Assembly: GCA_019359155.1 (NCBI GenBank)
Contig: JAHHHV010000017.1
Coordinates: 1 to 50,558, forward strand
DNA: 50,558 nucleotides
DNA from: Pegethrix bostrychoides GSE-TBD4-15B
GTDB taxonomy: Bacteria; Cyanobacteriota; Cyanobacteriia; Elainellales; Elainellaceae
Direction of reading: 5' to 3'
Part shown: positions 1-50,558 of the stretch, one piece after another
Layout: every line of letters begins with the position of its first letter
Numbering within the stretch: position 1 is the stretch's first letter
Notes under the pieces: generated by a model
What the model was told of the DNA's origin: nothing
The model's input: only the letters and a program-made list of their open reading frames with translations
The model's database searches: none
Position numbers and translations under genes: made by a program

Positions 1-98
1 TAGCTCGCAAAACCATTTGTTTCTCGAAGTCACTACTGATGCACGATACAGTCATCGGACTGTTCATCAACCGCTATGAATTTGGCGTGAATGTTTAA
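1..98 (+). mobile_element. IS1-family transposase, C-terminal end (cut by window edge)
   Basis: Reading frame 3 is open from the first bases to a TAA at 96-98 and ends ARKTICFSKSLLMHD followed by TVIGLFINRYEFGVNV. This resembles the C-terminus of IS1-type (InsB) DDE transposases, where an 'RKTI-FSKS...H...I..F...Y' ending is characteristic. Only about 32 residues are visible, so whether the element is intact further left is unknown. The stop lies just before the next gene, so the right end of the IS should fall at about 100-130. Identification is by remembered family pattern, not by a search. Confidence 0.7.
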
Positions 99-129
99 CC
101 TCAATCCACAGGTTCAGCCCATTACCGAG

Positions 130-771
130 ATGATGCGTTATTTAAGTCAGATTTTCATTGGTACAGGGCTGATCGGGCTGCTGGCTATTCCGGCGATGAC
201 GCAAGCTCGCACGGATGAGGCAGGTTTTCAGTCAAATGGGACTGCGTTTGAGCCAAGTCATGACTCGACCGCATTAAATCAGCAGCCTGCCCTCGATCAG
301 TTTCCAGCGATCGTAGATTTGGCTCAGGCAACTCAGCCCAATCAAGCAGACGCAGAGACTCAGGTAATCGAACAGCGCAACAAAGAAATCGTCCAGCAGT
401 ATTTCGACGGTTGGCGAAACGGAACCGGTAGCTTCTTCGAGCTGCTTGCTCCAGAAGCAAACTGGACGATTATGGGCACTGGCGCAACTGCGGGCACCTA
501 TCGCAAGCAAGCGTTACTTGACCAGGTCATTAACCCAACCAGTGCCCGTTTATCGACCCCAATCGTGCCAACCGTACGCGGCATCTGGGCAGATGGCGAT
601 ATGGTCATTGCCCTGTGGGATGGAGAGGCGACCGCTGGGGACGGCAGACCTTATCGGAACACCTACACCTGGTATTTCAGAATGCAGGACGGCAAAGCAG
701 TCGAAGCGATCGCCTTTCTGGACATGCAAGAGTTCAACGATTTGTGGACAAGAGTTTCACCGAGAAACTAG
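130..771 (+). CDS. secreted SnoaL-like / NTF2-fold protein
   Basis: A 213-residue protein. The first 26 residues form a signal peptide (MMRYLSQ, hydrophobic stretch, AMTQA cleavage region), followed by a low-complexity linker to about residue 75. The C-terminal ~125 residues have the NTF2/SnoaL pattern: an 'RNKEIVQQYFDGWRNG' helix, 'APEANWTIMGTG', and a final 'TYTWYFRMQDGKAVEAIAFLDM' sheet pair typical of ketosteroid-isomerase-like folds. An in-frame ATG at 91 overlaps the preceding transposase stop; I prefer 130 because it places the signal peptide at the N-terminus. Substrate unknown. It sits upstream of two dehydrogenases and may belong with them. It contains a HIP1 octamer at 706-713. Confidence 0.75.
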   Translation: MMRYLSQIFIGTGLIGLLAIPAMTQARTDEAGFQSNGTAFEPSHDSTALNQQPALDQFPAIVDLAQATQPNQADAETQVIEQRNKEIVQQYFDGWRNGTGSFFELLAPEANWTIMGTGATAGTYRKQALLDQVINPTSARLSTPIVPTVRGIWADGDMVIALWDGEATAGDGRPYRNTYTWYFRMQDGKAVEAIAFLDMQEFNDLWTRVSPRN

Positions 772-831
772 TGCTGGTCGCCAGATCTCTGAGCTAGAGC
801 GACTTCCGCAACTTTAACAAGGAGAACAACC

Positions 832-1596
832 ATGACAAACAACACGAAGATCGCATTGGTCACAGGCGCGAGCCGAGGACTGGGCAAAAATACGGCTTTC
901 GCACTTGCCAAAAAGGGGATTGGTGTAATCGTGACGTATCGCAGTAGTGAGGCAGAAGCAAACAGTGTGGTATCTGAAATCGAGGCAATGGGTAGTAAAG
1001 CGATTGCTCTACAACTGGATACTTCTAAGACTAAAACTTTTGATGGTTTTGTAGGGCAAGTCAAGCAATCACTCCAGGACAAATGGCAGACCGAGCAGGT
1101 TGATTTCCTCGTCAACAATGCCGGAATAGGCGTTTATGCCCCTTTTGCCGAGACGACTGAGGAAGAATTCGATCACTTGGTGAATATCCATGTGAAAGGG
1201 GTTTTCTTCTTGACGCAGGAGCTTCTGCCTTTGCTGAAAGATGGAGGGCGGATTGTCAACATTTCCTCTGGTCTTGCCCGGTTTGCCCTACCAGGCTATG
1301 CCGCTTATGGAGCAATGAAGGGGGCGATCGAGGTGCTAACTCGATATATGGCAAAAGAATTGGGACACAGACAGATTGCTGTAAATGTTGTAGCTCCGGG
1401 CGCAATAGAAACAGATTTTGCCGAGGGTGCAGTACGTGACAATCCAGAAATCAATAACTTCCTCGCTTCGCAAACCGCGTTAGGTCGAGTGGGTCTTCCC
1501 GATGATATTGGAGGTGCGATCGCATCTTTACTTTCTGAAGACAACCGTTGGGTCAATGCTCAGAGAATTGAAGTCTCTGGCGGCATGTTTCTTTAA
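832..1596 (+). CDS. short-chain dehydrogenase/reductase (SDR)
   Basis: A 254-residue classical SDR, an NAD(P)-dependent oxidoreductase of unknown substrate. The Rossmann motif TGASRGLG is at residues 11-18, NNAG at 95-98, a catalytic Ser region (NISSGL) near 145, and the YxxxK pair is Y159/K163 (YGAMK). Length is normal for the family and the C-terminus keeps the usual 'VSGGMFL' ending. The start is supported by AAGGAGA about 8 bases before the ATG. It is followed 33 bases later by a second SDR in the same direction, so the two probably form an operon. HIP1 octamer at 1516-1523. Confidence 0.9.
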   Translation: MTNNTKIALVTGASRGLGKNTAFALAKKGIGVIVTYRSSEAEANSVVSEIEAMGSKAIALQLDTSKTKTFDGFVGQVKQSLQDKWQTEQVDFLVNNAGIGVYAPFAETTEEEFDHLVNIHVKGVFFLTQELLPLLKDGGRIVNISSGLARFALPGYAAYGAMKGAIEVLTRYMAKELGHRQIAVNVVAPGAIETDFAEGAVRDNPEINNFLASQTALGRVGLPDDIGGAIASLLSEDNRWVNAQRIEVSGGMFL

Positions 1597-1629
1597 TTCA
1601 CACTCACTAAAACAACAGGAAAACGTATC

Positions 1630-2364
1630 ATGTTGAATGTAGAAAACAAAGTGATTGCTATCACCGGAGCCAGTAGCGGTATCGGTGAAGCCACCGCGAA
1701 GCTGCTCGCCCAAAATGGTGCAAAAGTCGTTTTGGGGGCACGCAGGACAGACAGGCTAGAGCAGCTAGTCGAGGAAATTCATGCGTCCGGTGGTACAGCA
1801 GAATTCAAAGCGGTCGATGTCACCGATCGCAAAGAGGTGAACGCATTTGTTGAGTTTGCCAAAGCCAAATTTGGTCGCGTCGATGTCATTTTTAACAATG
1901 CAGGCGTGATGCCCCTATCTCCGATGAATGCCCTGAAAGTCGAGGAATGGGACAACATGATTAATGTGAATATCCGGGGCGTATTGAATGGTATTGCAGC
2001 GGCGCTGCCAATTATGGAAGCGCAAGGTGGCGGGCAAATTATCAACACTGCGTCCATTGCTGCCCATGTGGTAGCACCTACTGCGGCAGTTTACTGCGCA
2101 ACCAAGTATGCGGTTTGGGCAATTTCTGAAGGACTGCGGCAGGAATCCCAGAATATTCGCGTCACCACTATATCTCCGGGTGTCGTTGCCACCGAACTTG
2201 GCTCTGATATCACCGATGAGCCATCCAAAGGCTTTTTGAAAGACCTTCGCAAAACTGCCCTTGCCGCAGAGGCGATCGCCAGAGCCGTTTTATACGCTGT
2301 GTCCCAGCCGGACGATGTTGACGTTAACGAAGTGGTTGTCCGCCCAATCAGCCAGACGATGTAA
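1630..2364 (+). CDS. short-chain dehydrogenase/reductase (SDR)
   Basis: A 244-residue classical SDR of the YdfG/serine-dehydrogenase-like type. TGASSGIG is at residues 12-19, NNAG at 89-92, and the active-site pair Y155/K159 (YCATK). The sequence between (ARRTDRLEQLVEEI, FKAVDVTDR) matches cyanobacterial SDRs annotated as NADP-dependent oxidoreductases; the substrate cannot be read from the sequence. AACAGGAAA precedes the ATG as ribosome-binding site. A degraded paralogue of its first third lies downstream at 3571-3775. HIP1 octamer at 2272-2279. Confidence 0.9.
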   Translation: MLNVENKVIAITGASSGIGEATAKLLAQNGAKVVLGARRTDRLEQLVEEIHASGGTAEFKAVDVTDRKEVNAFVEFAKAKFGRVDVIFNNAGVMPLSPMNALKVEEWDNMINVNIRGVLNGIAAALPIMEAQGGGQIINTASIAAHVVAPTAAVYCATKYAVWAISEGLRQESQNIRVTTISPGVVATELGSDITDEPSKGFLKDLRKTALAAEAIARAVLYAVSQPDDVDVNEVVVRPISQTM

Positions 2365-2520
2365 ACACATCATGGAGTCAAGAGGAAAATCTTGTGTATG
2401 TAGTTTTCGGTGCGACTGGACGACAATTTTTTCCAAACGCCCTGGTATCCTGGCAAGAATTTTAGCGGGTTGGTTCGCCTGCCAAATCCACGTCCGATCG
2501 GTTGAGATGAAGTCTATATC

Positions 2521-3558
2521 ATGTTGCGTAGATTTAGAGATTTGATTTTCCTGTCGCTGTTGGTCTTTTCGCTCATAGCGTTAGGTTCGCCCGTGCTCAG
2601 TCAAGCACAAAGCCAGTTGCCCTATTGGACTGAAGCTGCACCACCAACAGTCGCTCGGCAAGAGCTATATCCAGAGGTTTTGAATGGAAAAATTTACGTG
2701 GTCGGCGGTTTACTTAGCCCAAACACCGGGTTTTCAGCGCATTTTGAGTCTTATGATCCGGTCAAGGATACATGGAGAGTCTTGAGACCGCTTCTTGAAG
2801 CCCGACATCACATTACGCTGTCGGCAGTCAATGGCTTGCTCTATGGTGTGGGTGGTTTCACAGGCGGATTTCCAGACTGGCGGGCACAGCCGACGATGTT
2901 CATCTATAATCCTGCCTCTAATACTTGGACTGGAGGGACTGACCTGCCAGCGGCTCGTGCAGAGGGCGTATCCGCAGTGGTCGATGACAAGATATACCTG
3001 ATTGGTGGGCGCGTTCGAGCCACTGACGACGCGCGGCTGTTCAATGACCATATCGACAGTGTGCGAAACGAAGTCTTTGATCCGACGATAGGGCGTTGGA
3101 CAGCACGTGCCGATGCTCCAACAGCGCGAAATAGTGCAGCGGCGGCTGTCATTGATCGCAAGATCTATGTGGTGGGCGGTCGCAATTTTGTCAGGAATGC
3201 TGATGGCACGACGCAGCAGGTGAATGTGTCAAATCTGGAGGTCTACGATCCAGAGCTTGATCGTTGGGAAACGCGATCGCCCATACCTCAAGCCCAAGGA
3301 GGTCTGGCTGCAACCGCACTCAACGGCAAGCTTTACGTGTTTGGCGGCGAACAGTGGGTTCCAGAGCAGAAGGTTTTCGCCGAAAGTTGGGTATACGACC
3401 CGGAAACTGATGTTTGGGAAGCATTACCGTCCTTGCCCACTCCACGGCATGGATTGGGAGCAGCGACGATTGGCAACCGGATTTTTGTGTTTGGTGGCGG
3501 AACCCAAACAGGCGGAAATGCAGCAACAGCAATCCACGAGGTGCTGGTACTGCCTTAA
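2521..3558 (+). CDS. secreted kelch-repeat protein
   Basis: A 345-residue protein with an N-terminal signal peptide (MLRRFRD, hydrophobic core to about residue 25, SQAQS). The rest is six kelch motifs, recognised by repeating 'G-[KR]-[IL]-Y-V-[VF]-G-G' strands followed by 'YDP...W' turns: IYVVGG, LYGVGG, IYLIGG, IYVVGG, LYVFGG and IFVFGG. Six blades would close a beta-propeller. Such secreted propellers bind proteins or sugars or act as galactose-oxidase-like scaffolds; no copper-ligand pattern is evident, so I assign no enzyme activity. The ribosome-binding site is weak. HIP1 octamer at 3273-3280. Confidence 0.85.
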   Translation: MLRRFRDLIFLSLLVFSLIALGSPVLSQAQSQLPYWTEAAPPTVARQELYPEVLNGKIYVVGGLLSPNTGFSAHFESYDPVKDTWRVLRPLLEARHHITLSAVNGLLYGVGGFTGGFPDWRAQPTMFIYNPASNTWTGGTDLPAARAEGVSAVVDDKIYLIGGRVRATDDARLFNDHIDSVRNEVFDPTIGRWTARADAPTARNSAAAAVIDRKIYVVGGRNFVRNADGTTQQVNVSNLEVYDPELDRWETRSPIPQAQGGLAATALNGKLYVFGGEQWVPEQKVFAESWVYDPETDVWEALPSLPTPRHGLGAATIGNRIFVFGGGTQTGGNAATAIHEVLVLP

Positions 3559-3570
3559 GCCACAGTTTGC

Positions 3571-3775
3571 ATTGGTGAAGCCACCGCGAAGCTGCTCGCC
3601 CAAAATGGTGCAAAAGTCGTTTTAGGGGCACGACGGATAGACAAGCTAGAAAAGCTAGTCAAGAAGATTTACGCCTCCGGTGGCGCAGCAGAATTCAAAG
3701 CGGTCGATGTCACCAACCGCGACGATATGAAAGCATTTGTTGAGTTTGTCAAAGAAAATTTGGTCGCGTCTATGA
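3571..3775 (+). pseudogene. degraded SDR fragment, paralogue of the 1630-2364 gene
   Basis: Bases 3571-3775 align without gaps to 1681-1886 of the upstream SDR (roughly 85% identity by eye) except for a one-base deletion near 3760. The translation begins IGEATAKLLAQNGAKVVLGA and continues through EFKAVDVTNRDD, then shifts frame and stops at 3835-3837. The start with its TGASS motif, NNAG and the catalytic YxxxK are missing. It begins 13 bases after the kelch stop, indicating a recombination junction. It is a relic of a tandem dehydrogenase array, not a functional gene. Confidence 0.9.
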
Positions 3776-3852
3776 AGCTAAGAAGTAAATCGGTAATGTT
3801 TCAGACCTGTTGTTTTTCATTCAAAATGATGCTGTGATGGACGGGTTGACAA

Positions 3853-4242
3853 TTACACAACCTTCCCACCCCGCTGGCTAATCAGGTTGTTGTTGAGCGT
3901 ATGCGTCTTCTTCTTACCGCTAAAGTACGCCTGCTGTTCATCATTGTCGGTGGGGCGATTGACCGGGCGCTCTGTGCCGTCAATGATGAACTCCAAAGCA
4001 GGACAGTCCTTGAGCACTGCGGCAAGGCGATGCAGTCGGCGCTCTGGCAGTTGTTTCTCGTAGCCGAGGGCAACGTTAAGGACAGAACTCAGACGATGAA
4101 TCCACTCGTGAGCCTGGGCTTGAGCCATGCCGAATAGAAAGCCTTGCACCGCTTGGGTGGGGTACTGTCTGAAGTAGAACAGGATGAACAGGAGCTTACT
4201 TTCCAGACGAAAAGAAAAGTTGAGGCTTGCTTCTCGTGCCAA
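3853..4242 (-). pseudogene. IS5-family transposase, internal fragment
   Basis: The frame encodes 129 residues that look like the middle of an IS5-group DDE transposase: 'LESKLLFILFYFRQYPTQ' helix, 'LFGMAQAQAHEWIHRL', then the first catalytic block 'FIIDGTERPVNRP' and 'YFSGKKKTHTLNN'. The N-terminal part is missing upstream (in-frame stop near 4297) and the frame ends after GGKVV, before the remaining two acidic residues. No terminal inverted repeats were recognised. It is therefore a non-functional relic, read from a TTG at 4240-4242. The next gene's upstream region overlaps it. Confidence 0.8.
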
Positions 4243-4309
4243 ACTCAGGCGACAATGCCGTGAAGTTTTCGTTGTAGTAGGAAGGGTAACTCGGGTGAAA
4301 AGTCAGGCA

Positions 4310-5668
4310 ATGCAGAAATTGGCGCGGCTGAAGATTGCTGGCAAGTTCGTCAGCCTGCTGTTGTTATCCTGTCTCATGATTTTGAGCGCAGGCTGGTTCT
4401 GGAGTCACGCTTTGCAGGCAGCGCCCACCGCTCAGCAAGTCGCCCAATCTATTCCCCAACCCGTAGCCTCGCACCGAGCCGACCGGGGCAACATCAAAGT
4501 GGTTTGGCTGCAAGGCACAGCCTACGAAATGGGATTTCAGCATGGAACGCTGCTGCATGACGAAATTGCCTCAATGGGCGAGAAGATTATCGATTCGCTA
4601 GATATCGCTGGACGCGGCCTGGGACTGAGCCGATTGGCCGAACGCCGCTCCTCGCCTGAGATTGCCGAAGAGTGCCGAGGACTCGCAGACGCGACGGCGG
4701 ATCTGGGCATGACCTATGACAGCTGCATGGCGCTGGCCTTTGGCGATGTCTTCCAAGAGCTGTTCCTCTATACCGTACCCGTGCTGATGTTCAACGACGG
4801 CTGCGCTCAGTTTGCTGCCGCCGGAGCCGCCACTGCCGACGGTCGGCTCTACCACGGTGGCACGCTCGACAACGACAAAAAGCCAATCAGCTACTGGATC
4901 AACAACTCGACTGTCTTTGTGCGCCAGCCTAACGGCGAGATTCCGCATGTGTTCATTGGCGTACCGGGCATGGTCTGGCCAAATGCTGGCCTCAACGACG
5001 AGGGGCTGTCGATTGCGCTCGACACCGCCCACCCAAATAGCCTGGATGACTTAAACCTAGAAGCAGGTGGCAGTAACGTGCTGATGATGGGCGAAATTAT
5101 GCGACGCGCTCGCAGCCTGGACGACGCAATCGAGATTTTTGAGGCTAACCCGCGAATGCGCGCCAATTTAATTCTAGTTGGAGACGGCAAGGCGAAGCGG
5201 GCAGGTGTATTTGAGCTGTTGGGCGACACCTTTGCCCTGCGCGAACTCGACGAAAACGGCGTGGTGTTTATGACCAATCACTTTGCCTCCGCCGAACTCG
5301 AAGCGCGCGATAAACAGCCACATGAAGACTCCAGCGTGACTCGCTTTGAGCGCTTCAAGCAGCTGCTCGAGCCGGGCGGTGTCGATTCTCAGTACGGCCA
5401 AATCGACCCGACCACGATGGTGAGAATTCTGCGCGACCGCACCAATCCCTTTACCCAGGAAGTTAGCCCGCTCAGCCTCTACGACGATAACGCCAGTCCG
5501 GGCGGCAACGGCTCGATGCGGCAAGTTACCTTTGATCCGGAGCGCAAGCTGTTCTGGATTGCTGCCGGACAGCCGCCCGTTCCCGAAAACCCCTTCGTCT
5601 GCTTCTCGCTCGACGAGCTGCTAGGGCGCCCCAAGGCCACAGCCTGCGATCCGCCTGCCATCAATTAA
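4310..5668 (+). CDS. C45-family Ntn hydrolase / acyltransferase-like protein
   Basis: A 452-residue protein with an N-terminal hydrophobic segment (residues ~12-33). An early 'WLQGTAYEMGFQHGTLL' block and the central 'NDGCAQFAAAGAATADGRL' followed by 'YHGGTLDND' match the C45 peptidase / penicillin-acyltransferase-like superfamily, in which self-cleavage before the Cys of 'GC' exposes the nucleophile. Substrate unknown: linear amides, acyl-amino acids or similar. The frame is open further upstream to 4184, but that stretch is the antisense of the IS5 relic, so ATG 4310 (or GTG 4295) is preferred. Its 3' end overlaps the convergent regulator gene by 8 bases. Confidence 0.8.
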   Translation: MQKLARLKIAGKFVSLLLLSCLMILSAGWFWSHALQAAPTAQQVAQSIPQPVASHRADRGNIKVVWLQGTAYEMGFQHGTLLHDEIASMGEKIIDSLDIAGRGLGLSRLAERRSSPEIAEECRGLADATADLGMTYDSCMALAFGDVFQELFLYTVPVLMFNDGCAQFAAAGAATADGRLYHGGTLDNDKKPISYWINNSTVFVRQPNGEIPHVFIGVPGMVWPNAGLNDEGLSIALDTAHPNSLDDLNLEAGGSNVLMMGEIMRRARSLDDAIEIFEANPRMRANLILVGDGKAKRAGVFELLGDTFALRELDENGVVFMTNHFASAELEARDKQPHEDSSVTRFERFKQLLEPGGVDSQYGQIDPTTMVRILRDRTNPFTQEVSPLSLYDDNASPGGNGSMRQVTFDPERKLFWIAAGQPPVPENPFVCFSLDELLGRPKATACDPPAIN

Positions 5669-6356
5669 GCGCAGGCTGAACTTGTATTCGGTAGGCACAG
5701 CGCCTTGACCCGGTCACGATATGCTCCGTGCGCTCCACCTCGTGGCCTAGCATCTGCTGAAAAATCTCCAGCTCACGTTCACAGAGTCCGGTGCAGAGCG
5801 CTGCCGCCGCGCAGATTGGGCAGTGGTTCTCCAGCAGCAGAAAAGAGCCATCTTCAAGCTGCTGCACCTCGGCCATATAGCCTTCAGCCGTGCGGAGACT
5901 CGCCAGCAGCTCCAGCTTTTGACTCAGGGTAGCCTCAACCGGAATCTGAGCGGCATAGACCGCAAGCTGATGCGCCGTGCGGAGATCTAAGAGCTTGTTT
6001 AAGCCCGCTTCACCAAAGGCTTGCTGCATAGACTGAAGCAGGCTCAGCGTCAGTTCGGCATAGCCATCCGGAAACAGCCGATCAGCCGCCGGAGTCAGCC
6101 GCCAGAGCTTGACCGGACGACCCATTGCCCGAATCGACTCGGTGTAGGTCACTAGCTTTTCAGCTTGCAGCGCGTAAAGGTGCTGTCGAATGGCCATTGC
6201 CGAAACGCCCAGATGCGCCGCCAACTCCCGCGAATCCATCTCGCCTGACTGCTTCAGCAGATTGACGAGCGCTCGGCGCGTCCGCACTGTTGTCTTTGAG
6301 GTTGATTTCTTCGAGGCTGGTTGCTTCGAGGCTGGTTTCTTCAAGTCTAATGTCAT
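5661..6356 (-). CDS. SufR-like iron-sulfur transcriptional regulator
   Basis: A 231-residue regulator. A Lys/Ser/Ala-rich N-terminal tail with repeated PASKQPASKK-type units is followed by a DeoR/ArsR-type winged helix (residues ~25-90, 'MDSRELAAHLGVSAMAIRQHL'). The C-terminal half has the cysteine pattern of cyanobacterial SufR: 'NHCPICAAAALCTGLCERELEIF' and later 'RRC-Y-I', which ligate a [4Fe-4S] cluster in SufR. True SufR represses sufBCDS, normally adjacent and divergent; no suf genes are here, so this may be a paralogue with another target. It lies downstream of the amidase gene on the same strand. Confidence 0.75.
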   Translation of the reverse strand: MTLDLKKPASKQPASKKSTSKTTVRTRRALVNLLKQSGEMDSRELAAHLGVSAMAIRQHLYALQAEKLVTYTESIRAMGRPVKLWRLTPAADRLFPDGYAELTLSLLQSMQQAFGEAGLNKLLDLRTAHQLAVYAAQIPVEATLSQKLELLASLRTAEGYMAEVQQLEDGSFLLLENHCPICAAAALCTGLCERELEIFQQMLGHEVERTEHIVTGSRRCAYRIQVQPALN

Positions 6357-6414
6357 CTCTGATGGATGCGAAGGAGCCTTGTGAAGCCCACAAAACTCAG
6401 ATTAACTTTATGTT

Positions 6415-6444
6415 AACGCCCCAACCTATGAACGCCCCAACCTA
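6415..6444. repeat. two 14-bp direct repeats upstream of the SufR-like gene
   Basis: AACGCCCCAACCTA occurs at 6415-6428 and again at 6431-6444, a 16-base period, in the 101-base gap between the amidase stop and the regulator start (both minus strand). The position just upstream of a regulator gene makes an operator plausible, but a chance tandem duplication is equally possible. Confidence 0.6.
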
Positions 6445-6457
6445 GATCGGCTCCGCC

Positions 6458-8401
6458 TCACCGACTGCCCGTCATCGAATTCTGCTGGATATACTGCAAA
6501 ATACCTCGCGCAATTGCGGCTGCTATCTGCGATTGGTAGGCAGCGTTGGCGAGGCGCGGCGCATCTTCGCTACCCGTCACGAACCCAGTTTCAACCAGCA
6601 CCGAAGGCATCGTCGTGTTTTTGATCACGTAAAACCTGGCCTGTCGAACCCCCCGATCCTTCATGCCCAAACTGCCGACCATGCTGGTTTGGATGGCCTG
6701 CGCCAAGCCTGCCCCGCTGGAGTAGTAGTAGGTTTCGATCCCGTTTACGTCTGGGCGATCCATCCCCATGGAGTTGGCATGAATGCTGACAAACAGATTG
6801 GCGCGAACCTGCTCTGCGATATCGACACGCGGCTGGAGATCGATTTCGGTATCGTCACTGCGCGTCAAGATCACCTGCACGCCCGACTGTTGCAGCAGAC
6901 TTGCTACCTGCTGGCTAATCGACAGCACAATATCAGCCTCGTGGATGTCGCCAATCCCCACTGCGCCCGGATCGCCGCCGCCATGCCCTGGATCGAGCGC
7001 CACCACAATGCGTCCGTTGGGAATGATGCTGGGCAGCGGACGGCTGGCGTTTGCGGCAGGCGGAGTCGCAGCAGGCCGCTGGAGCTGCAAGGCCAGCATC
7101 TGCGAGGACACCGCGTTCAGCTCGCCAAACTGCACTCCCGCCGCAGGCTGGATAGAAACCCTGACCGTATCGTCGTCCATCTGGATTAGCTGCACTCGCC
7201 GCAGCGGATCGGTGGCCGCAAACCGGGGGCCCGAGACCCGACTCGCCAACTGCGCTGGAGAGAGCGTCACAATATACATGCTCCCCTGCCACTGAGCGCT
7301 ATGCTCCACAGGCCGATCGGTTTGAATCACGAGCTGATTGCTGCTGACATTCAGGCTAATTCCTGCAACGGTGGCCATCTGGCGGGTCGGCGCAGTTAAG
7401 AGGCGAGCTGGCGAGGGCTGTTCGGCCAATCTGACGGCAGGTGCAGCAGAGGCAGCAGCAACAGGGGGGGCCGCAGCAGGCTGAGTTGGAGTCCGCACGG
7501 CAGCAGGGGTAAGCGGTTCAGGATCGGCAATCTTTGCTGCCGTCAGCGCGGCTTCAGGAGACAGCAAAATCTGGCTTTGGCTACTGCTAGCCTGCCAGTC
7601 CGGGCTGCGTCGATCCACCTTTAGCTCTAGCTCGACCACGTTACCGCTGCGCTGCCGCAGCGTGAGTTCGTTCACGCCATGCCGATTAATCTGCCGCTCT
7701 CGATTCGAGAGTCTAGACGCAATCTGGGTGTTTTCGAGCCGGACTGTTATCGTGCGTCCGCTGCGGCTGCGCTCAACAGAAACTTTGGCTGCTCCTTCTG
7801 CCCCTTGTAAGCCTATCCCTTGTAAGCCTAGCGATAGTCCAGCATCAGTGACTTGCAGGTTATCAATTTGAGCAATTTGAGGCGCTGGTTGAGTTGGTTG
7901 AGGAGATGCGGCTGGAGTGCGGCGAGCGGGGGCGGGCGAGGCTGGAAGGGCGGGTGGCGGCGAGGTCACGAGCGCAGGTGCGGGAGCAGCAACCAACTGC
8001 GGCTGAGGCAGCTGCACCGTCCACTGGGTCGGCGAGATACCCCGGAAGCGAATCTGCTGCGGGTCAAGCGTATAGCCCGGAGACAGTTCGACCACAATCC
8101 GAGTTGTGCTGGCATCTAGCTCGCTAATCCGGACGCGCTGCACGCCGCCACCAATTTCCTGCGTAATCGCCGCCTGCCCCGATTTTGTGCCCGGCAGGTC
8201 AATCACGAGCTGAGCTGGGTTAGGCAAGAGCTGAGCGCGAGGCTGAACCGCTTCGTCAGTGGTGAACCCAAACTGATTTTGGTTGGCATCAAAATGCCAG
8301 CTGGTAATTTGACTCGCCAGGGCTGGAGCAGCCAAACCCAGGCCAATCAAGCTCGAAACGAAGCTAGCCGAAAAGCTGGGAACAAATCTATGGAGTTTCA
8401 A
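6458..8401 (-). CDS. amiC: N-acetylmuramoyl-L-alanine amidase with AMIN domains
   Basis: A 647-residue periplasmic cell-wall amidase that cleaves the lactyl-amide bond between MurNAc and the peptide stem. A signal peptide (residues 1-29, ending APALA) is followed by an AMIN domain (~30-125), a Pro/Ala linker, a central AMIN-like stretch and another AMIN domain (~345-435). The catalytic amidase_3 domain (~465-640) shows its zinc/catalytic residues: 'LDPGHGG', 'HEADIVL', 'SIHANS' and 'VLVETGF'. The frame opens at TTG (8399-8401) with AAAGGG upstream; no in-frame ATG precedes the signal peptide. Cyanobacterial AmiC homologues act in cell separation and septal peptidoglycan remodelling. Confidence 0.92.
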   Translation of the reverse strand: MKLHRFVPSFSASFVSSLIGLGLAAPALASQITSWHFDANQNQFGFTTDEAVQPRAQLLPNPAQLVIDLPGTKSGQAAITQEIGGGVQRVRISELDASTTRIVVELSPGYTLDPQQIRFRGISPTQWTVQLPQPQLVAAPAPALVTSPPPALPASPAPARRTPAASPQPTQPAPQIAQIDNLQVTDAGLSLGLQGIGLQGAEGAAKVSVERSRSGRTITVRLENTQIASRLSNRERQINRHGVNELTLRQRSGNVVELELKVDRRSPDWQASSSQSQILLSPEAALTAAKIADPEPLTPAAVRTPTQPAAAPPVAAASAAPAVRLAEQPSPARLLTAPTRQMATVAGISLNVSSNQLVIQTDRPVEHSAQWQGSMYIVTLSPAQLASRVSGPRFAATDPLRRVQLIQMDDDTVRVSIQPAAGVQFGELNAVSSQMLALQLQRPAATPPAANASRPLPSIIPNGRIVVALDPGHGGGDPGAVGIGDIHEADIVLSISQQVASLLQQSGVQVILTRSDDTEIDLQPRVDIAEQVRANLFVSIHANSMGMDRPDVNGIETYYYSSGAGLAQAIQTSMVGSLGMKDRGVRQARFYVIKNTTMPSVLVETGFVTGSEDAPRLANAAYQSQIAAAIARGILQYIQQNSMTGSR

Positions 8402-8904
8402 GTTGCGTCTACCCTTTACCCGGTTGAATCTGCATGGCTCGATCTTGCACCCCGACTGCTGCTGGTCATGCTATTAATCCTGCGGGCAGCTCAACCGCCC
8501 TAAAGACTAGCCACTAACTCTATCCAAAAAATCCAAACTCGCAAGCTGTTTTTCAGCTAAATTTCAATTTTTTTTGCCCAAAAAATTATTGCCACCTAGA
8601 TCGCCAGCCGATTGCCAGACTCGCAGGCAAACCAGTTCGCAGCAGGCTCGATGGAAACTAGATATCTCGTTGCAACTCTTAACGATATTGGCTTTGAGCC
8701 AGCTCCTGAGCTTGGTAGACTCTTGATAGACTAAATAAAGCATGTAAGGCTGAGAAGGTGTACAAAGGCGGGCGTAAGACGGGCGCTGGCTAAGTTGAGC
8801 CATCCGTCGCTCGGTTTTTGCCTTCCGGTTTTTATAGCTGCATATTTACTAATGCTGGGTGGCTGCAAGTCCCCAATCCTATCAAGCGAGAAGCGACGTT
8901 ACCC
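8402..8904. other. 503-base divergent intergenic region, amidase/acsF
   Basis: Promoters for the minus-strand amidase and plus-strand acsF must lie here. It contains a poly-T stretch (8565-8574) and A/T-rich segments around 8720-8740, but I could not choose a convincing -35/-10 pair. The 79-residue minus-strand frame at 8564-8803 has no recognisable features and is probably not a gene. Confidence 0.5.
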
Positions 8905-9978
8905 ATGGTAGATTCTCTTAAAAGACCCGAACTCGAAGAACTGCGCCCCGGCGTTAAGCGGCCTGCTGAAGACAGCATCTTGACTCCTCGCTTCTACACC
9001 ACAGACTTCGAGGAAATGGCGCGGATGGATATCACCGCCAACGAAGACGAGCTGCGAGCCATCCTGGAAGAGTTTCGCACGGACTACAACCGCCATCACT
9101 TCGTCCGCAGTGACGAATTTAAGCAGTCTTGGGATCATCTAGATGGTGAAACCCGCAGGCTGTTCATGGAGTTTTTAGAGCGCTCCTGCACCGCCGAGTT
9201 TTCTGGGTTTCTGCTCTACAAAGAGCTGTCGCGCAAGCTGAAAGACACAAGCCCGCTGCTGGCCGAATGCTTCCTGCTGATGTCCCGCGACGAGGCGCGA
9301 CATGCTGGATTCCTTAATAAAGCCATGTCCGACTTTGGCCTCCAGCTCGATCTTGGCTTCCTGACCGAGAGCAAGAGCTACACCTTCTTTAAGCCCAAGT
9401 TCATCTTCTACGCCACTTATCTCTCGGAGAAAATTGGCTACTGGCGCTACATCACCATTTTCCGCCATCTAGAAGCCCACCCCGAACATCGCATCTACCC
9501 GATTTTCCGGTTCTTTGAAAACTGGTGCCAGGACGAGAATCGGCATGGCGACTTCTTTGACGCGATTATGAAATCGCAGCCGCAGTTTCTCAACAACTGG
9601 CGGGCGCGCCTCTGGAGTCGGTTCTTTCTGCTGTCGGTCTTTGCGACGATGTATCTCAATGACCTTCAGCGCTCTGGTTTCTATGCCTCCTTGGGGCTAG
9701 ATGCCCGCGATTATGACATTGAGGTGATCCGCAAAACCAACGCCACCGCTGGCCGCGTCTTCCCGCTGATCCTCAACGTTGATCATCCCCAATTCTTCGC
9801 GCTACTCGATGACTCAGCCGCCGCCAATGCCAAGCTAGCCGTCGCAGGCAAAAATTCACCCAAGCCGCTGAAGCTGCTGCAAAAGCTGCCCCACATCGCC
9901 AAAATTGGGGTCAACATGCTGCGCCTCTATCTGATCAAGCCGATCGACACGGCGCGGCTGGAAGGCTCGGTGAAATGA
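8905..9978 (+). CDS. acsF: Mg-protoporphyrin IX monomethyl ester (oxidative) cyclase AcsF
   Basis: A 357-residue di-iron monooxygenase that forms the fifth (isocyclic) ring of chlorophyll, converting Mg-protoporphyrin IX monomethyl ester to divinylprotochlorophyllide using O2. The rubrerythrin-like iron motifs are visible: '[11 protein letters not shown]' with '[10 protein letters not shown]' (EARH) and '[12 protein letters not shown]' (ENRH). Sequence and length match cyanobacterial AcsF/ChlA throughout. The frame extends upstream to a TTG at 8818, but ATG 8905 ([16 protein letters not shown]) is the family start. A strong terminator follows at 10054-10084, so it appears monocistronic. It shares the window with chlI and chlD of the same pathway. 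Confidence 0.97.
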
Positions 9979-10053
9979 CCTGAACGCTGGCAGAATCTGA
10001 CAGATTCAGCTTGGCAAATTCATAGTTTCCTTTATAGTTTCTATTGCAAACCG

Positions 10054-10084
10054 GGTGGCGCTGAACGCAGCAGCCACCTTTTTT
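10054..10084 (+). terminator. rho-independent terminator after acsF
   Basis: GGTGGC-GCTG pairs with CAGC-A-GCCACC across an AACG loop (one bulged A), followed by six T residues at 10079-10084. It lies 76 bases after the acsF stop. Confidence 0.88.
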
Positions 10085-10118
10085 AAGGATATTTCTTAGC
10101 GCCTCTACTTTTCACGGC

Positions 10119-10370
10119 CTACTTTTCACAGCCAATGCCGTCGAAGTCACCGTCAAAGCGGTGTGGGTCAGGTTGCCGCACCTCAAATCTCCTGTGGGGG
10201 ATATCGCCGCAGTCTAGATCGGGGGGCGGAGGTGGAATACAGACGGTGGGGTAGGAGGCATCACAGTCCTGCTGTGCCTGCGCCACCAGCGTACCGCCGC
10301 CAAGCAGCGCTAGACCGCCGCCAAGCAGCAGGATTTTGTGGATAGGCTGAAGCATGGGCTTAAATCGCAT
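10119..10370 (-). CDS. small secreted excalibur-domain protein
   Basis: An 83-residue protein with a signal peptide (hydrophobic segment ILLLGGGLALLGGGTLVAQA) and a short mature domain: 'QDCDASYPTVC', a run of prolines, 'LDCGDIPHRRF' and the ending 'PHRFDGDFDGIGCEK'. The C-terminal 'D-x-D-x-DG-x-GCE' is the excalibur calcium-binding signature. The domain occurs attached to nucleases or alone in secreted proteins; the role of this stand-alone form is unknown. A second in-frame Met at residue 6 (10353-10355) could be the start. It is convergent with acsF. Confidence 0.75.
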   Translation of the reverse strand: MRFKPMLQPIHKILLLGGGLALLGGGTLVAQAQQDCDASYPTVCIPPPPPDLDCGDIPHRRFEVRQPDPHRFDGDFDGIGCEK

Positions 10371-10455
10371 GGGCTTAAATCACTCAAAGCTTTCATTACT
10401 ATTCAAAGCCTGCTCGCGCCATCCGCCGAGATTTGTAGGCTAATTAAATCTTTAG

Positions 10456-10485
10456 TTGTCAATTTGCGAAACCGCTTGCTATATT
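10456..10485 (+). promoter_or_regulatory. sigma-70-type promoter of the initiator tRNA
   Basis: TTGTCA at 10456-10461 and TATATT at 10480-10485 are separated by 18 bases and place a transcription start a few bases before the tRNA at 10500. Confidence 0.6.
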
Positions 10486-10499
10486 AGTCGAGGTGATAT

Positions 10500-10576
<77 letters not shown>

Positions 10577-10595
10577 GTTGGAACATTGGCAACAC

Positions 10596-10630
10596 AAAAA
10601 GCCTCACAGGTTACTCTGCGAGGCTTTTTG
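10596..10630. terminator. bidirectional terminator between tRNA-fMet and GT2 gene
   Basis: AAAAAGCCTC (10596-10605) pairs with GAGGCTTTTT (10620-10629), and CAG/CTG extends the stem. The A-run on one side and T-run on the other let it terminate the tRNA (plus) and the glycosyltransferase (minus), which stops at 10658. Confidence 0.88.
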
Positions 10631-10657
10631 ATGGGCACTGAAATTTGGCTGCTAAAT

Positions 10658-11641
10658 TTACCAGTAGCGATGCTTCAGCTTCCAAGCCAAATGCCCAAAC
10701 TCGCGATTGCGAATCCCCACCACCGAGAGCAGGTAGGAGTAGCAGTAGGCCAAGACCTGGATTAGTTGCCTGGGCGAGAGCTGCAAGCTGGGCGGATCGA
10801 AGCGAGGCCAGTCTTGGTCGCTGACCTGAGCGAGGTATTGAGTAAACCAGTCAGGATTGGTGGTAGCTAGCTTCATCAAGATTGCCTTGGCAGCTTCGCC
10901 TCCACCAAATAGCGAGCGCATGCAAAAATCCACGTGGCGCTGCGTATATTCAGCGGTGATGGTGCGTTTGCGCGCGGCAATCCAGTAGCTGATCTTGCGA
11001 TCACGCGGCGTATTGCCACAGCGGACGCTGGGCTGATCGACAAGCCGCATGTAGCCCCGGCTCAGACCAGTCTCTGAGCTAATTTCGTACCAGTTGGTCA
11101 GCACTGTTGAGGCCAAATAGGCATCATCTAAAACAATGCCCGCTGGAATATGGAGATTTCTGGCAATTTCGCCGCGCAGCGCATAGCACTTGCCGTCTAC
11201 CCAGTCTCGATTCACAACCTCCTGCTTGGCATTGATCACCTGCCCACCCGCAATCCGACAGTCTGGGAGTTGCTCCAGCAGCTTAACTAAGCGAGCAAGG
11301 CTCTCTCCGTCACAAAGCACCACATCTGCATCTAGCAAAATATAGCAGTCAGCAGGTTTGGCTAATTGATGCACAAAATAGTTCCAGGCTGCACATTTGT
11401 CAGCAGTTGGCAGCTCTACTACTTGGGTTTTGATCTGGTGGCAGTCGGAGTGAAAATCAGCAAGCTGAGCTTTGGCCACGGCGGCCATGTTGTCCTGTGA
11501 CCCGTTCGAGATAACGCTAATCTCAATAGGACAATCTCGACTGAGCAATGTCTGTGCTCTCAGAGAATCGAGCAGGTAGACAATCCCGTAGGCTTCGTTG
11601 TAACCTAAAATCCCGATCGCTAGACTTTCAACCCTCGTCAT
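10658..11641 (-). CDS. family 2 glycosyltransferase
   Basis: A 327-residue GT-A-fold glycosyltransferase. The N-terminus shows the nucleotide-sugar fold: 'SLAIGILGYNEAYGIVYLLDSL', 'ISVISNGSQDN' and the DxD motif as 'ILLDADVVLC' near residue 104. The later 'VLDDAYLAS' may supply the catalytic Asp, followed by 'R-x2-R-x-I'-like 'RKRTITAEYTQRH' typical of processive or lipid-linked GT2 enzymes. No clear membrane spans, so it is probably cytoplasmic or membrane-peripheral. Donor and acceptor are unknown. It is isolated, with divergent GTPase upstream. Confidence 0.85.
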   Translation of the reverse strand: MTRVESLAIGILGYNEAYGIVYLLDSLRAQTLLSRDCPIEISVISNGSQDNMAAVAKAQLADFHSDCHQIKTQVVELPTADKCAAWNYFVHQLAKPADCYILLDADVVLCDGESLARLVKLLEQLPDCRIAGGQVINAKQEVVNRDWVDGKCYALRGEIARNLHIPAGIVLDDAYLASTVLTNWYEISSETGLSRGYMRLVDQPSVRCGNTPRDRKISYWIAARKRTITAEYTQRHVDFCMRSLFGGGEAAKAILMKLATTNPDWFTQYLAQVSDQDWPRFDPPSLQLSPRQLIQVLAYCYSYLLSVVGIRNREFGHLAWKLKHRYW

Positions 11642-11992
11642 ATGGTTCTTTCCCTTTGATGCAGACTGTCACAGTTTGCGAAGTTTGATTGATTCAGATC
11701 AATCGGCTCAACATAGGCATCACGTTACGCAGATTTCAGCCTTAGCCAAGTAGAGCTGAAATGTCTGAATAATGTTCAAATACTGTAGAGGGATATGCTT
11801 AGCTTTACATGACGCTTTGGAGCGATTCCGGAAAATCTGTCTTGAACTCGCGGCTCACGAAAAACTATTGATCCAGACTGAAAAATGGGATGGCACACCT
11901 CTTTTGAATAGGGAAATCCGACTCGCTTGTCAAGGTTTAACGACCCCCTGATCTGAGTAAAATAGAGTTGCCGTGATGTTGATGAGCCGAAA
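11642..11992. other. 351-base divergent intergenic region, GT2/GTPase
   Basis: It contains a small inverted repeat (ATTGAT-TCAG-ATCAAT, about 11688-11704) near the GT2 start and an AT-rich stretch before 11993. Minus-strand frames here are short and featureless. I see no RNA gene. Confidence 0.45.
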
Positions 11993-13459
11993 ATGACCTC
12001 CGAACTATTGAAACGTCCAATTCTGCTGGGTGGCCTAGGCATAACTGCCGCAGCTTGGCTGCTGCAAGGCTTTGATCCCGGCGTAATTCACTTGGGAAGC
12101 ACGGCAGTTTGGAGCGCGATTGCGGTTGGTTCTGGACTCTGGTGGTTCAAGCAGATGGGCAAGCCGCAGCCGATTGTGCAAACAGTGCAGACCATCGACC
12201 GAGCGGTAGTTGAGCAGAGATTTCAGGCGGTTACGACGCAGATTGACCAGCTTGCCCAGGAGTTGCTTTTGGCCAACTCTACGGCCAACTCTACGGCCAA
12301 CTCTGCGGAGCCAGCTGAACCCGAAATCACGCGAGCGCTGCGTCAGAAGCTGGCAGCGCTGGGTCAGGAGCTAGAGCGCCAAATGCTGAGAGTGGCGGTT
12401 CTGGGCAGTGCATCCGTCGGCAAAACGGCTCTGGCTCAAGCGCTGCCAGAGAGCCTGATGCCCGTCGCTGAGGTGACACTGACCCATAGCTCACCGGACG
12501 GCTCGCCCGATCTAGCGCAGCTATCTCATACCGATTTGGTGCTGTTTGTAATCTGCGGCGACTTGAGCGAGTCAGACTTTCAGACAGTGCAAACCTTGCT
12601 TCAGCAGCATTATCGACTGCTGGTGCTGTTCAACAAGCAAGATCAGTATTTGCCTGCCGATCGGCCTGTGATTTTGCAGCAGATCCGCAACCGCCTACAT
12701 CATCTGCTAGAGGCGACAGATATCATCGGGATTTCGGCTCAGCCTGCACCCTTGAAAGTGCGCCAGCACCAGGCTGACGGCACGGTTGAGGATCGGATTG
12801 AGCAGCCGACTTCTGAGCTGCTGTCCCTGCAAACGAGACTACAGCAGGCGATTGAACAGCCCAAATCGCTGGTGCTGGCTACCGTTTTTCGGCAGACAGA
12901 GGCGCTCAGCGCCATAGCGCGAGCCGAACTTAATCAATTGCGTCGCCGTCGAGCTATGCCAGTTGTGGAGCAATATCAGTGGGTAGCGGCGGCGGCGGCT
13001 TTTGCCAACCCGCTGCCCAGCCTTGACCTGCTGACAACGGCGACGATCAACGCTCAAATGGTGATGGATTTGGGAGCGCTCTACCATCAGCAGTTTTCGC
13101 TAGACCAAGCCAAAACTGTCGCGGCTAGCCTAGGTAGCCAGATGGTGAAGCTGGGCTTGGTTGAAATGGCGAGTCAGGCGATTTCACCACTACTCAAAAG
13201 CCATGCGCTCACCTATGTCGCAGGCGGCACGCTTCAGGGACTGAGCGCCGCCTATTTGACTCGCGTGGCGGGCTTGAGCTTGGTGGAATATTTTGAGGAG
13301 CAGAGCCAGTCTGAAACAACAGGTTCAGTTCAAATCGACGGCCTGGTGCAAAAAGTGAAGGCTGTGTTTCAGGACAATCAGCGCTCGGCGTTCCTGAAAA
13401 ATTTGGTTAAGCAGGGTTTGGCGCGGCTGCCTCAGGCTGCTCCAGGGGCTGGTGCCTAG
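11993..13459 (+). CDS. membrane-associated GTPase with DUF697-like C-terminus
   Basis: A 488-residue protein of a family common in cyanobacteria. Two hydrophobic segments at residues ~10-60 suggest membrane anchoring. A coiled-coil-like stretch follows, then a small GTPase domain: Walker A GSASVGKT near residues 138-145 and NKQD at about 214-217. The G3 motif is degenerate (no clear DxxG). The C-terminal ~200 residues (FANPLPSLDLLTTATINAQMV..., LTYVAGGTLQGLSAAYLTRVAG) match the DUF697/YcjF-like hydrophobic domain. A 12-base unit is repeated in tandem at 12273-12308 (NSTA repeats). Function unknown; the family is linked to membrane or envelope stress. Confidence 0.8.
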   Translation: MTSELLKRPILLGGLGITAAAWLLQGFDPGVIHLGSTAVWSAIAVGSGLWWFKQMGKPQPIVQTVQTIDRAVVEQRFQAVTTQIDQLAQELLLANSTANSTANSAEPAEPEITRALRQKLAALGQELERQMLRVAVLGSASVGKTALAQALPESLMPVAEVTLTHSSPDGSPDLAQLSHTDLVLFVICGDLSESDFQTVQTLLQQHYRLLVLFNKQDQYLPADRPVILQQIRNRLHHLLEATDIIGISAQPAPLKVRQHQADGTVEDRIEQPTSELLSLQTRLQQAIEQPKSLVLATVFRQTEALSAIARAELNQLRRRRAMPVVEQYQWVAAAAAFANPLPSLDLLTTATINAQMVMDLGALYHQQFSLDQAKTVAASLGSQMVKLGLVEMASQAISPLLKSHALTYVAGGTLQGLSAAYLTRVAGLSLVEYFEEQSQSETTGSVQIDGLVQKVKAVFQDNQRSAFLKNLVKQGLARLPQAAPGAGA

Positions 13460-13460
13460 C

Positions 13461-13694
13461 TTAAAAGGTCGGGTCATGCTCAGCATCCCAGCAGGTTTCG
13501 TCCTGCCAGGTGCGGCCTGTTTGCACACAGTCAGCCTCAGTCTTTAGCCAGGGAATTCCGGTTGAAAAAACGCTCTGCTGAGCTCCCATCAGCCAGGGCA
13601 AGAGTTCGCAGAGCCAGCCTCCAACCAAGGCGCTCAGCAATATTGCCAGCAGACTGGCTTTGGTTACAGCAACCTGCGAAGACTGACTTTTCAT
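13461..13694 (-). CDS. small single-span membrane protein, cyanobacterial
   Basis: A 77-residue protein: short polar N-terminus, one membrane helix (ASLLAILLSALVGGWLCELL) and a tail with 'GIPWLKTEADCVQTGRTWQDETCWDAEHDPTF' features, including two cysteines spaced 13 apart. I recall similar conserved hypothetical proteins in cyanobacteria but no function. The frame is open further upstream (to 13769), but the Met at 13694 removes an unusual hydrophobic leader. Its stop is 1 base from the end of the GTPase gene, so the two are tightly convergent. Confidence 0.6.
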   Translation of the reverse strand: MKSQSSQVAVTKASLLAILLSALVGGWLCELLPWLMGAQQSVFSTGIPWLKTEADCVQTGRTWQDETCWDAEHDPTF

Positions 13695-14023
13695 AAAGAT
13701 ACTGAAGATCTGAGGGAACACTGAAAAACCGTATCGGTACTGAGTAGAACTGAGTAGAACTGAGCGCAATCACGATTATTTCACGATTATTTTAGTTCAG
13801 GTGACTCGCACAACAAGCCTTAAAGTCACAAAATGTCCGAAATTACACCTAATTTTAAAGATAATGTGAAGTGCAAAAAGCAACACCCTGCAGATTACTG
13901 CGGTCGTGGCTGCGACAATCTACCCAGCTATTTCTTTAGTAGTTTTGGGATCGATATAAATTCATCTCTTAAAATCTATTTACACAGCGCCCTGTTATAT
14001 AACACCCTGAAGCATATCTAAAT
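13695..14023. other. 329-base AT-rich intergenic region with short tandem repeats
   Basis: ACTGAGTAGA is repeated about 2.6 times at 13739-13764, and TCACGATTATT occurs twice at 13770-13791. These lie upstream of the minus-strand small membrane protein. The 62-residue plus-strand frame at 13833-14021 lacks a ribosome-binding site and any family pattern; I do not call it. Confidence 0.55.
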
Positions 14024-15148
14024 CTATTCATCAATCTGCCACAGCTCTTTGTTGTAGCCTTCATCCAGCACTTTCTTAGGCCGCAGCACCAGAGTCAGCT
14101 TGCCTAAAATTGCCAGATCTGGCGCAGCCTCAAACCAATCGATTTGGATCTGTCCGGCGCGCTCTACCACAAAATAGCCGTCGGCATCCCATTGGCGCTC
14201 AGCGCGGTCAATTAGCAGCAGCACTTCTTCCACTTCCTCCGAGGCAGACTGCGGCGCATTGCCTTCGGGGAGCGCATTGCTTTCAGTCAAAATCAGCACC
14301 GGATCTTCAGCCGCTAGCACCACCTGCCAGCCCGGTAGCGCCGCCCAAGCACCTGCGCCCGCAAATCGCACCATCTGAAACTGCCCCTCGCTCACGGCTA
14401 GCGGCACTGCCTGTAGCTCAGAAGCAGTCAAGGGCAGCTTCCCTGCCACTGGCAGAATCCGAGGCTGGTCGTTAGCCGACTCCAGCCGATAAAACGGCAG
14501 ACGGGGAGCCTGACGGCTGCGGCTGATGCTGAAATCGGTCAGCAGCTTTTCGACTTCCCGGCGGGCTAAATCACTCTTGGCGAACCGCAGCGCTTGGGCA
14601 ATCAGCCGCGAGCGCATCTGGAGATCAGCCTGCTGTCGCGCCAGCTTCCAATAAAAATAGGCGACCGCATCATCGGGATAGGCTGCAAATTCGGCAGGCT
14701 GTCGCGCCAGCAGGCGGGCAAATTCTTTCAGCGCCTTGGCCACTTCATGCGCCCCCTCTGAGTCAATGCCGCGCTCAACTAATAGCGTCGCCGCCGCCAC
14801 GCGCTCAGGCTGAGTCAAAATCCGCAACTCGTAGAGTGAATCGCTGCCTGTCTGTTCAAATCGCTTCAGCACCGACTCAGATGCCCCGCCGCTCACCAGC
14901 GAGCTGTAAACCTGCGCCGCTACCGTCATCTGGTTTTGCTGAATCGGCTCAAATCCAGTCTCTTCAAAAATCTGCTGCTGCGAAAGTCCGCTCTTTTGCA
15001 GGGTTTGGCAGGCTTGCCCCCAAGCAACCCAGTTGCCTTCTTTGCGCCTGAGCGATTCTAGCAGCGGCTGTAGATCGGCTAGAGCGCTTGGATCAGAGCT
15101 GGAAGCCCCGCCGGAAGCAGGCAGATGGTCGGGAGGTTTAGCGGTCAT
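14024..15148 (-). CDS. raf1: Rubisco accumulation factor 1 (Raf1)
   Basis: A 374-residue chaperone that assembles Rubisco large subunits into RbcL8 before RbcS binds. The N-terminal Raf1-alpha region shows the conserved 'LRRKEGNWVAWGQACQ', 'SQQQIFEETGFEP' and 'QNQMTVAAQVYSSL' blocks. The middle helical repeat region (ALKEFARLLARQPAEF, YFYWKLARQQADL) follows, then the beta dimerisation domain (~220-374) with 'RLPFYRLESANDQPRILPVAG' and the ending 'LTLVLRPKKVLDEGYNKELW'. Length and order fit the cyanobacterial family. It stands alone; rbc genes are not in this window. Confidence 0.95.
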   Translation of the reverse strand: MTAKPPDHLPASGGASSSDPSALADLQPLLESLRRKEGNWVAWGQACQTLQKSGLSQQQIFEETGFEPIQQNQMTVAAQVYSSLVSGGASESVLKRFEQTGSDSLYELRILTQPERVAAATLLVERGIDSEGAHEVAKALKEFARLLARQPAEFAAYPDDAVAYFYWKLARQQADLQMRSRLIAQALRFAKSDLARREVEKLLTDFSISRSRQAPRLPFYRLESANDQPRILPVAGKLPLTASELQAVPLAVSEGQFQMVRFAGAGAWAALPGWQVVLAAEDPVLILTESNALPEGNAPQSASEEVEEVLLLIDRAERQWDADGYFVVERAGQIQIDWFEAAPDLAILGKLTLVLRPKKVLDEGYNKELWQIDE

Positions 15149-15325
15149 AGGGCGAAGGGCTGAGTGCAGGCTTAAATTTGAGTACAGTCTCTAATTCTAG
15201 TGGCTGTACTGCCTAAGCTGGCAGTTATGCAACACTTCGATTCAATTTCAGCAACTCTTTTCCAGCGATTCCTGCACCAGACTTGACGAATGGGACAGCA
15301 GCACGGCATTATAGTAGACGCACAA

Positions 15326-15398
15326 GGGGCTATAGCACAGTTGGTAGCGCGTCTCAATGGCATTGAGAAGGTCAGCGGTTCGAATCCGCTTAGCTCCA
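15326..15398 (+). tRNA. tRNA-Ala (GGC)
   Basis: A 73-base cloverleaf with anticodon GGC in the loop ATGGCAT between TCTCA and TGAGA. The acceptor stem GGGGCTA/TAGCTCC carries the G3-U70 wobble pair, the alanine identity element. Discriminator A73 is present and CCA is not encoded. Coordinates are good to within one base. Confidence 0.95.
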
Positions 15399-15764
15399 TC
15401 CTTAGTTGACAGTTAAATAGCTGTATTCAGTATCACGATTTGCTGTGTATTTGTTTACAACTTGTGCATTTGTATAATGTGCATCTATTGAACAGCATAA
15501 TTTTCTATGTGCTGATTTAATATTCCTTTGATAAATAAGCAGGGAGTCGCTAAATCAAATGGTGATTCCCCTGACTCTCTGTCTAATCCGTTTTCTGATA
15601 CTTTGATATCTTTTGATATCTTTTGATATCTTTTGATATCTTTTGATATCTTTTGATATCTTTTGATATCTTTTGATATCTTTTGATATCTTTTGATATC
15701 TATAGTTTTGAAGTAAGAATCTTCCGCAATGAGATAGCTGTTGTGCTTGACAAAAGGCTGATGA
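15399..15764. promoter_or_regulatory. 366-base leader region of the MFS transporter
   Basis: The region between tRNA-Ala and the transporter holds AT-rich sequence (TTTGTATAATGTG near 15470-15482, which resembles an extended -10) and the tandem repeat at 15601-15700. No coding frame in it is credible: the long minus-strand frame across the repeat just translates the repeat. Confidence 0.5.
15601..15700. repeat. ten tandem copies of a 10-bp unit (TTTTGATATC)
   Basis: TTTTGATATC is repeated ten times without spacers (the first copy begins CTTT). The unit length is close to one helical turn and each copy has a T4 tract, so the tracts are in phase, a design expected to give intrinsically curved DNA. 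Each copy also contains the palindrome GATATC. The array ends 64 bases before the MFS transporter start. Confidence 0.97.
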
Positions 15765-17219
15765 ATGACGGCTGAAGCTCCAGTCTCGTTTGAGGAGCGC
15801 TTAGATGCCTCCCCAATCACCCGCACCATGTGGCTGCTCTGGCTGCTGTCGGCGGGATTGATTGCCCTTGACGGGTTTGATTTTTTTATCATCGGCGTGG
15901 CGATGCCGTTTCTAGAGCGTGACTTTGGCCTGACTGCGGCCTCCATTGGCGCAGTCGCCACCGCAGCGGTTGCAGGATCGCTAATTGGCTCTCTGACGCT
16001 GGGGCCAATCACCGACCGGGTGGGGCGGCAGATCATGCTGATTGTAGACATCGCGATTTTTGTGATTGCCACAGCGGGCACAGCTCTAGCTTGGAATACC
16101 GCTTCGCTGATCGCCTTTCGTTTTTTGGTGGGAGTCGGGATTGGGGCAGACTACCCGATCAGCGTCTCGTACATTACCGAGAATATTCCGGCGCGCTACC
16201 GGGGACGGATGGTGATTGGCGCATTTACCTTTCAGGCTGTCGGAGCATTATTAGGGGCGCTCACCGGACTGGTCGTGATTCATCAGTTTCGCGTTCTCTA
16301 TCCTGACATCGACCAGATTGCCATTCAGTACGCATGGCGTTGGATGCTGGGAGTGGGGGCGCTCTTGGCGGTAGCGGTGGCGGTCATTCGGCTCAGCTTT
16401 ACTTTAGAAAGCCCTCGTTACTTTATCAGCCGCGGCGAATACGTAGAAGCCTCTAAAGCTGCCACTCAGCTCCTAGAAACTCCTGTCACGATTACGCCAA
16501 AGCTAGAGCCGCCCGTCTCAACAGAACGACCAACCTACGGCACTTTGTTTAGCTCCTGCAATCGCCGCAGCACAATTCTGGCCTCAGTGCCCTGGTTCTT
16601 GCAAGATATCGCCACCTATGGAGTCGGCATTTTTACCCCCACGATTATTGGAATGCTGGCTTTTTCAGGCGAAACTGACTTTATGGCGCGGGAGATGGGT
16701 TCTGCCCAGGGAGCGGCAGTGGTGGATATCTCTTTGATTCTGGGCTTTATCTGCGCCATTTTGCTCGTCGAAAAGCTAGGCCGCATCCGGCTTCAGATGA
16801 TTGGCTTTTTGGGGATGGCGATAGGACTAAGCATATTGGCCGCTTCTGATCTGCTGCCTGCTGGCAGTCAGGGCAACATTGTCCTGGTGCTGATCGGCTT
16901 TTTGTGCTTTAACCTGATGATGAACGCTGGCTCGAATGCCACTACGTTTCTGCTCTCAGGGGAGGTCTTCCCGACCGCGATTCGAGCAACTGGGGCTGGC
17001 TTTGCAGCTGCCTTTGCCAAAGCGGGGGCTGTCGTGGGTACGTCTGTGCTGCCGATTCTGCAAAAGTCTTGGGGCGTGCCGCCTTTGCTGATTGCGATGT
17101 CGGTCTGCTGTGTGCTGGCTGCCGTAATCACGTTTGCCTTCCGGATTGACACGACAGATCAGTCCTTGGAGACTATACGGTCGGAAGGAACATCAGCTGA
17201 TCCGGTGCTTGCAGAATAA
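15765..17219 (+). CDS. MFS transporter, sugar-porter-like family
   Basis: A 484-residue inner-membrane transporter with about 12 membrane segments. The conserved loop 2-3 motif appears as 'GPITDRVGRQIMLI', the RFxxGxGxG motif in 'AFRFLVGVGIGADYPISVSYITENIPARYRGRM', and 'FTLESPRYFISRGEYVEA' matches the PESPR-like signature after helix 6. These place it in the Sugar_tr group (sugar, phosphate or aromatic-acid proton symporters). Substrate cannot be decided. The 'ASNATTFLLSGEVFPTAIRATG' block in the second half is also typical. AAAGG about 8 bases upstream supports the ATG. A broken DUF202 gene follows. Confidence 0.88.
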   Translation: MTAEAPVSFEERLDASPITRTMWLLWLLSAGLIALDGFDFFIIGVAMPFLERDFGLTAASIGAVATAAVAGSLIGSLTLGPITDRVGRQIMLIVDIAIFVIATAGTALAWNTASLIAFRFLVGVGIGADYPISVSYITENIPARYRGRMVIGAFTFQAVGALLGALTGLVVIHQFRVLYPDIDQIAIQYAWRWMLGVGALLAVAVAVIRLSFTLESPRYFISRGEYVEASKAATQLLETPVTITPKLEPPVSTERPTYGTLFSSCNRRSTILASVPWFLQDIATYGVGIFTPTIIGMLAFSGETDFMAREMGSAQGAAVVDISLILGFICAILLVEKLGRIRLQMIGFLGMAIGLSILAASDLLPAGSQGNIVLVLIGFLCFNLMMNAGSNATTFLLSGEVFPTAIRATGAGFAAAFAKAGAVVGTSVLPILQKSWGVPPLLIAMSVCCVLAAVITFAFRIDTTDQSLETIRSEGTSADPVLAE

Positions 17220-17271
17220 ATTTACAGGATAGGGATTTTGGAATCGAACGCTTATTTTGAGGAGACTGCCA

Positions 17272-17480
17272 ATGAATGAGCCAATGCTAAATCCCTATCC
17301 ACCCGATGCTCAGTCAGAGCTAGCCCGCGAACAGCATCGCGTTGTTGCCGGATCCGCTCACTGCTGTCCTTTGTCCGCATCAGCGTCACGTTCATTAGCA
17401 TTAGAGTCGGGATTGCTGAAGATGAGTATGCTGTTTGGGTATCCTCTTCTATCACTCTAGGTAGAGGAAAAAATGACTAA
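17272..17480 (+). pseudogene. frameshifted DUF202-family membrane protein
   Basis: Starts with ATG after a good GAGGAG site and reads MNEPMLNPYPPDAQSELARE then QHRVVAG. From 17343 the same reading continues in another frame as RSLLSFVRISVTFISIRVG then IAEDEYAVW, stopping at 17478-17480. Together 'ELAREQHRVVA-DRSLLSFVRISVTFISI' is the first helix of a DUF202 protein. At the junction GCCGGATCCGCTC differs from an expected GCCGATCGCTC by two inserted bases. The following membrane helices are absent, so it is also truncated. Confidence 0.7.
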
Positions 17481-17612
17481 GATCGCCGAAAGCCTTGTCT
17501 GCCAAACGGTTTGATGTTCCCTACCTGTTCACAGTTCACTTGGAATATCGTGAACAAGCTGTGAATATTAAAGTACCGTGAAGTAAATCATTACTCACTT
17601 GCAAGATCTGAG

Positions 17613-18971
17613 CTAGCCAAACTGAGTCTTGGGTCGCGGTGACATATCAGGAAGCTGCTGAATGCTGGGTTGGGTTGCAGTCTTCAGCGCACTATAGAGC
17701 TGCACTAGCTGTGTGGCTTTATGGCTCCATTCAAATTCTTTAGCGCGCTGGATAGCCTGCTGTGACATTTGGCTCCGCAGCTGGGGATCGTCCACAAGCA
17801 GCTGAATTGCTTCTGCAAGTTTTTGGATCAAATGGCTGGCAGATATCGGCTCAATCTTGAAGCCTGCCTGCTCAGTCACATATTCACTAATGCCGCCATA
17901 ATCAGCCACAATGCAGGGCAACCCGCTCGCCATTGCTTCTAGAACCACCGCACCGCCAAACTCGCGAATTGAAGGGAAGCAAAAGATATCTGAAGTTTTG
18001 TAGTGGCTGCTAGTTTCTTGATGGCCAATCCAACCCGTAAAGGTCACCGTTTTCTCGAGCTGGAGTCGCTGCACTTGAGCCTCTAAGTTTGCCCGCTCTG
18101 AGCCGTCTCCGACGATGGTCAAGGTCACTCTATCTAGAGTTGCAGGAGCAAGCTTAGCAATCGCTTCAATCACCAGATCAGCGCACTTGTAGGGTACCAA
18201 TCGACCCACAAACAGCAGCTTTACTGGTCGATCCAATGCAGCTACCTTGTGATCGACAAAAAACTCCTGCGGAATCCCATTCTCACTAAACAAGCTAATG
18301 CGCGAATCAGGCAGATTGAATGTTTTCTTCAACATCTCTAGTGTGAAGTTGGAGCCAACTAGGATCTTGCTGGCTCGCCGATAGGTTGCCAGGTAACCCG
18401 GCATTAGATAGCGGCCTACAGTTCTCAAAAAGTTAAACTGAACAAACTCTTGCTTAGCCTTGTCCTGAAAGCTCTTAGGAAAAGGAATACCGCCATTGAG
18501 TGGCCCTAGCAGAAAGGGAACCTCAGTGCAGGCTTGAGAAATCTTGACCGGGAATCGTGGGATAGTAGGATTTACAGCATGGACGACATCATAAACATGG
18601 TTCTGAACTGCCTGCTTGAATTTTCGATAGACGGTATAGTCAAATTCAAGATAGATCGGTAGAGCTAAGGTATGGAGCAGTGGCCAGTTAATCTTCCCTC
18701 TAAACAAGAAGGTAAGAAGCTGAGTGATTATTCGATAATAGTTTTTACTAAAAGCACCTTCCTGAATATATACAACGTTTCGACCATTGCGATATTTCTC
18801 AATCTGCTCTTGGTTTCTCTCATGTGTGACGAGGGTGACATCTGCAAGTTGGCTCACCTGATCAAAAAAATGCCAAGCAATCAGCGGAACAGATGCACCT
18901 TCGGGATTACACTGTTCCGCAACCAACAGGATATTGAGCCGCTTCGATTGATTTTCCTGCATGAGTCTCAC
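17613..18971 (-). CDS. family 4 glycosyltransferase
   Basis: A 452-residue GT-B retaining glycosyltransferase. The N-terminal acceptor domain begins after a short tail (RLNILLVAEQCNPEGASVPL). The C-terminal donor-binding domain shows 'VKLLFVGRLVPYKCADLVIEAI', 'LTIVGDGSERANLE', 'VTFTGWIG' and the EX7E motif 'REFGGAVVLEAMASGLPCIVADYGG'. This arrangement is typical of exopolysaccharide or glycolipid assembly enzymes. It is surrounded by low-information sequence rather than a polysaccharide cluster. Start at 18971 (MRLMQ) is likely, with a second Met at residue 4. Confidence 0.88.
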   Translation of the reverse strand: MRLMQENQSKRLNILLVAEQCNPEGASVPLIAWHFFDQVSQLADVTLVTHERNQEQIEKYRNGRNVVYIQEGAFSKNYYRIITQLLTFLFRGKINWPLLHTLALPIYLEFDYTVYRKFKQAVQNHVYDVVHAVNPTIPRFPVKISQACTEVPFLLGPLNGGIPFPKSFQDKAKQEFVQFNFLRTVGRYLMPGYLATYRRASKILVGSNFTLEMLKKTFNLPDSRISLFSENGIPQEFFVDHKVAALDRPVKLLFVGRLVPYKCADLVIEAIAKLAPATLDRVTLTIVGDGSERANLEAQVQRLQLEKTVTFTGWIGHQETSSHYKTSDIFCFPSIREFGGAVVLEAMASGLPCIVADYGGISEYVTEQAGFKIEPISASHLIQKLAEAIQLLVDDPQLRSQMSQQAIQRAKEFEWSHKATQLVQLYSALKTATQPSIQQLPDMSPRPKTQFG

Positions 18972-19555
18972 CTAATATAACGAGGAGCACTGGCTGAACC
19001 GAAACCTTCCAGGCTAAGGAAGTCGAATGACACAGATTTGCGATGATTCCCTGGTTCTAACCGACAGCTTTTTCAGGACTGTGAGTAGATTCACCAATTT
19101 TTGGGCGGATGCTTTTGAGCTATTTCCGTGTATCCGCAGCGGATTGGCTAACTTAACTGAATCCTGACCACCGATCTCTTCAATAAGTAGCTCTACGTAT
19201 CCAAGCCTGGACAATCGGGAAAAGCTAAGTTGCCTAAGCAGAAGCTTTATGAAAAGCTTCATAGAACCCTGCTAGTCGTAAAGATCAGCTGAAGGGAGCC
19301 TTGTCTTCTGAAAATTCCAAGATAGTTCTGTGCCGTTACCAGCCAGATATTTACCAGCCAGATATTTGGTTTCAGCTAGAGGAGCCGCAGCAATATCAGC
19401 TTCTGTCCAAAATGGCGGCTTAACTTGACTCGATTTGGCCTCGGCTCTATGGCACAATGAAAGGCGGCACGGTTTTGTAGCTTTATGTAGGGCTGATAGA
19501 AATAGCTGCCTGTAGAGCAGGTGCCGCTTTGTTTAGAATCTCAGGTTAAATTCTC
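18972..19555. other. 584-base region between GT4 and chlI
   Basis: Contains a possible small minus-strand gene (19014-19262) and, at 19336-19365, two tandem copies of TTACCAGCCAGATAT. The chlI promoter should lie near 19460-19550 but I cannot pick it with confidence. Confidence 0.45.
19014..19262 (-). CDS. hypothetical 82-residue protein
   Basis: Basic protein beginning MKLFIKLLLRQLSFSRLSRL and then mostly helical. An AGGG-type ribosome site precedes the ATG by about 5 bases. The N-terminus loosely resembles the start of FkbM-type methyltransferases, so it might be a truncated methyltransferase beside the glycosyltransferase, but nothing catalytic is present. I do not recognise it; it may not be a gene. 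Confidence 0.3.
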   Translation of the reverse strand: MKLFIKLLLRQLSFSRLSRLGYVELLIEEIGGQDSVKLANPLRIHGNSSKASAQKLVNLLTVLKKLSVRTRESSQICVIRLP

Positions 19556-20626
19556 GTGATTACAGCTGCCTCCAAAACTTCTACCCGCCGCGCCGTCTTT
19601 CCTTTTACAGCCATTGTGGGGCAGGAGGAAATGAAGCTGGCGCTCCTGCTCAACGTCATCGATCCGAAAATTGGCGGAGTGATGATCATGGGCGACCGAG
19701 GCACGGGGAAATCTACAACAATCCGTGCCCTAGCCGACGTGCTGCCTGAGATTGAGGTGGCCGCAGGCGATCCATTTAACAGTCACCCAACCGATGTGAG
19801 CCTGATGAGCGATGCGCTGAAGCAGTTGCTAGAGGCAGGCGAGCCGATTCAGACCTTGCCTAAAAAAGTGCCCATGATCGATCTACCGCTAGGAGCCACC
19901 GAAGATCGCGTCTGCGGCACAATTGATATTGAAAAAGCGCTATCTGAGGGCGTCAAAGCCTTTGAGCCAGGGCTGCTGGCTCAGGCCAATCGCGGCATTC
20001 TCTATGTCGATGAAGTGAACCTGCTCGACGATCACCTCGTAGACGTGCTGCTGGACTCAGCGGCTTCCGGCTGGAATACAGTCGAGCGGGAGGGCATCTC
20101 GATTCGTCATCCGGCGCGATTTGTGCTGGTCGGCTCAGGTAACCCGGAAGAGGGCGAGCTGCGCCCTCAGCTCCTCGACCGCTTTGGTCTTCACGCTGAG
20201 ATCCGCACGGTGAAAGAGCCGGCCTTGCGCGTCGAGATTGTCGAGCAGCGCTCAGAGTTTGACCAAAGCCCGGAGCCATTTCTAGAGAAATATGGCTCAC
20301 AGCAGGCAGCGCTGCAACAGACGCTAATTAACGCCCAAAATCTGCTCAGATCGGTCAAAGTTGACTCGGAGCTGAAGCTAAAGATTTCACAGGTCTGCTC
20401 AGATCTAGATGTGGATGGGCTACGTGGCGATATTGTCACCAACCGCGCCGCCAAGGCACTAGCTGCCTACGAAGGTCGGACCGAAGTCACGGTAGATGAC
20501 ATTCGGCGCGTGGTGGTAATGGCGCTCAGACACCGCTTGCGTAAAGATCCGCTGGAGTCAATTGACTCAGGCTATAAGGTCGGCAAGGCGTTTGAGCAGG
20601 TGTTTGGGGTTGCCGACCCGGTTTAA
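19556..20626 (+). CDS. chlI: Mg-chelatase ATPase subunit ChlI
   Basis: A 356-residue AAA+ ATPase that, with ChlD and ChlH, inserts Mg2+ into protoporphyrin IX, the first chlorophyll-specific step. '[18 protein letters not shown]' opens the domain. Walker A is GDRGTGKST, Walker B '[10 protein letters not shown]', sensor 1 '[21 protein letters not shown]', and the C-terminal helical lid carries '[17 protein letters not shown]'. Start is GTG at 19556, since the family begins a few residues before '[12 protein letters not shown]'. chlD lies 16 kb away on the other strand. Confidence 0.97.
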
Positions 20627-20628
20627 GC

Positions 20629-21027
20629 CTAGCTGACCGCCCAGGTCGCAGTATTTTCGACAGCATCGATGGTGCTATCAATGGCGCTAACGGTTGACGA
20701 CAGCAAGCAATCAGCCTCAGCTTCTAGATTTGACTCTAGCTCTAGCTCTAGCTCTAAGGCGACTGGCGTTGTAGCAGGGGTAGGCGCAGAGGCTGACACG
20801 GGTGAGACAAACAGCTCCGGTCGAGCCAACCGGAGCCAAGCCATTGCGTCTGACGAGGGAGAGCCACTAAGGGCAAAGGCTGCGCCTTCTAGGGCTTGAC
20901 GAGAAAGCTGTAGAGACAGATTAGACTGCTGCGAATTCGCGAGACTTGACACCGACTCGGTTTGAGCATCAGCTTTGCTCCAAGCTGTCCACCAGTTAAC
21001 TACCTTTTGCGCCGTGAAATCAAACAT
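20629..21027 (-). CDS. hypothetical 132-residue protein
   Basis: Begins MFDFTAQKVVNWWTAWSKAD, has a Ser/Gln-rich middle, a possible helix 'DAMAWLRLARPELFV' and an acidic run (ALELELELES) coded by tandem CTCTAG/CTAGCT units at 20735-20757. GGGGAAG upstream supports the start. It ends 2 bases from the chlI stop. I recognise no family; low complexity makes it uncertain. Confidence 0.45.
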   Translation of the reverse strand: MFDFTAQKVVNWWTAWSKADAQTESVSSLANSQQSNLSLQLSRQALEGAAFALSGSPSSDAMAWLRLARPELFVSPVSASAPTPATTPVALELELELESNLEAEADCLLSSTVSAIDSTIDAVENTATWAVS

Positions 21028-21317
21028 CGTGAGATCTTCCCCAGCTAAATTAGTTTGCTTATCTACTGCTTATCCACGACAAGGGCTGATCTGGATCTGA
21101 TCTGGATCTGTACCCTATCTGTCGTCGCTGCTGAATGTGATTGCGTCCTGATTGCGCTCCAACTATGACCTGATCGTGCCTTGGAACGGTTGCACTCCGT
21201 CTACCCTACGTCTTGCGTGCCTCAATATTAGCCACCCGATTTAGCCGATTAGGTAAAGCAATTGCCCTGATTGCAGCTCTGATATCAAGGAATTATGAAG
21301 CCTGTAAAACTACGGAA

Positions 21318-22466
21318 CTATGGAGATGGCATCGTGGCTAGGGCAGGAGGAATCACCGTACAGGCTGAGACTAGCCAGGTCAGATTGACTTCGCTGCTCA
21401 AGCTTGCCTTGCCTAGAACGGTTGCCGTCAATCTGCCTAAGGCAGTCTCAATCTGGACTTGCAGGAGCTGACCTACATAGGTATCGCCGATGACTCGACC
21501 GCTCAATTGATTTACAGAGAGCTGAGCTGCTGCCTGAGTTGCGGCTTGGACTGCTGTTGGAGCTGCATCGGGCTGCGACTCGGCAATCTGAAGCTGCTCA
21601 GGCCGAATCATCAGCGTCACAGTTTCGTCTAGCTGAGGCTGGTAGCCCATTGCGCTTGCCCGGATGGGTAAATTTTGCACCATAACCGTCAAGGGATCAG
21701 TCTGGAGCACCCGACCTGTCAAAAAATTAGCCTTGCCGATAAACTGCGCCACAAACAGCGAAGCTGGGCAATCATAAATCTCGCGGGGGCTGCCCACCTG
21801 CTCCACTCTCCCCTGCTGCATTACAGCAACTCGGTCGCTGAGTGCCAGAGCCTCTTCTTGGTCATGGGTGACGTAGATAAAGGTCAGGTTGGTCTGCCGC
21901 TGGAGTTCGCGCAGCTCTTGCCGCACCTCCTCGCGAATTTTGGCATCTAGGGCAGAGAGCGGCTCGTCTAGCAGCAGCACTTTCGGGCGACCAATCAGGG
22001 CGCGGGCTAGAGCAACTCGCTGCTGCTGTCCCCCTGAAAGCTGTGCCGGACGACGCTCCCCCAGCCCGGTAATCCGAAACATTTCGAGGGCAGCCTCAAC
22101 GCGCAGCTTGATCTCAGCGCTGGGTAGCTGAGCAATCTTGAGCGGATAGGCAATATTTTGAGCTACGTTGAGATGCGGAAACAGCGCGTAATTTTGGAAG
22201 ACTGTATGCAGATTGCGGCGATGGGGCGGCAGTTGCGTCACATCTTCGCCGCCCAGCATCACTCGCCCAGAGTCTGGAATCTCAAAGCCGCCAATCAGCC
22301 TCAGCGTCGTGGTTTTACCAGAACCGCTCGACCCTAGCAGCGAGTAGAACTCACCCGCCCGCACGTCCAGCGTCACCTGACGCACCGCAGGCAGCAGCCC
22401 TTGCGGGGTGGCGTAGAGCTTGCTAACGCCATCTAGGTAGACAAGGCTATCTGGGCTATCCATCAT
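21318..22466 (-). CDS. potA: ABC transporter ATP-binding protein, polyamine type (PotA-like)
   Basis: A 382-residue ATPase with Walker A GSSGSGKT, Q-loop 'VFQNYALFPHLNV', signature 'LSGGQQQRVALARAL', Walker B 'VLLLDEPLSALD' and the H-loop 'VTHDQEEAL'. The C-terminal ~130 residues form the TOBE regulatory domain seen in PotA (MIRPEQLQIAE, VIGDTYVGQLLQVQIE). Start ATG at 22466 overlaps the stop of the permease gene by four bases (ATGA), so the two are translationally coupled. It powers import of spermidine/putrescine-like substrates; specificity is by family inference. Confidence 0.9.
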   Translation of the reverse strand: MMDSPDSLVYLDGVSKLYATPQGLLPAVRQVTLDVRAGEFYSLLGSSGSGKTTTLRLIGGFEIPDSGRVMLGGEDVTQLPPHRRNLHTVFQNYALFPHLNVAQNIAYPLKIAQLPSAEIKLRVEAALEMFRITGLGERRPAQLSGGQQQRVALARALIGRPKVLLLDEPLSALDAKIREEVRQELRELQRQTNLTFIYVTHDQEEALALSDRVAVMQQGRVEQVGSPREIYDCPASLFVAQFIGKANFLTGRVLQTDPLTVMVQNLPIRASAMGYQPQLDETVTLMIRPEQLQIAESQPDAAPTAVQAATQAAAQLSVNQLSGRVIGDTYVGQLLQVQIETALGRLTATVLGKASLSSEVNLTWLVSACTVIPPALATMPSP

Positions 22467-23278
22467 CCCTCTGCCTCCCCTCGATTTGCAATCCACTGGC
22501 TCGCCAGCACAATGACTCCGCTGGCGAGCAAAACTAGCGTTGCGACAGCGGCAATTTCGGGGGTGATGCGGGTGCGGAGCCTGCCCCAAATTTCCATCGG
22601 CAGCGTGTTGTCGCGCCCGGTCAAAAAAATTGTCACTACTACTTCATCAAACGACAGTGTAAAGGCCAGCAGTGCCGCAGAAATCACCGCACTGCGGATG
22701 TAGGGCCAAATCACGTCCGCAAACACCTGTATGGGCGCTGCCCCCAAATCTGCCGCTGCCTCTGCCAAGCTGTCGGGAAACTGCCGCAGGCGGCTGTAAA
22801 TTGTGCCAAAGGCGACGGGTAGACCAAACACAACATGTCCCAAAACAACTGTCTGTAGAGACAGATCCCAGTTTAGATCCGAGAAATAGGCCAGCATTGC
22901 TATGCCAGTCACAATCCCAGGCAGCAGAATCGGCAGGTTGAGCGCTATCCGCAGGCTGTTTTTACCCCAAAAGCGATAGCGACAGCAGGCAAAGGCGGCC
23001 AGCAGTCCGAGTGCCGTCGCCAGTAGCGTGGCGCTCGCCGCGACGCTGAGTGAATTCCACAACGCCCGCTGCAGCGTCTTGTCCTGCCATGCCTGAAGGT
23101 ACCAGTCAAGCGTCACGCCTCGAAACGGCAGAGAGAGGATGGGGGAATCGTTAAAGCTGATCGCCACCAGCACCAGAATTGGCAGATAGAGAAAGCCAAA
23201 AACCAGCAGCGACCAGCTGATCAGCAACCAGGGTTTGGCAGCTTGGCGCGGTTTAATTTCAGTGATCATAGCGATCAT
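22463..23278 (-). CDS. potC: ABC transporter permease, PotC-like
   Basis: A 271-residue permease with six hydrophobic segments and the EAA loop 'SLAEAAADLGAAPIQVFADVIWPYI' that contacts the ATPase. The 'FDEVVVTIFLTG' and 'LPMEIWG' blocks are characteristic of PotC-type polyamine permeases. It is followed by a coupled ATPase. A 359-base region and then an oppositely oriented small gene separate it from potB. Confidence 0.9.
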   Translation of the reverse strand: MIAMITEIKPRQAAKPWLLISWSLLVFGFLYLPILVLVAISFNDSPILSLPFRGVTLDWYLQAWQDKTLQRALWNSLSVAASATLLATALGLLAAFACCRYRFWGKNSLRIALNLPILLPGIVTGIAMLAYFSDLNWDLSLQTVVLGHVVFGLPVAFGTIYSRLRQFPDSLAEAAADLGAAPIQVFADVIWPYIRSAVISAALLAFTLSFDEVVVTIFLTGRDNTLPMEIWGRLRTRITPEIAAVATLVLLASGVIVLASQWIANRGEAEG

Positions 23279-23637
23279 AGGGATATGCTTCTCAGCCAGT
23301 TTTTAGCTCAGGTGATATCAGGCTATAGGTCAGCTCAGCTCACAGTCCAGTTGGTTCTCCTCAAACTTTAGATGAGATTTATCATGAGCTTTATTAGATG
23401 AGGCTTAGACTTTAGCGCTGCTCTAGCTCTGCGGCTGTTCCTGCTGAACTTGTCTCACAGCAGCCTGACTTCAGTAGCTAATCTGCTGAATTTGTTAAAA
23501 AAACACGTTTATATCATTAAACTTACGTGAAACTACGATTACAGACCCTGCGCTCTGACGATAGATTTTGACTAGCCTGACCCGGCTTGGGTCAAGTATG
23601 ATCACTGAAGCATCGTATCTTTAGCGTCAAAGCAATC
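23279..23637. other. 359-base divergent region, potC / Cys-rich protein
   Basis: Should hold promoters for both directions. A short inverted repeat GACCC-GGCTT-GGGTC lies at 23579-23593, just upstream of the Cys-rich gene, and may be an operator. TTGACT (23568) and TATGAT (23597) are 23 bases apart, too far for a standard promoter. Confidence 0.45.
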
Positions 23638-24027
23638 ATGAAAAAACTACTCTCTGTCTCGGCAGGTTTGCTGGGTATGGGCATTTTGCTCGCACCCTTG
23701 GCATTTTCTCCGAAGGCCAGCGCTGTCTATTACGAACGCGAGCCGGGTACTTTCCCCTGCCGCAATAGCCTCGATCCGCAGTGTGAAAACCCAACTCGTG
23801 AGATTGGTGAAACTGAAAGTGGCGGCTGGGCTTGCAAAAACAACCCTGGTCCGGACTGCGCTGAGCCACCCAGAATCGGCAGCGAGCTACAGAAGGGCAG
23901 CTGGGTTTGCCGCAATAACCAAAACACCCCCTCTTGCGGCAATCCTCTGCGCTTCAGCATCCCAGATGATGATGTTGAAAACTGGCCGACCTACTTCGAC
24001 AATTCAGCCATGACAACAGGTGGCTGA
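23638..24027 (+). CDS. small secreted Cys-rich repeat protein
   Basis: A 129-residue protein with a signal peptide (MKKLLSVSAGLLGMGILLAP..., cleaved after 'KASA'). The mature part has three imperfect units of about 25 residues, each 'F/W-x-C-[RK]-N-[NS]-...-P-x-C-x-x-P': 'FPCRNSLDPQCENP', 'WACKNNPGPDCAEP' and 'WVCRNNQNTPSCGNP'. Each unit carries two Cys, suggesting three disulfides in the periplasm or outside. I recognise no family. It is inserted in opposite orientation between potB and potC and ends with its own terminator. Confidence 0.75.
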   Translation: MKKLLSVSAGLLGMGILLAPLAFSPKASAVYYEREPGTFPCRNSLDPQCENPTREIGETESGGWACKNNPGPDCAEPPRIGSELQKGSWVCRNNQNTPSCGNPLRFSIPDDDVENWPTYFDNSAMTTGG

Positions 24028-24114
24028 GCTTGATTGGATGAGCTTAATTGGGTGAGCTTGATCGGCTTTTGATCAACGCCAATTGCTTTTGGAGTGAATT
24101 TTAATGTGGTGTGA

Positions 24115-24143
24115 GGGTGTGTCATTTTGGCACGCCCGTTTTT
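24115..24143 (+). terminator. rho-independent terminator after the Cys-rich gene
   Basis: GGGTGTG (24115-24121) pairs with CACGCCC (24131-24137) including one G-T pair, followed by GTTTTT. Confidence 0.75.
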
Positions 24144-24162
24144 AATGGTTTGGTTTAATTGG

Positions 24163-25032
24163 CTAATTCTCTAGACCTCCCTGCCGCAGGACGACAGCCA
24201 GCCCCAGCAGCACAATCAGCATCACAACTAGCGCCAGCGCTGCCCCCAACGGCCAGTTGTAGGCCACGCCAAACTGCGACGAGATCAAGTTGCCCAGTAA
24301 AATGCCGTTGGAGCCGCCCACCAAGCTAGGCGTAATGAAGTCGCCTACCGTCAGCGAAAAAACATTGATGGATCCCGCCAAAATTCCGGGCATGACTAGC
24401 GGCAGCGTCACCCGCCGAAAGGTGACCATGGGGGGAGCGTTCAGATCAGCCGAGGCTTCGAGCAAGTTAGCAGGCAGACGCTCAAAGGCAGCAACTATCG
24501 GCAAAATCATGAAAGGCAGCCAAAGATGCACAAAGGTCAGCGTCGTTGAGAAGCTGTTGTAGAGAAAGATTGAGCTGGGCTGCTGCAAAATTCCGACTGC
24601 CAGCAGCAAGCCATTCAGCAGTCCGCTGTAGCCCAAAATAATCTTCCAGGCAAAGACGCGCACCAGATAGCTCGACCAGAGCGGCAGAATCACCAGCAGC
24701 GTCAAAATACTACGGGAACGCTGCTGAGCGATCCAATAGCCCAGCGGCAGCGCAATTACAATATCGATCAGCGTCACGCTCAGGGCAGTCAACAGCGTTC
24801 TCAAAATCACCGTTTGGTAAGCGCTGTTTGTAAAAATAGTCCTGAAGTTGACCCAGCTAAATTCTTTGACGATCTCAAACGACTCTAGTCGCCAAAAGCT
24901 GTAGGCCAGCAGCAGCGCCAGCGGCAGAAAATAGAGCAGCGTCATCCAGAGCAGAGGCGGCAGCAGCGTGGCATACAGGCCCAGGTTTGAGCGCGATTGC
25001 AGGTTATCTGTTGAAATCACAAAAGTTCGCAA
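24163..25032 (-). CDS. potB: ABC transporter permease, PotB-like
   Basis: A 289-residue permease with six membrane segments. The EAA loop is 'LLEASADLNAPPMVTFRRVTLPLVMPG', and 'GDFITPSLVGG' plus 'LLGNLISSQFG' are PotB-type signatures. It would pair with potC and potA downstream on the same strand, but the 885-base gap holding a plus-strand gene means it is probably transcribed separately or by read-through. No PotD-like substrate-binding protein is present in the window. Confidence 0.9.
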   Translation of the reverse strand: MRTFVISTDNLQSRSNLGLYATLLPPLLWMTLLYFLPLALLLAYSFWRLESFEIVKEFSWVNFRTIFTNSAYQTVILRTLLTALSVTLIDIVIALPLGYWIAQQRSRSILTLLVILPLWSSYLVRVFAWKIILGYSGLLNGLLLAVGILQQPSSIFLYNSFSTTLTFVHLWLPFMILPIVAAFERLPANLLEASADLNAPPMVTFRRVTLPLVMPGILAGSINVFSLTVGDFITPSLVGGSNGILLGNLISSQFGVAYNWPLGAALALVVMLIVLLGLAVVLRQGGLEN

Positions 25033-25137
25033 AGATTTGTAGCTCTTCTGCGAGCCATCCTAGCGGATCTGTTTATGAGATCATAATTCTGCGGAGATTC
25101 TCGCTAGACTAGAGCCGTCCTGATTGGAGCAACCCTA

Positions 25138-25758
25138 ATGCAAGATCCTGATCTTCAGAGGCAGCATAGCCGCTCGCGTCTGGTGCGAGGTTTGATGCTG
25201 GGCGTGGCCATCGCCATGCTGCTCGCAGGGGGCGGTGTGGTCTGGTGGCTACAGCAGGCGATTCAGTCCTCCACTCCTACCCCTTCAATTGCGCCTGCTT
25301 CGCCTAGCGACATTACCCAGGTTCCGCTACAGCAGAATGTTCAGGTCTATTGGCTGAAATCAACCGCGACGAGTTTTGAACTCGTGCCAGCCTTGGTGTC
25401 GGTTTCAGCGCCGGGACAGCCGGAGGCACTCTTGCAGGCTGCTCTAGAGGCAATGCTCAAAGGCTCAGATGCTGCTGAACTCACTTCGACTATCCCGCAG
25501 GGCACGAAGCTAGAGCAGGTCACCATCCAGCCGGATGGGGTGCATGTCAATCTTTCCGCAGACTTCACGACAGGCGGCGGCAGCAGTTCAATGACAGGCA
25601 GGCTGGGTCAGGTCATCTATACGGCCACGACGCTCGATCCCCAGGCTCCAGTCTGGATTTCGGTCGCAGGTGAACCGCTGAAACTGCTGGGCGGTGAGGG
25701 GCTGATCGTTGACCAGCCGATGACGCGGACTGCCTTTGAGCAAAATTTTCCGCTCTAG
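25138..25758 (+). CDS. GerMN-domain membrane-anchored protein
   Basis: A 206-residue protein: basic N-terminus, one membrane anchor (MLGVAIAMLLAGGGVVWWLQ, ~residues 21-40), Pro/Ser linker, then a GerMN domain. The latter shows 'QVYWLKS', 'ALLQAALEAMLKG', 'IPQGTKLEQVTIQPDGVHVNLSADFTTGGGSSSM' and 'ATTLDPQAPVWISVAGEPL', the usual order. The domain was named for spore germination GerM but in non-sporulating bacteria is linked to peptidoglycan or envelope functions. Divergent from potB. Confidence 0.85.
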   Translation: MQDPDLQRQHSRSRLVRGLMLGVAIAMLLAGGGVVWWLQQAIQSSTPTPSIAPASPSDITQVPLQQNVQVYWLKSTATSFELVPALVSVSAPGQPEALLQAALEAMLKGSDAAELTSTIPQGTKLEQVTIQPDGVHVNLSADFTTGGGSSSMTGRLGQVIYTATTLDPQAPVWISVAGEPLKLLGGEGLIVDQPMTRTAFEQNFPL

Positions 25759-25774
25759 ATCGAGCCCGATCTAG
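25755..25774 (+). terminator. perfect 8-bp hairpin at the GerMN stop
   Basis: CTAGATCG-AGCC-CGATCTAG; the stem includes the TAG stop codon. Only scattered T residues follow, so termination here is plausible but not certain. Confidence 0.5.
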
Positions 25775-25789
25775 ACTGCTTGCTTTCGT

Positions 25790-25825
25790 CAGGCTGTTAG
25801 ACAGGCTGTTAGACAGGCTGTTGGA
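25790..25825. repeat. three tandem 12-bp repeats across the histidine-kinase stop
   Basis: CAGGCTGTTAGA twice and CAGGCTGTTGGA once, in direct tandem. The minus-strand kinase gene ends inside them: the third copy codes for VQQP and the next supplies the TAA. Confidence 0.9.
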
Positions 25826-28028
25826 CAAGCTGCGCTTCGGCAGAGGGCAGAGGCCAAGCTTGCTGAATTGGCAGCTCAATCACAAACGTCGCGCCCTGCC
25901 CCGGAGCTGAGAGACAGCTCAGCTTGCCGCCGTGCTTTTCGGTAACAATCTGATAGCTGATGGACAGCCCCAGCCCGGTGCCTTGGCCAACGGGCTTGGT
26001 GGTAAAAAATGGATCAAACAGGCGAGACTGCACGGCTTCTGTCATGCCTGCTCCGTTGTCAGCAATGCGGACTTCAACCCAGTCTTGGGTGCAGCGCGTC
26101 TGGATCCAGACTGCGCTGGGGCTAGCCTGAATCTGCTCAGCGGAACGCGATTCGTCGAATTCGTCCAGCGCATCCAGCGCGTTGGTGAGCAAATTCATAA
26201 ACACCTGATTCAAAGGCCCCCCGTAACACTCAACCAGCGGCAGTTCGCCATAGTCTTTATAGACCTGAATCGCCGGACGCTCAGACTTAGCTTTCAGTCG
26301 ATTTTCTAGAATCAGCAGCGTGTTGTCGAGTCCCTCATGCAGGTCAATTGGCTTAATCCCAGTTTCATCCAGCCTGGAGAAACTGCGAAGCGACAGCACA
26401 ATCTCGCGGATGCGCTCTGTGCCAACTGCCATGGAGCTATACAGCTTGTCGATATCCTGACGCAGAAACTCCAGATCGACAGCCTGGATCTCAGCCACAA
26501 TCTCGGCATCTGGATCGGGATAGTGCTGGGCATAGAGATCGAGCAAGCCCAGCAGTTCCTGGCTGTATTGTTCGGCGTATGAGAGGTTACCGTGGATGAA
26601 ATTCACCGGATTGTTAATTTCATGGGCGACTCCAGCCACCAGCTGCCCCAGACTCGACATCTTCTCAGTCTGGACGAGCTGCGCTTGGGCATGCTTCAGG
26701 TCTTGCAGCGTGCTGGTTAACTCGGCGGTGCGTTCTTCCACCCGATCTTCAAGTACAGTATTACTCTCTTCAAGTGCAGTAAACGATTCGCGCAGCTGCT
26801 TTGCCATCTGGTTGAAAGAGCTAGAGAGCGAGTTGATTTCGCGGATTCTGCTGAGCTTGACCTGCGCCAGTTCGCCTGCGGCCAGTGCCTGACTCGCCTG
26901 ATCCAGCTGCTGAATGGGTCGAGTAATCCGCCGTGCCGTCCAAAGCCCAGTCAAAATTGCCGTGGCCAGAGCCGCAATACAGAGCAGCAAAGTAGTGCGG
27001 GCGTTCTGATTAATCTGGGACATAAAATCGCTTTCCGGCAGCCGCACCACCACCAGCCAGTCTAGTCCCAGCTGGTCTCGCCAGGGCGTGACGCGCACGT
27101 ATTGCCGCTCCCCGTCTAGTTTGAACTCAAACTGCTGGTCTGATTCAATGGCGTGAAAGTTTCCGACAGCCTGCTGAATCTGTAGAGCGGTCTGCTGCAT
27201 CAGCGGGTCTGGACTTTGCAAGGCGTTGATGCGCTCGGCGGTCTTGTTGACTGTCTTGACGACTGGCTCTGTGCCGGAGCTGGCAATCAGCGAGCCGTCA
27301 CGCTCCATGATAAAGATGCTGGCGGATGGACTGATTTGCAAGTCTCGTAAAAATCGGCTGATGTCGGACAGCGCCATATCTACGCTCACAGCGCCAATCA
27401 GCTGCTGCTGGGCATCATAAATGGGGCGACTGGCTGCTAGTGAAACTGTAGTAGAGGCATCATCCCAAGCATAGACATCGCTCCACAGCGGACGCTTGGC
27501 CTGCATCGTTTCGCTATACCAGCTTTCCTTGGCAGGGTCATAGTCATCTATTTCTATCAGCTCACCTGCATTTCCCTGGACATCCGTTTTATAGTTGTAG
27601 TTTTTGCCCCCGGTCTGAGCTGAAGTTACACTGATCGTATTTTGGTGACCCAGATAAGCGCCCGCACCGAGGTAATCGCCGTTGGTCAAGCTATAGTTAA
27701 CGTAGGTAACGTTCGCCCTCTTCAGCTGATACCACAAAAGCTGCTGAACTGCTCTCAGATCGTAGGGTTTGAGCAAACCGCTATCAACTGCATCTGTAGT
27801 CGCTTCGGTAATCCGTACAGGGGTCTCTAAATAGCTATCTAGATGTTTGTCTACCACTTGATCGACTCGCAGCATCAGCTGATCCACCAAATTATTAGCA
27901 GCCGCTTTACTGTTGCGAAACGAAAAATAGCTAATCAGCCCCACAGCCGTAAAGATCTGGATCACAAACGGCGCAATCAAGACCCACTGGAGCGGTAGCT
28001 TGTGGTTAGACAAAAGGCGACTTGCCAT
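25809..28028 (-). CDS. membrane sensor histidine kinase (Cache, HAMP)
   Basis: A 739-residue two-component sensor. One membrane helix near residues 15-37, a large periplasmic double-Cache-like sensor (NNLVDQLMLRV... WYSETMQAKRPLWSDVYAWDD, 'IFIMERDGSLIASSG') and a second helix near 345-365. HAMP follows ('RRITRPIQQLDQASQALAAGEL'), then a coiled coil. The H-box is 'VAGVAHEINNPVNFIHGN' (His near 467) and the ATPase has 'NLLTNALDAL', 'VRIADNGAGM', 'FDPFFTTKPVGQGTGLGL'. The HEINNP type is common for cyanobacterial kinases. No response regulator is adjacent, so partner and signal (likely a small amino-acid or carboxylate ligand) are unknown. Confidence 0.92.
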   Translation of the reverse strand: MASRLLSNHKLPLQWVLIAPFVIQIFTAVGLISYFSFRNSKAAANNLVDQLMLRVDQVVDKHLDSYLETPVRITEATTDAVDSGLLKPYDLRAVQQLLWYQLKRANVTYVNYSLTNGDYLGAGAYLGHQNTISVTSAQTGGKNYNYKTDVQGNAGELIEIDDYDPAKESWYSETMQAKRPLWSDVYAWDDASTTVSLAASRPIYDAQQQLIGAVSVDMALSDISRFLRDLQISPSASIFIMERDGSLIASSGTEPVVKTVNKTAERINALQSPDPLMQQTALQIQQAVGNFHAIESDQQFEFKLDGERQYVRVTPWRDQLGLDWLVVVRLPESDFMSQINQNARTTLLLCIAALATAILTGLWTARRITRPIQQLDQASQALAAGELAQVKLSRIREINSLSSSFNQMAKQLRESFTALEESNTVLEDRVEERTAELTSTLQDLKHAQAQLVQTEKMSSLGQLVAGVAHEINNPVNFIHGNLSYAEQYSQELLGLLDLYAQHYPDPDAEIVAEIQAVDLEFLRQDIDKLYSSMAVGTERIREIVLSLRSFSRLDETGIKPIDLHEGLDNTLLILENRLKAKSERPAIQVYKDYGELPLVECYGGPLNQVFMNLLTNALDALDEFDESRSAEQIQASPSAVWIQTRCTQDWVEVRIADNGAGMTEAVQSRLFDPFFTTKPVGQGTGLGLSISYQIVTEKHGGKLSCLSAPGQGATFVIELPIQQAWPLPSAEAQLVQQPV

Positions 28029-28106
28029 AGTTAGCTCTCAATGCAGACAGCCTGAGCGCCTTTTGGCCAAGCGCTAGACTTGGCTATTGTACCCATGCAG
28101 TCAAAC

Positions 28107-28460
28107 CTACTGCCGTCCGGTGATACTAAACGAGCGAAACTGCTTGGCCTGCTCTTCAATCCGGCAGGCGATACGGTCACAGACGAGGTTGCACAGCTCG
28201 TAGCTAAGGCTGTCGGCCACGCAGTAGTAGGCCGAAGTGCCCTCGCTGCGACGGCTCAAAATCCCGGCTTGCAGCATGACTTTCAGATGCTTTGAAACGT
28301 TGGCCTGACTGGTTTCGGTGGCTTCTACTAGATCCTGGACGCATTTTTCGCCATCTCGCAGCAGGTTGAGCAGCCGTAACCGCATCGGTTCGCCTAGCAC
28401 GCTGAAATAATCAGCCATCTGCTGCACAACTTCAGATGGAACAGTCTCTGCCGATCTCAT
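28107..28460 (-). CDS. ArsR/SmtB-family transcriptional regulator
   Basis: A 117-residue winged-helix repressor: 'VLGEPMRLRLLNLLRDGEKCVQDLVEATETSQANVSKHLKVML' is the recognition region, followed by the 'GILSRRSEGTSAYYCVAD' wing. Several Cys (in 'KCVQDL', 'YYCV', 'ELCNLVCDRIAC') could sense metals or thiol stress. It lies between a kinase and an ArsA-type ATPase on the same strand. No arsenate reductase or pump is nearby, so arsenic sensing is not implied. Confidence 0.88.
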   Translation of the reverse strand: MRSAETVPSEVVQQMADYFSVLGEPMRLRLLNLLRDGEKCVQDLVEATETSQANVSKHLKVMLQAGILSRRSEGTSAYYCVADSLSYELCNLVCDRIACRIEEQAKQFRSFSITGRQ

Positions 28461-28659
28461 GCAATCTCATCTCGGAAAGGACAGAACCCAGATTGTAGCA
28501 CTCGAACACTGAATAGCAATCCAGTGATTCACCCCTACCCGCGAGCGAAAATCTGACGAGTCAAAATCTGGGAAACTGCATTGTAGAGGCAAATGGCTGG
28601 CACGGCAGAAACTCTGCTGCGGGAGCAGTGAGTGACCAGCACCTGAGTCCAGACAACCC

Positions 28660-29838
28660 TCAGGCTGAAGCAAAGCGAATCTTGAGGTAGTCTTCTTCCA
28701 TTTTGGCTCCGGCAGGCTGAAGCGCCGCCAGTGCTTGCGGCAGCACCAGATTGCGCCGATGGTTGCCGATGCGGATATTCAGCTCGTCACCCGACTTGCT
28801 CAGCTCAACTTTATCTTTGACAATTCCCGGCAGATAGACCTCTAAGCTGTACTGGTTTTGCTCCTGCACAACCCGCAGCGTCGTCTCTTTGTAGTAGACC
28901 TGCGCAGGGTCTTCGTCGGCATAGAGGGTTTCTTTCAGACGCTCTAGCGCGGCCAACCCGCACATTTCTTCAGAGTAGAGCGGCACTTCTTTCACCGGCA
29001 GTGGCCTGAAGTTATCGTGAATTTCCTGACGATACTGCTGTTGATTCTCTTTCCAACGCTGGAAGAATGGATCGGTAACTTCATCAGGAATGATCCGGTT
29101 GGCAATTACCATATCGGTCGCTACGTTGTAGAGGCAGAGATAGGCATGAGCCCGCAGAGATTCTTTGATCACCATTTTTTCAGGATTGGTGACCAGCCGC
29201 ACCGAAGTTTGGGCGTTGTCTGTCAGCACTTTTTCCAGTGCCTCAATCTGCTCATAAAACTCGTAGGGCGCGTCCATGACTTCTTTGTTGGGCAGCGAAA
29301 AGCCCGCAATCGGTCGAAACAGCGGCTCAACTAGCGGACGCAGCGCTGCTGAGACGGCCTGTAGGGGTTTATAAAACCGCCGCATGTACCAACCCGCCAC
29401 TTCCGGCAAACTCAGCAGCCGCAGCGCCGTGCCGGTCGGGGCAGAGTCAATAATCAGCACGTCATATTCGCCTTCGTCGTAGTGCCGCTTCATGCGCACC
29501 AGACTAAAAATCTCGTCCATTCCCGGCAAGATCGCCAGCTCTTCGGCCTCCACACCCTCCACACCTCTAGCTTGCAGTACTTGGGTAATATAGCGCTTCA
29601 CGGCTCCCCAGTTGCCTTCTAGCTCCATCAGCGCATCTAGCTCGGCTCCCCAGAGGTTGGGACGCACCTGGCGCGGCGCATGCTCTAGCTCCATGTCAAA
29701 GCTGTCGGCCAGCGAGTGAGCCGGATCGGTACTCAGCACCAGCGTTTTGTGCCCCAACTCCGCGCAGCGCAAGCCTGTTGCCGCCGCGACTGAGGTTTTG
29801 CCCACGCCGCCCTTGCCCGTCATCAAAATTACCCGCAT
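28660..29838 (-). CDS. ArsA/Get3-type ATPase with C-terminal HSP20-like domain
   Basis: A 392-residue ATPase. The deviant Walker A is '[15 protein letters not shown]' near the N-terminus, with switch I '[12 protein letters not shown]' and '[20 protein letters not shown]'. The last ~90 residues ([40 protein letters not shown]) form an alpha-crystallin-like fold, the ArsA_HSP20 arrangement found in cyanobacteria and plastids. Such proteins resemble Get3 targeting factors for tail-anchored membrane proteins and redox chaperones more than arsenite pumps; none of the Cys triad expected for arsenite is evident. ArsR lies 200 bases downstream. Confidence 0.9.
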
Positions 29839-29968
29839 GGATAAACCGTCCTCTGCTGAGAGTGCTTCATATTCCTTTACTTACTGTAGCCTTTCTGGCT
29901 GTAAATGAAGCCGCAGGTTTTGTGCCTACCGGATGCCCTTGTCAATCTTAAATCTCAAAATAGAGCTT

Positions 29969-29992
29969 AAAAAAGCTGAGCCGTAGCCCAGC
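29969..29992 (-). terminator. rho-independent terminator after the Bax-inhibitor gene
   Basis: On the minus strand GCTGGGC-TACG-GCTCAGC (one G-T pair) is followed by six T residues (A-run at 29969-29974 on the plus strand). It lies about 30 bases after the stop at 30021. Confidence 0.85.
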
Positions 29993-30020
29993 CTTAAGCT
30001 CAACGAACGAACCTGCAATC

Positions 30021-30746
30021 CTAATCGCGGTTGAGGGCAATCATCAGCCGCAAGATGAACACAAACAGATTGATATAGGTGAGGTACATCGACAGCGCCG
30101 CCGGCAGATACTGGTCATCGCGGTAGCTGCGCGGCAGCACGTAGAAATCAACCACGGCTGCCCCAACAAACAGCAGTACGCCAATCCCGGAAATGCCAAT
30201 TTCCAGCCAGCTCGGTGTAAACACCCCAAACATGGCAAACCCCAACTGAAGCAGCATCACCACAATTAGCGCAATCACGCCAATCTGAACGGTTTTAGCT
30301 AGCGCCAAGCCGTCTTGATCGGAGAGGTTGGAGCCGATTTGTCTGGCCGCAATAAACGAGATGCCGCAGCCCAACGCCGCAATACCAATGCCTGCAATTC
30401 CTACGCCGTTTGTTCTCAGCGCCAAATTCACGATGCCGCTGAGCGTATAGCCCGTCAGCAGGCTATAGGTGACGAGCAGCGGTAAAGCTACGCTGTTGTT
30501 ACCCTTGACCGCTACGTTTTGAGCTACAAAAAACAAAATTAGCTGCGCGATAATTGCCCCAATAAACGTGGGCATAAATAGAGCAGGATTAGTCTGAAGC
30601 ACGCTCAGACCACCATAGGTGCCGAGTGCCGTCAAAATCAGGCCGCCCCCCAAATAGGGAAGCGCGTTGGCAATGACGTTAGGGCCGACGAGGGCACGCC
30701 CTTTCGCTTCCCGCATCGCGCCTCGAAAGTTGCTGGTATTGCTCAT
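30021..30746 (-). CDS. Bax inhibitor-1/YccA family membrane protein
   Basis: A 241-residue protein with seven predicted membrane spans. It follows the family layout: 'LGTYGGLSVLQTNP', 'LLVTYSLLTGYTLSGIVNLAL', 'FIAARQIGSNLSDQDG', 'VLLFVGAAVVDFYVL' and 'ALSMYLTYINLFVFILRLMIALNRD' with the acidic residues near helices 6-7. Bacterial members may be calcium or proton leak channels or regulators of membrane proteases. It has its own terminator and upstream gap, so it seems monocistronic. Confidence 0.92.
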   Translation of the reverse strand: MSNTSNFRGAMREAKGRALVGPNVIANALPYLGGGLILTALGTYGGLSVLQTNPALFMPTFIGAIIAQLILFFVAQNVAVKGNNSVALPLLVTYSLLTGYTLSGIVNLALRTNGVGIAGIGIAALGCGISFIAARQIGSNLSDQDGLALAKTVQIGVIALIVVMLLQLGFAMFGVFTPSWLEIGISGIGVLLFVGAAVVDFYVLPRSYRDDQYLPAALSMYLTYINLFVFILRLMIALNRD

Positions 30747-31054
30747 TCTGAAGTTCCTTGGTTAAAAGTCGTTACGGTTGCTCGGTTTAGCCGCTCGGTC
30801 ACAGTTGCTCCTGTTCAAAGCATTGCAAACGCCGAGTCCTGCCTTGATTCTAGGAGATCTGAGCTGAAACGATAAGTCATGCCCAACGCTGTTCGCAAAA
30901 GGCAAGCCGAGGCCAACTCAGCATTCCCTCGAGATCTGGTCAGTATTTCTGCGGAACTCGCTGGAGAGCAGGCTGCGGATTCCCGTAAAACAACCGTGTT
31001 TTGGAAGGGTGGCTCTGAGGAGAATAGGCCTAGATTCGATACGAGGTGATTCGC
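30747..31054. other. 308-base divergent region, Bax-inhibitor / sigF
   Basis: No further gene or RNA seen. The sequence immediately upstream of sigF (GAGGTGATTCGC) carries the ribosome site; promoter elements are not clear to me. Confidence 0.4.
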
Positions 31055-31852
31055 ATGACGGCTATTCAATCTTCTCTCCGCTCCGACTGTATGGAACTGC
31101 TGGTAGCCTATCAGCATCAGAAAGACTCGAAAAACTCAGTGGCGCTTCGCAACAAGTTGGTGCGTCTGAATGCAGGTCTAGTTCGCAAGATTGCCCATCG
31201 CGTTAGCCACCAGTGCGCTGAACCTTACGAAGACCTCGAACAGATTGGCTACATGGGATTGATTCGGGCGATTGAGCGGTTCAACCCGGCTCAGGGTTGC
31301 GCCTTTAGCTCGTTTGCTGTGCCCTATATCCGGGGCGAAATGCTCCACTTTCTACGGGATCGGGCTAGTTCTGTGAAAGTGCCCCGCCGCTGGCAAGATC
31401 TGCAAAAAGAAGGGCAAAAGGTACGGATGGCCCTGGCTAAAGATCTGGGTTATCAGCCGACCGATGATGAGGTAGCAATCGAGATGGGCATTTCGGTCTA
31501 TGAATGGCGCGAAATCAGAATGGCCGTCAAAAACCGGATGCCGCTGAGCCTGGATGCGACTGTTAGCCATCAGGTTGACTCTTCAATCACGCTGGGCGAA
31601 ACCCTGCCAGATATGCATTACCAGACTCTTCAAGCTCTCGAAGAAGATCGGCAGCAGCTCCAGCGCGCCCTCAACCAGCTAGAAGATAAAACCAGAGCGG
31701 CCATTGAGTTCGTCTTCTTCAACGATATGTCGCGCAAAGAGGTTGCAGAGCGGATTGGCGTTAGCCCAATGACCGTTACCCGCCGCATTCAGCGCGGTCT
31801 AGAGCAGATGATGGTCTATCTACAGCCCCAGACGCTGCAAACCGATCCTTAA
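31055..31852 (+). CDS. sigF: RNA polymerase sigma factor SigF (group 3)
   Basis: A 265-residue sigma factor of the SigB/F/G type. Region 2: 'KLVRLNAGLVRKIAHRVSHQCAEPYEDLEQIGYMGLIRAIERF' and 'AFSSFAVPYIRGEMLHFLRD'. Region 3: 'LQKEGQKVRMALAKDLGYQPTDDEVA'. Region 4: 'RAAIEFVFFNDMSRKEVAERIGVSPMTVTRRIQRG'. This matches cyanobacterial SigF, linked to pilus, motility and surface functions. The frame opens at GTG 31046, but ATG 31055 lies 8 bases after GAGG. Anti-sigma genes are not adjacent. Confidence 0.95.
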   Translation: MTAIQSSLRSDCMELLVAYQHQKDSKNSVALRNKLVRLNAGLVRKIAHRVSHQCAEPYEDLEQIGYMGLIRAIERFNPAQGCAFSSFAVPYIRGEMLHFLRDRASSVKVPRRWQDLQKEGQKVRMALAKDLGYQPTDDEVAIEMGISVYEWREIRMAVKNRMPLSLDATVSHQVDSSITLGETLPDMHYQTLQALEEDRQQLQRALNQLEDKTRAAIEFVFFNDMSRKEVAERIGVSPMTVTRRIQRGLEQMMVYLQPQTLQTDP

Positions 31853-31980
31853 GATCTATCCTTGAAGATCTAGAGAGATCCGGAGTCTAGATGAGATTTG
31901 GATCTAGATTGCTTCAGACCCTTAACGTCACTTCTCCCGTTAGTAATTGCCCCAGCTAAAGATCGCAATTAAAGCCTGAG

Positions 31981-32220
31981 CTACCAGTATTTCCAAGCTT
32001 CGGCAATGGCGGCAACGGCTACGAAGCAGAATAAGAAAATTGCTAGGCGAGCCAGCAGCAGCCCTAGCGTCATAAGCAAAACGCTCAGCAGGTGAAATGC
32101 CCCCAAGCCAATCAGCATTAGGCAAAGCACCGTGAAACAAAACCAGGCCAAGAGATAGTATTTGACTAAAAGCCCCGCAGCTCGCAGCATTCGGGTTGGA
32201 TCTGGCGGTTTTCCAATCAT
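31981..32220 (-). CDS. small two-span membrane protein
   Basis: A 79-residue protein starting MIGKPPDPTRMLRAAG with at least two hydrophobic helices (LAWFCFTVLCLMLIGLGAF and LLSVLLMTLGLLLARLAIFLFCFVAVAAIAEAW). GAGG about 9 bases upstream supports this start; the frame runs open further to 32319, but that part overlaps the preceding gene. Probably co-transcribed with the NfeD-like protein 82 bases upstream. Unknown function. Confidence 0.65.
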   Translation of the reverse strand: MIGKPPDPTRMLRAAGLLVKYYLLAWFCFTVLCLMLIGLGAFHLLSVLLMTLGLLLARLAIFLFCFVAVAAIAEAWKYW

Positions 32221-32302
32221 GATTTGAATCCTCAAGTGAATTCTGGGATAAATGCTCCAGTCAATTTTTAGCAAGCCTGCCAATAATCTAGCCAGCAAGC
32301 TC

Positions 32303-32530
32303 TCAGTAAGCAGGCGCAACTAGCAGCGTGATGCCGCGAATCGCTAGGATCTTTACAGATTCTCCTGCGGAAATATCCGGGCAATCTTCAGGTTGATAGA
32401 GTTGGGCTGACCAGTAGGTGCCGCGATATTTGACTCGTCCGGTCTGGCCACCCAGAATTGCGCGATCAACCGTCCCCTGAGCAGGTTGAGGCAGTAGCTG
32501 GGAGTGAGAGGGAGAAAATAGAGTACTCAA
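32303..32530 (-). CDS. NfeD-like OB-fold protein
   Basis: A 75-residue stand-alone beta-barrel domain: 'GGQTGRVKYRGTYWSAQLY' and 'DISAGESVKILAIRGITLLVAP' follow the NfeD C-terminal (soluble OB-fold) pattern 'G..G.V...G..W.A....I..G..V.V..V.G..L.V'. No membrane segment of its own. NfeD-type proteins partner SPFH/stomatin proteins; no SPFH gene is here. It may act with the small membrane protein encoded downstream. Confidence 0.75.
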   Translation of the reverse strand: MSTLFSPSHSQLLPQPAQGTVDRAILGGQTGRVKYRGTYWSAQLYQPEDCPDISAGESVKILAIRGITLLVAPAY

Positions 32531-32969
32531 GATGCCACCTGCTTTAGGTAAGTAACGGGTCAGTAACGAGCCAGTACCAAATTGAAACTGCCTTGTTGAT
32601 GACTCTCAGACTCAATCAACCAAAACACGATCAATAATCTCACACCAGATACCGAAACCAGTTCACTTAATCTCACTTAATTCGATCGCTGAATCAGAAA
32701 ACCGAGTCAGAATTTGAGGTCGTTGACTGAGACGACTGCGATCTTCAGCTAGAAGTTACTACTGAAGTTATCTCACTTTTGTGAGAATAGCAAGCTTTTG
32801 TGAGAATTTGTTGCTCGCCTGGTCGCAATGTGGCTAGTGCGTTGAGAGATTAGTATCACATATGTGATTCTGTGCTATGGTGGTCTGATGCCAGAATTGA
32901 ATAAGCTTCAAAAAAATTCGCAGTTTGTTTGTAGACTCGCTTTTGCCCTTTCGCACTGTGAGCTAGCCT
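32531..32969. promoter_or_regulatory. 439-base regulatory region upstream of the WD40 STAND gene
   Basis: Includes the inverted repeat TCTCAC-TTTT-GTGAGA at 32771-32786, two direct copies of CTTTTGTGAGAAT (32776-32788 and 32795-32807, 19-base period) and the perfect 14-base palindrome ATCACATATGTGAT at 32855-32868, about 100 bases before the GTG start. The combination points to a regulated promoter; the regulator is unknown. No further coding frame is credible. Confidence 0.65.
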
Positions 32970-35900
32970 GTGATTACTCCAGAAATTCTGAAAGAGTTAG
33001 CTAGCCGTCAAGGCGTCTCTGAGACTGAGTTTGAGGTGTTGCATCAAGCGATGGCGGGTAAGGCAATGTCCACCATCGCGGCTGAGTTGAAAATTGATGC
33101 AGCCGCAGCCCGCAAGCGGCTCGGGGAGGTCTATCGCAAGTTTGGCATAGCGGGTAAAGGCCCCGGAAAGCTGGCTAAGCTCCAGCAGGTGCTGATGGCT
33201 CAGGCGCAGCAGCCCGCGATTGACGCAGGCCACCTGCCCTCAGGACGGCCGGACGATGGCTTAATTGAAGTTGATGCTTTCTATGGCCGCGCTCAGGAGC
33301 TGACCCAGCTAGAGCGGCTAATTGTGGCCGAGCGCTGTCGGCTAATTGAAATCATCGGGCTAGGCGGTATTGGCAAAACCACGCTCTCTGTGCAGCTCGC
33401 CAAGCAGGTCTACTCCGACTTTGATCAGGTGATTTGGCGGCCACTGGGGCATGCACCGCCGCTGAAAGAGCTGCTGAAGGAGTTGCTCTACAACCTCGAA
33501 GATCGCTCCGATCGGCTCAGCTCACTTCAGGCCACAGAACCTGAGCTGCTGGCTGATCTGCTCAACCAGATGCAGCATCGTCGCCATCTGCTGGTGCTGG
33601 ATGGAGCCGAGAGCATTCTGCAAAGTGGCGAGCTAGCAGGCCGCTACCGAGAAGGCTACGAAGGTTACAGCGAGCTGCTGACGCTGGTGGCACAGTCTGA
33701 CCACCAGAGCTGTTTAGTCCTCACCAGCGTCGAGAAAACGCAGGAATTCACTGCCCTAGAAGGCCAAAGAGTGCAGGCGTTTCATCTACAAGGTCTTCAG
33801 GGCAGCGAGGCCAGCAGCTTTCTTCAGGCGCGAGGTGCATTTGCCGAAACCGCTTCAGACTGGCCAAAGCTGGTGCAGCTCTACAGCGGCAATCCGCTGA
33901 CGCTCAAAATTGCAGTCGTGACGATTCTGGAGCTGTTTGGCGGCAGCATCAGCGATTTTCTGGAGCAGGGCACTGCCGTCTTTGGCGATATCCGCAACCT
34001 GCTCGAAGCCCAGGTGAATCGGCTCTCGCCGCTAGAGCGCGATATCCTCTACTGGCTAGCAGTCTACTGTGAGCCAGTGGCGTTGAGCGATCTGCGGGCC
34101 GATCTGGTGCCAAGCGTTTCTCAGCCGCGATTGATGGAGGCGCTGGAATCTCTGGGGCGACGTTCACTGGTGGAGCGTGACCGGGCGCTGTTTTCGCTCC
34201 AGCCTGTCGTCATGGAGTATCTAGCTGAGCGGTTGATCGAAAAGATGACGGAGGAAATTCGCACTGGGCATCTGCGACGGTTTAACAGCCATGCGCTGAT
34301 CAAAGCTCAGGCCAAAGACTATATCCGCGAGCAGCAGATCCACAGTATGCTTCAGCCCTTGCTAGAGCGGCTGCTGGCGCTGTATGAACAGGAGGAACGA
34401 TTGCAGCAGATTCTGATGGAGCGAATGGCGCTCTGGCAGCAGTCGCCGCTGAAGCCGGGATACGCGGCAGGTAATGTGCTGAACCTGCTCTGGCAGATTG
34501 GTTTGCCGGTCAGCGACTGCGACTTTTCCAGGCTGACTATCCGGCAGGCTTACCTGAAAGATCTGAGGCTGCATCGAGTTAACTTCAGCGGTGCCGATCT
34601 GTCTGAGTCCGTTTTTGCAGAGAAGCTGGGCAGCATTCTAGCAATTGCCTTTCAACCAGACGGCAAGCTGCTGGCCATGGGCGATACCGAAGGCCATATT
34701 AGACTGTGGAATGTGGAGACTGGAGAGCAGACTGCAACTTGGCAGGGGCATGAAGACTGGGTGCGGTCGGTGGCCTTCAGTCCGGACGGCAGATATTTGG
34801 CCAGCGGCAGCGAGGACAGAACCATCCGGCTCTGGGATATAAAAACGGGGCAGTGCCTCAAAGTGCTGCGAAGTCATACCAGCTGGCTGCGTTCGGTGGC
34901 TTTTAGTCCAGACAGCCAACAGCTAGCCAGTGGTGGCGAGGATAAGATTGTGCGACTTTGGGACGTAGAAACAGGTGGATTGCTATACGAATTGGCAACT
35001 CACAGCAGGCTGGTGCGTTCGGTAGCTTTTAGTCCAGATGGCAAAACACTGGCTAGCGGCAGCGATGACCGGACGATTCAGCTTTGGGATCTGGCGAGTG
35101 GGGTAGCCGTGCAGACCTTTCAGCAGCATTCACAGGGTGTACGCTCAGTGGCCTTTAGCCCGGACGGCAAAACCCTGGCCAGCGGCAGCAGCGATCGGAT
35201 GATTCGGCTCTGGGATCTGACGAGCGGCGAATGCGTTAGGCAGTTGGAGGGGCATCGGGGGTGGGTCTGGTCAGTTACCTTTAGTCCAGACGGCAAACGC
35301 TTGGCCAGCGGTAGCGAAGATCAGACCGTGCGAATTTGGGATTTGGCAGATGACCAGTTGCATGACCAGTCGCAGGTGCTGCCCGGTCACACCAGCTGGG
35401 TGCGCTCGGTGGCCTTCAGTCCAAATGGCAAACTGTTGGCCAGCGGCAGTGATGATCAAACCGTCAAGCTCTGGGATGTAGACAGCGCTCAGCGGATCTG
35501 CACTTTGCAGGGCTATGCGCGCGGCATTCGCTCGGTGGCTTTTAGCCCGGACGGGCAGACCCTGGCCAGCGGCAGCGAAGACCAGCGGGTGCGGATCTGG
35601 GATCTAGCGACCGAGCAGTGTCTGCGAAGCCTAGAGCAGCATACCGAGCGGGTTTGGTCAGTTGCCTTTAGTCCCGACGGGCAGACGTTAGCTAGCGGCA
35701 GCGAAGATCAGACGATTCGGCTCTGGCAGGTGAATACGGGCAGCTGCCTCAAGACCCTGGCAGGACATACTGACGGCGTACATTCGGTGGCCTTCACCCC
35801 CGATGGTCTGAAGCTGGCCAGCGGCAGCAGCGACAACAGCATCCGCCTCTGGAACGTGACTACGGGGCAGCCGCTAGCAGAGCTGAGCGGTCATCAGGAC

Positions 35901-36503
35901 TGGGTCTGGTCGGTTGCCTTTAGTCCAGACGGGCGGATTCTGGCCAGCGGCAGCAGCGATCTGACGGTCAAGCTTTGGGATGTCGAGCGGCTGGACTGCC
36001 TCAGCACTCTAACAGGCCATCATCACTGGATTCGCTCAGTGGCCTTCAGCCCCGACGGCCAAATTCTCGCCAGCAGCAGCGTCGGGCGCACGGTGCGGCT
36101 CTGGAGAGTGAAAACAGGCGAGCCGCTCAGCCAGCTTGACGGCTTCAAAAACGGTATTCGCTCGGTTGCTTTTAGTCCCGATAGCCGCATTCTGGCCAGC
36201 GGCAGCGATGATCGCGTTGTGCGGCTCTGGGATATTGAGTCGGGGCGCTGCCTGCAAGAGCTAAAAGGCCATGTGGATCGGATCAAATCGGTGGCTTTTA
36301 GCGTCGATGGAGCGACGCTGGCCAGCGGCAGCAATGATGAAACGATTAAGATTTGGGATGTCACCACGGGGCGGGAGCTGAAGAGCCTACGGATACCTCA
36401 GCTCTACGAAGGCATGAACATCACGGACGTAAATCTCACGCCCGCCCAAAAGACGACGCTGATGGCGCTGGGAGCGGTCGATCACTCGCTCTCCTGCCGC
36501 TAG
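32970..36503 (+). CDS. STAND NTPase with HTH-like N-terminus and 14 WD40 repeats
   Basis: A 1177-residue protein. Residues 1-75 form a helical domain with a LuxR-like pattern (ASRQGVSETEFEVLHQAMAGKAMSTIAAELKI, 'ARKRLGEVYRKFGI'). NB-ARC-type ATPase follows: Walker A 'GLGGIGKTT' near 131-139, Walker B 'RHLLVLDGAE' near 210, GNPL-type motif 'YSGNPLTLKIA'. A short pentapeptide-like stretch (VNFSGADLSESVF) leads to 14 WD40 repeats of 42 residues (~553-1150), enough for two seven-bladed propellers. Start is GTG; no ATG is suitable. Such proteins act as signal-dependent switches. No effector enzyme is fused, so the N-terminal domain is the likely output. Confidence 0.9.
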   Translation: MITPEILKELASRQGVSETEFEVLHQAMAGKAMSTIAAELKIDAAAARKRLGEVYRKFGIAGKGPGKLAKLQQVLMAQAQQPAIDAGHLPSGRPDDGLIEVDAFYGRAQELTQLERLIVAERCRLIEIIGLGGIGKTTLSVQLAKQVYSDFDQVIWRPLGHAPPLKELLKELLYNLEDRSDRLSSLQATEPELLADLLNQMQHRRHLLVLDGAESILQSGELAGRYREGYEGYSELLTLVAQSDHQSCLVLTSVEKTQEFTALEGQRVQAFHLQGLQGSEASSFLQARGAFAETASDWPKLVQLYSGNPLTLKIAVVTILELFGGSISDFLEQGTAVFGDIRNLLEAQVNRLSPLERDILYWLAVYCEPVALSDLRADLVPSVSQPRLMEALESLGRRSLVERDRALFSLQPVVMEYLAERLIEKMTEEIRTGHLRRFNSHALIKAQAKDYIREQQIHSMLQPLLERLLALYEQEERLQQILMERMALWQQSPLKPGYAAGNVLNLLWQIGLPVSDCDFSRLTIRQAYLKDLRLHRVNFSGADLSESVFAEKLGSILAIAFQPDGKLLAMGDTEGHIRLWNVETGEQTATWQGHEDWVRSVAFSPDGRYLASGSEDRTIRLWDIKTGQCLKVLRSHTSWLRSVAFSPDSQQLASGGEDKIVRLWDVETGGLLYELATHSRLVRSVAFSPDGKTLASGSDDRTIQLWDLASGVAVQTFQQHSQGVRSVAFSPDGKTLASGSSDRMIRLWDLTSGECVRQLEGHRGWVWSVTFSPDGKRLASGSEDQTVRIWDLADDQLHDQSQVLPGHTSWVRSVAFSPNGKLLASGSDDQTVKLWDVDSAQRICTLQGYARGIRSVAFSPDGQTLASGSEDQRVRIWDLATEQCLRSLEQHTERVWSVAFSPDGQTLASGSEDQTIRLWQVNTGSCLKTLAGHTDGVHSVAFTPDGLKLASGSSDNSIRLWNVTTGQPLAELSGHQDWVWSVAFSPDGRILASGSSDLTVKLWDVERLDCLSTLTGHHHWIRSVAFSPDGQILASSSVGRTVRLWRVKTGEPLSQLDGFKNGIRSVAFSPDSRILASGSDDRVVRLWDIESGRCLQELKGHVDRIKSVAFSVDGATLASGSNDETIKIWDVTTGRELKSLRIPQLYEGMNITDVNLTPAQKTTLMALGAVDHSLSCR

Positions 36504-36526
36504 TCAGACCCGCTATCTGGCACAGC

Positions 36527-38620
36527 CTACCGAGTCATGTTGCGTAACGCGCCCTGAGTCATGGCAGCTAGCGCCTGCTCGTTGGCTTTGGGCAGATGGT
36601 AATATTTGCCGCCTGCATATTTCGCAATTTCTTTGGCAAATCCGGTGGAGACAAACTTGTTTTCTGTATCCACGACCAGCAGCTGAAATCCGGTGAGCCG
36701 AATTTTGCCCGCAATATCGAGCAGTTCAGCTTTGATATCTGGCTTTTCGTCAGCTTCTAGCGGTTCGCCCAGCGAACGCGCGAGCGGAATATTGCCCCGC
36801 CCATCTGTGATCGCCACAATGACAACCTGCCCAATATCGCCCGACTGCTGCGCGTTCATGCCGACTCGCACTGCCTGCGTCAGCCCGTGAGCCAGCGGCG
36901 ATCCGCCACCGCAGGGCATTCGCTCTAGTCGTCGCTTGGCTGAGGTAATCGAGCGGGTCGGCGGCAGCAGCACCTCAGCCTGCTCGCCTCGAAACGGAAT
37001 CAGCGCCACTTGGTCGCGGTTTTGATAGGCTTCGGTAAGCAGGCGCATCACAGCTCCTTTGGCCGACTGCATCCGGTTGAGCGCCATTGAGCCAGAGGCA
37101 TCCACCACAAACACAATCAGCGCTCCAGCCTTACGAGCCAGCCGCTTGGCACGCAGATCGCCCTGCTCCACAAATACTTTTTTCTGGCGCGCCTTTTTCT
37201 GATGAGGGTTCTGGATACTAGACAGCTCCTGCCGCTGACGGCGCGCTTTTTGGTAGGGCGCGGCTGAGCGCAGCGTCGCATCGACCGCAATGCGGCGGAC
37301 TGCGCCACGCGGCAACACGGGCTTGATGTAGCGCCCCCGGTCGTCTGAGTAAATCATGCTGCGAGCGCCAGATTTGCCCTGTCGGCTGGCCGTCTGGGCG
37401 AAGTAGAGCACTGCCGGATCTAAAATTACGCCTTCTGGGTCAAAGACAAATTCTTCTGGAATGCTGGGCGGCTCTGGTTCGGGCTGATCCTGCTCCGAGT
37501 CTTCGTCTTCAGGCTCCTGGTCTTGATCTTGATCCTGCGGCTGGTCTTGATCCTGGGGCTGTTCCGGCTGGGGCGGCGGCGGTTCTGGCGACGGCGGTTC
37601 TTCCGGCGGCGTTTGGACAATGGTCGAGCGGGGCACGATTACCAGCTCTACGGCGCGGCGCAGGTCGTCGGCGACAATGGTGACGCGCCCGTCTAGCGCC
37701 GCATGGGCTTTGGCAACCCGAACCGCAAACAGCTCAGCGCGATGTCCCTGCACCCCGCCCCGGATTGCTTCATTAACCAGGTAGGTAATCTGCTCTGGGG
37801 CAATCTGCACATCTTTCAGCCATTCGCGTGCCAGCAGGATTTGGGTTTTCAGGCCGTCAAGGTCTTCAGCATATTGCTCTAAAAACAGCTGTGGCGATTC
37901 GGCAAACTCGGTGGCTTGCTCAACCGCCTGCACCCGCTGATCTAGCCCCAATACTGAATCTGCCGAGAGCGAAATCGCAATCCGGTCGAGCAGATGTTCG
38001 CGCAGGTCGCCTTCTTCGGGATTATAGGTGGCGATCAGCAGCGGTCGGCAAGGATGCTGAAAGCTGATGCCCTCTCGCTCAATCTGATTGCGGCCTTCGC
38101 TGAGCGCGCCCAGCAGCAGGTTAGAAATCTGGTCGTCGAGCAGGTTGAGTTCGTCGATATAGAGTACGCCTCGGTGGGCTGTGGCCAGGAGTCCTGGCTG
38201 AAAGACCGTATCGCCCTGCTTAATCGACTGTGCCACGTCCACTGAACCCAGCAGCCGATCTTCGGTGACACCCAGCGGAATCTGCACAAACGGAGCCGGA
38301 ATCACGGCGGTTTCGGCAGTGCTGCGAATCACAGCGGAGCCGTTTTGGCCTTCAACCAGGCGTTCAAGGGTGGCATCGTCCCAGTCCTGCGGATGGTTGG
38401 GGTCGCAGTTGCAGCAGGAGCCTTTGACCACCTCAATGGGCGGCAGCAAAGCGTGAATCGCCCGCGCCATCACCGACTTGGCCGTGCCGCGCCGTCCAGC
38501 AATCACCACGCCGCCTAGTCCCGGATCGATGGCGGCTAGCAGCAGCGCCAGCTTGATTGCTTCTTGGCCAACGACGGCAGTGAGTGGAAAAGTCAGGGCA
38601 GATGAGGCGAGCGCAGGCAT
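36527..38620 (-). CDS. chlD: Mg-chelatase subunit ChlD
   Basis: A 697-residue subunit of the Mg-chelatase I-D-H complex. The N-terminal AAA+ domain resembles ChlI ([18 protein letters not shown], Walker A 'AGRRGTAKS', '[12 protein letters not shown]', '[15 protein letters not shown]'). A Pro/Glu/Gln/Asp-rich linker (~345-395, with repeated DQDQ units) joins it to a C-terminal integrin-I domain with the MIDAS motif 'VVDASGSM' and 'TDGRGN'. It is a platform for ChlI ATPase and ChlH. It converges with the WD40 gene across 23 bases and precedes the DUF2993 gene on the same strand. Confidence 0.97.
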
Positions 38621-38644
38621 GGCTTAAAAACTAGCGAGTATTCT

Positions 38645-39601
38645 TCAGTACTTCAGCATACCAAGATTACTCTCACAGCTGGGCGCTGGCTGAACAACTG
38701 GCATTTGTGTAACTGGCATTCGTGTAATTGGTATTTGTGTAACTGGCATCTGGGCGACTGGCATCTGGGCAATTGAGCAGCCTGTAAGCTGAGGTTCAGG
38801 CTGAGATGCAAGCTGAGATGCCAAGACCTGCGGATCGAGCTGTACAAAAGCGGCTAGGTGAATCTGATCGCGGTCAAGTTCCCAGCTGAGAATGCGAGCC
38901 GTGACCCCGGCAGATTCCAGTCTGGCCAGATCGAGCTGCTGGCTGATGTTGCCGACGAGCAGTTCGACAAACTGCGGCGGCAGTGGCGTACCGTCGATTG
39001 AAATAGCCGGATCAATCAGCTGGAGCTGACGACCTGAGAGAATTTCAACACCAGACTCGATGGCAATGGTCAGCTGTAGGTCGGTCTGCTGCGACTTGAG
39101 CTGAGTCTGAAAGCGCAGCCGATGTGAATCCAATAGTTCTAACTGTGGCTCTACCAAGTCGTAGCGTTCCAGCTGAGCTGCCGCCGACCCCAGCAAATCC
39201 AGGCTGAGATTTTGCAGCCGCTTGGCGACTAGGGGCGAGCGCAGGGCGCGGTTGATATCTTCACGGGTCAGCGCTATCCGGATGCCTGCATTCAGGGGCT
39301 GCTCTAGGACAATTTTGCCGCGCTGCAGGGCAGCTGGACTCACCGTAATCGGGTCAGTTTCGACTTCCAGCGCTTCAATCCGCAGGTCTGGGGCGGGATA
39401 CAGCCCGCGTCCGGCCACCCGCAGCCGTTCAATTCTGCCTTGCGCGACTCGATAGCTAGGTGTGTTATCCACCCGTACCGCTAAGACTTCTGCATCCTGA
39501 AGCTGACTGCGGATGGCGCTGGCCGTCAGTTGCTCACTGATCAAGCCAGCAGGAGAAGCTAATGAAAGCAGCGATAGAACTAGAATTGTCAAAAATTCCA
39601 T
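38645..39601 (-). CDS. DUF2993 / LmeA-like lipid-binding protein
   Basis: A 318-residue protein with a hydrophobic N-terminus (MEFLTILVLSLLSLASPAGLISEQL). The body follows DUF2993: 'LQDAEVLAVRVDNTPSYRVAQGRIERLRVAGRGLY', 'LEQPLNAGIRIALTREDINRAL', 'LIDPAISIDGTPLPPQFVELLVG'. Members are envelope proteins that bind phospholipid or help outer-membrane assembly. The C-terminal tail repeats a 5-residue unit (AQMPV, TQIPI, TRMPV, TQMPV). It sits 24 bases upstream of chlD on the same strand and may be co-transcribed. Confidence 0.85.
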   Translation of the reverse strand: MEFLTILVLSLLSLASPAGLISEQLTASAIRSQLQDAEVLAVRVDNTPSYRVAQGRIERLRVAGRGLYPAPDLRIEALEVETDPITVSPAALQRGKIVLEQPLNAGIRIALTREDINRALRSPLVAKRLQNLSLDLLGSAAAQLERYDLVEPQLELLDSHRLRFQTQLKSQQTDLQLTIAIESGVEILSGRQLQLIDPAISIDGTPLPPQFVELLVGNISQQLDLARLESAGVTARILSWELDRDQIHLAAFVQLDPQVLASQLASQPEPQLTGCSIAQMPVAQMPVTQIPITRMPVTQMPVVQPAPSCESNLGMLKY

Positions 39602-39679
39602 GGGATGCTGAGACGGGTGAATTTATGTTTTGATCTGAATTTCAGCTGGAGCAGTTTTTAAGAGCATTTAGGAGCATTC

Positions 39680-40486
39680 ATGCGGCTAATTATTCGTGAA
39701 ACGCCAGCTGCCGTTGCCGACTGGGCAGCTCGCTACGTCAGGCACCGTATTCAGACTTTTGCGCCTACCGCCGCGCGTCCGTTTATGCTGGGTCTGCCGA
39801 CGGGCAGCACGCCAATCCTGCTATACCAACGGCTGGTTCGCTTTTATCAGGCCAGACAGCTCAGCTTTCAGCATGTGATCACCTTTAACATGGATGAATA
39901 TGTCGGCTTGCCCGCCGCGCATCCGCAAAGCTATCGCTCGTTTATGTACCGCCACCTATTTTCGCATATCGATCTGCCAGACGCTCAGATTCATATTCTG
40001 GACGGCAATGCTCCAGATCCAGCAGCCGAATGTCAGCAGTACGAAGAGCGGATCAAATCCCTGGGCGGCATCGAGCTATTTATTGGCGGCATAGGTGAAG
40101 ACGGCCATATTGCCTTCAACGAGCCGGGTTCGTCATTGCAGTCACGCAGCCGACTCAAAACGCTGGCTCACAGCACGCGCATGGCCAACGCTCGTTTCTT
40201 TGATCACGATGTCACGAAAGTTCCCAAGCAGGCGCTGACGGTTGGGGTCGGCACGATTACCGATGCCCGCGAAGTGATGATTTTGGTGCAGGGCGACCAG
40301 AAAGCGGTGGCGCTACAGCAGGCAATTGAAGGCAGCGTCAATCATCTGTGGACGGTTTCGGCCTTGCAGCTTCACCCGTACAGCATCATGATCTGCGACG
40401 AAGCGGCAACGCTGGAGCTGAAGGTAAAAACAGTCAAGCATTTCAAGGAGCTAGAGCAGGACAGCCCACTCCTGACCGATACCTGA
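39680..40486 (+). CDS. nagB: glucosamine-6-phosphate deaminase NagB
   Basis: A 268-residue enzyme that converts glucosamine-6-phosphate to fructose-6-phosphate and ammonia. The N-terminal '[17 protein letters not shown]' phosphate loop, '[11 protein letters not shown]', and the catalytic block '[23 protein letters not shown]' (Asp, His, Glu) are all present, with length close to E. coli NagB. nagA follows 25 bases downstream in the same direction, forming a GlcNAc-6-phosphate breakdown operon. A start at ATG 39680 is normal. Confidence 0.96.
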
Positions 40487-40511
40487 TACAATATCAAACC
40501 CATAACTCTCT

Positions 40512-41648
40512 ATGTACGCTCTGATTAACTGCAAAATTTACGCTCAAGATATTCTCACCGAACATGCTCTGCTCATTCAGGGGAATAGAATTCTCGACAC
40601 TCTGCCGCAGAGCCGTCTCGCCGCCAGTCAGCAAACGATTGATCTAGCTGGAGCTAATCTGGCACCAGGATTTATTGACCTTCAGCTCAACGGCTGCGGA
40701 GGCGTGATGTTCAATGATGCCATCGCCGCAGCCACGCTGGAGACCATGCATCAAACCAATCTCAAAAGCGGTACGACCAGCTACTTGCCAACGCTAATCA
40801 CTACGTCTGACGCAGATATGCTGAACGCTATGGATACCGTGCTCGAGTATCGACAGCATCGCCCCTACAACGTACTGGGGCTACATCTAGAAGGCCCCTA
40901 TCTCAACCCTCAGCGCAAAGGAATTCACAACTCGGACTATATCCGTCCGCCTGACTCCGCCATGCTGGAAAAAATTGCGGCGGCGGGTTCAGCAGTCACA
41001 AAAATCATCACGGTTGCGGTCGAAGAAATTGCGCCTGAGCAGATCCGCCAGCTGGTAGAGTCTGGCATTGTTGTCTCGGCAGGCCACACGGCTGCCACCT
41101 TTGAACAGGCTAACCTGGGTTTTGATGCTGGGGTGAGCATGGTGACGCATCTGTTTAACGCCATGACACCCTGGCTAGGCCGCAGTCCCGGTGTGGTTGG
41201 GGCGACACTTAGCCGCCCAGAAATCTATGCGGGCATCATTGCTGACGGCCATCATCTGCATTTTGGCTCGGTGGGTTTGGCTCAGAAGATTAAGCAGGAC
41301 AGGCTCTTGCTCGTGACCGACGCAACACCGCCCGCTGGAACACAGATGCAGTCGTTTCAGATTGGCGGGCAGGAGGTCTTCTACCGAGATGGAAAATGCG
41401 TTTCAGCCGACGGCACGCTGGGAGGCTCTGCTCTAACAATGATTGAAGCGGTCGCTAACTGTGTCCAGCAGCTTCACCTGCCGCTGGCTGAGGTGCTGCC
41501 AATGGCAACGCTCTATCCGGCGCGAGCGATTCGGGTAGACCATGAGCTAGGGAAAATTGCCCCCGGCTATATTGCGAATCTAGCCGTGTTTGACGCTCAG
41601 TTTCGCATGCAAGCGGTTGTGGACTGCGGCCAGTATCTCGCTTTGTGA
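40512..41648 (+). CDS. nagA: N-acetylglucosamine-6-phosphate deacetylase NagA
   Basis: A 378-residue amidohydrolase-fold enzyme that removes acetate from GlcNAc-6-phosphate, feeding NagB. Metal and substrate sites are readable: 'LAPGFIDLQLNGCGG', 'LHLEGPYLNPQRKGIHN' (metal Glu), 'SAGHTAATFEQ', 'VTHLFNAMTPW' (His ligands), 'DGHHLHF' and 'LVTDATPPAG' (catalytic Asp). Operon partner of nagB. The pair could recycle peptidoglycan amino sugars or use external chitin-derived GlcNAc; no sugar uptake gene (for example a PTS) is adjacent. Confidence 0.96.
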   Translation: MYALINCKIYAQDILTEHALLIQGNRILDTLPQSRLAASQQTIDLAGANLAPGFIDLQLNGCGGVMFNDAIAAATLETMHQTNLKSGTTSYLPTLITTSDADMLNAMDTVLEYRQHRPYNVLGLHLEGPYLNPQRKGIHNSDYIRPPDSAMLEKIAAAGSAVTKIITVAVEEIAPEQIRQLVESGIVVSAGHTAATFEQANLGFDAGVSMVTHLFNAMTPWLGRSPGVVGATLSRPEIYAGIIADGHHLHFGSVGLAQKIKQDRLLLVTDATPPAGTQMQSFQIGGQEVFYRDGKCVSADGTLGGSALTMIEAVANCVQQLHLPLAEVLPMATLYPARAIRVDHELGKIAPGYIANLAVFDAQFRMQAVVDCGQYLAL

Positions 41649-41690
41649 TGGTTCACGCCTCTGTTTGCACATAAGTTCCTGAACCTTGTC

Positions 41691-41769
41691 TAATCTCGAT
41701 ACTCACCAATCTCGACACTCACTAATCTCGATACTTACAGTATCAAATTCAGCCAGTATCAAATTCAGC
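41691..41769. repeat. two families of 16-bp tandem repeats between nagA and the FAD oxidase
   Basis: Three copies of a TAATCTCGATACTCAC-type unit at 41691-41738, then two exact copies of CAGTATCAAATTCAGC at 41738-41769. Both have 16-base periods. They lie between convergent genes. Confidence 0.9.
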
Positions 41770-41840
41770 AGCTCTGCTAGGTGTTGCAATGCCGAAGACC
41801 TGCCCAACTTTCTAGATGTCGCCAATTTCTAGCGGTCAAA

Positions 41841-43214
41841 TCACTGCGCTGCGCTGCGCTCTCTGCATTTGAGCCAATTCTGAGCCGCAAAGAGACCGCA
41901 CATCCCCCTGAGCAGCCAAACCCGCCAGGGTGCAATCGGAAACGACTTGAGTGGCTGACGAAACACCGGGCTAATCTCTGCGGGGTCAAGCTTGCCCAGA
42001 ATCCAATGGGCAAGCGCCTGCCCCACCCAAGTTGCCGTCCCTACGCCGCTGCCGTGGTAAGCCAGCCCGTAGAAACTCTGCGCGTCAAGTTGCCCAATCT
42101 GTGGCGTGAGATTAGCCGAAATGGCCACCAGCCCGTTCCAGCCGTGGGTGATTTCAATCTGCTGCCAAGCCGGAAACAGCTCGCCTAGCCGTCGCTGCAT
42201 CCAGTCCTGCCGCCGCTGCCGCTCGCTGAGGCTGCCGTCCGTGTCGCCGCGACTGCCAAACAAAAACCGCCCGTCTTTGAGCAGGCGATAGTAAAATAAG
42301 GGCTGGTGGGTGCTAAACACAGGCGTTTCGGTCTGCCAATTTTGGGCGGCGAGTTCGGCAGAAGTGAGCGGGCGCGTCGTGATAATTTGCGAGATCACAG
42401 GCAGCAAACAGCCAGAGAGTTGCGGATGAAGGCGATCTTCGGTATAGCCGTTGGTGGCGACAATCACCGTTTTGGCTTTGAGGCAGCCGCCAGGGCTGTG
42501 CAACTCATGCCAGCCGTTCTGCTGCTCCCAGGTCTCCAGTGGGCTATGGGCATAGAGTTTTACGCCGCGCCGAATCACAGCCTCAGCCAATCCACAGCTG
42601 TACTTGAGCGGGTTGAGGCCAAACCCAACGTCCAAGTGCAGCGCCCCGACGGCTTCAGGACTAGCAAAGCCATGCTCGACTAGCTCAGACTGTGACCAAA
42701 GCTGACAAGGATAGTCCGCAATATTTTTGTAAAAGCTGAATTCGGCTGCCAGATCGGCCAGATAGCTGGCATGATGCGCCACTTGAATCTCACCGTTCCC
42801 CTGCGCCTCTAGATCCAGCGACTCTGCCGCCGCCAGCGCCTTCACCAGCTCAACCGCCTCACGCTGCTGCTGATAAAACTGCCGCACTGCCGCCGTCCCA
42901 AACCGATGCAGCAGACGCTCAGGCTCCAACGCCGTTGCGCCGACGCAGCAAAAGCCGCCGTTGCGCCCAGACGCGCCCCAGCCCGGATGCCCCGCCTCCA
43001 AAATTGCCACTTGTACGCCAGCCTGCGCCAGATGCAATGCGGCAGATAAGCCCGTCAGCCCTGCGCCAATAATGGCGACCTCGCAGGTTTCAGACTGCTG
43101 TAGCGCTGAGCATTCGGGCGGCTGAGCGGTGGTTTCCCAATAGCTCTGGGCTGGCAGCGAGCGGTCGTAGATCACCGGATTGTAAAGCGGCATGGGGAAA
43201 GCAGATTCATTCAA
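41841..43214 (-). CDS. FAD-dependent amine/amino-acid oxidoreductase (DAO family)
   Basis: A 457-residue flavoprotein. The FAD-binding Rossmann fold is 'EVAIIGAGLTGLSAALHLAQAG' with acidic end 'AILEAG', followed by 'GWGASGRNGGF', typical of PuuB/DadA/glycine-oxidase-like enzymes. The C-terminal part has 'GWNGLVAISANLTPQIG' and 'YGLAYHGSGVGTATWVGQALA', the second FAD contact. It resembles gamma-glutamylputrescine oxidases. A GcvT-like gene is divergent beside it; the Pot-type transporter in the same window makes polyamine metabolism possible but unproven. Confidence 0.88.
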   Translation of the reverse strand: MNESAFPMPLYNPVIYDRSLPAQSYWETTAQPPECSALQQSETCEVAIIGAGLTGLSAALHLAQAGVQVAILEAGHPGWGASGRNGGFCCVGATALEPERLLHRFGTAAVRQFYQQQREAVELVKALAAAESLDLEAQGNGEIQVAHHASYLADLAAEFSFYKNIADYPCQLWSQSELVEHGFASPEAVGALHLDVGFGLNPLKYSCGLAEAVIRRGVKLYAHSPLETWEQQNGWHELHSPGGCLKAKTVIVATNGYTEDRLHPQLSGCLLPVISQIITTRPLTSAELAAQNWQTETPVFSTHQPLFYYRLLKDGRFLFGSRGDTDGSLSERQRRQDWMQRRLGELFPAWQQIEITHGWNGLVAISANLTPQIGQLDAQSFYGLAYHGSGVGTATWVGQALAHWILGKLDPAEISPVFRQPLKSFPIAPWRVWLLRGMCGLFAAQNWLKCRERSAAQ

Positions 43215-43341
43215 GATTTCTCTTCTAGTCTGGACTTTGCCGATGGGTTAGCGCAACTGGCGCAGGTGGAACCAGCCCGTCAGATACTATAGAGACAGGA
43301 CTCCAGAGAGAGGACTTCAGCAACGGTCAAACTAGAGCGAC

Positions 43342-43376
43342 TAATGGCTGTTTGATGCCTAATAATGGCTGTTTGA
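43342..43376. repeat. direct repeat TAATGGCTGTTTGA, two copies
   Basis: Copies at 43342-43355 and 43363-43376, a 21-base period (two helical turns), in the divergent region just before the YgfZ-like gene start. Confidence 0.85.
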
Positions 43377-43396
43377 AGACAAGAGGAACCCCAACA

Positions 43397-44440
43397 ATGG
43401 AACTGTTACGAGCGCAGCAAATCACCGCTGGAGCAACGCTAAGCGAGGCTGGCATTCCGCTGAGCTTTGGCAATGAAGCCGCTGCTCTCACCGCCGCTAG
43501 AGATGGCGTAGCGCTCTATGATCGCTCGCACTGGGGGCGGATTTCCGTCACGGGCGACGACCGGATTCGGTTTTTGCACAATCAATCTACAAACGATTTC
43601 AACATCCTGAAGCCGGGACAGGGCTGCGAGACTGTATTTGTCACCTCAACGGCGCGCAGTCTCGATTTGGTCACCGCCTATCTGCTTGAAGACTCTGTGC
43701 TGCTGCTCACCTCACCGGGCTACGGCCAGAGGCTAATTGACTGGATGGATCGGTTTATTTTCTTTGCCGACAGAGTGGAGCTAAAAAACCTGACTGATGC
43801 AACCGTCGCCTTCAGTTTGCTGGGTTCTCAAAGCGATACTCTGCTGCAACAGCTCGGCGCGGCCAGCATTTTAGGGCAGTCTGCCAACTGCCATCAGCTG
43901 TTTACTCTCAACGGCATCGAAACGCGAATTAGCGTGGGCAGCGGCCTCACCACTCCGGGCTACACGCTGTTTGTCGCAGCAGAGCAGGCGGCTGATCTCT
44001 GGCAGCAGCTGATTGATCTAGCCGCCGTGCCGCTGGGCGAGACGCTCTGGCAGCAGCTACGCATCCAGCAGGGTCGGCCTTTCCCCGGACAGGAGCTAAC
44101 CGATGACTACAATCCGCTAGAGGCCGGACTTTGGCAGACCATCTCGCTGAGTAAAGGCTGCTACATCGGCCAAGAAACGATTGTGCGGCTACATACCTAC
44201 AAAGGCGTGAAGCAGCAGCTCTGGGGACTGCGCCTCGCTAGCTTTGCAGAACCTGAAAGTCCGGTGATGCTGGACGACGAAAAAATTGGCCGAGTCACAA
44301 GCTGTATGCAAACTACCGAAGGCTATCTGGGGCTAGCCTACATCAAAACCAAAAGCGTTGAGTCGGGGCTAGAAGTGCAGGTGGCAGGTGAACCAGCCAA
44401 GCTCGTGCCGCTATCGTTTGTCAGCCATGCTTATATCTAG
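43397..44440 (+). CDS. YgfZ/GcvT-like tetrahydrofolate-dependent protein
   Basis: A 347-residue protein of the GcvT/YgfZ superfamily. 'AARDGVALYDRSHWGRISVTGDDRIRFLHNQSTNDF' is the typical opening. The signature 'LSKGCYIGQETIVRL' is the K-G-C-[YF]-x-G-Q-E motif of YgfZ/IBA57 proteins, which use folate to help assembly or repair of Fe-S clusters. The C-terminal barrel is short. Start at ATG 43397 with AGAGGA about 10 bases upstream; the upstream in-frame Met at 43355 adds residues unlike the family. Its Fe-S role fits the SufR-like gene only by analogy. Confidence 0.88.
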   Translation: MELLRAQQITAGATLSEAGIPLSFGNEAAALTAARDGVALYDRSHWGRISVTGDDRIRFLHNQSTNDFNILKPGQGCETVFVTSTARSLDLVTAYLLEDSVLLLTSPGYGQRLIDWMDRFIFFADRVELKNLTDATVAFSLLGSQSDTLLQQLGAASILGQSANCHQLFTLNGIETRISVGSGLTTPGYTLFVAAEQAADLWQQLIDLAAVPLGETLWQQLRIQQGRPFPGQELTDDYNPLEAGLWQTISLSKGCYIGQETIVRLHTYKGVKQQLWGLRLASFAEPESPVMLDDEKIGRVTSCMQTTEGYLGLAYIKTKSVESGLEVQVAGEPAKLVPLSFVSHAYI

Positions 44441-44447
44441 GGTTTAG

Positions 44448-44912
44448 CTAGCTGTCAGCTTGCGGATTATCGATTAGATCTAGCGCCTGCTTTGGATCTA
44501 GCACCTGCTTTAGCTCTGGAGGCAGCCGTCGCATAATTTTGCCAGTCTGCCAGTCGAGCGTCACCAGCGTCACCTGTGCCGTGACGCAAAGCTGCCCGTC
44601 GCTGGTACAAATCTCGTAGTCCCAAATAATTCTCACACCCTGCATGGGCTGCATTCGCGCCTTCACAAGTCCCGTCATGCCCATTTTTAGAGGCCGACGA
44701 TACTGGATCGCCAGATCGATCACCGGCAGCTCGCAGCCTAGGCTCACGAGTTGGGCGTAGTCGAGTCCCGTCAGGCGGAGTGCCTCAACGCGCGCTTCTT
44801 CTAGCCAGGTAATGTAAGTGCCGTGCCAAACCACGCCCGCATAGTCAGTGTGATGAGGCTGCACCCGCACCGGATATTCAAACCAATAATCAACAGGCAG
44901 CGGTATAGACAT
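44448..44912 (-). CDS. hotdog-fold acyl-CoA thioesterase
   Basis: A 154-residue 4HBT-type thioesterase. The catalytic block is 'HHTDYAGVVWHGTYITWLEEARVEAL', containing the Asp of this family, followed by 'IDLAIQYRRPLKMG' and 'VRIIWDYEICTSDGQLCVTAQVTLVTLD'. In cyanobacteria, homologues of this length include 1,4-dihydroxy-2-naphthoyl-CoA hydrolase of phylloquinone synthesis, which is my best guess but not certain. It is the last gene of a minus-strand run. Confidence 0.88.
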   Translation of the reverse strand: MSIPLPVDYWFEYPVRVQPHHTDYAGVVWHGTYITWLEEARVEALRLTGLDYAQLVSLGCELPVIDLAIQYRRPLKMGMTGLVKARMQPMQGVRIIWDYEICTSDGQLCVTAQVTLVTLDWQTGKIMRRLPPELKQVLDPKQALDLIDNPQADS

Positions 44913-44948
44913 GGCAGGCCTAAAGCTCTCACTCTACCGAAAACCGGG

Positions 44949-45851
44949 CTAGTTGTTTGACATAGCGCCCAGATCTGCATTCAGCACGCCGCTCAACAGC
45001 CCAATCACCCGTGCGGGTAGCTCCAGATGCGGCAGAACTCCAACCTCCGGGATTACCTGTACCGGAGCAATAAAGTCTGGGTTCAAAGCAGCCAATCTCG
45101 CGCCAGTCGTGACACTGCTGAACCGAGCCTGTTCTCCCCAGACGAAGGTGGTTGGCAGGCGCAGATTGCCCAGATACAGCGCCAGATCAAAGCAGAGATC
45201 GCCTCTCAGGGAAGCCAAGGCCGCATAGCTGGCGTTGAACTGCTGCGCCGAGGCGAGATAGGCTGCTACCGTTTCGGGCATCAAGCGCCGTCGATCAGCA
45301 AACAAAAACTGCTCTAGAAAATTGCGAACTGCCAGCTCGTTGGCGGCTCCCAGCTGGTAGATGATCTGGTCTAGACCGGGCAGTCCGGCCAGCCGCGCCG
45401 CTAGATTCTGGCCATAGTCGAGGCCAAAGTCGCTATAGCCCGATGGCGCTACCAAAAACAGCTGTCGAAATAGCTCAGGGCGCTGTATCGCCAGCCGAAT
45501 CGTCAGCCCTGCGGTCAGCGAAGCCGCCACCACCACCGCCGGTTCGCCCAGCCAGTCCAGCAGCTCGCTCAGCATTGTGAAATAGTCGTCAGGGCGGTAG
45601 TGGCGCTCTGGATGCGTAGATTGCCCCCAGCCAATCAAATCGGGCGCAATCACGCGGTAGTCTGCGGCAAAGGCCGGATAGACCTTTGACCATTCATAGG
45701 CCGAAGATCCGCCGCCGAGGCTATGCAAAAACACGAGCGGCAGACTCGATCCCCTACCACTAGGCAGGATGACAGGCTCGTAGTAGACCATCACGCCCAG
45801 CGAAGTCTTGAGCACCCGCTGCCCAAATCCGGGCGGCTGAAATTGCAGCAT
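44949..45851 (-). CDS. alpha/beta hydrolase
   Basis: A 300-residue alpha/beta-fold hydrolase. 'PLVFLHSLGGGSSAYEWSKVYPAFAADYRVIAPDLIGWGQS' is the oxyanion/early-strand region. The nucleophile elbow reads 'VVAASLTAGL' (A-S-L-T-A instead of G-x-S-x-G), Ser kept. The acid and His are likely in 'TTFVWGEQARF' and 'GVLPHLELP'. ATG 45851 is chosen because AGGAGGGG lies about 10 bases before it; a GTG at 45884 overlapping the preceding stop is an alternative. Substrate unknown. Confidence 0.85.
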   Translation of the reverse strand: MLQFQPPGFGQRVLKTSLGVMVYYEPVILPSGRGSSLPLVFLHSLGGGSSAYEWSKVYPAFAADYRVIAPDLIGWGQSTHPERHYRPDDYFTMLSELLDWLGEPAVVVAASLTAGLTIRLAIQRPELFRQLFLVAPSGYSDFGLDYGQNLAARLAGLPGLDQIIYQLGAANELAVRNFLEQFLFADRRRLMPETVAAYLASAQQFNASYAALASLRGDLCFDLALYLGNLRLPTTFVWGEQARFSSVTTGARLAALNPDFIAPVQVIPEVGVLPHLELPARVIGLLSGVLNADLGAMSNN

Positions 45852-45880
45852 CGTTGTTACCCCTCCTGAATTCTTAAAGC

Positions 45881-46534
45881 TCACTCAAACGGCATCCATT
45901 CCAGCACAATCGCCACCCGGCCATCTTTGCGGCTCGGCGCATTCTGGCGCTCTAGGTCAGTGGATAGGCGCAAATCTCGCGTCACGGCATAGCCAACCGA
46001 CAGCGTGCTAATGCTGACCTCATCCCTGCTGCCGACTGCGACCCAGCTCTGAGTAAAGGTAATATCTGCCGCCCCCGTCCGCGATGGCACAAACCGGACT
46101 CGTGCGCCCAGATTCACGCCGTCCGTGGTTTCGCGTCCGGTGTCAATCTGGCGGTAGCCCGCCAGTGGCGCTAGATTGACCCGACTGCCCAACGGCAGCA
46201 AATAGTAGTGCAGATCGCCGCCGTAAGCCGAGCGCTCGCTGTTGCCCTGATAGCTGCCGCTCACCGTCAGCCCAGTTCGCCCCACAAACAGATCCTCAAT
46301 GCCCAGGTTGAAGCCAGCCTGCGAGTCATCCAGAACCTGCGAGTAACCTGCCCTCAGCTTTGTCCGAAAGCTGGGGTCACGCCGAATTTCGGATAGCAGA
46401 TCCGGCACCTGCTGCCGCCAGCGCTCCAGCACCGGACTCTCTGAAGGCAAGGCAGGATCGGCTGGCTGGGCTGCCGCTGAGGCTGAGAAGCATCCGAATG
46501 CTGCTAGCAGGGCAAGTAAGCTTTTAAGGATCAT
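45881..46534 (-). CDS. secreted beta-rich outer-membrane-type protein
   Basis: A 217-residue protein with a signal peptide (MILKSLLALLAAFGCFSASAAAQ). After a helical stretch (VLERWRQQVPDLLSEIRRDP), it consists of alternating beta strands: 'FRTKLRAGYSQV', 'LTVSGSYQG', 'GGDLHYYLLPLGSRVNLAPLAGYRQ', 'VNLGARVRFVPS', ending in F-E with 'RVAIVLEWMPFE'. This fits a small outer-membrane beta-barrel or cyanobacterial conserved secreted protein; no firm family. It lies between the methyltransferase and hydrolase genes, with short gaps. Confidence 0.7.
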   Translation of the reverse strand: MILKSLLALLAAFGCFSASAAAQPADPALPSESPVLERWRQQVPDLLSEIRRDPSFRTKLRAGYSQVLDDSQAGFNLGIEDLFVGRTGLTVSGSYQGNSERSAYGGDLHYYLLPLGSRVNLAPLAGYRQIDTGRETTDGVNLGARVRFVPSRTGAADITFTQSWVAVGSRDEVSISTLSVGYAVTRDLRLSTDLERQNAPSRKDGRVAIVLEWMPFE

Positions 46535-46541
46535 AGAAAAA

Positions 46542-47345
46542 TCAGCATCCAGCTTGCTTAGACTCTGCCAAAAACAGATGAGTTTGATAGGCTAGCCGCA
46601 CCTCACCCTGCCAGCCATCATAGAGAGCTTGTAGGCCGCTGACCAGCCGCTCATACGCTTCGCCCGATTTGGGCACATAGGAGGCGCTCAAAGCCACGCC
46701 TACGAGTCCAGCTCGATCCAGCGGATGGCTATTGTCAAAAGTCATCACCCGGTAGTTTTCAAACCACTGACTCTGCTTTAGCGCTTCGGCATCTGAGGCT
46801 TTGCGGTCGAGGCGCTCCATGTAGCGCGGGTCGCTCACCTGCCGGATTACGTCAGTATATTGATTGGTGAATGCATCTTCGCGGTCACGGTCATTCCAGA
46901 TTAGCGCCACTCGTCCTCCAGGCTGCAAAATCCGGTGGAATTCGGCCAGCGTGGCAATTGGCTCAAACCAGTGAAACGCCTGAGTGCAGAAGACCAGATC
47001 TACAAGCTCTTGCAGCCCGGTCTGCTCTGCGGCTCCGGCTCGAAACTCAACGTTGGGATGCGGCTGTGCGACCTCGCGCATAGCCGCATTGGGTTCAACT
47101 GCAATCACCTTCACGCCCCGACTGGCTACCAAGCGACTGGCAATTCCGGTTCCGGCTCCCACATCAGCAGCAGTCAGCTCAGCCGGATTGCCCAGTCCTG
47201 CCAGCATGGCGCTAATTGCCTGATCTGGGTAGCTAGGCCGATATTTAGCGTAGTCTTTGGCACGGTCGGAAAAGCGACTCTGCGGGGTCTGGCGATAGAG
47301 CGGCAGGAACAGATCAGATGATGAAGTAGCGGGTGAATCAGACAT
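46542..47345 (-). CDS. class I SAM-dependent methyltransferase
   Basis: A 267-residue methyltransferase. SAM-binding motif I is 'AADVGAGTGIASRLVASRGVKVIAVEPNAAM', post-I 'VEFRAGAAEQTGL', and 'LVFCTQAFHWFEP' plus 'ILQPGGRVALIWNDRD' complete a Methyltransf_11-type fold. Target unknown. The frame extends to 47402, but Met 47345 (MSDSPATSSSD) gives the usual start. It heads the minus-strand run ending with the thioesterase (gaps: 7, 29 and 36 bases). Confidence 0.9.
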   Translation of the reverse strand: MSDSPATSSSDLFLPLYRQTPQSRFSDRAKDYAKYRPSYPDQAISAMLAGLGNPAELTAADVGAGTGIASRLVASRGVKVIAVEPNAAMREVAQPHPNVEFRAGAAEQTGLQELVDLVFCTQAFHWFEPIATLAEFHRILQPGGRVALIWNDRDREDAFTNQYTDVIRQVSDPRYMERLDRKASDAEALKQSQWFENYRVMTFDNSHPLDRAGLVGVALSASYVPKSGEAYERLVSGLQALYDGWQGEVRLAYQTHLFLAESKQAGC

Positions 47346-47411
47346 AGCAAAAAATCGAGATAAGCATATCTTAGAGTATGACGAATAAATTGTAATAGAC
47401 AAGACTTAATC

Positions 47412-47533
47412 TGACACTTCTGATAAACTTACTCTAGAGTAGAGGTGTCACAATGAACACACAAGACAAAATTATCCAAAACAAACTCGGTGTCCTGAAG
47501 CTGTCCACAACTTGCACTGGCAGCGGGGGATGA
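47412..47533 (+). pseudogene. IS481-family transposase, N-terminal relic
   Basis: ATG at 47453 reads MNTQDKIIQNKLGVLKL, the characteristic start of IS481-type transposases, then diverges and stops at 47531-47533. Just before it, TGACACTTCT (47412-47421) and AGAGGTGTCA (47441-47450) form an inverted repeat flanking ACTCTAGAGT, perhaps the IS end or a promoter structure. The catalytic domain is gone. Confidence 0.65.
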
Positions 47534-47712
47534 GTCATCTCAAACTGGGTTGGAACTGGATTCGTTTAGCGATGACTCAGCAATGGCATATTCAGGTCTG
47601 CCGGTTTCTCTCCAGTGCTGCTGACCCAGAACCTGCAATGGTATCAAGAAAACAACACGAACGTTTCTTGAACCGTGAATTCACCGTCCTGCAAAGCATC
47701 CCAGCTTTTTAG
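47500..47712 (+). pseudogene. C-terminal relic of a second transposase
   Basis: In another frame from about 47500 the sequence reads HWQRGMSHLKLGWNWIRLAM then QVCRFLSS and KQHERFLNREFTVLQSIPAF before the stop at 47710-47712. It looks like the end of an IS4/IS701-type transposase as found in cyanobacteria, and it begins where the IS481 similarity ends (about 47505). The assignment to a family is from memory and less certain than its being a relic. Confidence 0.5.
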
Positions 47713-47744
47713 TTTTGTCAGTCAAGCAGGGGATAGGGCTAACG

Positions 47745-48617
47745 CTAGCTTAAACTGACAGCATGTTCGGCAGCAGCAAGTTCCAGCCCAAACGGCTCAT
47801 GCTCCACAACAAACACGTTGGAGTAGAGGTTAGCGACAACTTGCTTGCCCTGCTGGGTTAGCTCTAGATATTTCAGCGCATCTTTGACATAGGGATAGAC
47901 CCCGTTCCAGTAGAATTTAGGGTAGTTTTTACGCAGATCACCGGGATGCCGATAGCCTAAAACATCGCTGACCCCGGTTTCTTTAAACTCATAAAACAGG
48001 GCGCTAATTTTCTTCAAGTAGCGCGGATCACTGAGCTGACCGATCAGATCAGAAGCGCGAATCAGTCCGGGGTAGTTGACGGTATCTTGATGATCTTCTT
48101 TGTTGGGCACCGGGAAGCGCGTCAGTTCAATGTTGACCTTGATGCGCTCAGCGTCAATCAGGTGATGCCCGCCAAAGCGCTCATCAACAAACAGCTTGGC
48201 GCGATCCACATGGTAAGGTGTGAGGCTTGCATCCGTAGAGCCTGTATCGAGAGGTACCATTTCCTGGCCTTGACCTGTAGCGTACCAGCCTTCGCGGTCA
48301 TCTTTACAAACGCCCTTCACATAGCCAATGTCGTGGCAAACTAGCGAAATAATGAAATGCAGCCAGTCCTCACAGGAAACGCCGCCCTCGCGGATGTGCC
48401 GTCCGCGCAGCAACTCTTGCCCCACCAGCGTCACCAAAATTGTATGCTCGACGTTGTGGTAGAGCGCGTCGCTGTTAGCAATATTTTCTAGCGCCATTGA
48501 CCCGACCCAGCCAATAATGTCTTCATAGTCATGTTTCCAAGCTCCGTAGGTGCGGCGGTAGCCCTCTTTCAGCTTCTGAACGAAGTCATCAATCAGCAGT
48601 TCGGTGGCGTTAAACAT
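47745..48617 (-). CDS. HD-domain metal-dependent phosphohydrolase
   Basis: A 290-residue protein with an HD motif: 'YHNVEHTILVTLVGQELL' and 'IISLVCHDIGYVKGVCKDDREGWYATG' supply His, His-Asp and Asp ligands. The region 'YHVDRAKLFVDERFGGHH' adds further His residues. HD proteins hydrolyse phosphate esters such as cyclic nucleotides or dNTPs; the substrate here is not readable. It resembles conserved cyanobacterial HD proteins of this length. It lies between IS relics and tRNA-Gly. Confidence 0.88.
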   Translation of the reverse strand: MFNATELLIDDFVQKLKEGYRRTYGAWKHDYEDIIGWVGSMALENIANSDALYHNVEHTILVTLVGQELLRGRHIREGGVSCEDWLHFIISLVCHDIGYVKGVCKDDREGWYATGQGQEMVPLDTGSTDASLTPYHVDRAKLFVDERFGGHHLIDAERIKVNIELTRFPVPNKEDHQDTVNYPGLIRASDLIGQLSDPRYLKKISALFYEFKETGVSDVLGYRHPGDLRKNYPKFYWNGVYPYVKDALKYLELTQQGKQVVANLYSNVFVVEHEPFGLELAAAEHAVSLS

Positions 48618-48879
48618 TCTGGTTTCTCGCTTTAGGCGGGGAGGAGGGTTTAGAGCATAGGGTCGGCGGTAGTCAAGCTGGCTTCACGACTCTGCTACAG
48701 CCAGGATGTCTAAGCCTAGAGTACCCAGAGCGTGGCTGTTTATAGCCCTGTCTGAGCGCTGGCTCGATTGCACCTAGAGAATGAGCCTGGGAAATGGGCT
48801 TTGCTTAGATCCTAGCGAGTTTGACGGAATTTGGCCTCCGCGAGTGGCGCAGAAATGCGCTATGCTTGGATGCACAAGT

Positions 48880-48951
48880 GCGGGTGTAATTCAGTGGTAG
48901 AATGTCAGCTTCCCAAGCTGAACGTCGTGGGTTCGAGTCCCATCACCCGCT
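48880..48951 (+). tRNA. tRNA-Gly (CCC)
   Basis: A 72-base cloverleaf: acceptor GCGGGTG/CACCCGC, anticodon stem TCAGC/GCTGA, loop TTCCCAA with anticodon CCC, T-arm GTGGG-TTCGAGT-CCCAT. Discriminator U73; CCA not encoded. The integrase downstream marks its 3' half as the probable attachment site. Confidence 0.95.
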
Positions 48952-48973
48952 TCCAAGTATATAAGCCGAAAAG

Positions 48974-48994
48974 CCCTCTGGTAGAGGGTTTTTT
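48974..48994 (+). terminator. rho-independent terminator after tRNA-Gly
   Basis: CCCTCT-GGT-AGAGGG followed by six T residues, 23 bases after the tRNA end. Confidence 0.88.
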
Positions 48995-49069
48995 AGTGGT
49001 CTGAATTTTCTAAACTAAGTACAGATGTTCTAAATTTAGGGGTTGTTGGAGCAGTTTGGAAGATTTTAT

Positions 49070-49116
49070 GGGGTAAGTTTGGGGTAAAATTTAGATAGAG
49101 CTAAAGTCTTTACCCC
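49070..49116. promoter_or_regulatory. GGGGTAA direct and inverted repeats before the integrase
   Basis: GGGGTAA at 49070-49076 and 49081-49087, and the inverted TTTACCCC at 49109-49116 (pairing with GGGGTAAA at 49081-49088), end 13 bases before the integrase ATG. Two further TTACCCC copies lie inside the gene at 49377-49383 and 49389-49395. Likely sites for integrase arms or a regulator of the element. Confidence 0.65.
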
Positions 49117-49129
49117 ACATGAAATAGCC

Positions 49130-50329
49130 ATGTACTTGAAAGGCACTCCCAGACGGGCTTCCAAGGGTTCAGTCCAGATCAAATCTTCTAACGGTCGGCT
49201 CCAGCTTACTTTCTCCTATGACGGGAAACGTCACTACCTGAGCTTAGGCGTTCCAGATACAAAATTTAATCGCAAAGCGGCTGAGGCAAAGGCAAAGCTC
49301 ATCGAGTCAGACATTGCCTACGATCGCTTCGATCCAACGCTTGCTAAATACAAGCCTCAATCAGCACTAACTACCGTTACCCCAATAATTACCCCAACTC
49401 AGACAAAGCCATCCTTAGCGGAGCTGTGGGAGCAGTTTATTGAGTACAAGCGTCCTCAATGCTCTCCCAACACGATGAAATACATGTATAACGTCTACTC
49501 TGGCTACATTTCCAAGCTGCCAACGCAGGAGCTAGACGAAGCAGACAAAATCCGAGACTACGTGCTAAAACACATTCCGCTAGACTCTGGAAAGCGATTT
49601 ATCACCCGTCTTTCTGCCTGCTGTGATTGGGCAATTAAATCTGGCAGGGCTTCCGAGAATCCTTTTAACGGCATGGCAGCAGAGATTAGGCTGCCTAAGT
49701 CTGCTCAGACTGAAGGCTTAAATGATATCAATCCCTTCACCCTAGAGGAGCGGGACGCAATTATTGAGGCAATCGCTACGAATAAATTCTGTCCGCCCAA
49801 GTCTGGGTTTAGTCATAGCCCCTATACTCCGCTAGTCAAATTTCTATTCATGACTGGCTGTAGACCTTCAGAAGCAGTTGCTCTCCAGTGGAAACACGTC
49901 TCTAAGGATCTCAAACAGATCAGCTTTGAGCAGGCAATGATTGGCACCGAGTCTGGAAGACAAATTCGCCAAGGTTTGAAGACTCAAGAGCGACGTAAAT
50001 TCCCATGTAACAATAGCCTCCAAGCACTCCTGCAATCAATCAAGCCTAAAGACTTCAGCTCAGAGGATTTAGTTTTTCCGTCTCCTAAAGGAAAATCAAT
50101 TAACCCTGACAATTTTAGAAACCGCATTTGGAAGACAGTTTTGAACGGGCTAGAAATTGAGTATCGTAAGCTCTACCAAACTCGCCACACCTTCATTACC
50201 TATGCACTCGATCCTGAGCATGGCAGGTTGGATGCTAAAGATGTTGCCCGTCTTGTAGGAAATTCTCCAGAGATCGTCTATCGGCACTATGCAGGCAACA
50301 AGCGAGATTTGTTCGTGCCAGAGTTTTAG
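49130..50329 (+). CDS. tyrosine-family integrase of a tRNA-Gly-linked island
   Basis: A 399-residue tyrosine recombinase. The N-terminus (~1-65, 'GSVQIKSSNGRLQLTFSYDGKRHYLSLG') is an arm-DNA-binding domain, followed by a core-binding SAM-like region (SLAELWEQFIEYKRP) and the catalytic domain. Catalytic residues: Arg in 'MTGCRPSEAVALQW', 'YQTRHTFITYA' as the HxxR box (first His replaced by Tyr), and the nucleophile Tyr in 'GNSPEIVYRHYAG'. It would integrate or excise the element by recombination at the tRNA-Gly 3' end, 178 bases upstream. Its coding sequence is more AT-rich than most neighbours. Confidence 0.92.
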   Translation: MYLKGTPRRASKGSVQIKSSNGRLQLTFSYDGKRHYLSLGVPDTKFNRKAAEAKAKLIESDIAYDRFDPTLAKYKPQSALTTVTPIITPTQTKPSLAELWEQFIEYKRPQCSPNTMKYMYNVYSGYISKLPTQELDEADKIRDYVLKHIPLDSGKRFITRLSACCDWAIKSGRASENPFNGMAAEIRLPKSAQTEGLNDINPFTLEERDAIIEAIATNKFCPPKSGFSHSPYTPLVKFLFMTGCRPSEAVALQWKHVSKDLKQISFEQAMIGTESGRQIRQGLKTQERRKFPCNNSLQALLQSIKPKDFSSEDLVFPSPKGKSINPDNFRNRIWKTVLNGLEIEYRKLYQTRHTFITYALDPEHGRLDAKDVARLVGNSPEIVYRHYAGNKRDLFVPEF

Positions 50330-50375
50330 ATTCATTGCCCTTTGAGAGAAAAATTTACATAAGTTTAAAAACCAC

Positions 50376-50413
50376 CCTCAAGGTAGGCTTGAATTTTACC
50401 TATCTCCTTGAGG
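50376..50413 (-). terminator. hairpin between integrase and radC-like gene
   Basis: CCTCAAGG-TAGG pairs with CCTA-TCT-CCTTGAGG (three-base bulge). On the minus strand it is followed by GTGGTTTTT, suiting termination of the radC-like gene, whose stop lies within the stem-loop. Confidence 0.65.
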
Positions 50414-50558
50414 AAACTCATGCCAAAGCCCTGTTGTTTGCCTAAGACTTGTAAAATTCCCATTCCCCAAGATCAGATGGTCTAACAAAGGAATACTCAA
50501 GAATTGTGCACCTTGCAAAAGCTGACGTGTAAGCTCTAAGTCTTCTTGACTGGGTTCT
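50396..50558 (-). CDS. radC: RadC-family (JAMM/MPN) protein, C-terminal part, cut by window edge
   Basis: The minus strand is open from the window edge to TAA at 50396-50398 and encodes 54 residues: [20 protein letters not shown], then '[20 protein letters not shown]' and '[10 protein letters not shown]'. 'PSQED' is the end of the RadC metal motif (HxHPSG...PSxxD), and 'LDHLILG...SLR' is the family's final strand and helix. RadC-like JAMM proteins are frequent on mobile and defence islands and are not clearly a DNA-repair enzyme. The 5' part, with the two His ligands, is outside the window. Confidence 0.85.

Follow-up and report, generated by a model that had tools for sequence, protein, structure and literature searches.

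The window analysed here is the whole of a 50,558-nucleotide stretch of Pegethrix bostrychoides GSE-TBD4-15B (contig JAHHHV010000017.1, positions 1 to 50,558). Within it, a tRNA-Ala gene is followed by an intergenic region and then by a gene for an MFS transporter, and the intergenic region carries a perfect tandem array together with several short promoter-like sequences. The features of the locus are as follows.

14024 to 15148, minus strand: raf1 (Rubisco accumulation factor 1), assigned with Pfam and divergent from tRNA-Ala
15326 to 15398, plus strand: tRNA-Ala (GGC)
15399 to 15764, plus strand: intergenic region from tRNA-Ala to MFS, 31% G+C (800-kb genome sample: 53%)
15473 to 15478, plus strand: TATAAT, a perfect -10-like hexamer 5' of the array, by consensus only; its best -35 partner is TTGTTT (3/6) with a 16-base spacer
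15493 to 15514, plus strand: terminator-like stem-loop (7 pairs, 3 of them G-C) followed by a T-rich stretch
15591 to 15601, plus strand: degenerate unit-like sequence TTTTCTGATAC, directly 5' of the array, read from the sequence
15602 to 15701, no strand assigned: tandem array, 10.0 copies of TTTGATATCT, all identical (Tandem Repeats Finder)
15693 to 15720, plus strand: promoter-like pair, TTGATA (within the final repeat unit) and AAGAAT with 16 bases between them; a consensus match only, 9/12
15701 to 15706, plus strand: TATAGT, a -10-like hexamer adjoining the array, by consensus match only; its best -35 scores 2/6
15706 to 15715, plus strand: degenerate unit-like sequence TTTTGAAGTA, directly 3' of the array, read from the sequence
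15752 to 15757, plus strand: AAAAGG, Shine-Dalgarno-like, 7 bases 5' of the MFS ATG, read from the sequence
15765 to 17219, plus strand: MFS transporter gene, 484 aa, Sugar_tr / MFS_1 (Pfam)

Tandem Repeats Finder (TRF) reports the array at 15602-15701 with period 10, 10.0 copies, 100% matches, no indels and a score of 200; the second-highest score among its 61 rows for the window is 89. The unit TTTGATATCT is TTTTGATATC in the register of the preliminary description, which had counted ten copies with a T4 tract at every 10 bases. The array itself holds up but the ten T4 tracts do not: exact copies of TTTTGATATC number nine (15611-15700), and because the first copy, at 15601-15610, reads CTTTGATATC, nine of the tracts are T4 and one is T3. 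Unit matches at one mismatch number 12 in the window versus 2.51 ± 1.70 in shuffles, with none of 100 shuffles reaching 12, and by both TRF and the shuffles these are head-to-tail copies far above chance. Two other points of that description are borne out, namely the GATATC palindrome in each unit and the placement of the array, outside genes, between tRNA-Ala and the MFS start, with 63 bases between its last base and the ATG. The degenerate sequence TTTTCTGATAC is a possible seed of the expansion. Elsewhere in the window, a second short array (38696-38764) has a 15-bp unit in 4.6 copies with 81% matches.

The scan that gave the TTGATA-AAGAAT pair returned nine promoter-like sites, seven of which lie wholly within the array and arise from the repeat itself. 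On the opposite strand, an ORF of 198 aa (15485-16081, minus strand), in which the repeat is read as the peptide KRYQKISKDI, was rejected as a gene because it has no Pfam match and overlaps the 5' end of the MFS gene; the minus strand of the array is stop-free in every frame by construction of the repeat.

The MFS product matches Sugar_tr (E 3.6e-54) as well as MFS_1 in Pfam, scores under the cut-off for all 25 NCBIfam families listed of the 33 matched, and has phosphate transporters as its best-scoring solved relatives. Raf1, together with ChlI, points to a cyanobacterial genome. Some match to it, in many cases weak, was found in 49 of 60 genomes, our own included. We compared 12 other homologue loci at 43–78% identity over most of the protein together with one partial homologue; no tRNA was found in the fetched flank of any of these 13, of which L022 starts at a contig edge and is uninformative. 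At 11 of 29 other raf1 loci the fetched flank contains tRNA-Ala(GGC). By eye, the bases 3' of this tRNA differ in each of the 12 loci listed, the present one included. In two relatives an ORF with a match of note lies there: one (L060, 3101-4090) matches TniQ under the Pfam cut-off (25.2 versus 27 bits), and the other, a short ORF (L073, 2798-3136), matches phage integrase at E 1.7e-23. These ORFs suggest that the 3' side of the raf1-linked tRNA-Ala may be an insertion site. An integration scar at the tRNA 3' end was looked for and finds no support, as no second copy of that end is present within the window at up to three mismatches. The flank on the raf1 side (15149-15325) returned its own match and only three others, of 31–42 bases (E 0.003-0.007).

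Among the 36 genomes of the order that were searched, ours alone has the exact two-unit pattern, and it is likewise the one genome of 386 cyanobacteria with the exact three-unit pattern. A search of 35 relatives with the 203 bases 5' of the array (the first 203 of the intergenic region) gave no match at E up to 0.01. Judged by these comparisons, both the array and its setting are specific to the lineage; that all copies are identical points to recent or ongoing homogenisation of the array. A conserved regulatory site was considered and rejected, the array being missing from the 35 others in the order and the 385 others in the phylum. So was a mobile repeat family in the form of a dispersed element: the two-unit pattern has eight matches in the draft genome, all of them within the array.

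Among named genomes (genome_contigs), 18 stretches of two or more units were found, 16 of which have by reading just two complete units; only a Shewanella (five) and a Finegoldia (three) have more. The three-unit pattern was not found in viral contigs. In Shewanella sp. c952 (L047, 6625-6680) the same decamer unit is expanded, with six GATATC and five complete units, about 30 bases upstream of the start of a 125-aa minus-strand ORF without a Pfam match; a DUF4238 gene lies on the other side of the array, followed at some distance by an FRG-domain gene. When 60 genomes around this Shewanella were searched, its own was the only one with the array, and we rejected the array as a sign of shared function and treat it as an independent expansion.

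Curvature was modelled with a Bolshoy-type wedge model and an AA-only wedge model, and compared with 300 dinucleotide shuffles made inside the array only and with the 800-kb genome sample (798,040 positions). Over 40 bp the Bolshoy-type model gives 104.6 degrees, reached by none of the 300 shuffles and none of the 798,040 sample positions, and the AA-only model gives 85.0 degrees, an angle that is likewise reached by none of the shuffles and none of the sample; end-to-end shortening in the AA-only model is reached by 6.1e-05 of sample positions, and its 60-bp angle by 5e-06 of the sample. Over 85 bp the coil turns back, so that the Bolshoy-type angle of 59.4 degrees is unexceptional (51 of 300 shuffles and 5.8% of sample positions attain it); the shortening over the same length, 1.81, is unmatched. 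In this model the units wind as a left-handed screw that takes about 10.6 of them to complete a superhelical turn. An earlier and cruder run, with mononucleotide shuffles within the flanks, gave 136 degrees for the array versus 153 for the top of 200 shuffles, and 72.6 degrees over 80 bp for a pure repeat; the dinucleotide shuffles confined to the array are the better control. The array is unusual in its perfection and its predicted curvature.

The preliminary description had expected strong curvature from tracts in phase with the helix, and had reasoned that a change in copy number would keep the face of the helix. As far as models go, the first expectation stands, both being exceptional by angle over 40 bp. 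The phasing is approximate: ten tracts spaced 10.0 bp apart retain 67% of a coherent bend at 10.5 bp per turn and 84% at 10.33. The constancy of the face is weakened, as each unit added, computed around the present ten copies, turns the exit by 27–28 degrees in the Bolshoy-type model and by 15–19 degrees in the AA-only model. A fair prediction is thus curved DNA in the form of a left-handed coil; a flat, exactly phased bend is not.

We next consider whether helical spacing is itself distinctive. Runs of six T4 tracts at 10-bp spacing were found in 14 of 386 cyanobacterial genomes, and an out-of-phase control, T4 at 13-bp spacing with the same codon relation, in 11 of 386. Cases that are essentially poly-T, as read from the matches, account for 6 of the 14 and 5 of the 11, leaving eight versus six. 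There is no clear excess of helical over 13-bp spacing, and with 13-bp arrays about as frequent, the idea that helical phase is the point of the array is not supported. Three species of the genus g66 (L150, L151 and L152) have similar runs of T-tracts spaced 10 bp apart (TTTTTTGTGATTTTCGCTAC...), which may be a conserved element of phased T-tracts.

Our own genome also has a perfect 13-bp array, (TTTTGAGCCACAG)n, which counts against helical phase being the point. It lies close to one end of each of the contigs C5 and C35 with 100% matches in both, in 7.8 copies on C5 (L195, 4886-4986) and at least 10.8 on C35 (L196, 4306-4445), and all the left flank present on C5, 12 bases, is identical in C35. 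The two look like one locus between an alpha-amylase-like and a molybdopterin-dehydrogenase-type gene, and the two lengths reflect either real copy variation or a repeat that assembly failed to resolve. The same caution extends to the ten assembled copies of the 10-bp array.

For a broader comparison, short arrays were defined as TRF units of 5–20 bp with 3.5 or more copies and a match rate of 90% or above. The 800-kb sample, which lay outside the contig holding the window, gave 24 such rows, two of them describing one array, and another 329 kb, among it two stretches chosen for the 13-bp array, brought the total to 32. Periods of 12, 15 and 6, which are to be expected in coding DNA, make up 24 of these; the remaining rows have periods of 13 (four rows, two being the C5/C35 array) and 7, 10, 11 and 14 (one row each). 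The 10-bp array (L110) has 4.3 copies at 93%, and the 11-bp array (L209) has 5.0 copies at 100% and lies mostly between two ORFs. Two of seven sampled loci with non-triplet periods are therefore near the helical period, too few for a test. The score of 200 for the array at the MFS gene compares with a best of 180 among short arrays outside the two chosen stretches, and the 13-bp array scores 202 and 280, above it.

We consider it probable that the array is a lineage-specific minisatellite made by slippage, with its curvature a by-product. Slippage or unequal recombination would have amplified a T4-GATATC unit of an AT-rich intergenic region until ten copies were present, and probably did so recently. 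The GATATC palindromes may aid expansion, since neighbouring pairs can fold into a hairpin when single-stranded: each strand of the array folds into five GATATC(N4)GATATC hairpins, at -17 and -18 kcal/mol (z -13.9 and -16.2; 0/200 shuffles). Hairpin folding of single strands favours slippage. The strong curvature of the models, in which the array coils left-handed through about one superhelical turn, would then arise because the unit length is 10 bp by chance. As the array adjoins promoter-like hexamers and ends 63 bases before the MFS gene, its DNA shape or the spacing it imposes may have a modest effect on how the transporter gene is transcribed.

Several observations argue for the minisatellite: the units are identical yet absent from the relatives searched; the flanks TTTTCTGATAC and TTTTGAAGTA are degenerate and unit-like; other short arrays in the same genome have non-helical periods of 7, 13 and 14 bp, the perfect (TTTTGAGCCACAG)n with its two assembled lengths among them; and the upstream 203 bases are unmatched, with no tRNA in the flanks fetched at the 13 other MFS loci. 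Against it we count the 10-bp and 11-bp arrays in the sample, although these are too few for a test, the position of the array beside -10-like hexamers combined with the top 40-bp curvature by angle, and the expansion of the same unit in Shewanella, again a short distance (about 30 bases) upstream of an ORF. The array resembles bacterial intergenic minisatellites (VNTR) in having a short unit, repeated head-to-tail and perfectly, in an intergenic position 5' of a gene, and in its absence from the relatives searched; it differs in that any variation of its copy number is hypothetical, and in a unit length near one helical turn.

A less likely explanation, though the strongest of the alternatives, is that the array is a curved-DNA upstream element and tuner, in which phased T-tracts 5' of TATAGT or AAGAAT would bend the DNA toward RNA polymerase or provide contacts for its alpha subunit, and 10-bp copy steps would tune the MFS gene. 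The 40-bp curvature, highest by angle against the 800-kb sample, speaks for it, as do the placement of the T4 tract centres 11, 21, 31 ... bases 5' of the centre of TATAGT and the overlap of the TTGATA-16-AAGAAT pair (9/12) with the array end. Yet neither of the two best -10-like hexamers has a good -35 (2/6 and 3/6), the array is present in one species only among those searched, and arrays in phase show no clear excess over those spaced at 13 bp.

Published systems lend this explanation some further weight. In Synechocystis, helically phased A-tracts are reported to be aligned with the -10 and the transcription start site genome-wide (PMC9825172); the likeness lies in A/T tracts at helical spacing 5' of a -10-like hexamer, but theirs is a genome-wide statistical pattern and ours one perfect array beside a putative -10. 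Curved DNA upstream of psbA2 (CIT/RIB) and rpoD1 (P2) of Microcystis aeruginosa K-81 is reported to promote transcription (PMC2758279). There, as predicted here, curved DNA occurs in the 5' region of a cyanobacterial gene. A transcriptional effect is reported in K-81, however, and the activating curvature of rpoD1 is right-handed, which tells against the curved-DNA explanation, whereas our array is modelled as left-handed; the accessible text on K-81 mentions no tandem array. At sabA of H. pylori the length of a T-tract is reported to tune expression as a rheostat (PMC4081817). Both repeats are near a promoter (here a possible one), where a change in length would shift the axial alignment of upstream DNA, but sabA varies in single-base steps with reported length variation and an effect on expression, and the 10-bp steps of our array are hypothetical. 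A further paper reports for some cyanobacterial species that segments with a periodicity of about 10 bp have a tendency to overlap with intergenic regions (PMC4132750), and another discusses promoter-near repeats as modulators in Mycoplasma (PMC5179023). The array may work, if at all, like these curved-DNA and promoter-repeat systems. A literature search on the repeat sequence returned nothing related by title, and one combining tandem repeats, promoters and bent DNA found no paper covering at least five of its six topics.

A more specific version, in which slippage drives a DNA-shape tuner beside a -10-like box such that changes of one unit would rotate the left-handed upstream coil by small steps and set transporter expression gradually across a population, is doubtful. 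The tunable regulator of the preliminary description is unsupported so far, with the three-unit pattern in one of 386 genomes, the upstream 203 bases unmatched and 13-bp arrays about as common.

It is rather improbable that the array acts in a leader RNA. If TATAAT at 15473-15478 is used, the array would be transcribed within a leader of about 280 nt, in which a rod of GAUAUC stems could affect mRNA stability or translation. Besides the perfect TATAAT 5' of the array, the folding of 15595-15710 (-35.3 kcal/mol, z -11.0, 0/200 shuffles) and of 15480-15600 (z -3.55, 0/200 shuffles) is consistent with this. The z-score of the array is, however, what any repeated palindrome would give, as such sequences always fold well, and the segment from the array to the start codon (15700-15790) is no more structured than expected by chance (z 0.08). 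An Rfam search of 13400-17300 at E up to 1 gave no match besides the tRNA, and the 203 bases 5' of the array are unmatched in the 35 relatives. Directly after TATAAT lies the terminator-like stem-loop, itself weak (one found versus 0.7 ± 0.8 in shuffles) and a possible end of the tRNA-Ala transcript. An operator array, in which the ten palindromes spaced 10 bp apart on one helix face would be sites for a regulator of the transporter, is very improbable: the draft genome has no exact two-unit site elsewhere, which leaves no hint of a regulon, the genome sample shows no excess of GATATC (264 observed versus 292 expected), and no regulator is present among the six neighbouring ORFs scanned with Pfam (of 23 ORFs listed).

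If the array is only a minisatellite, it offers a helically spaced repeat in clean, naturally occurring form and might serve as a locus for strain typing. If it does tune the transporter, it would be a natural ladder of curved-DNA lengths, and native alleles could then be used to probe a long-standing question, whether the curvature of upstream A-tracts determines the strength of cyanobacterial promoters.
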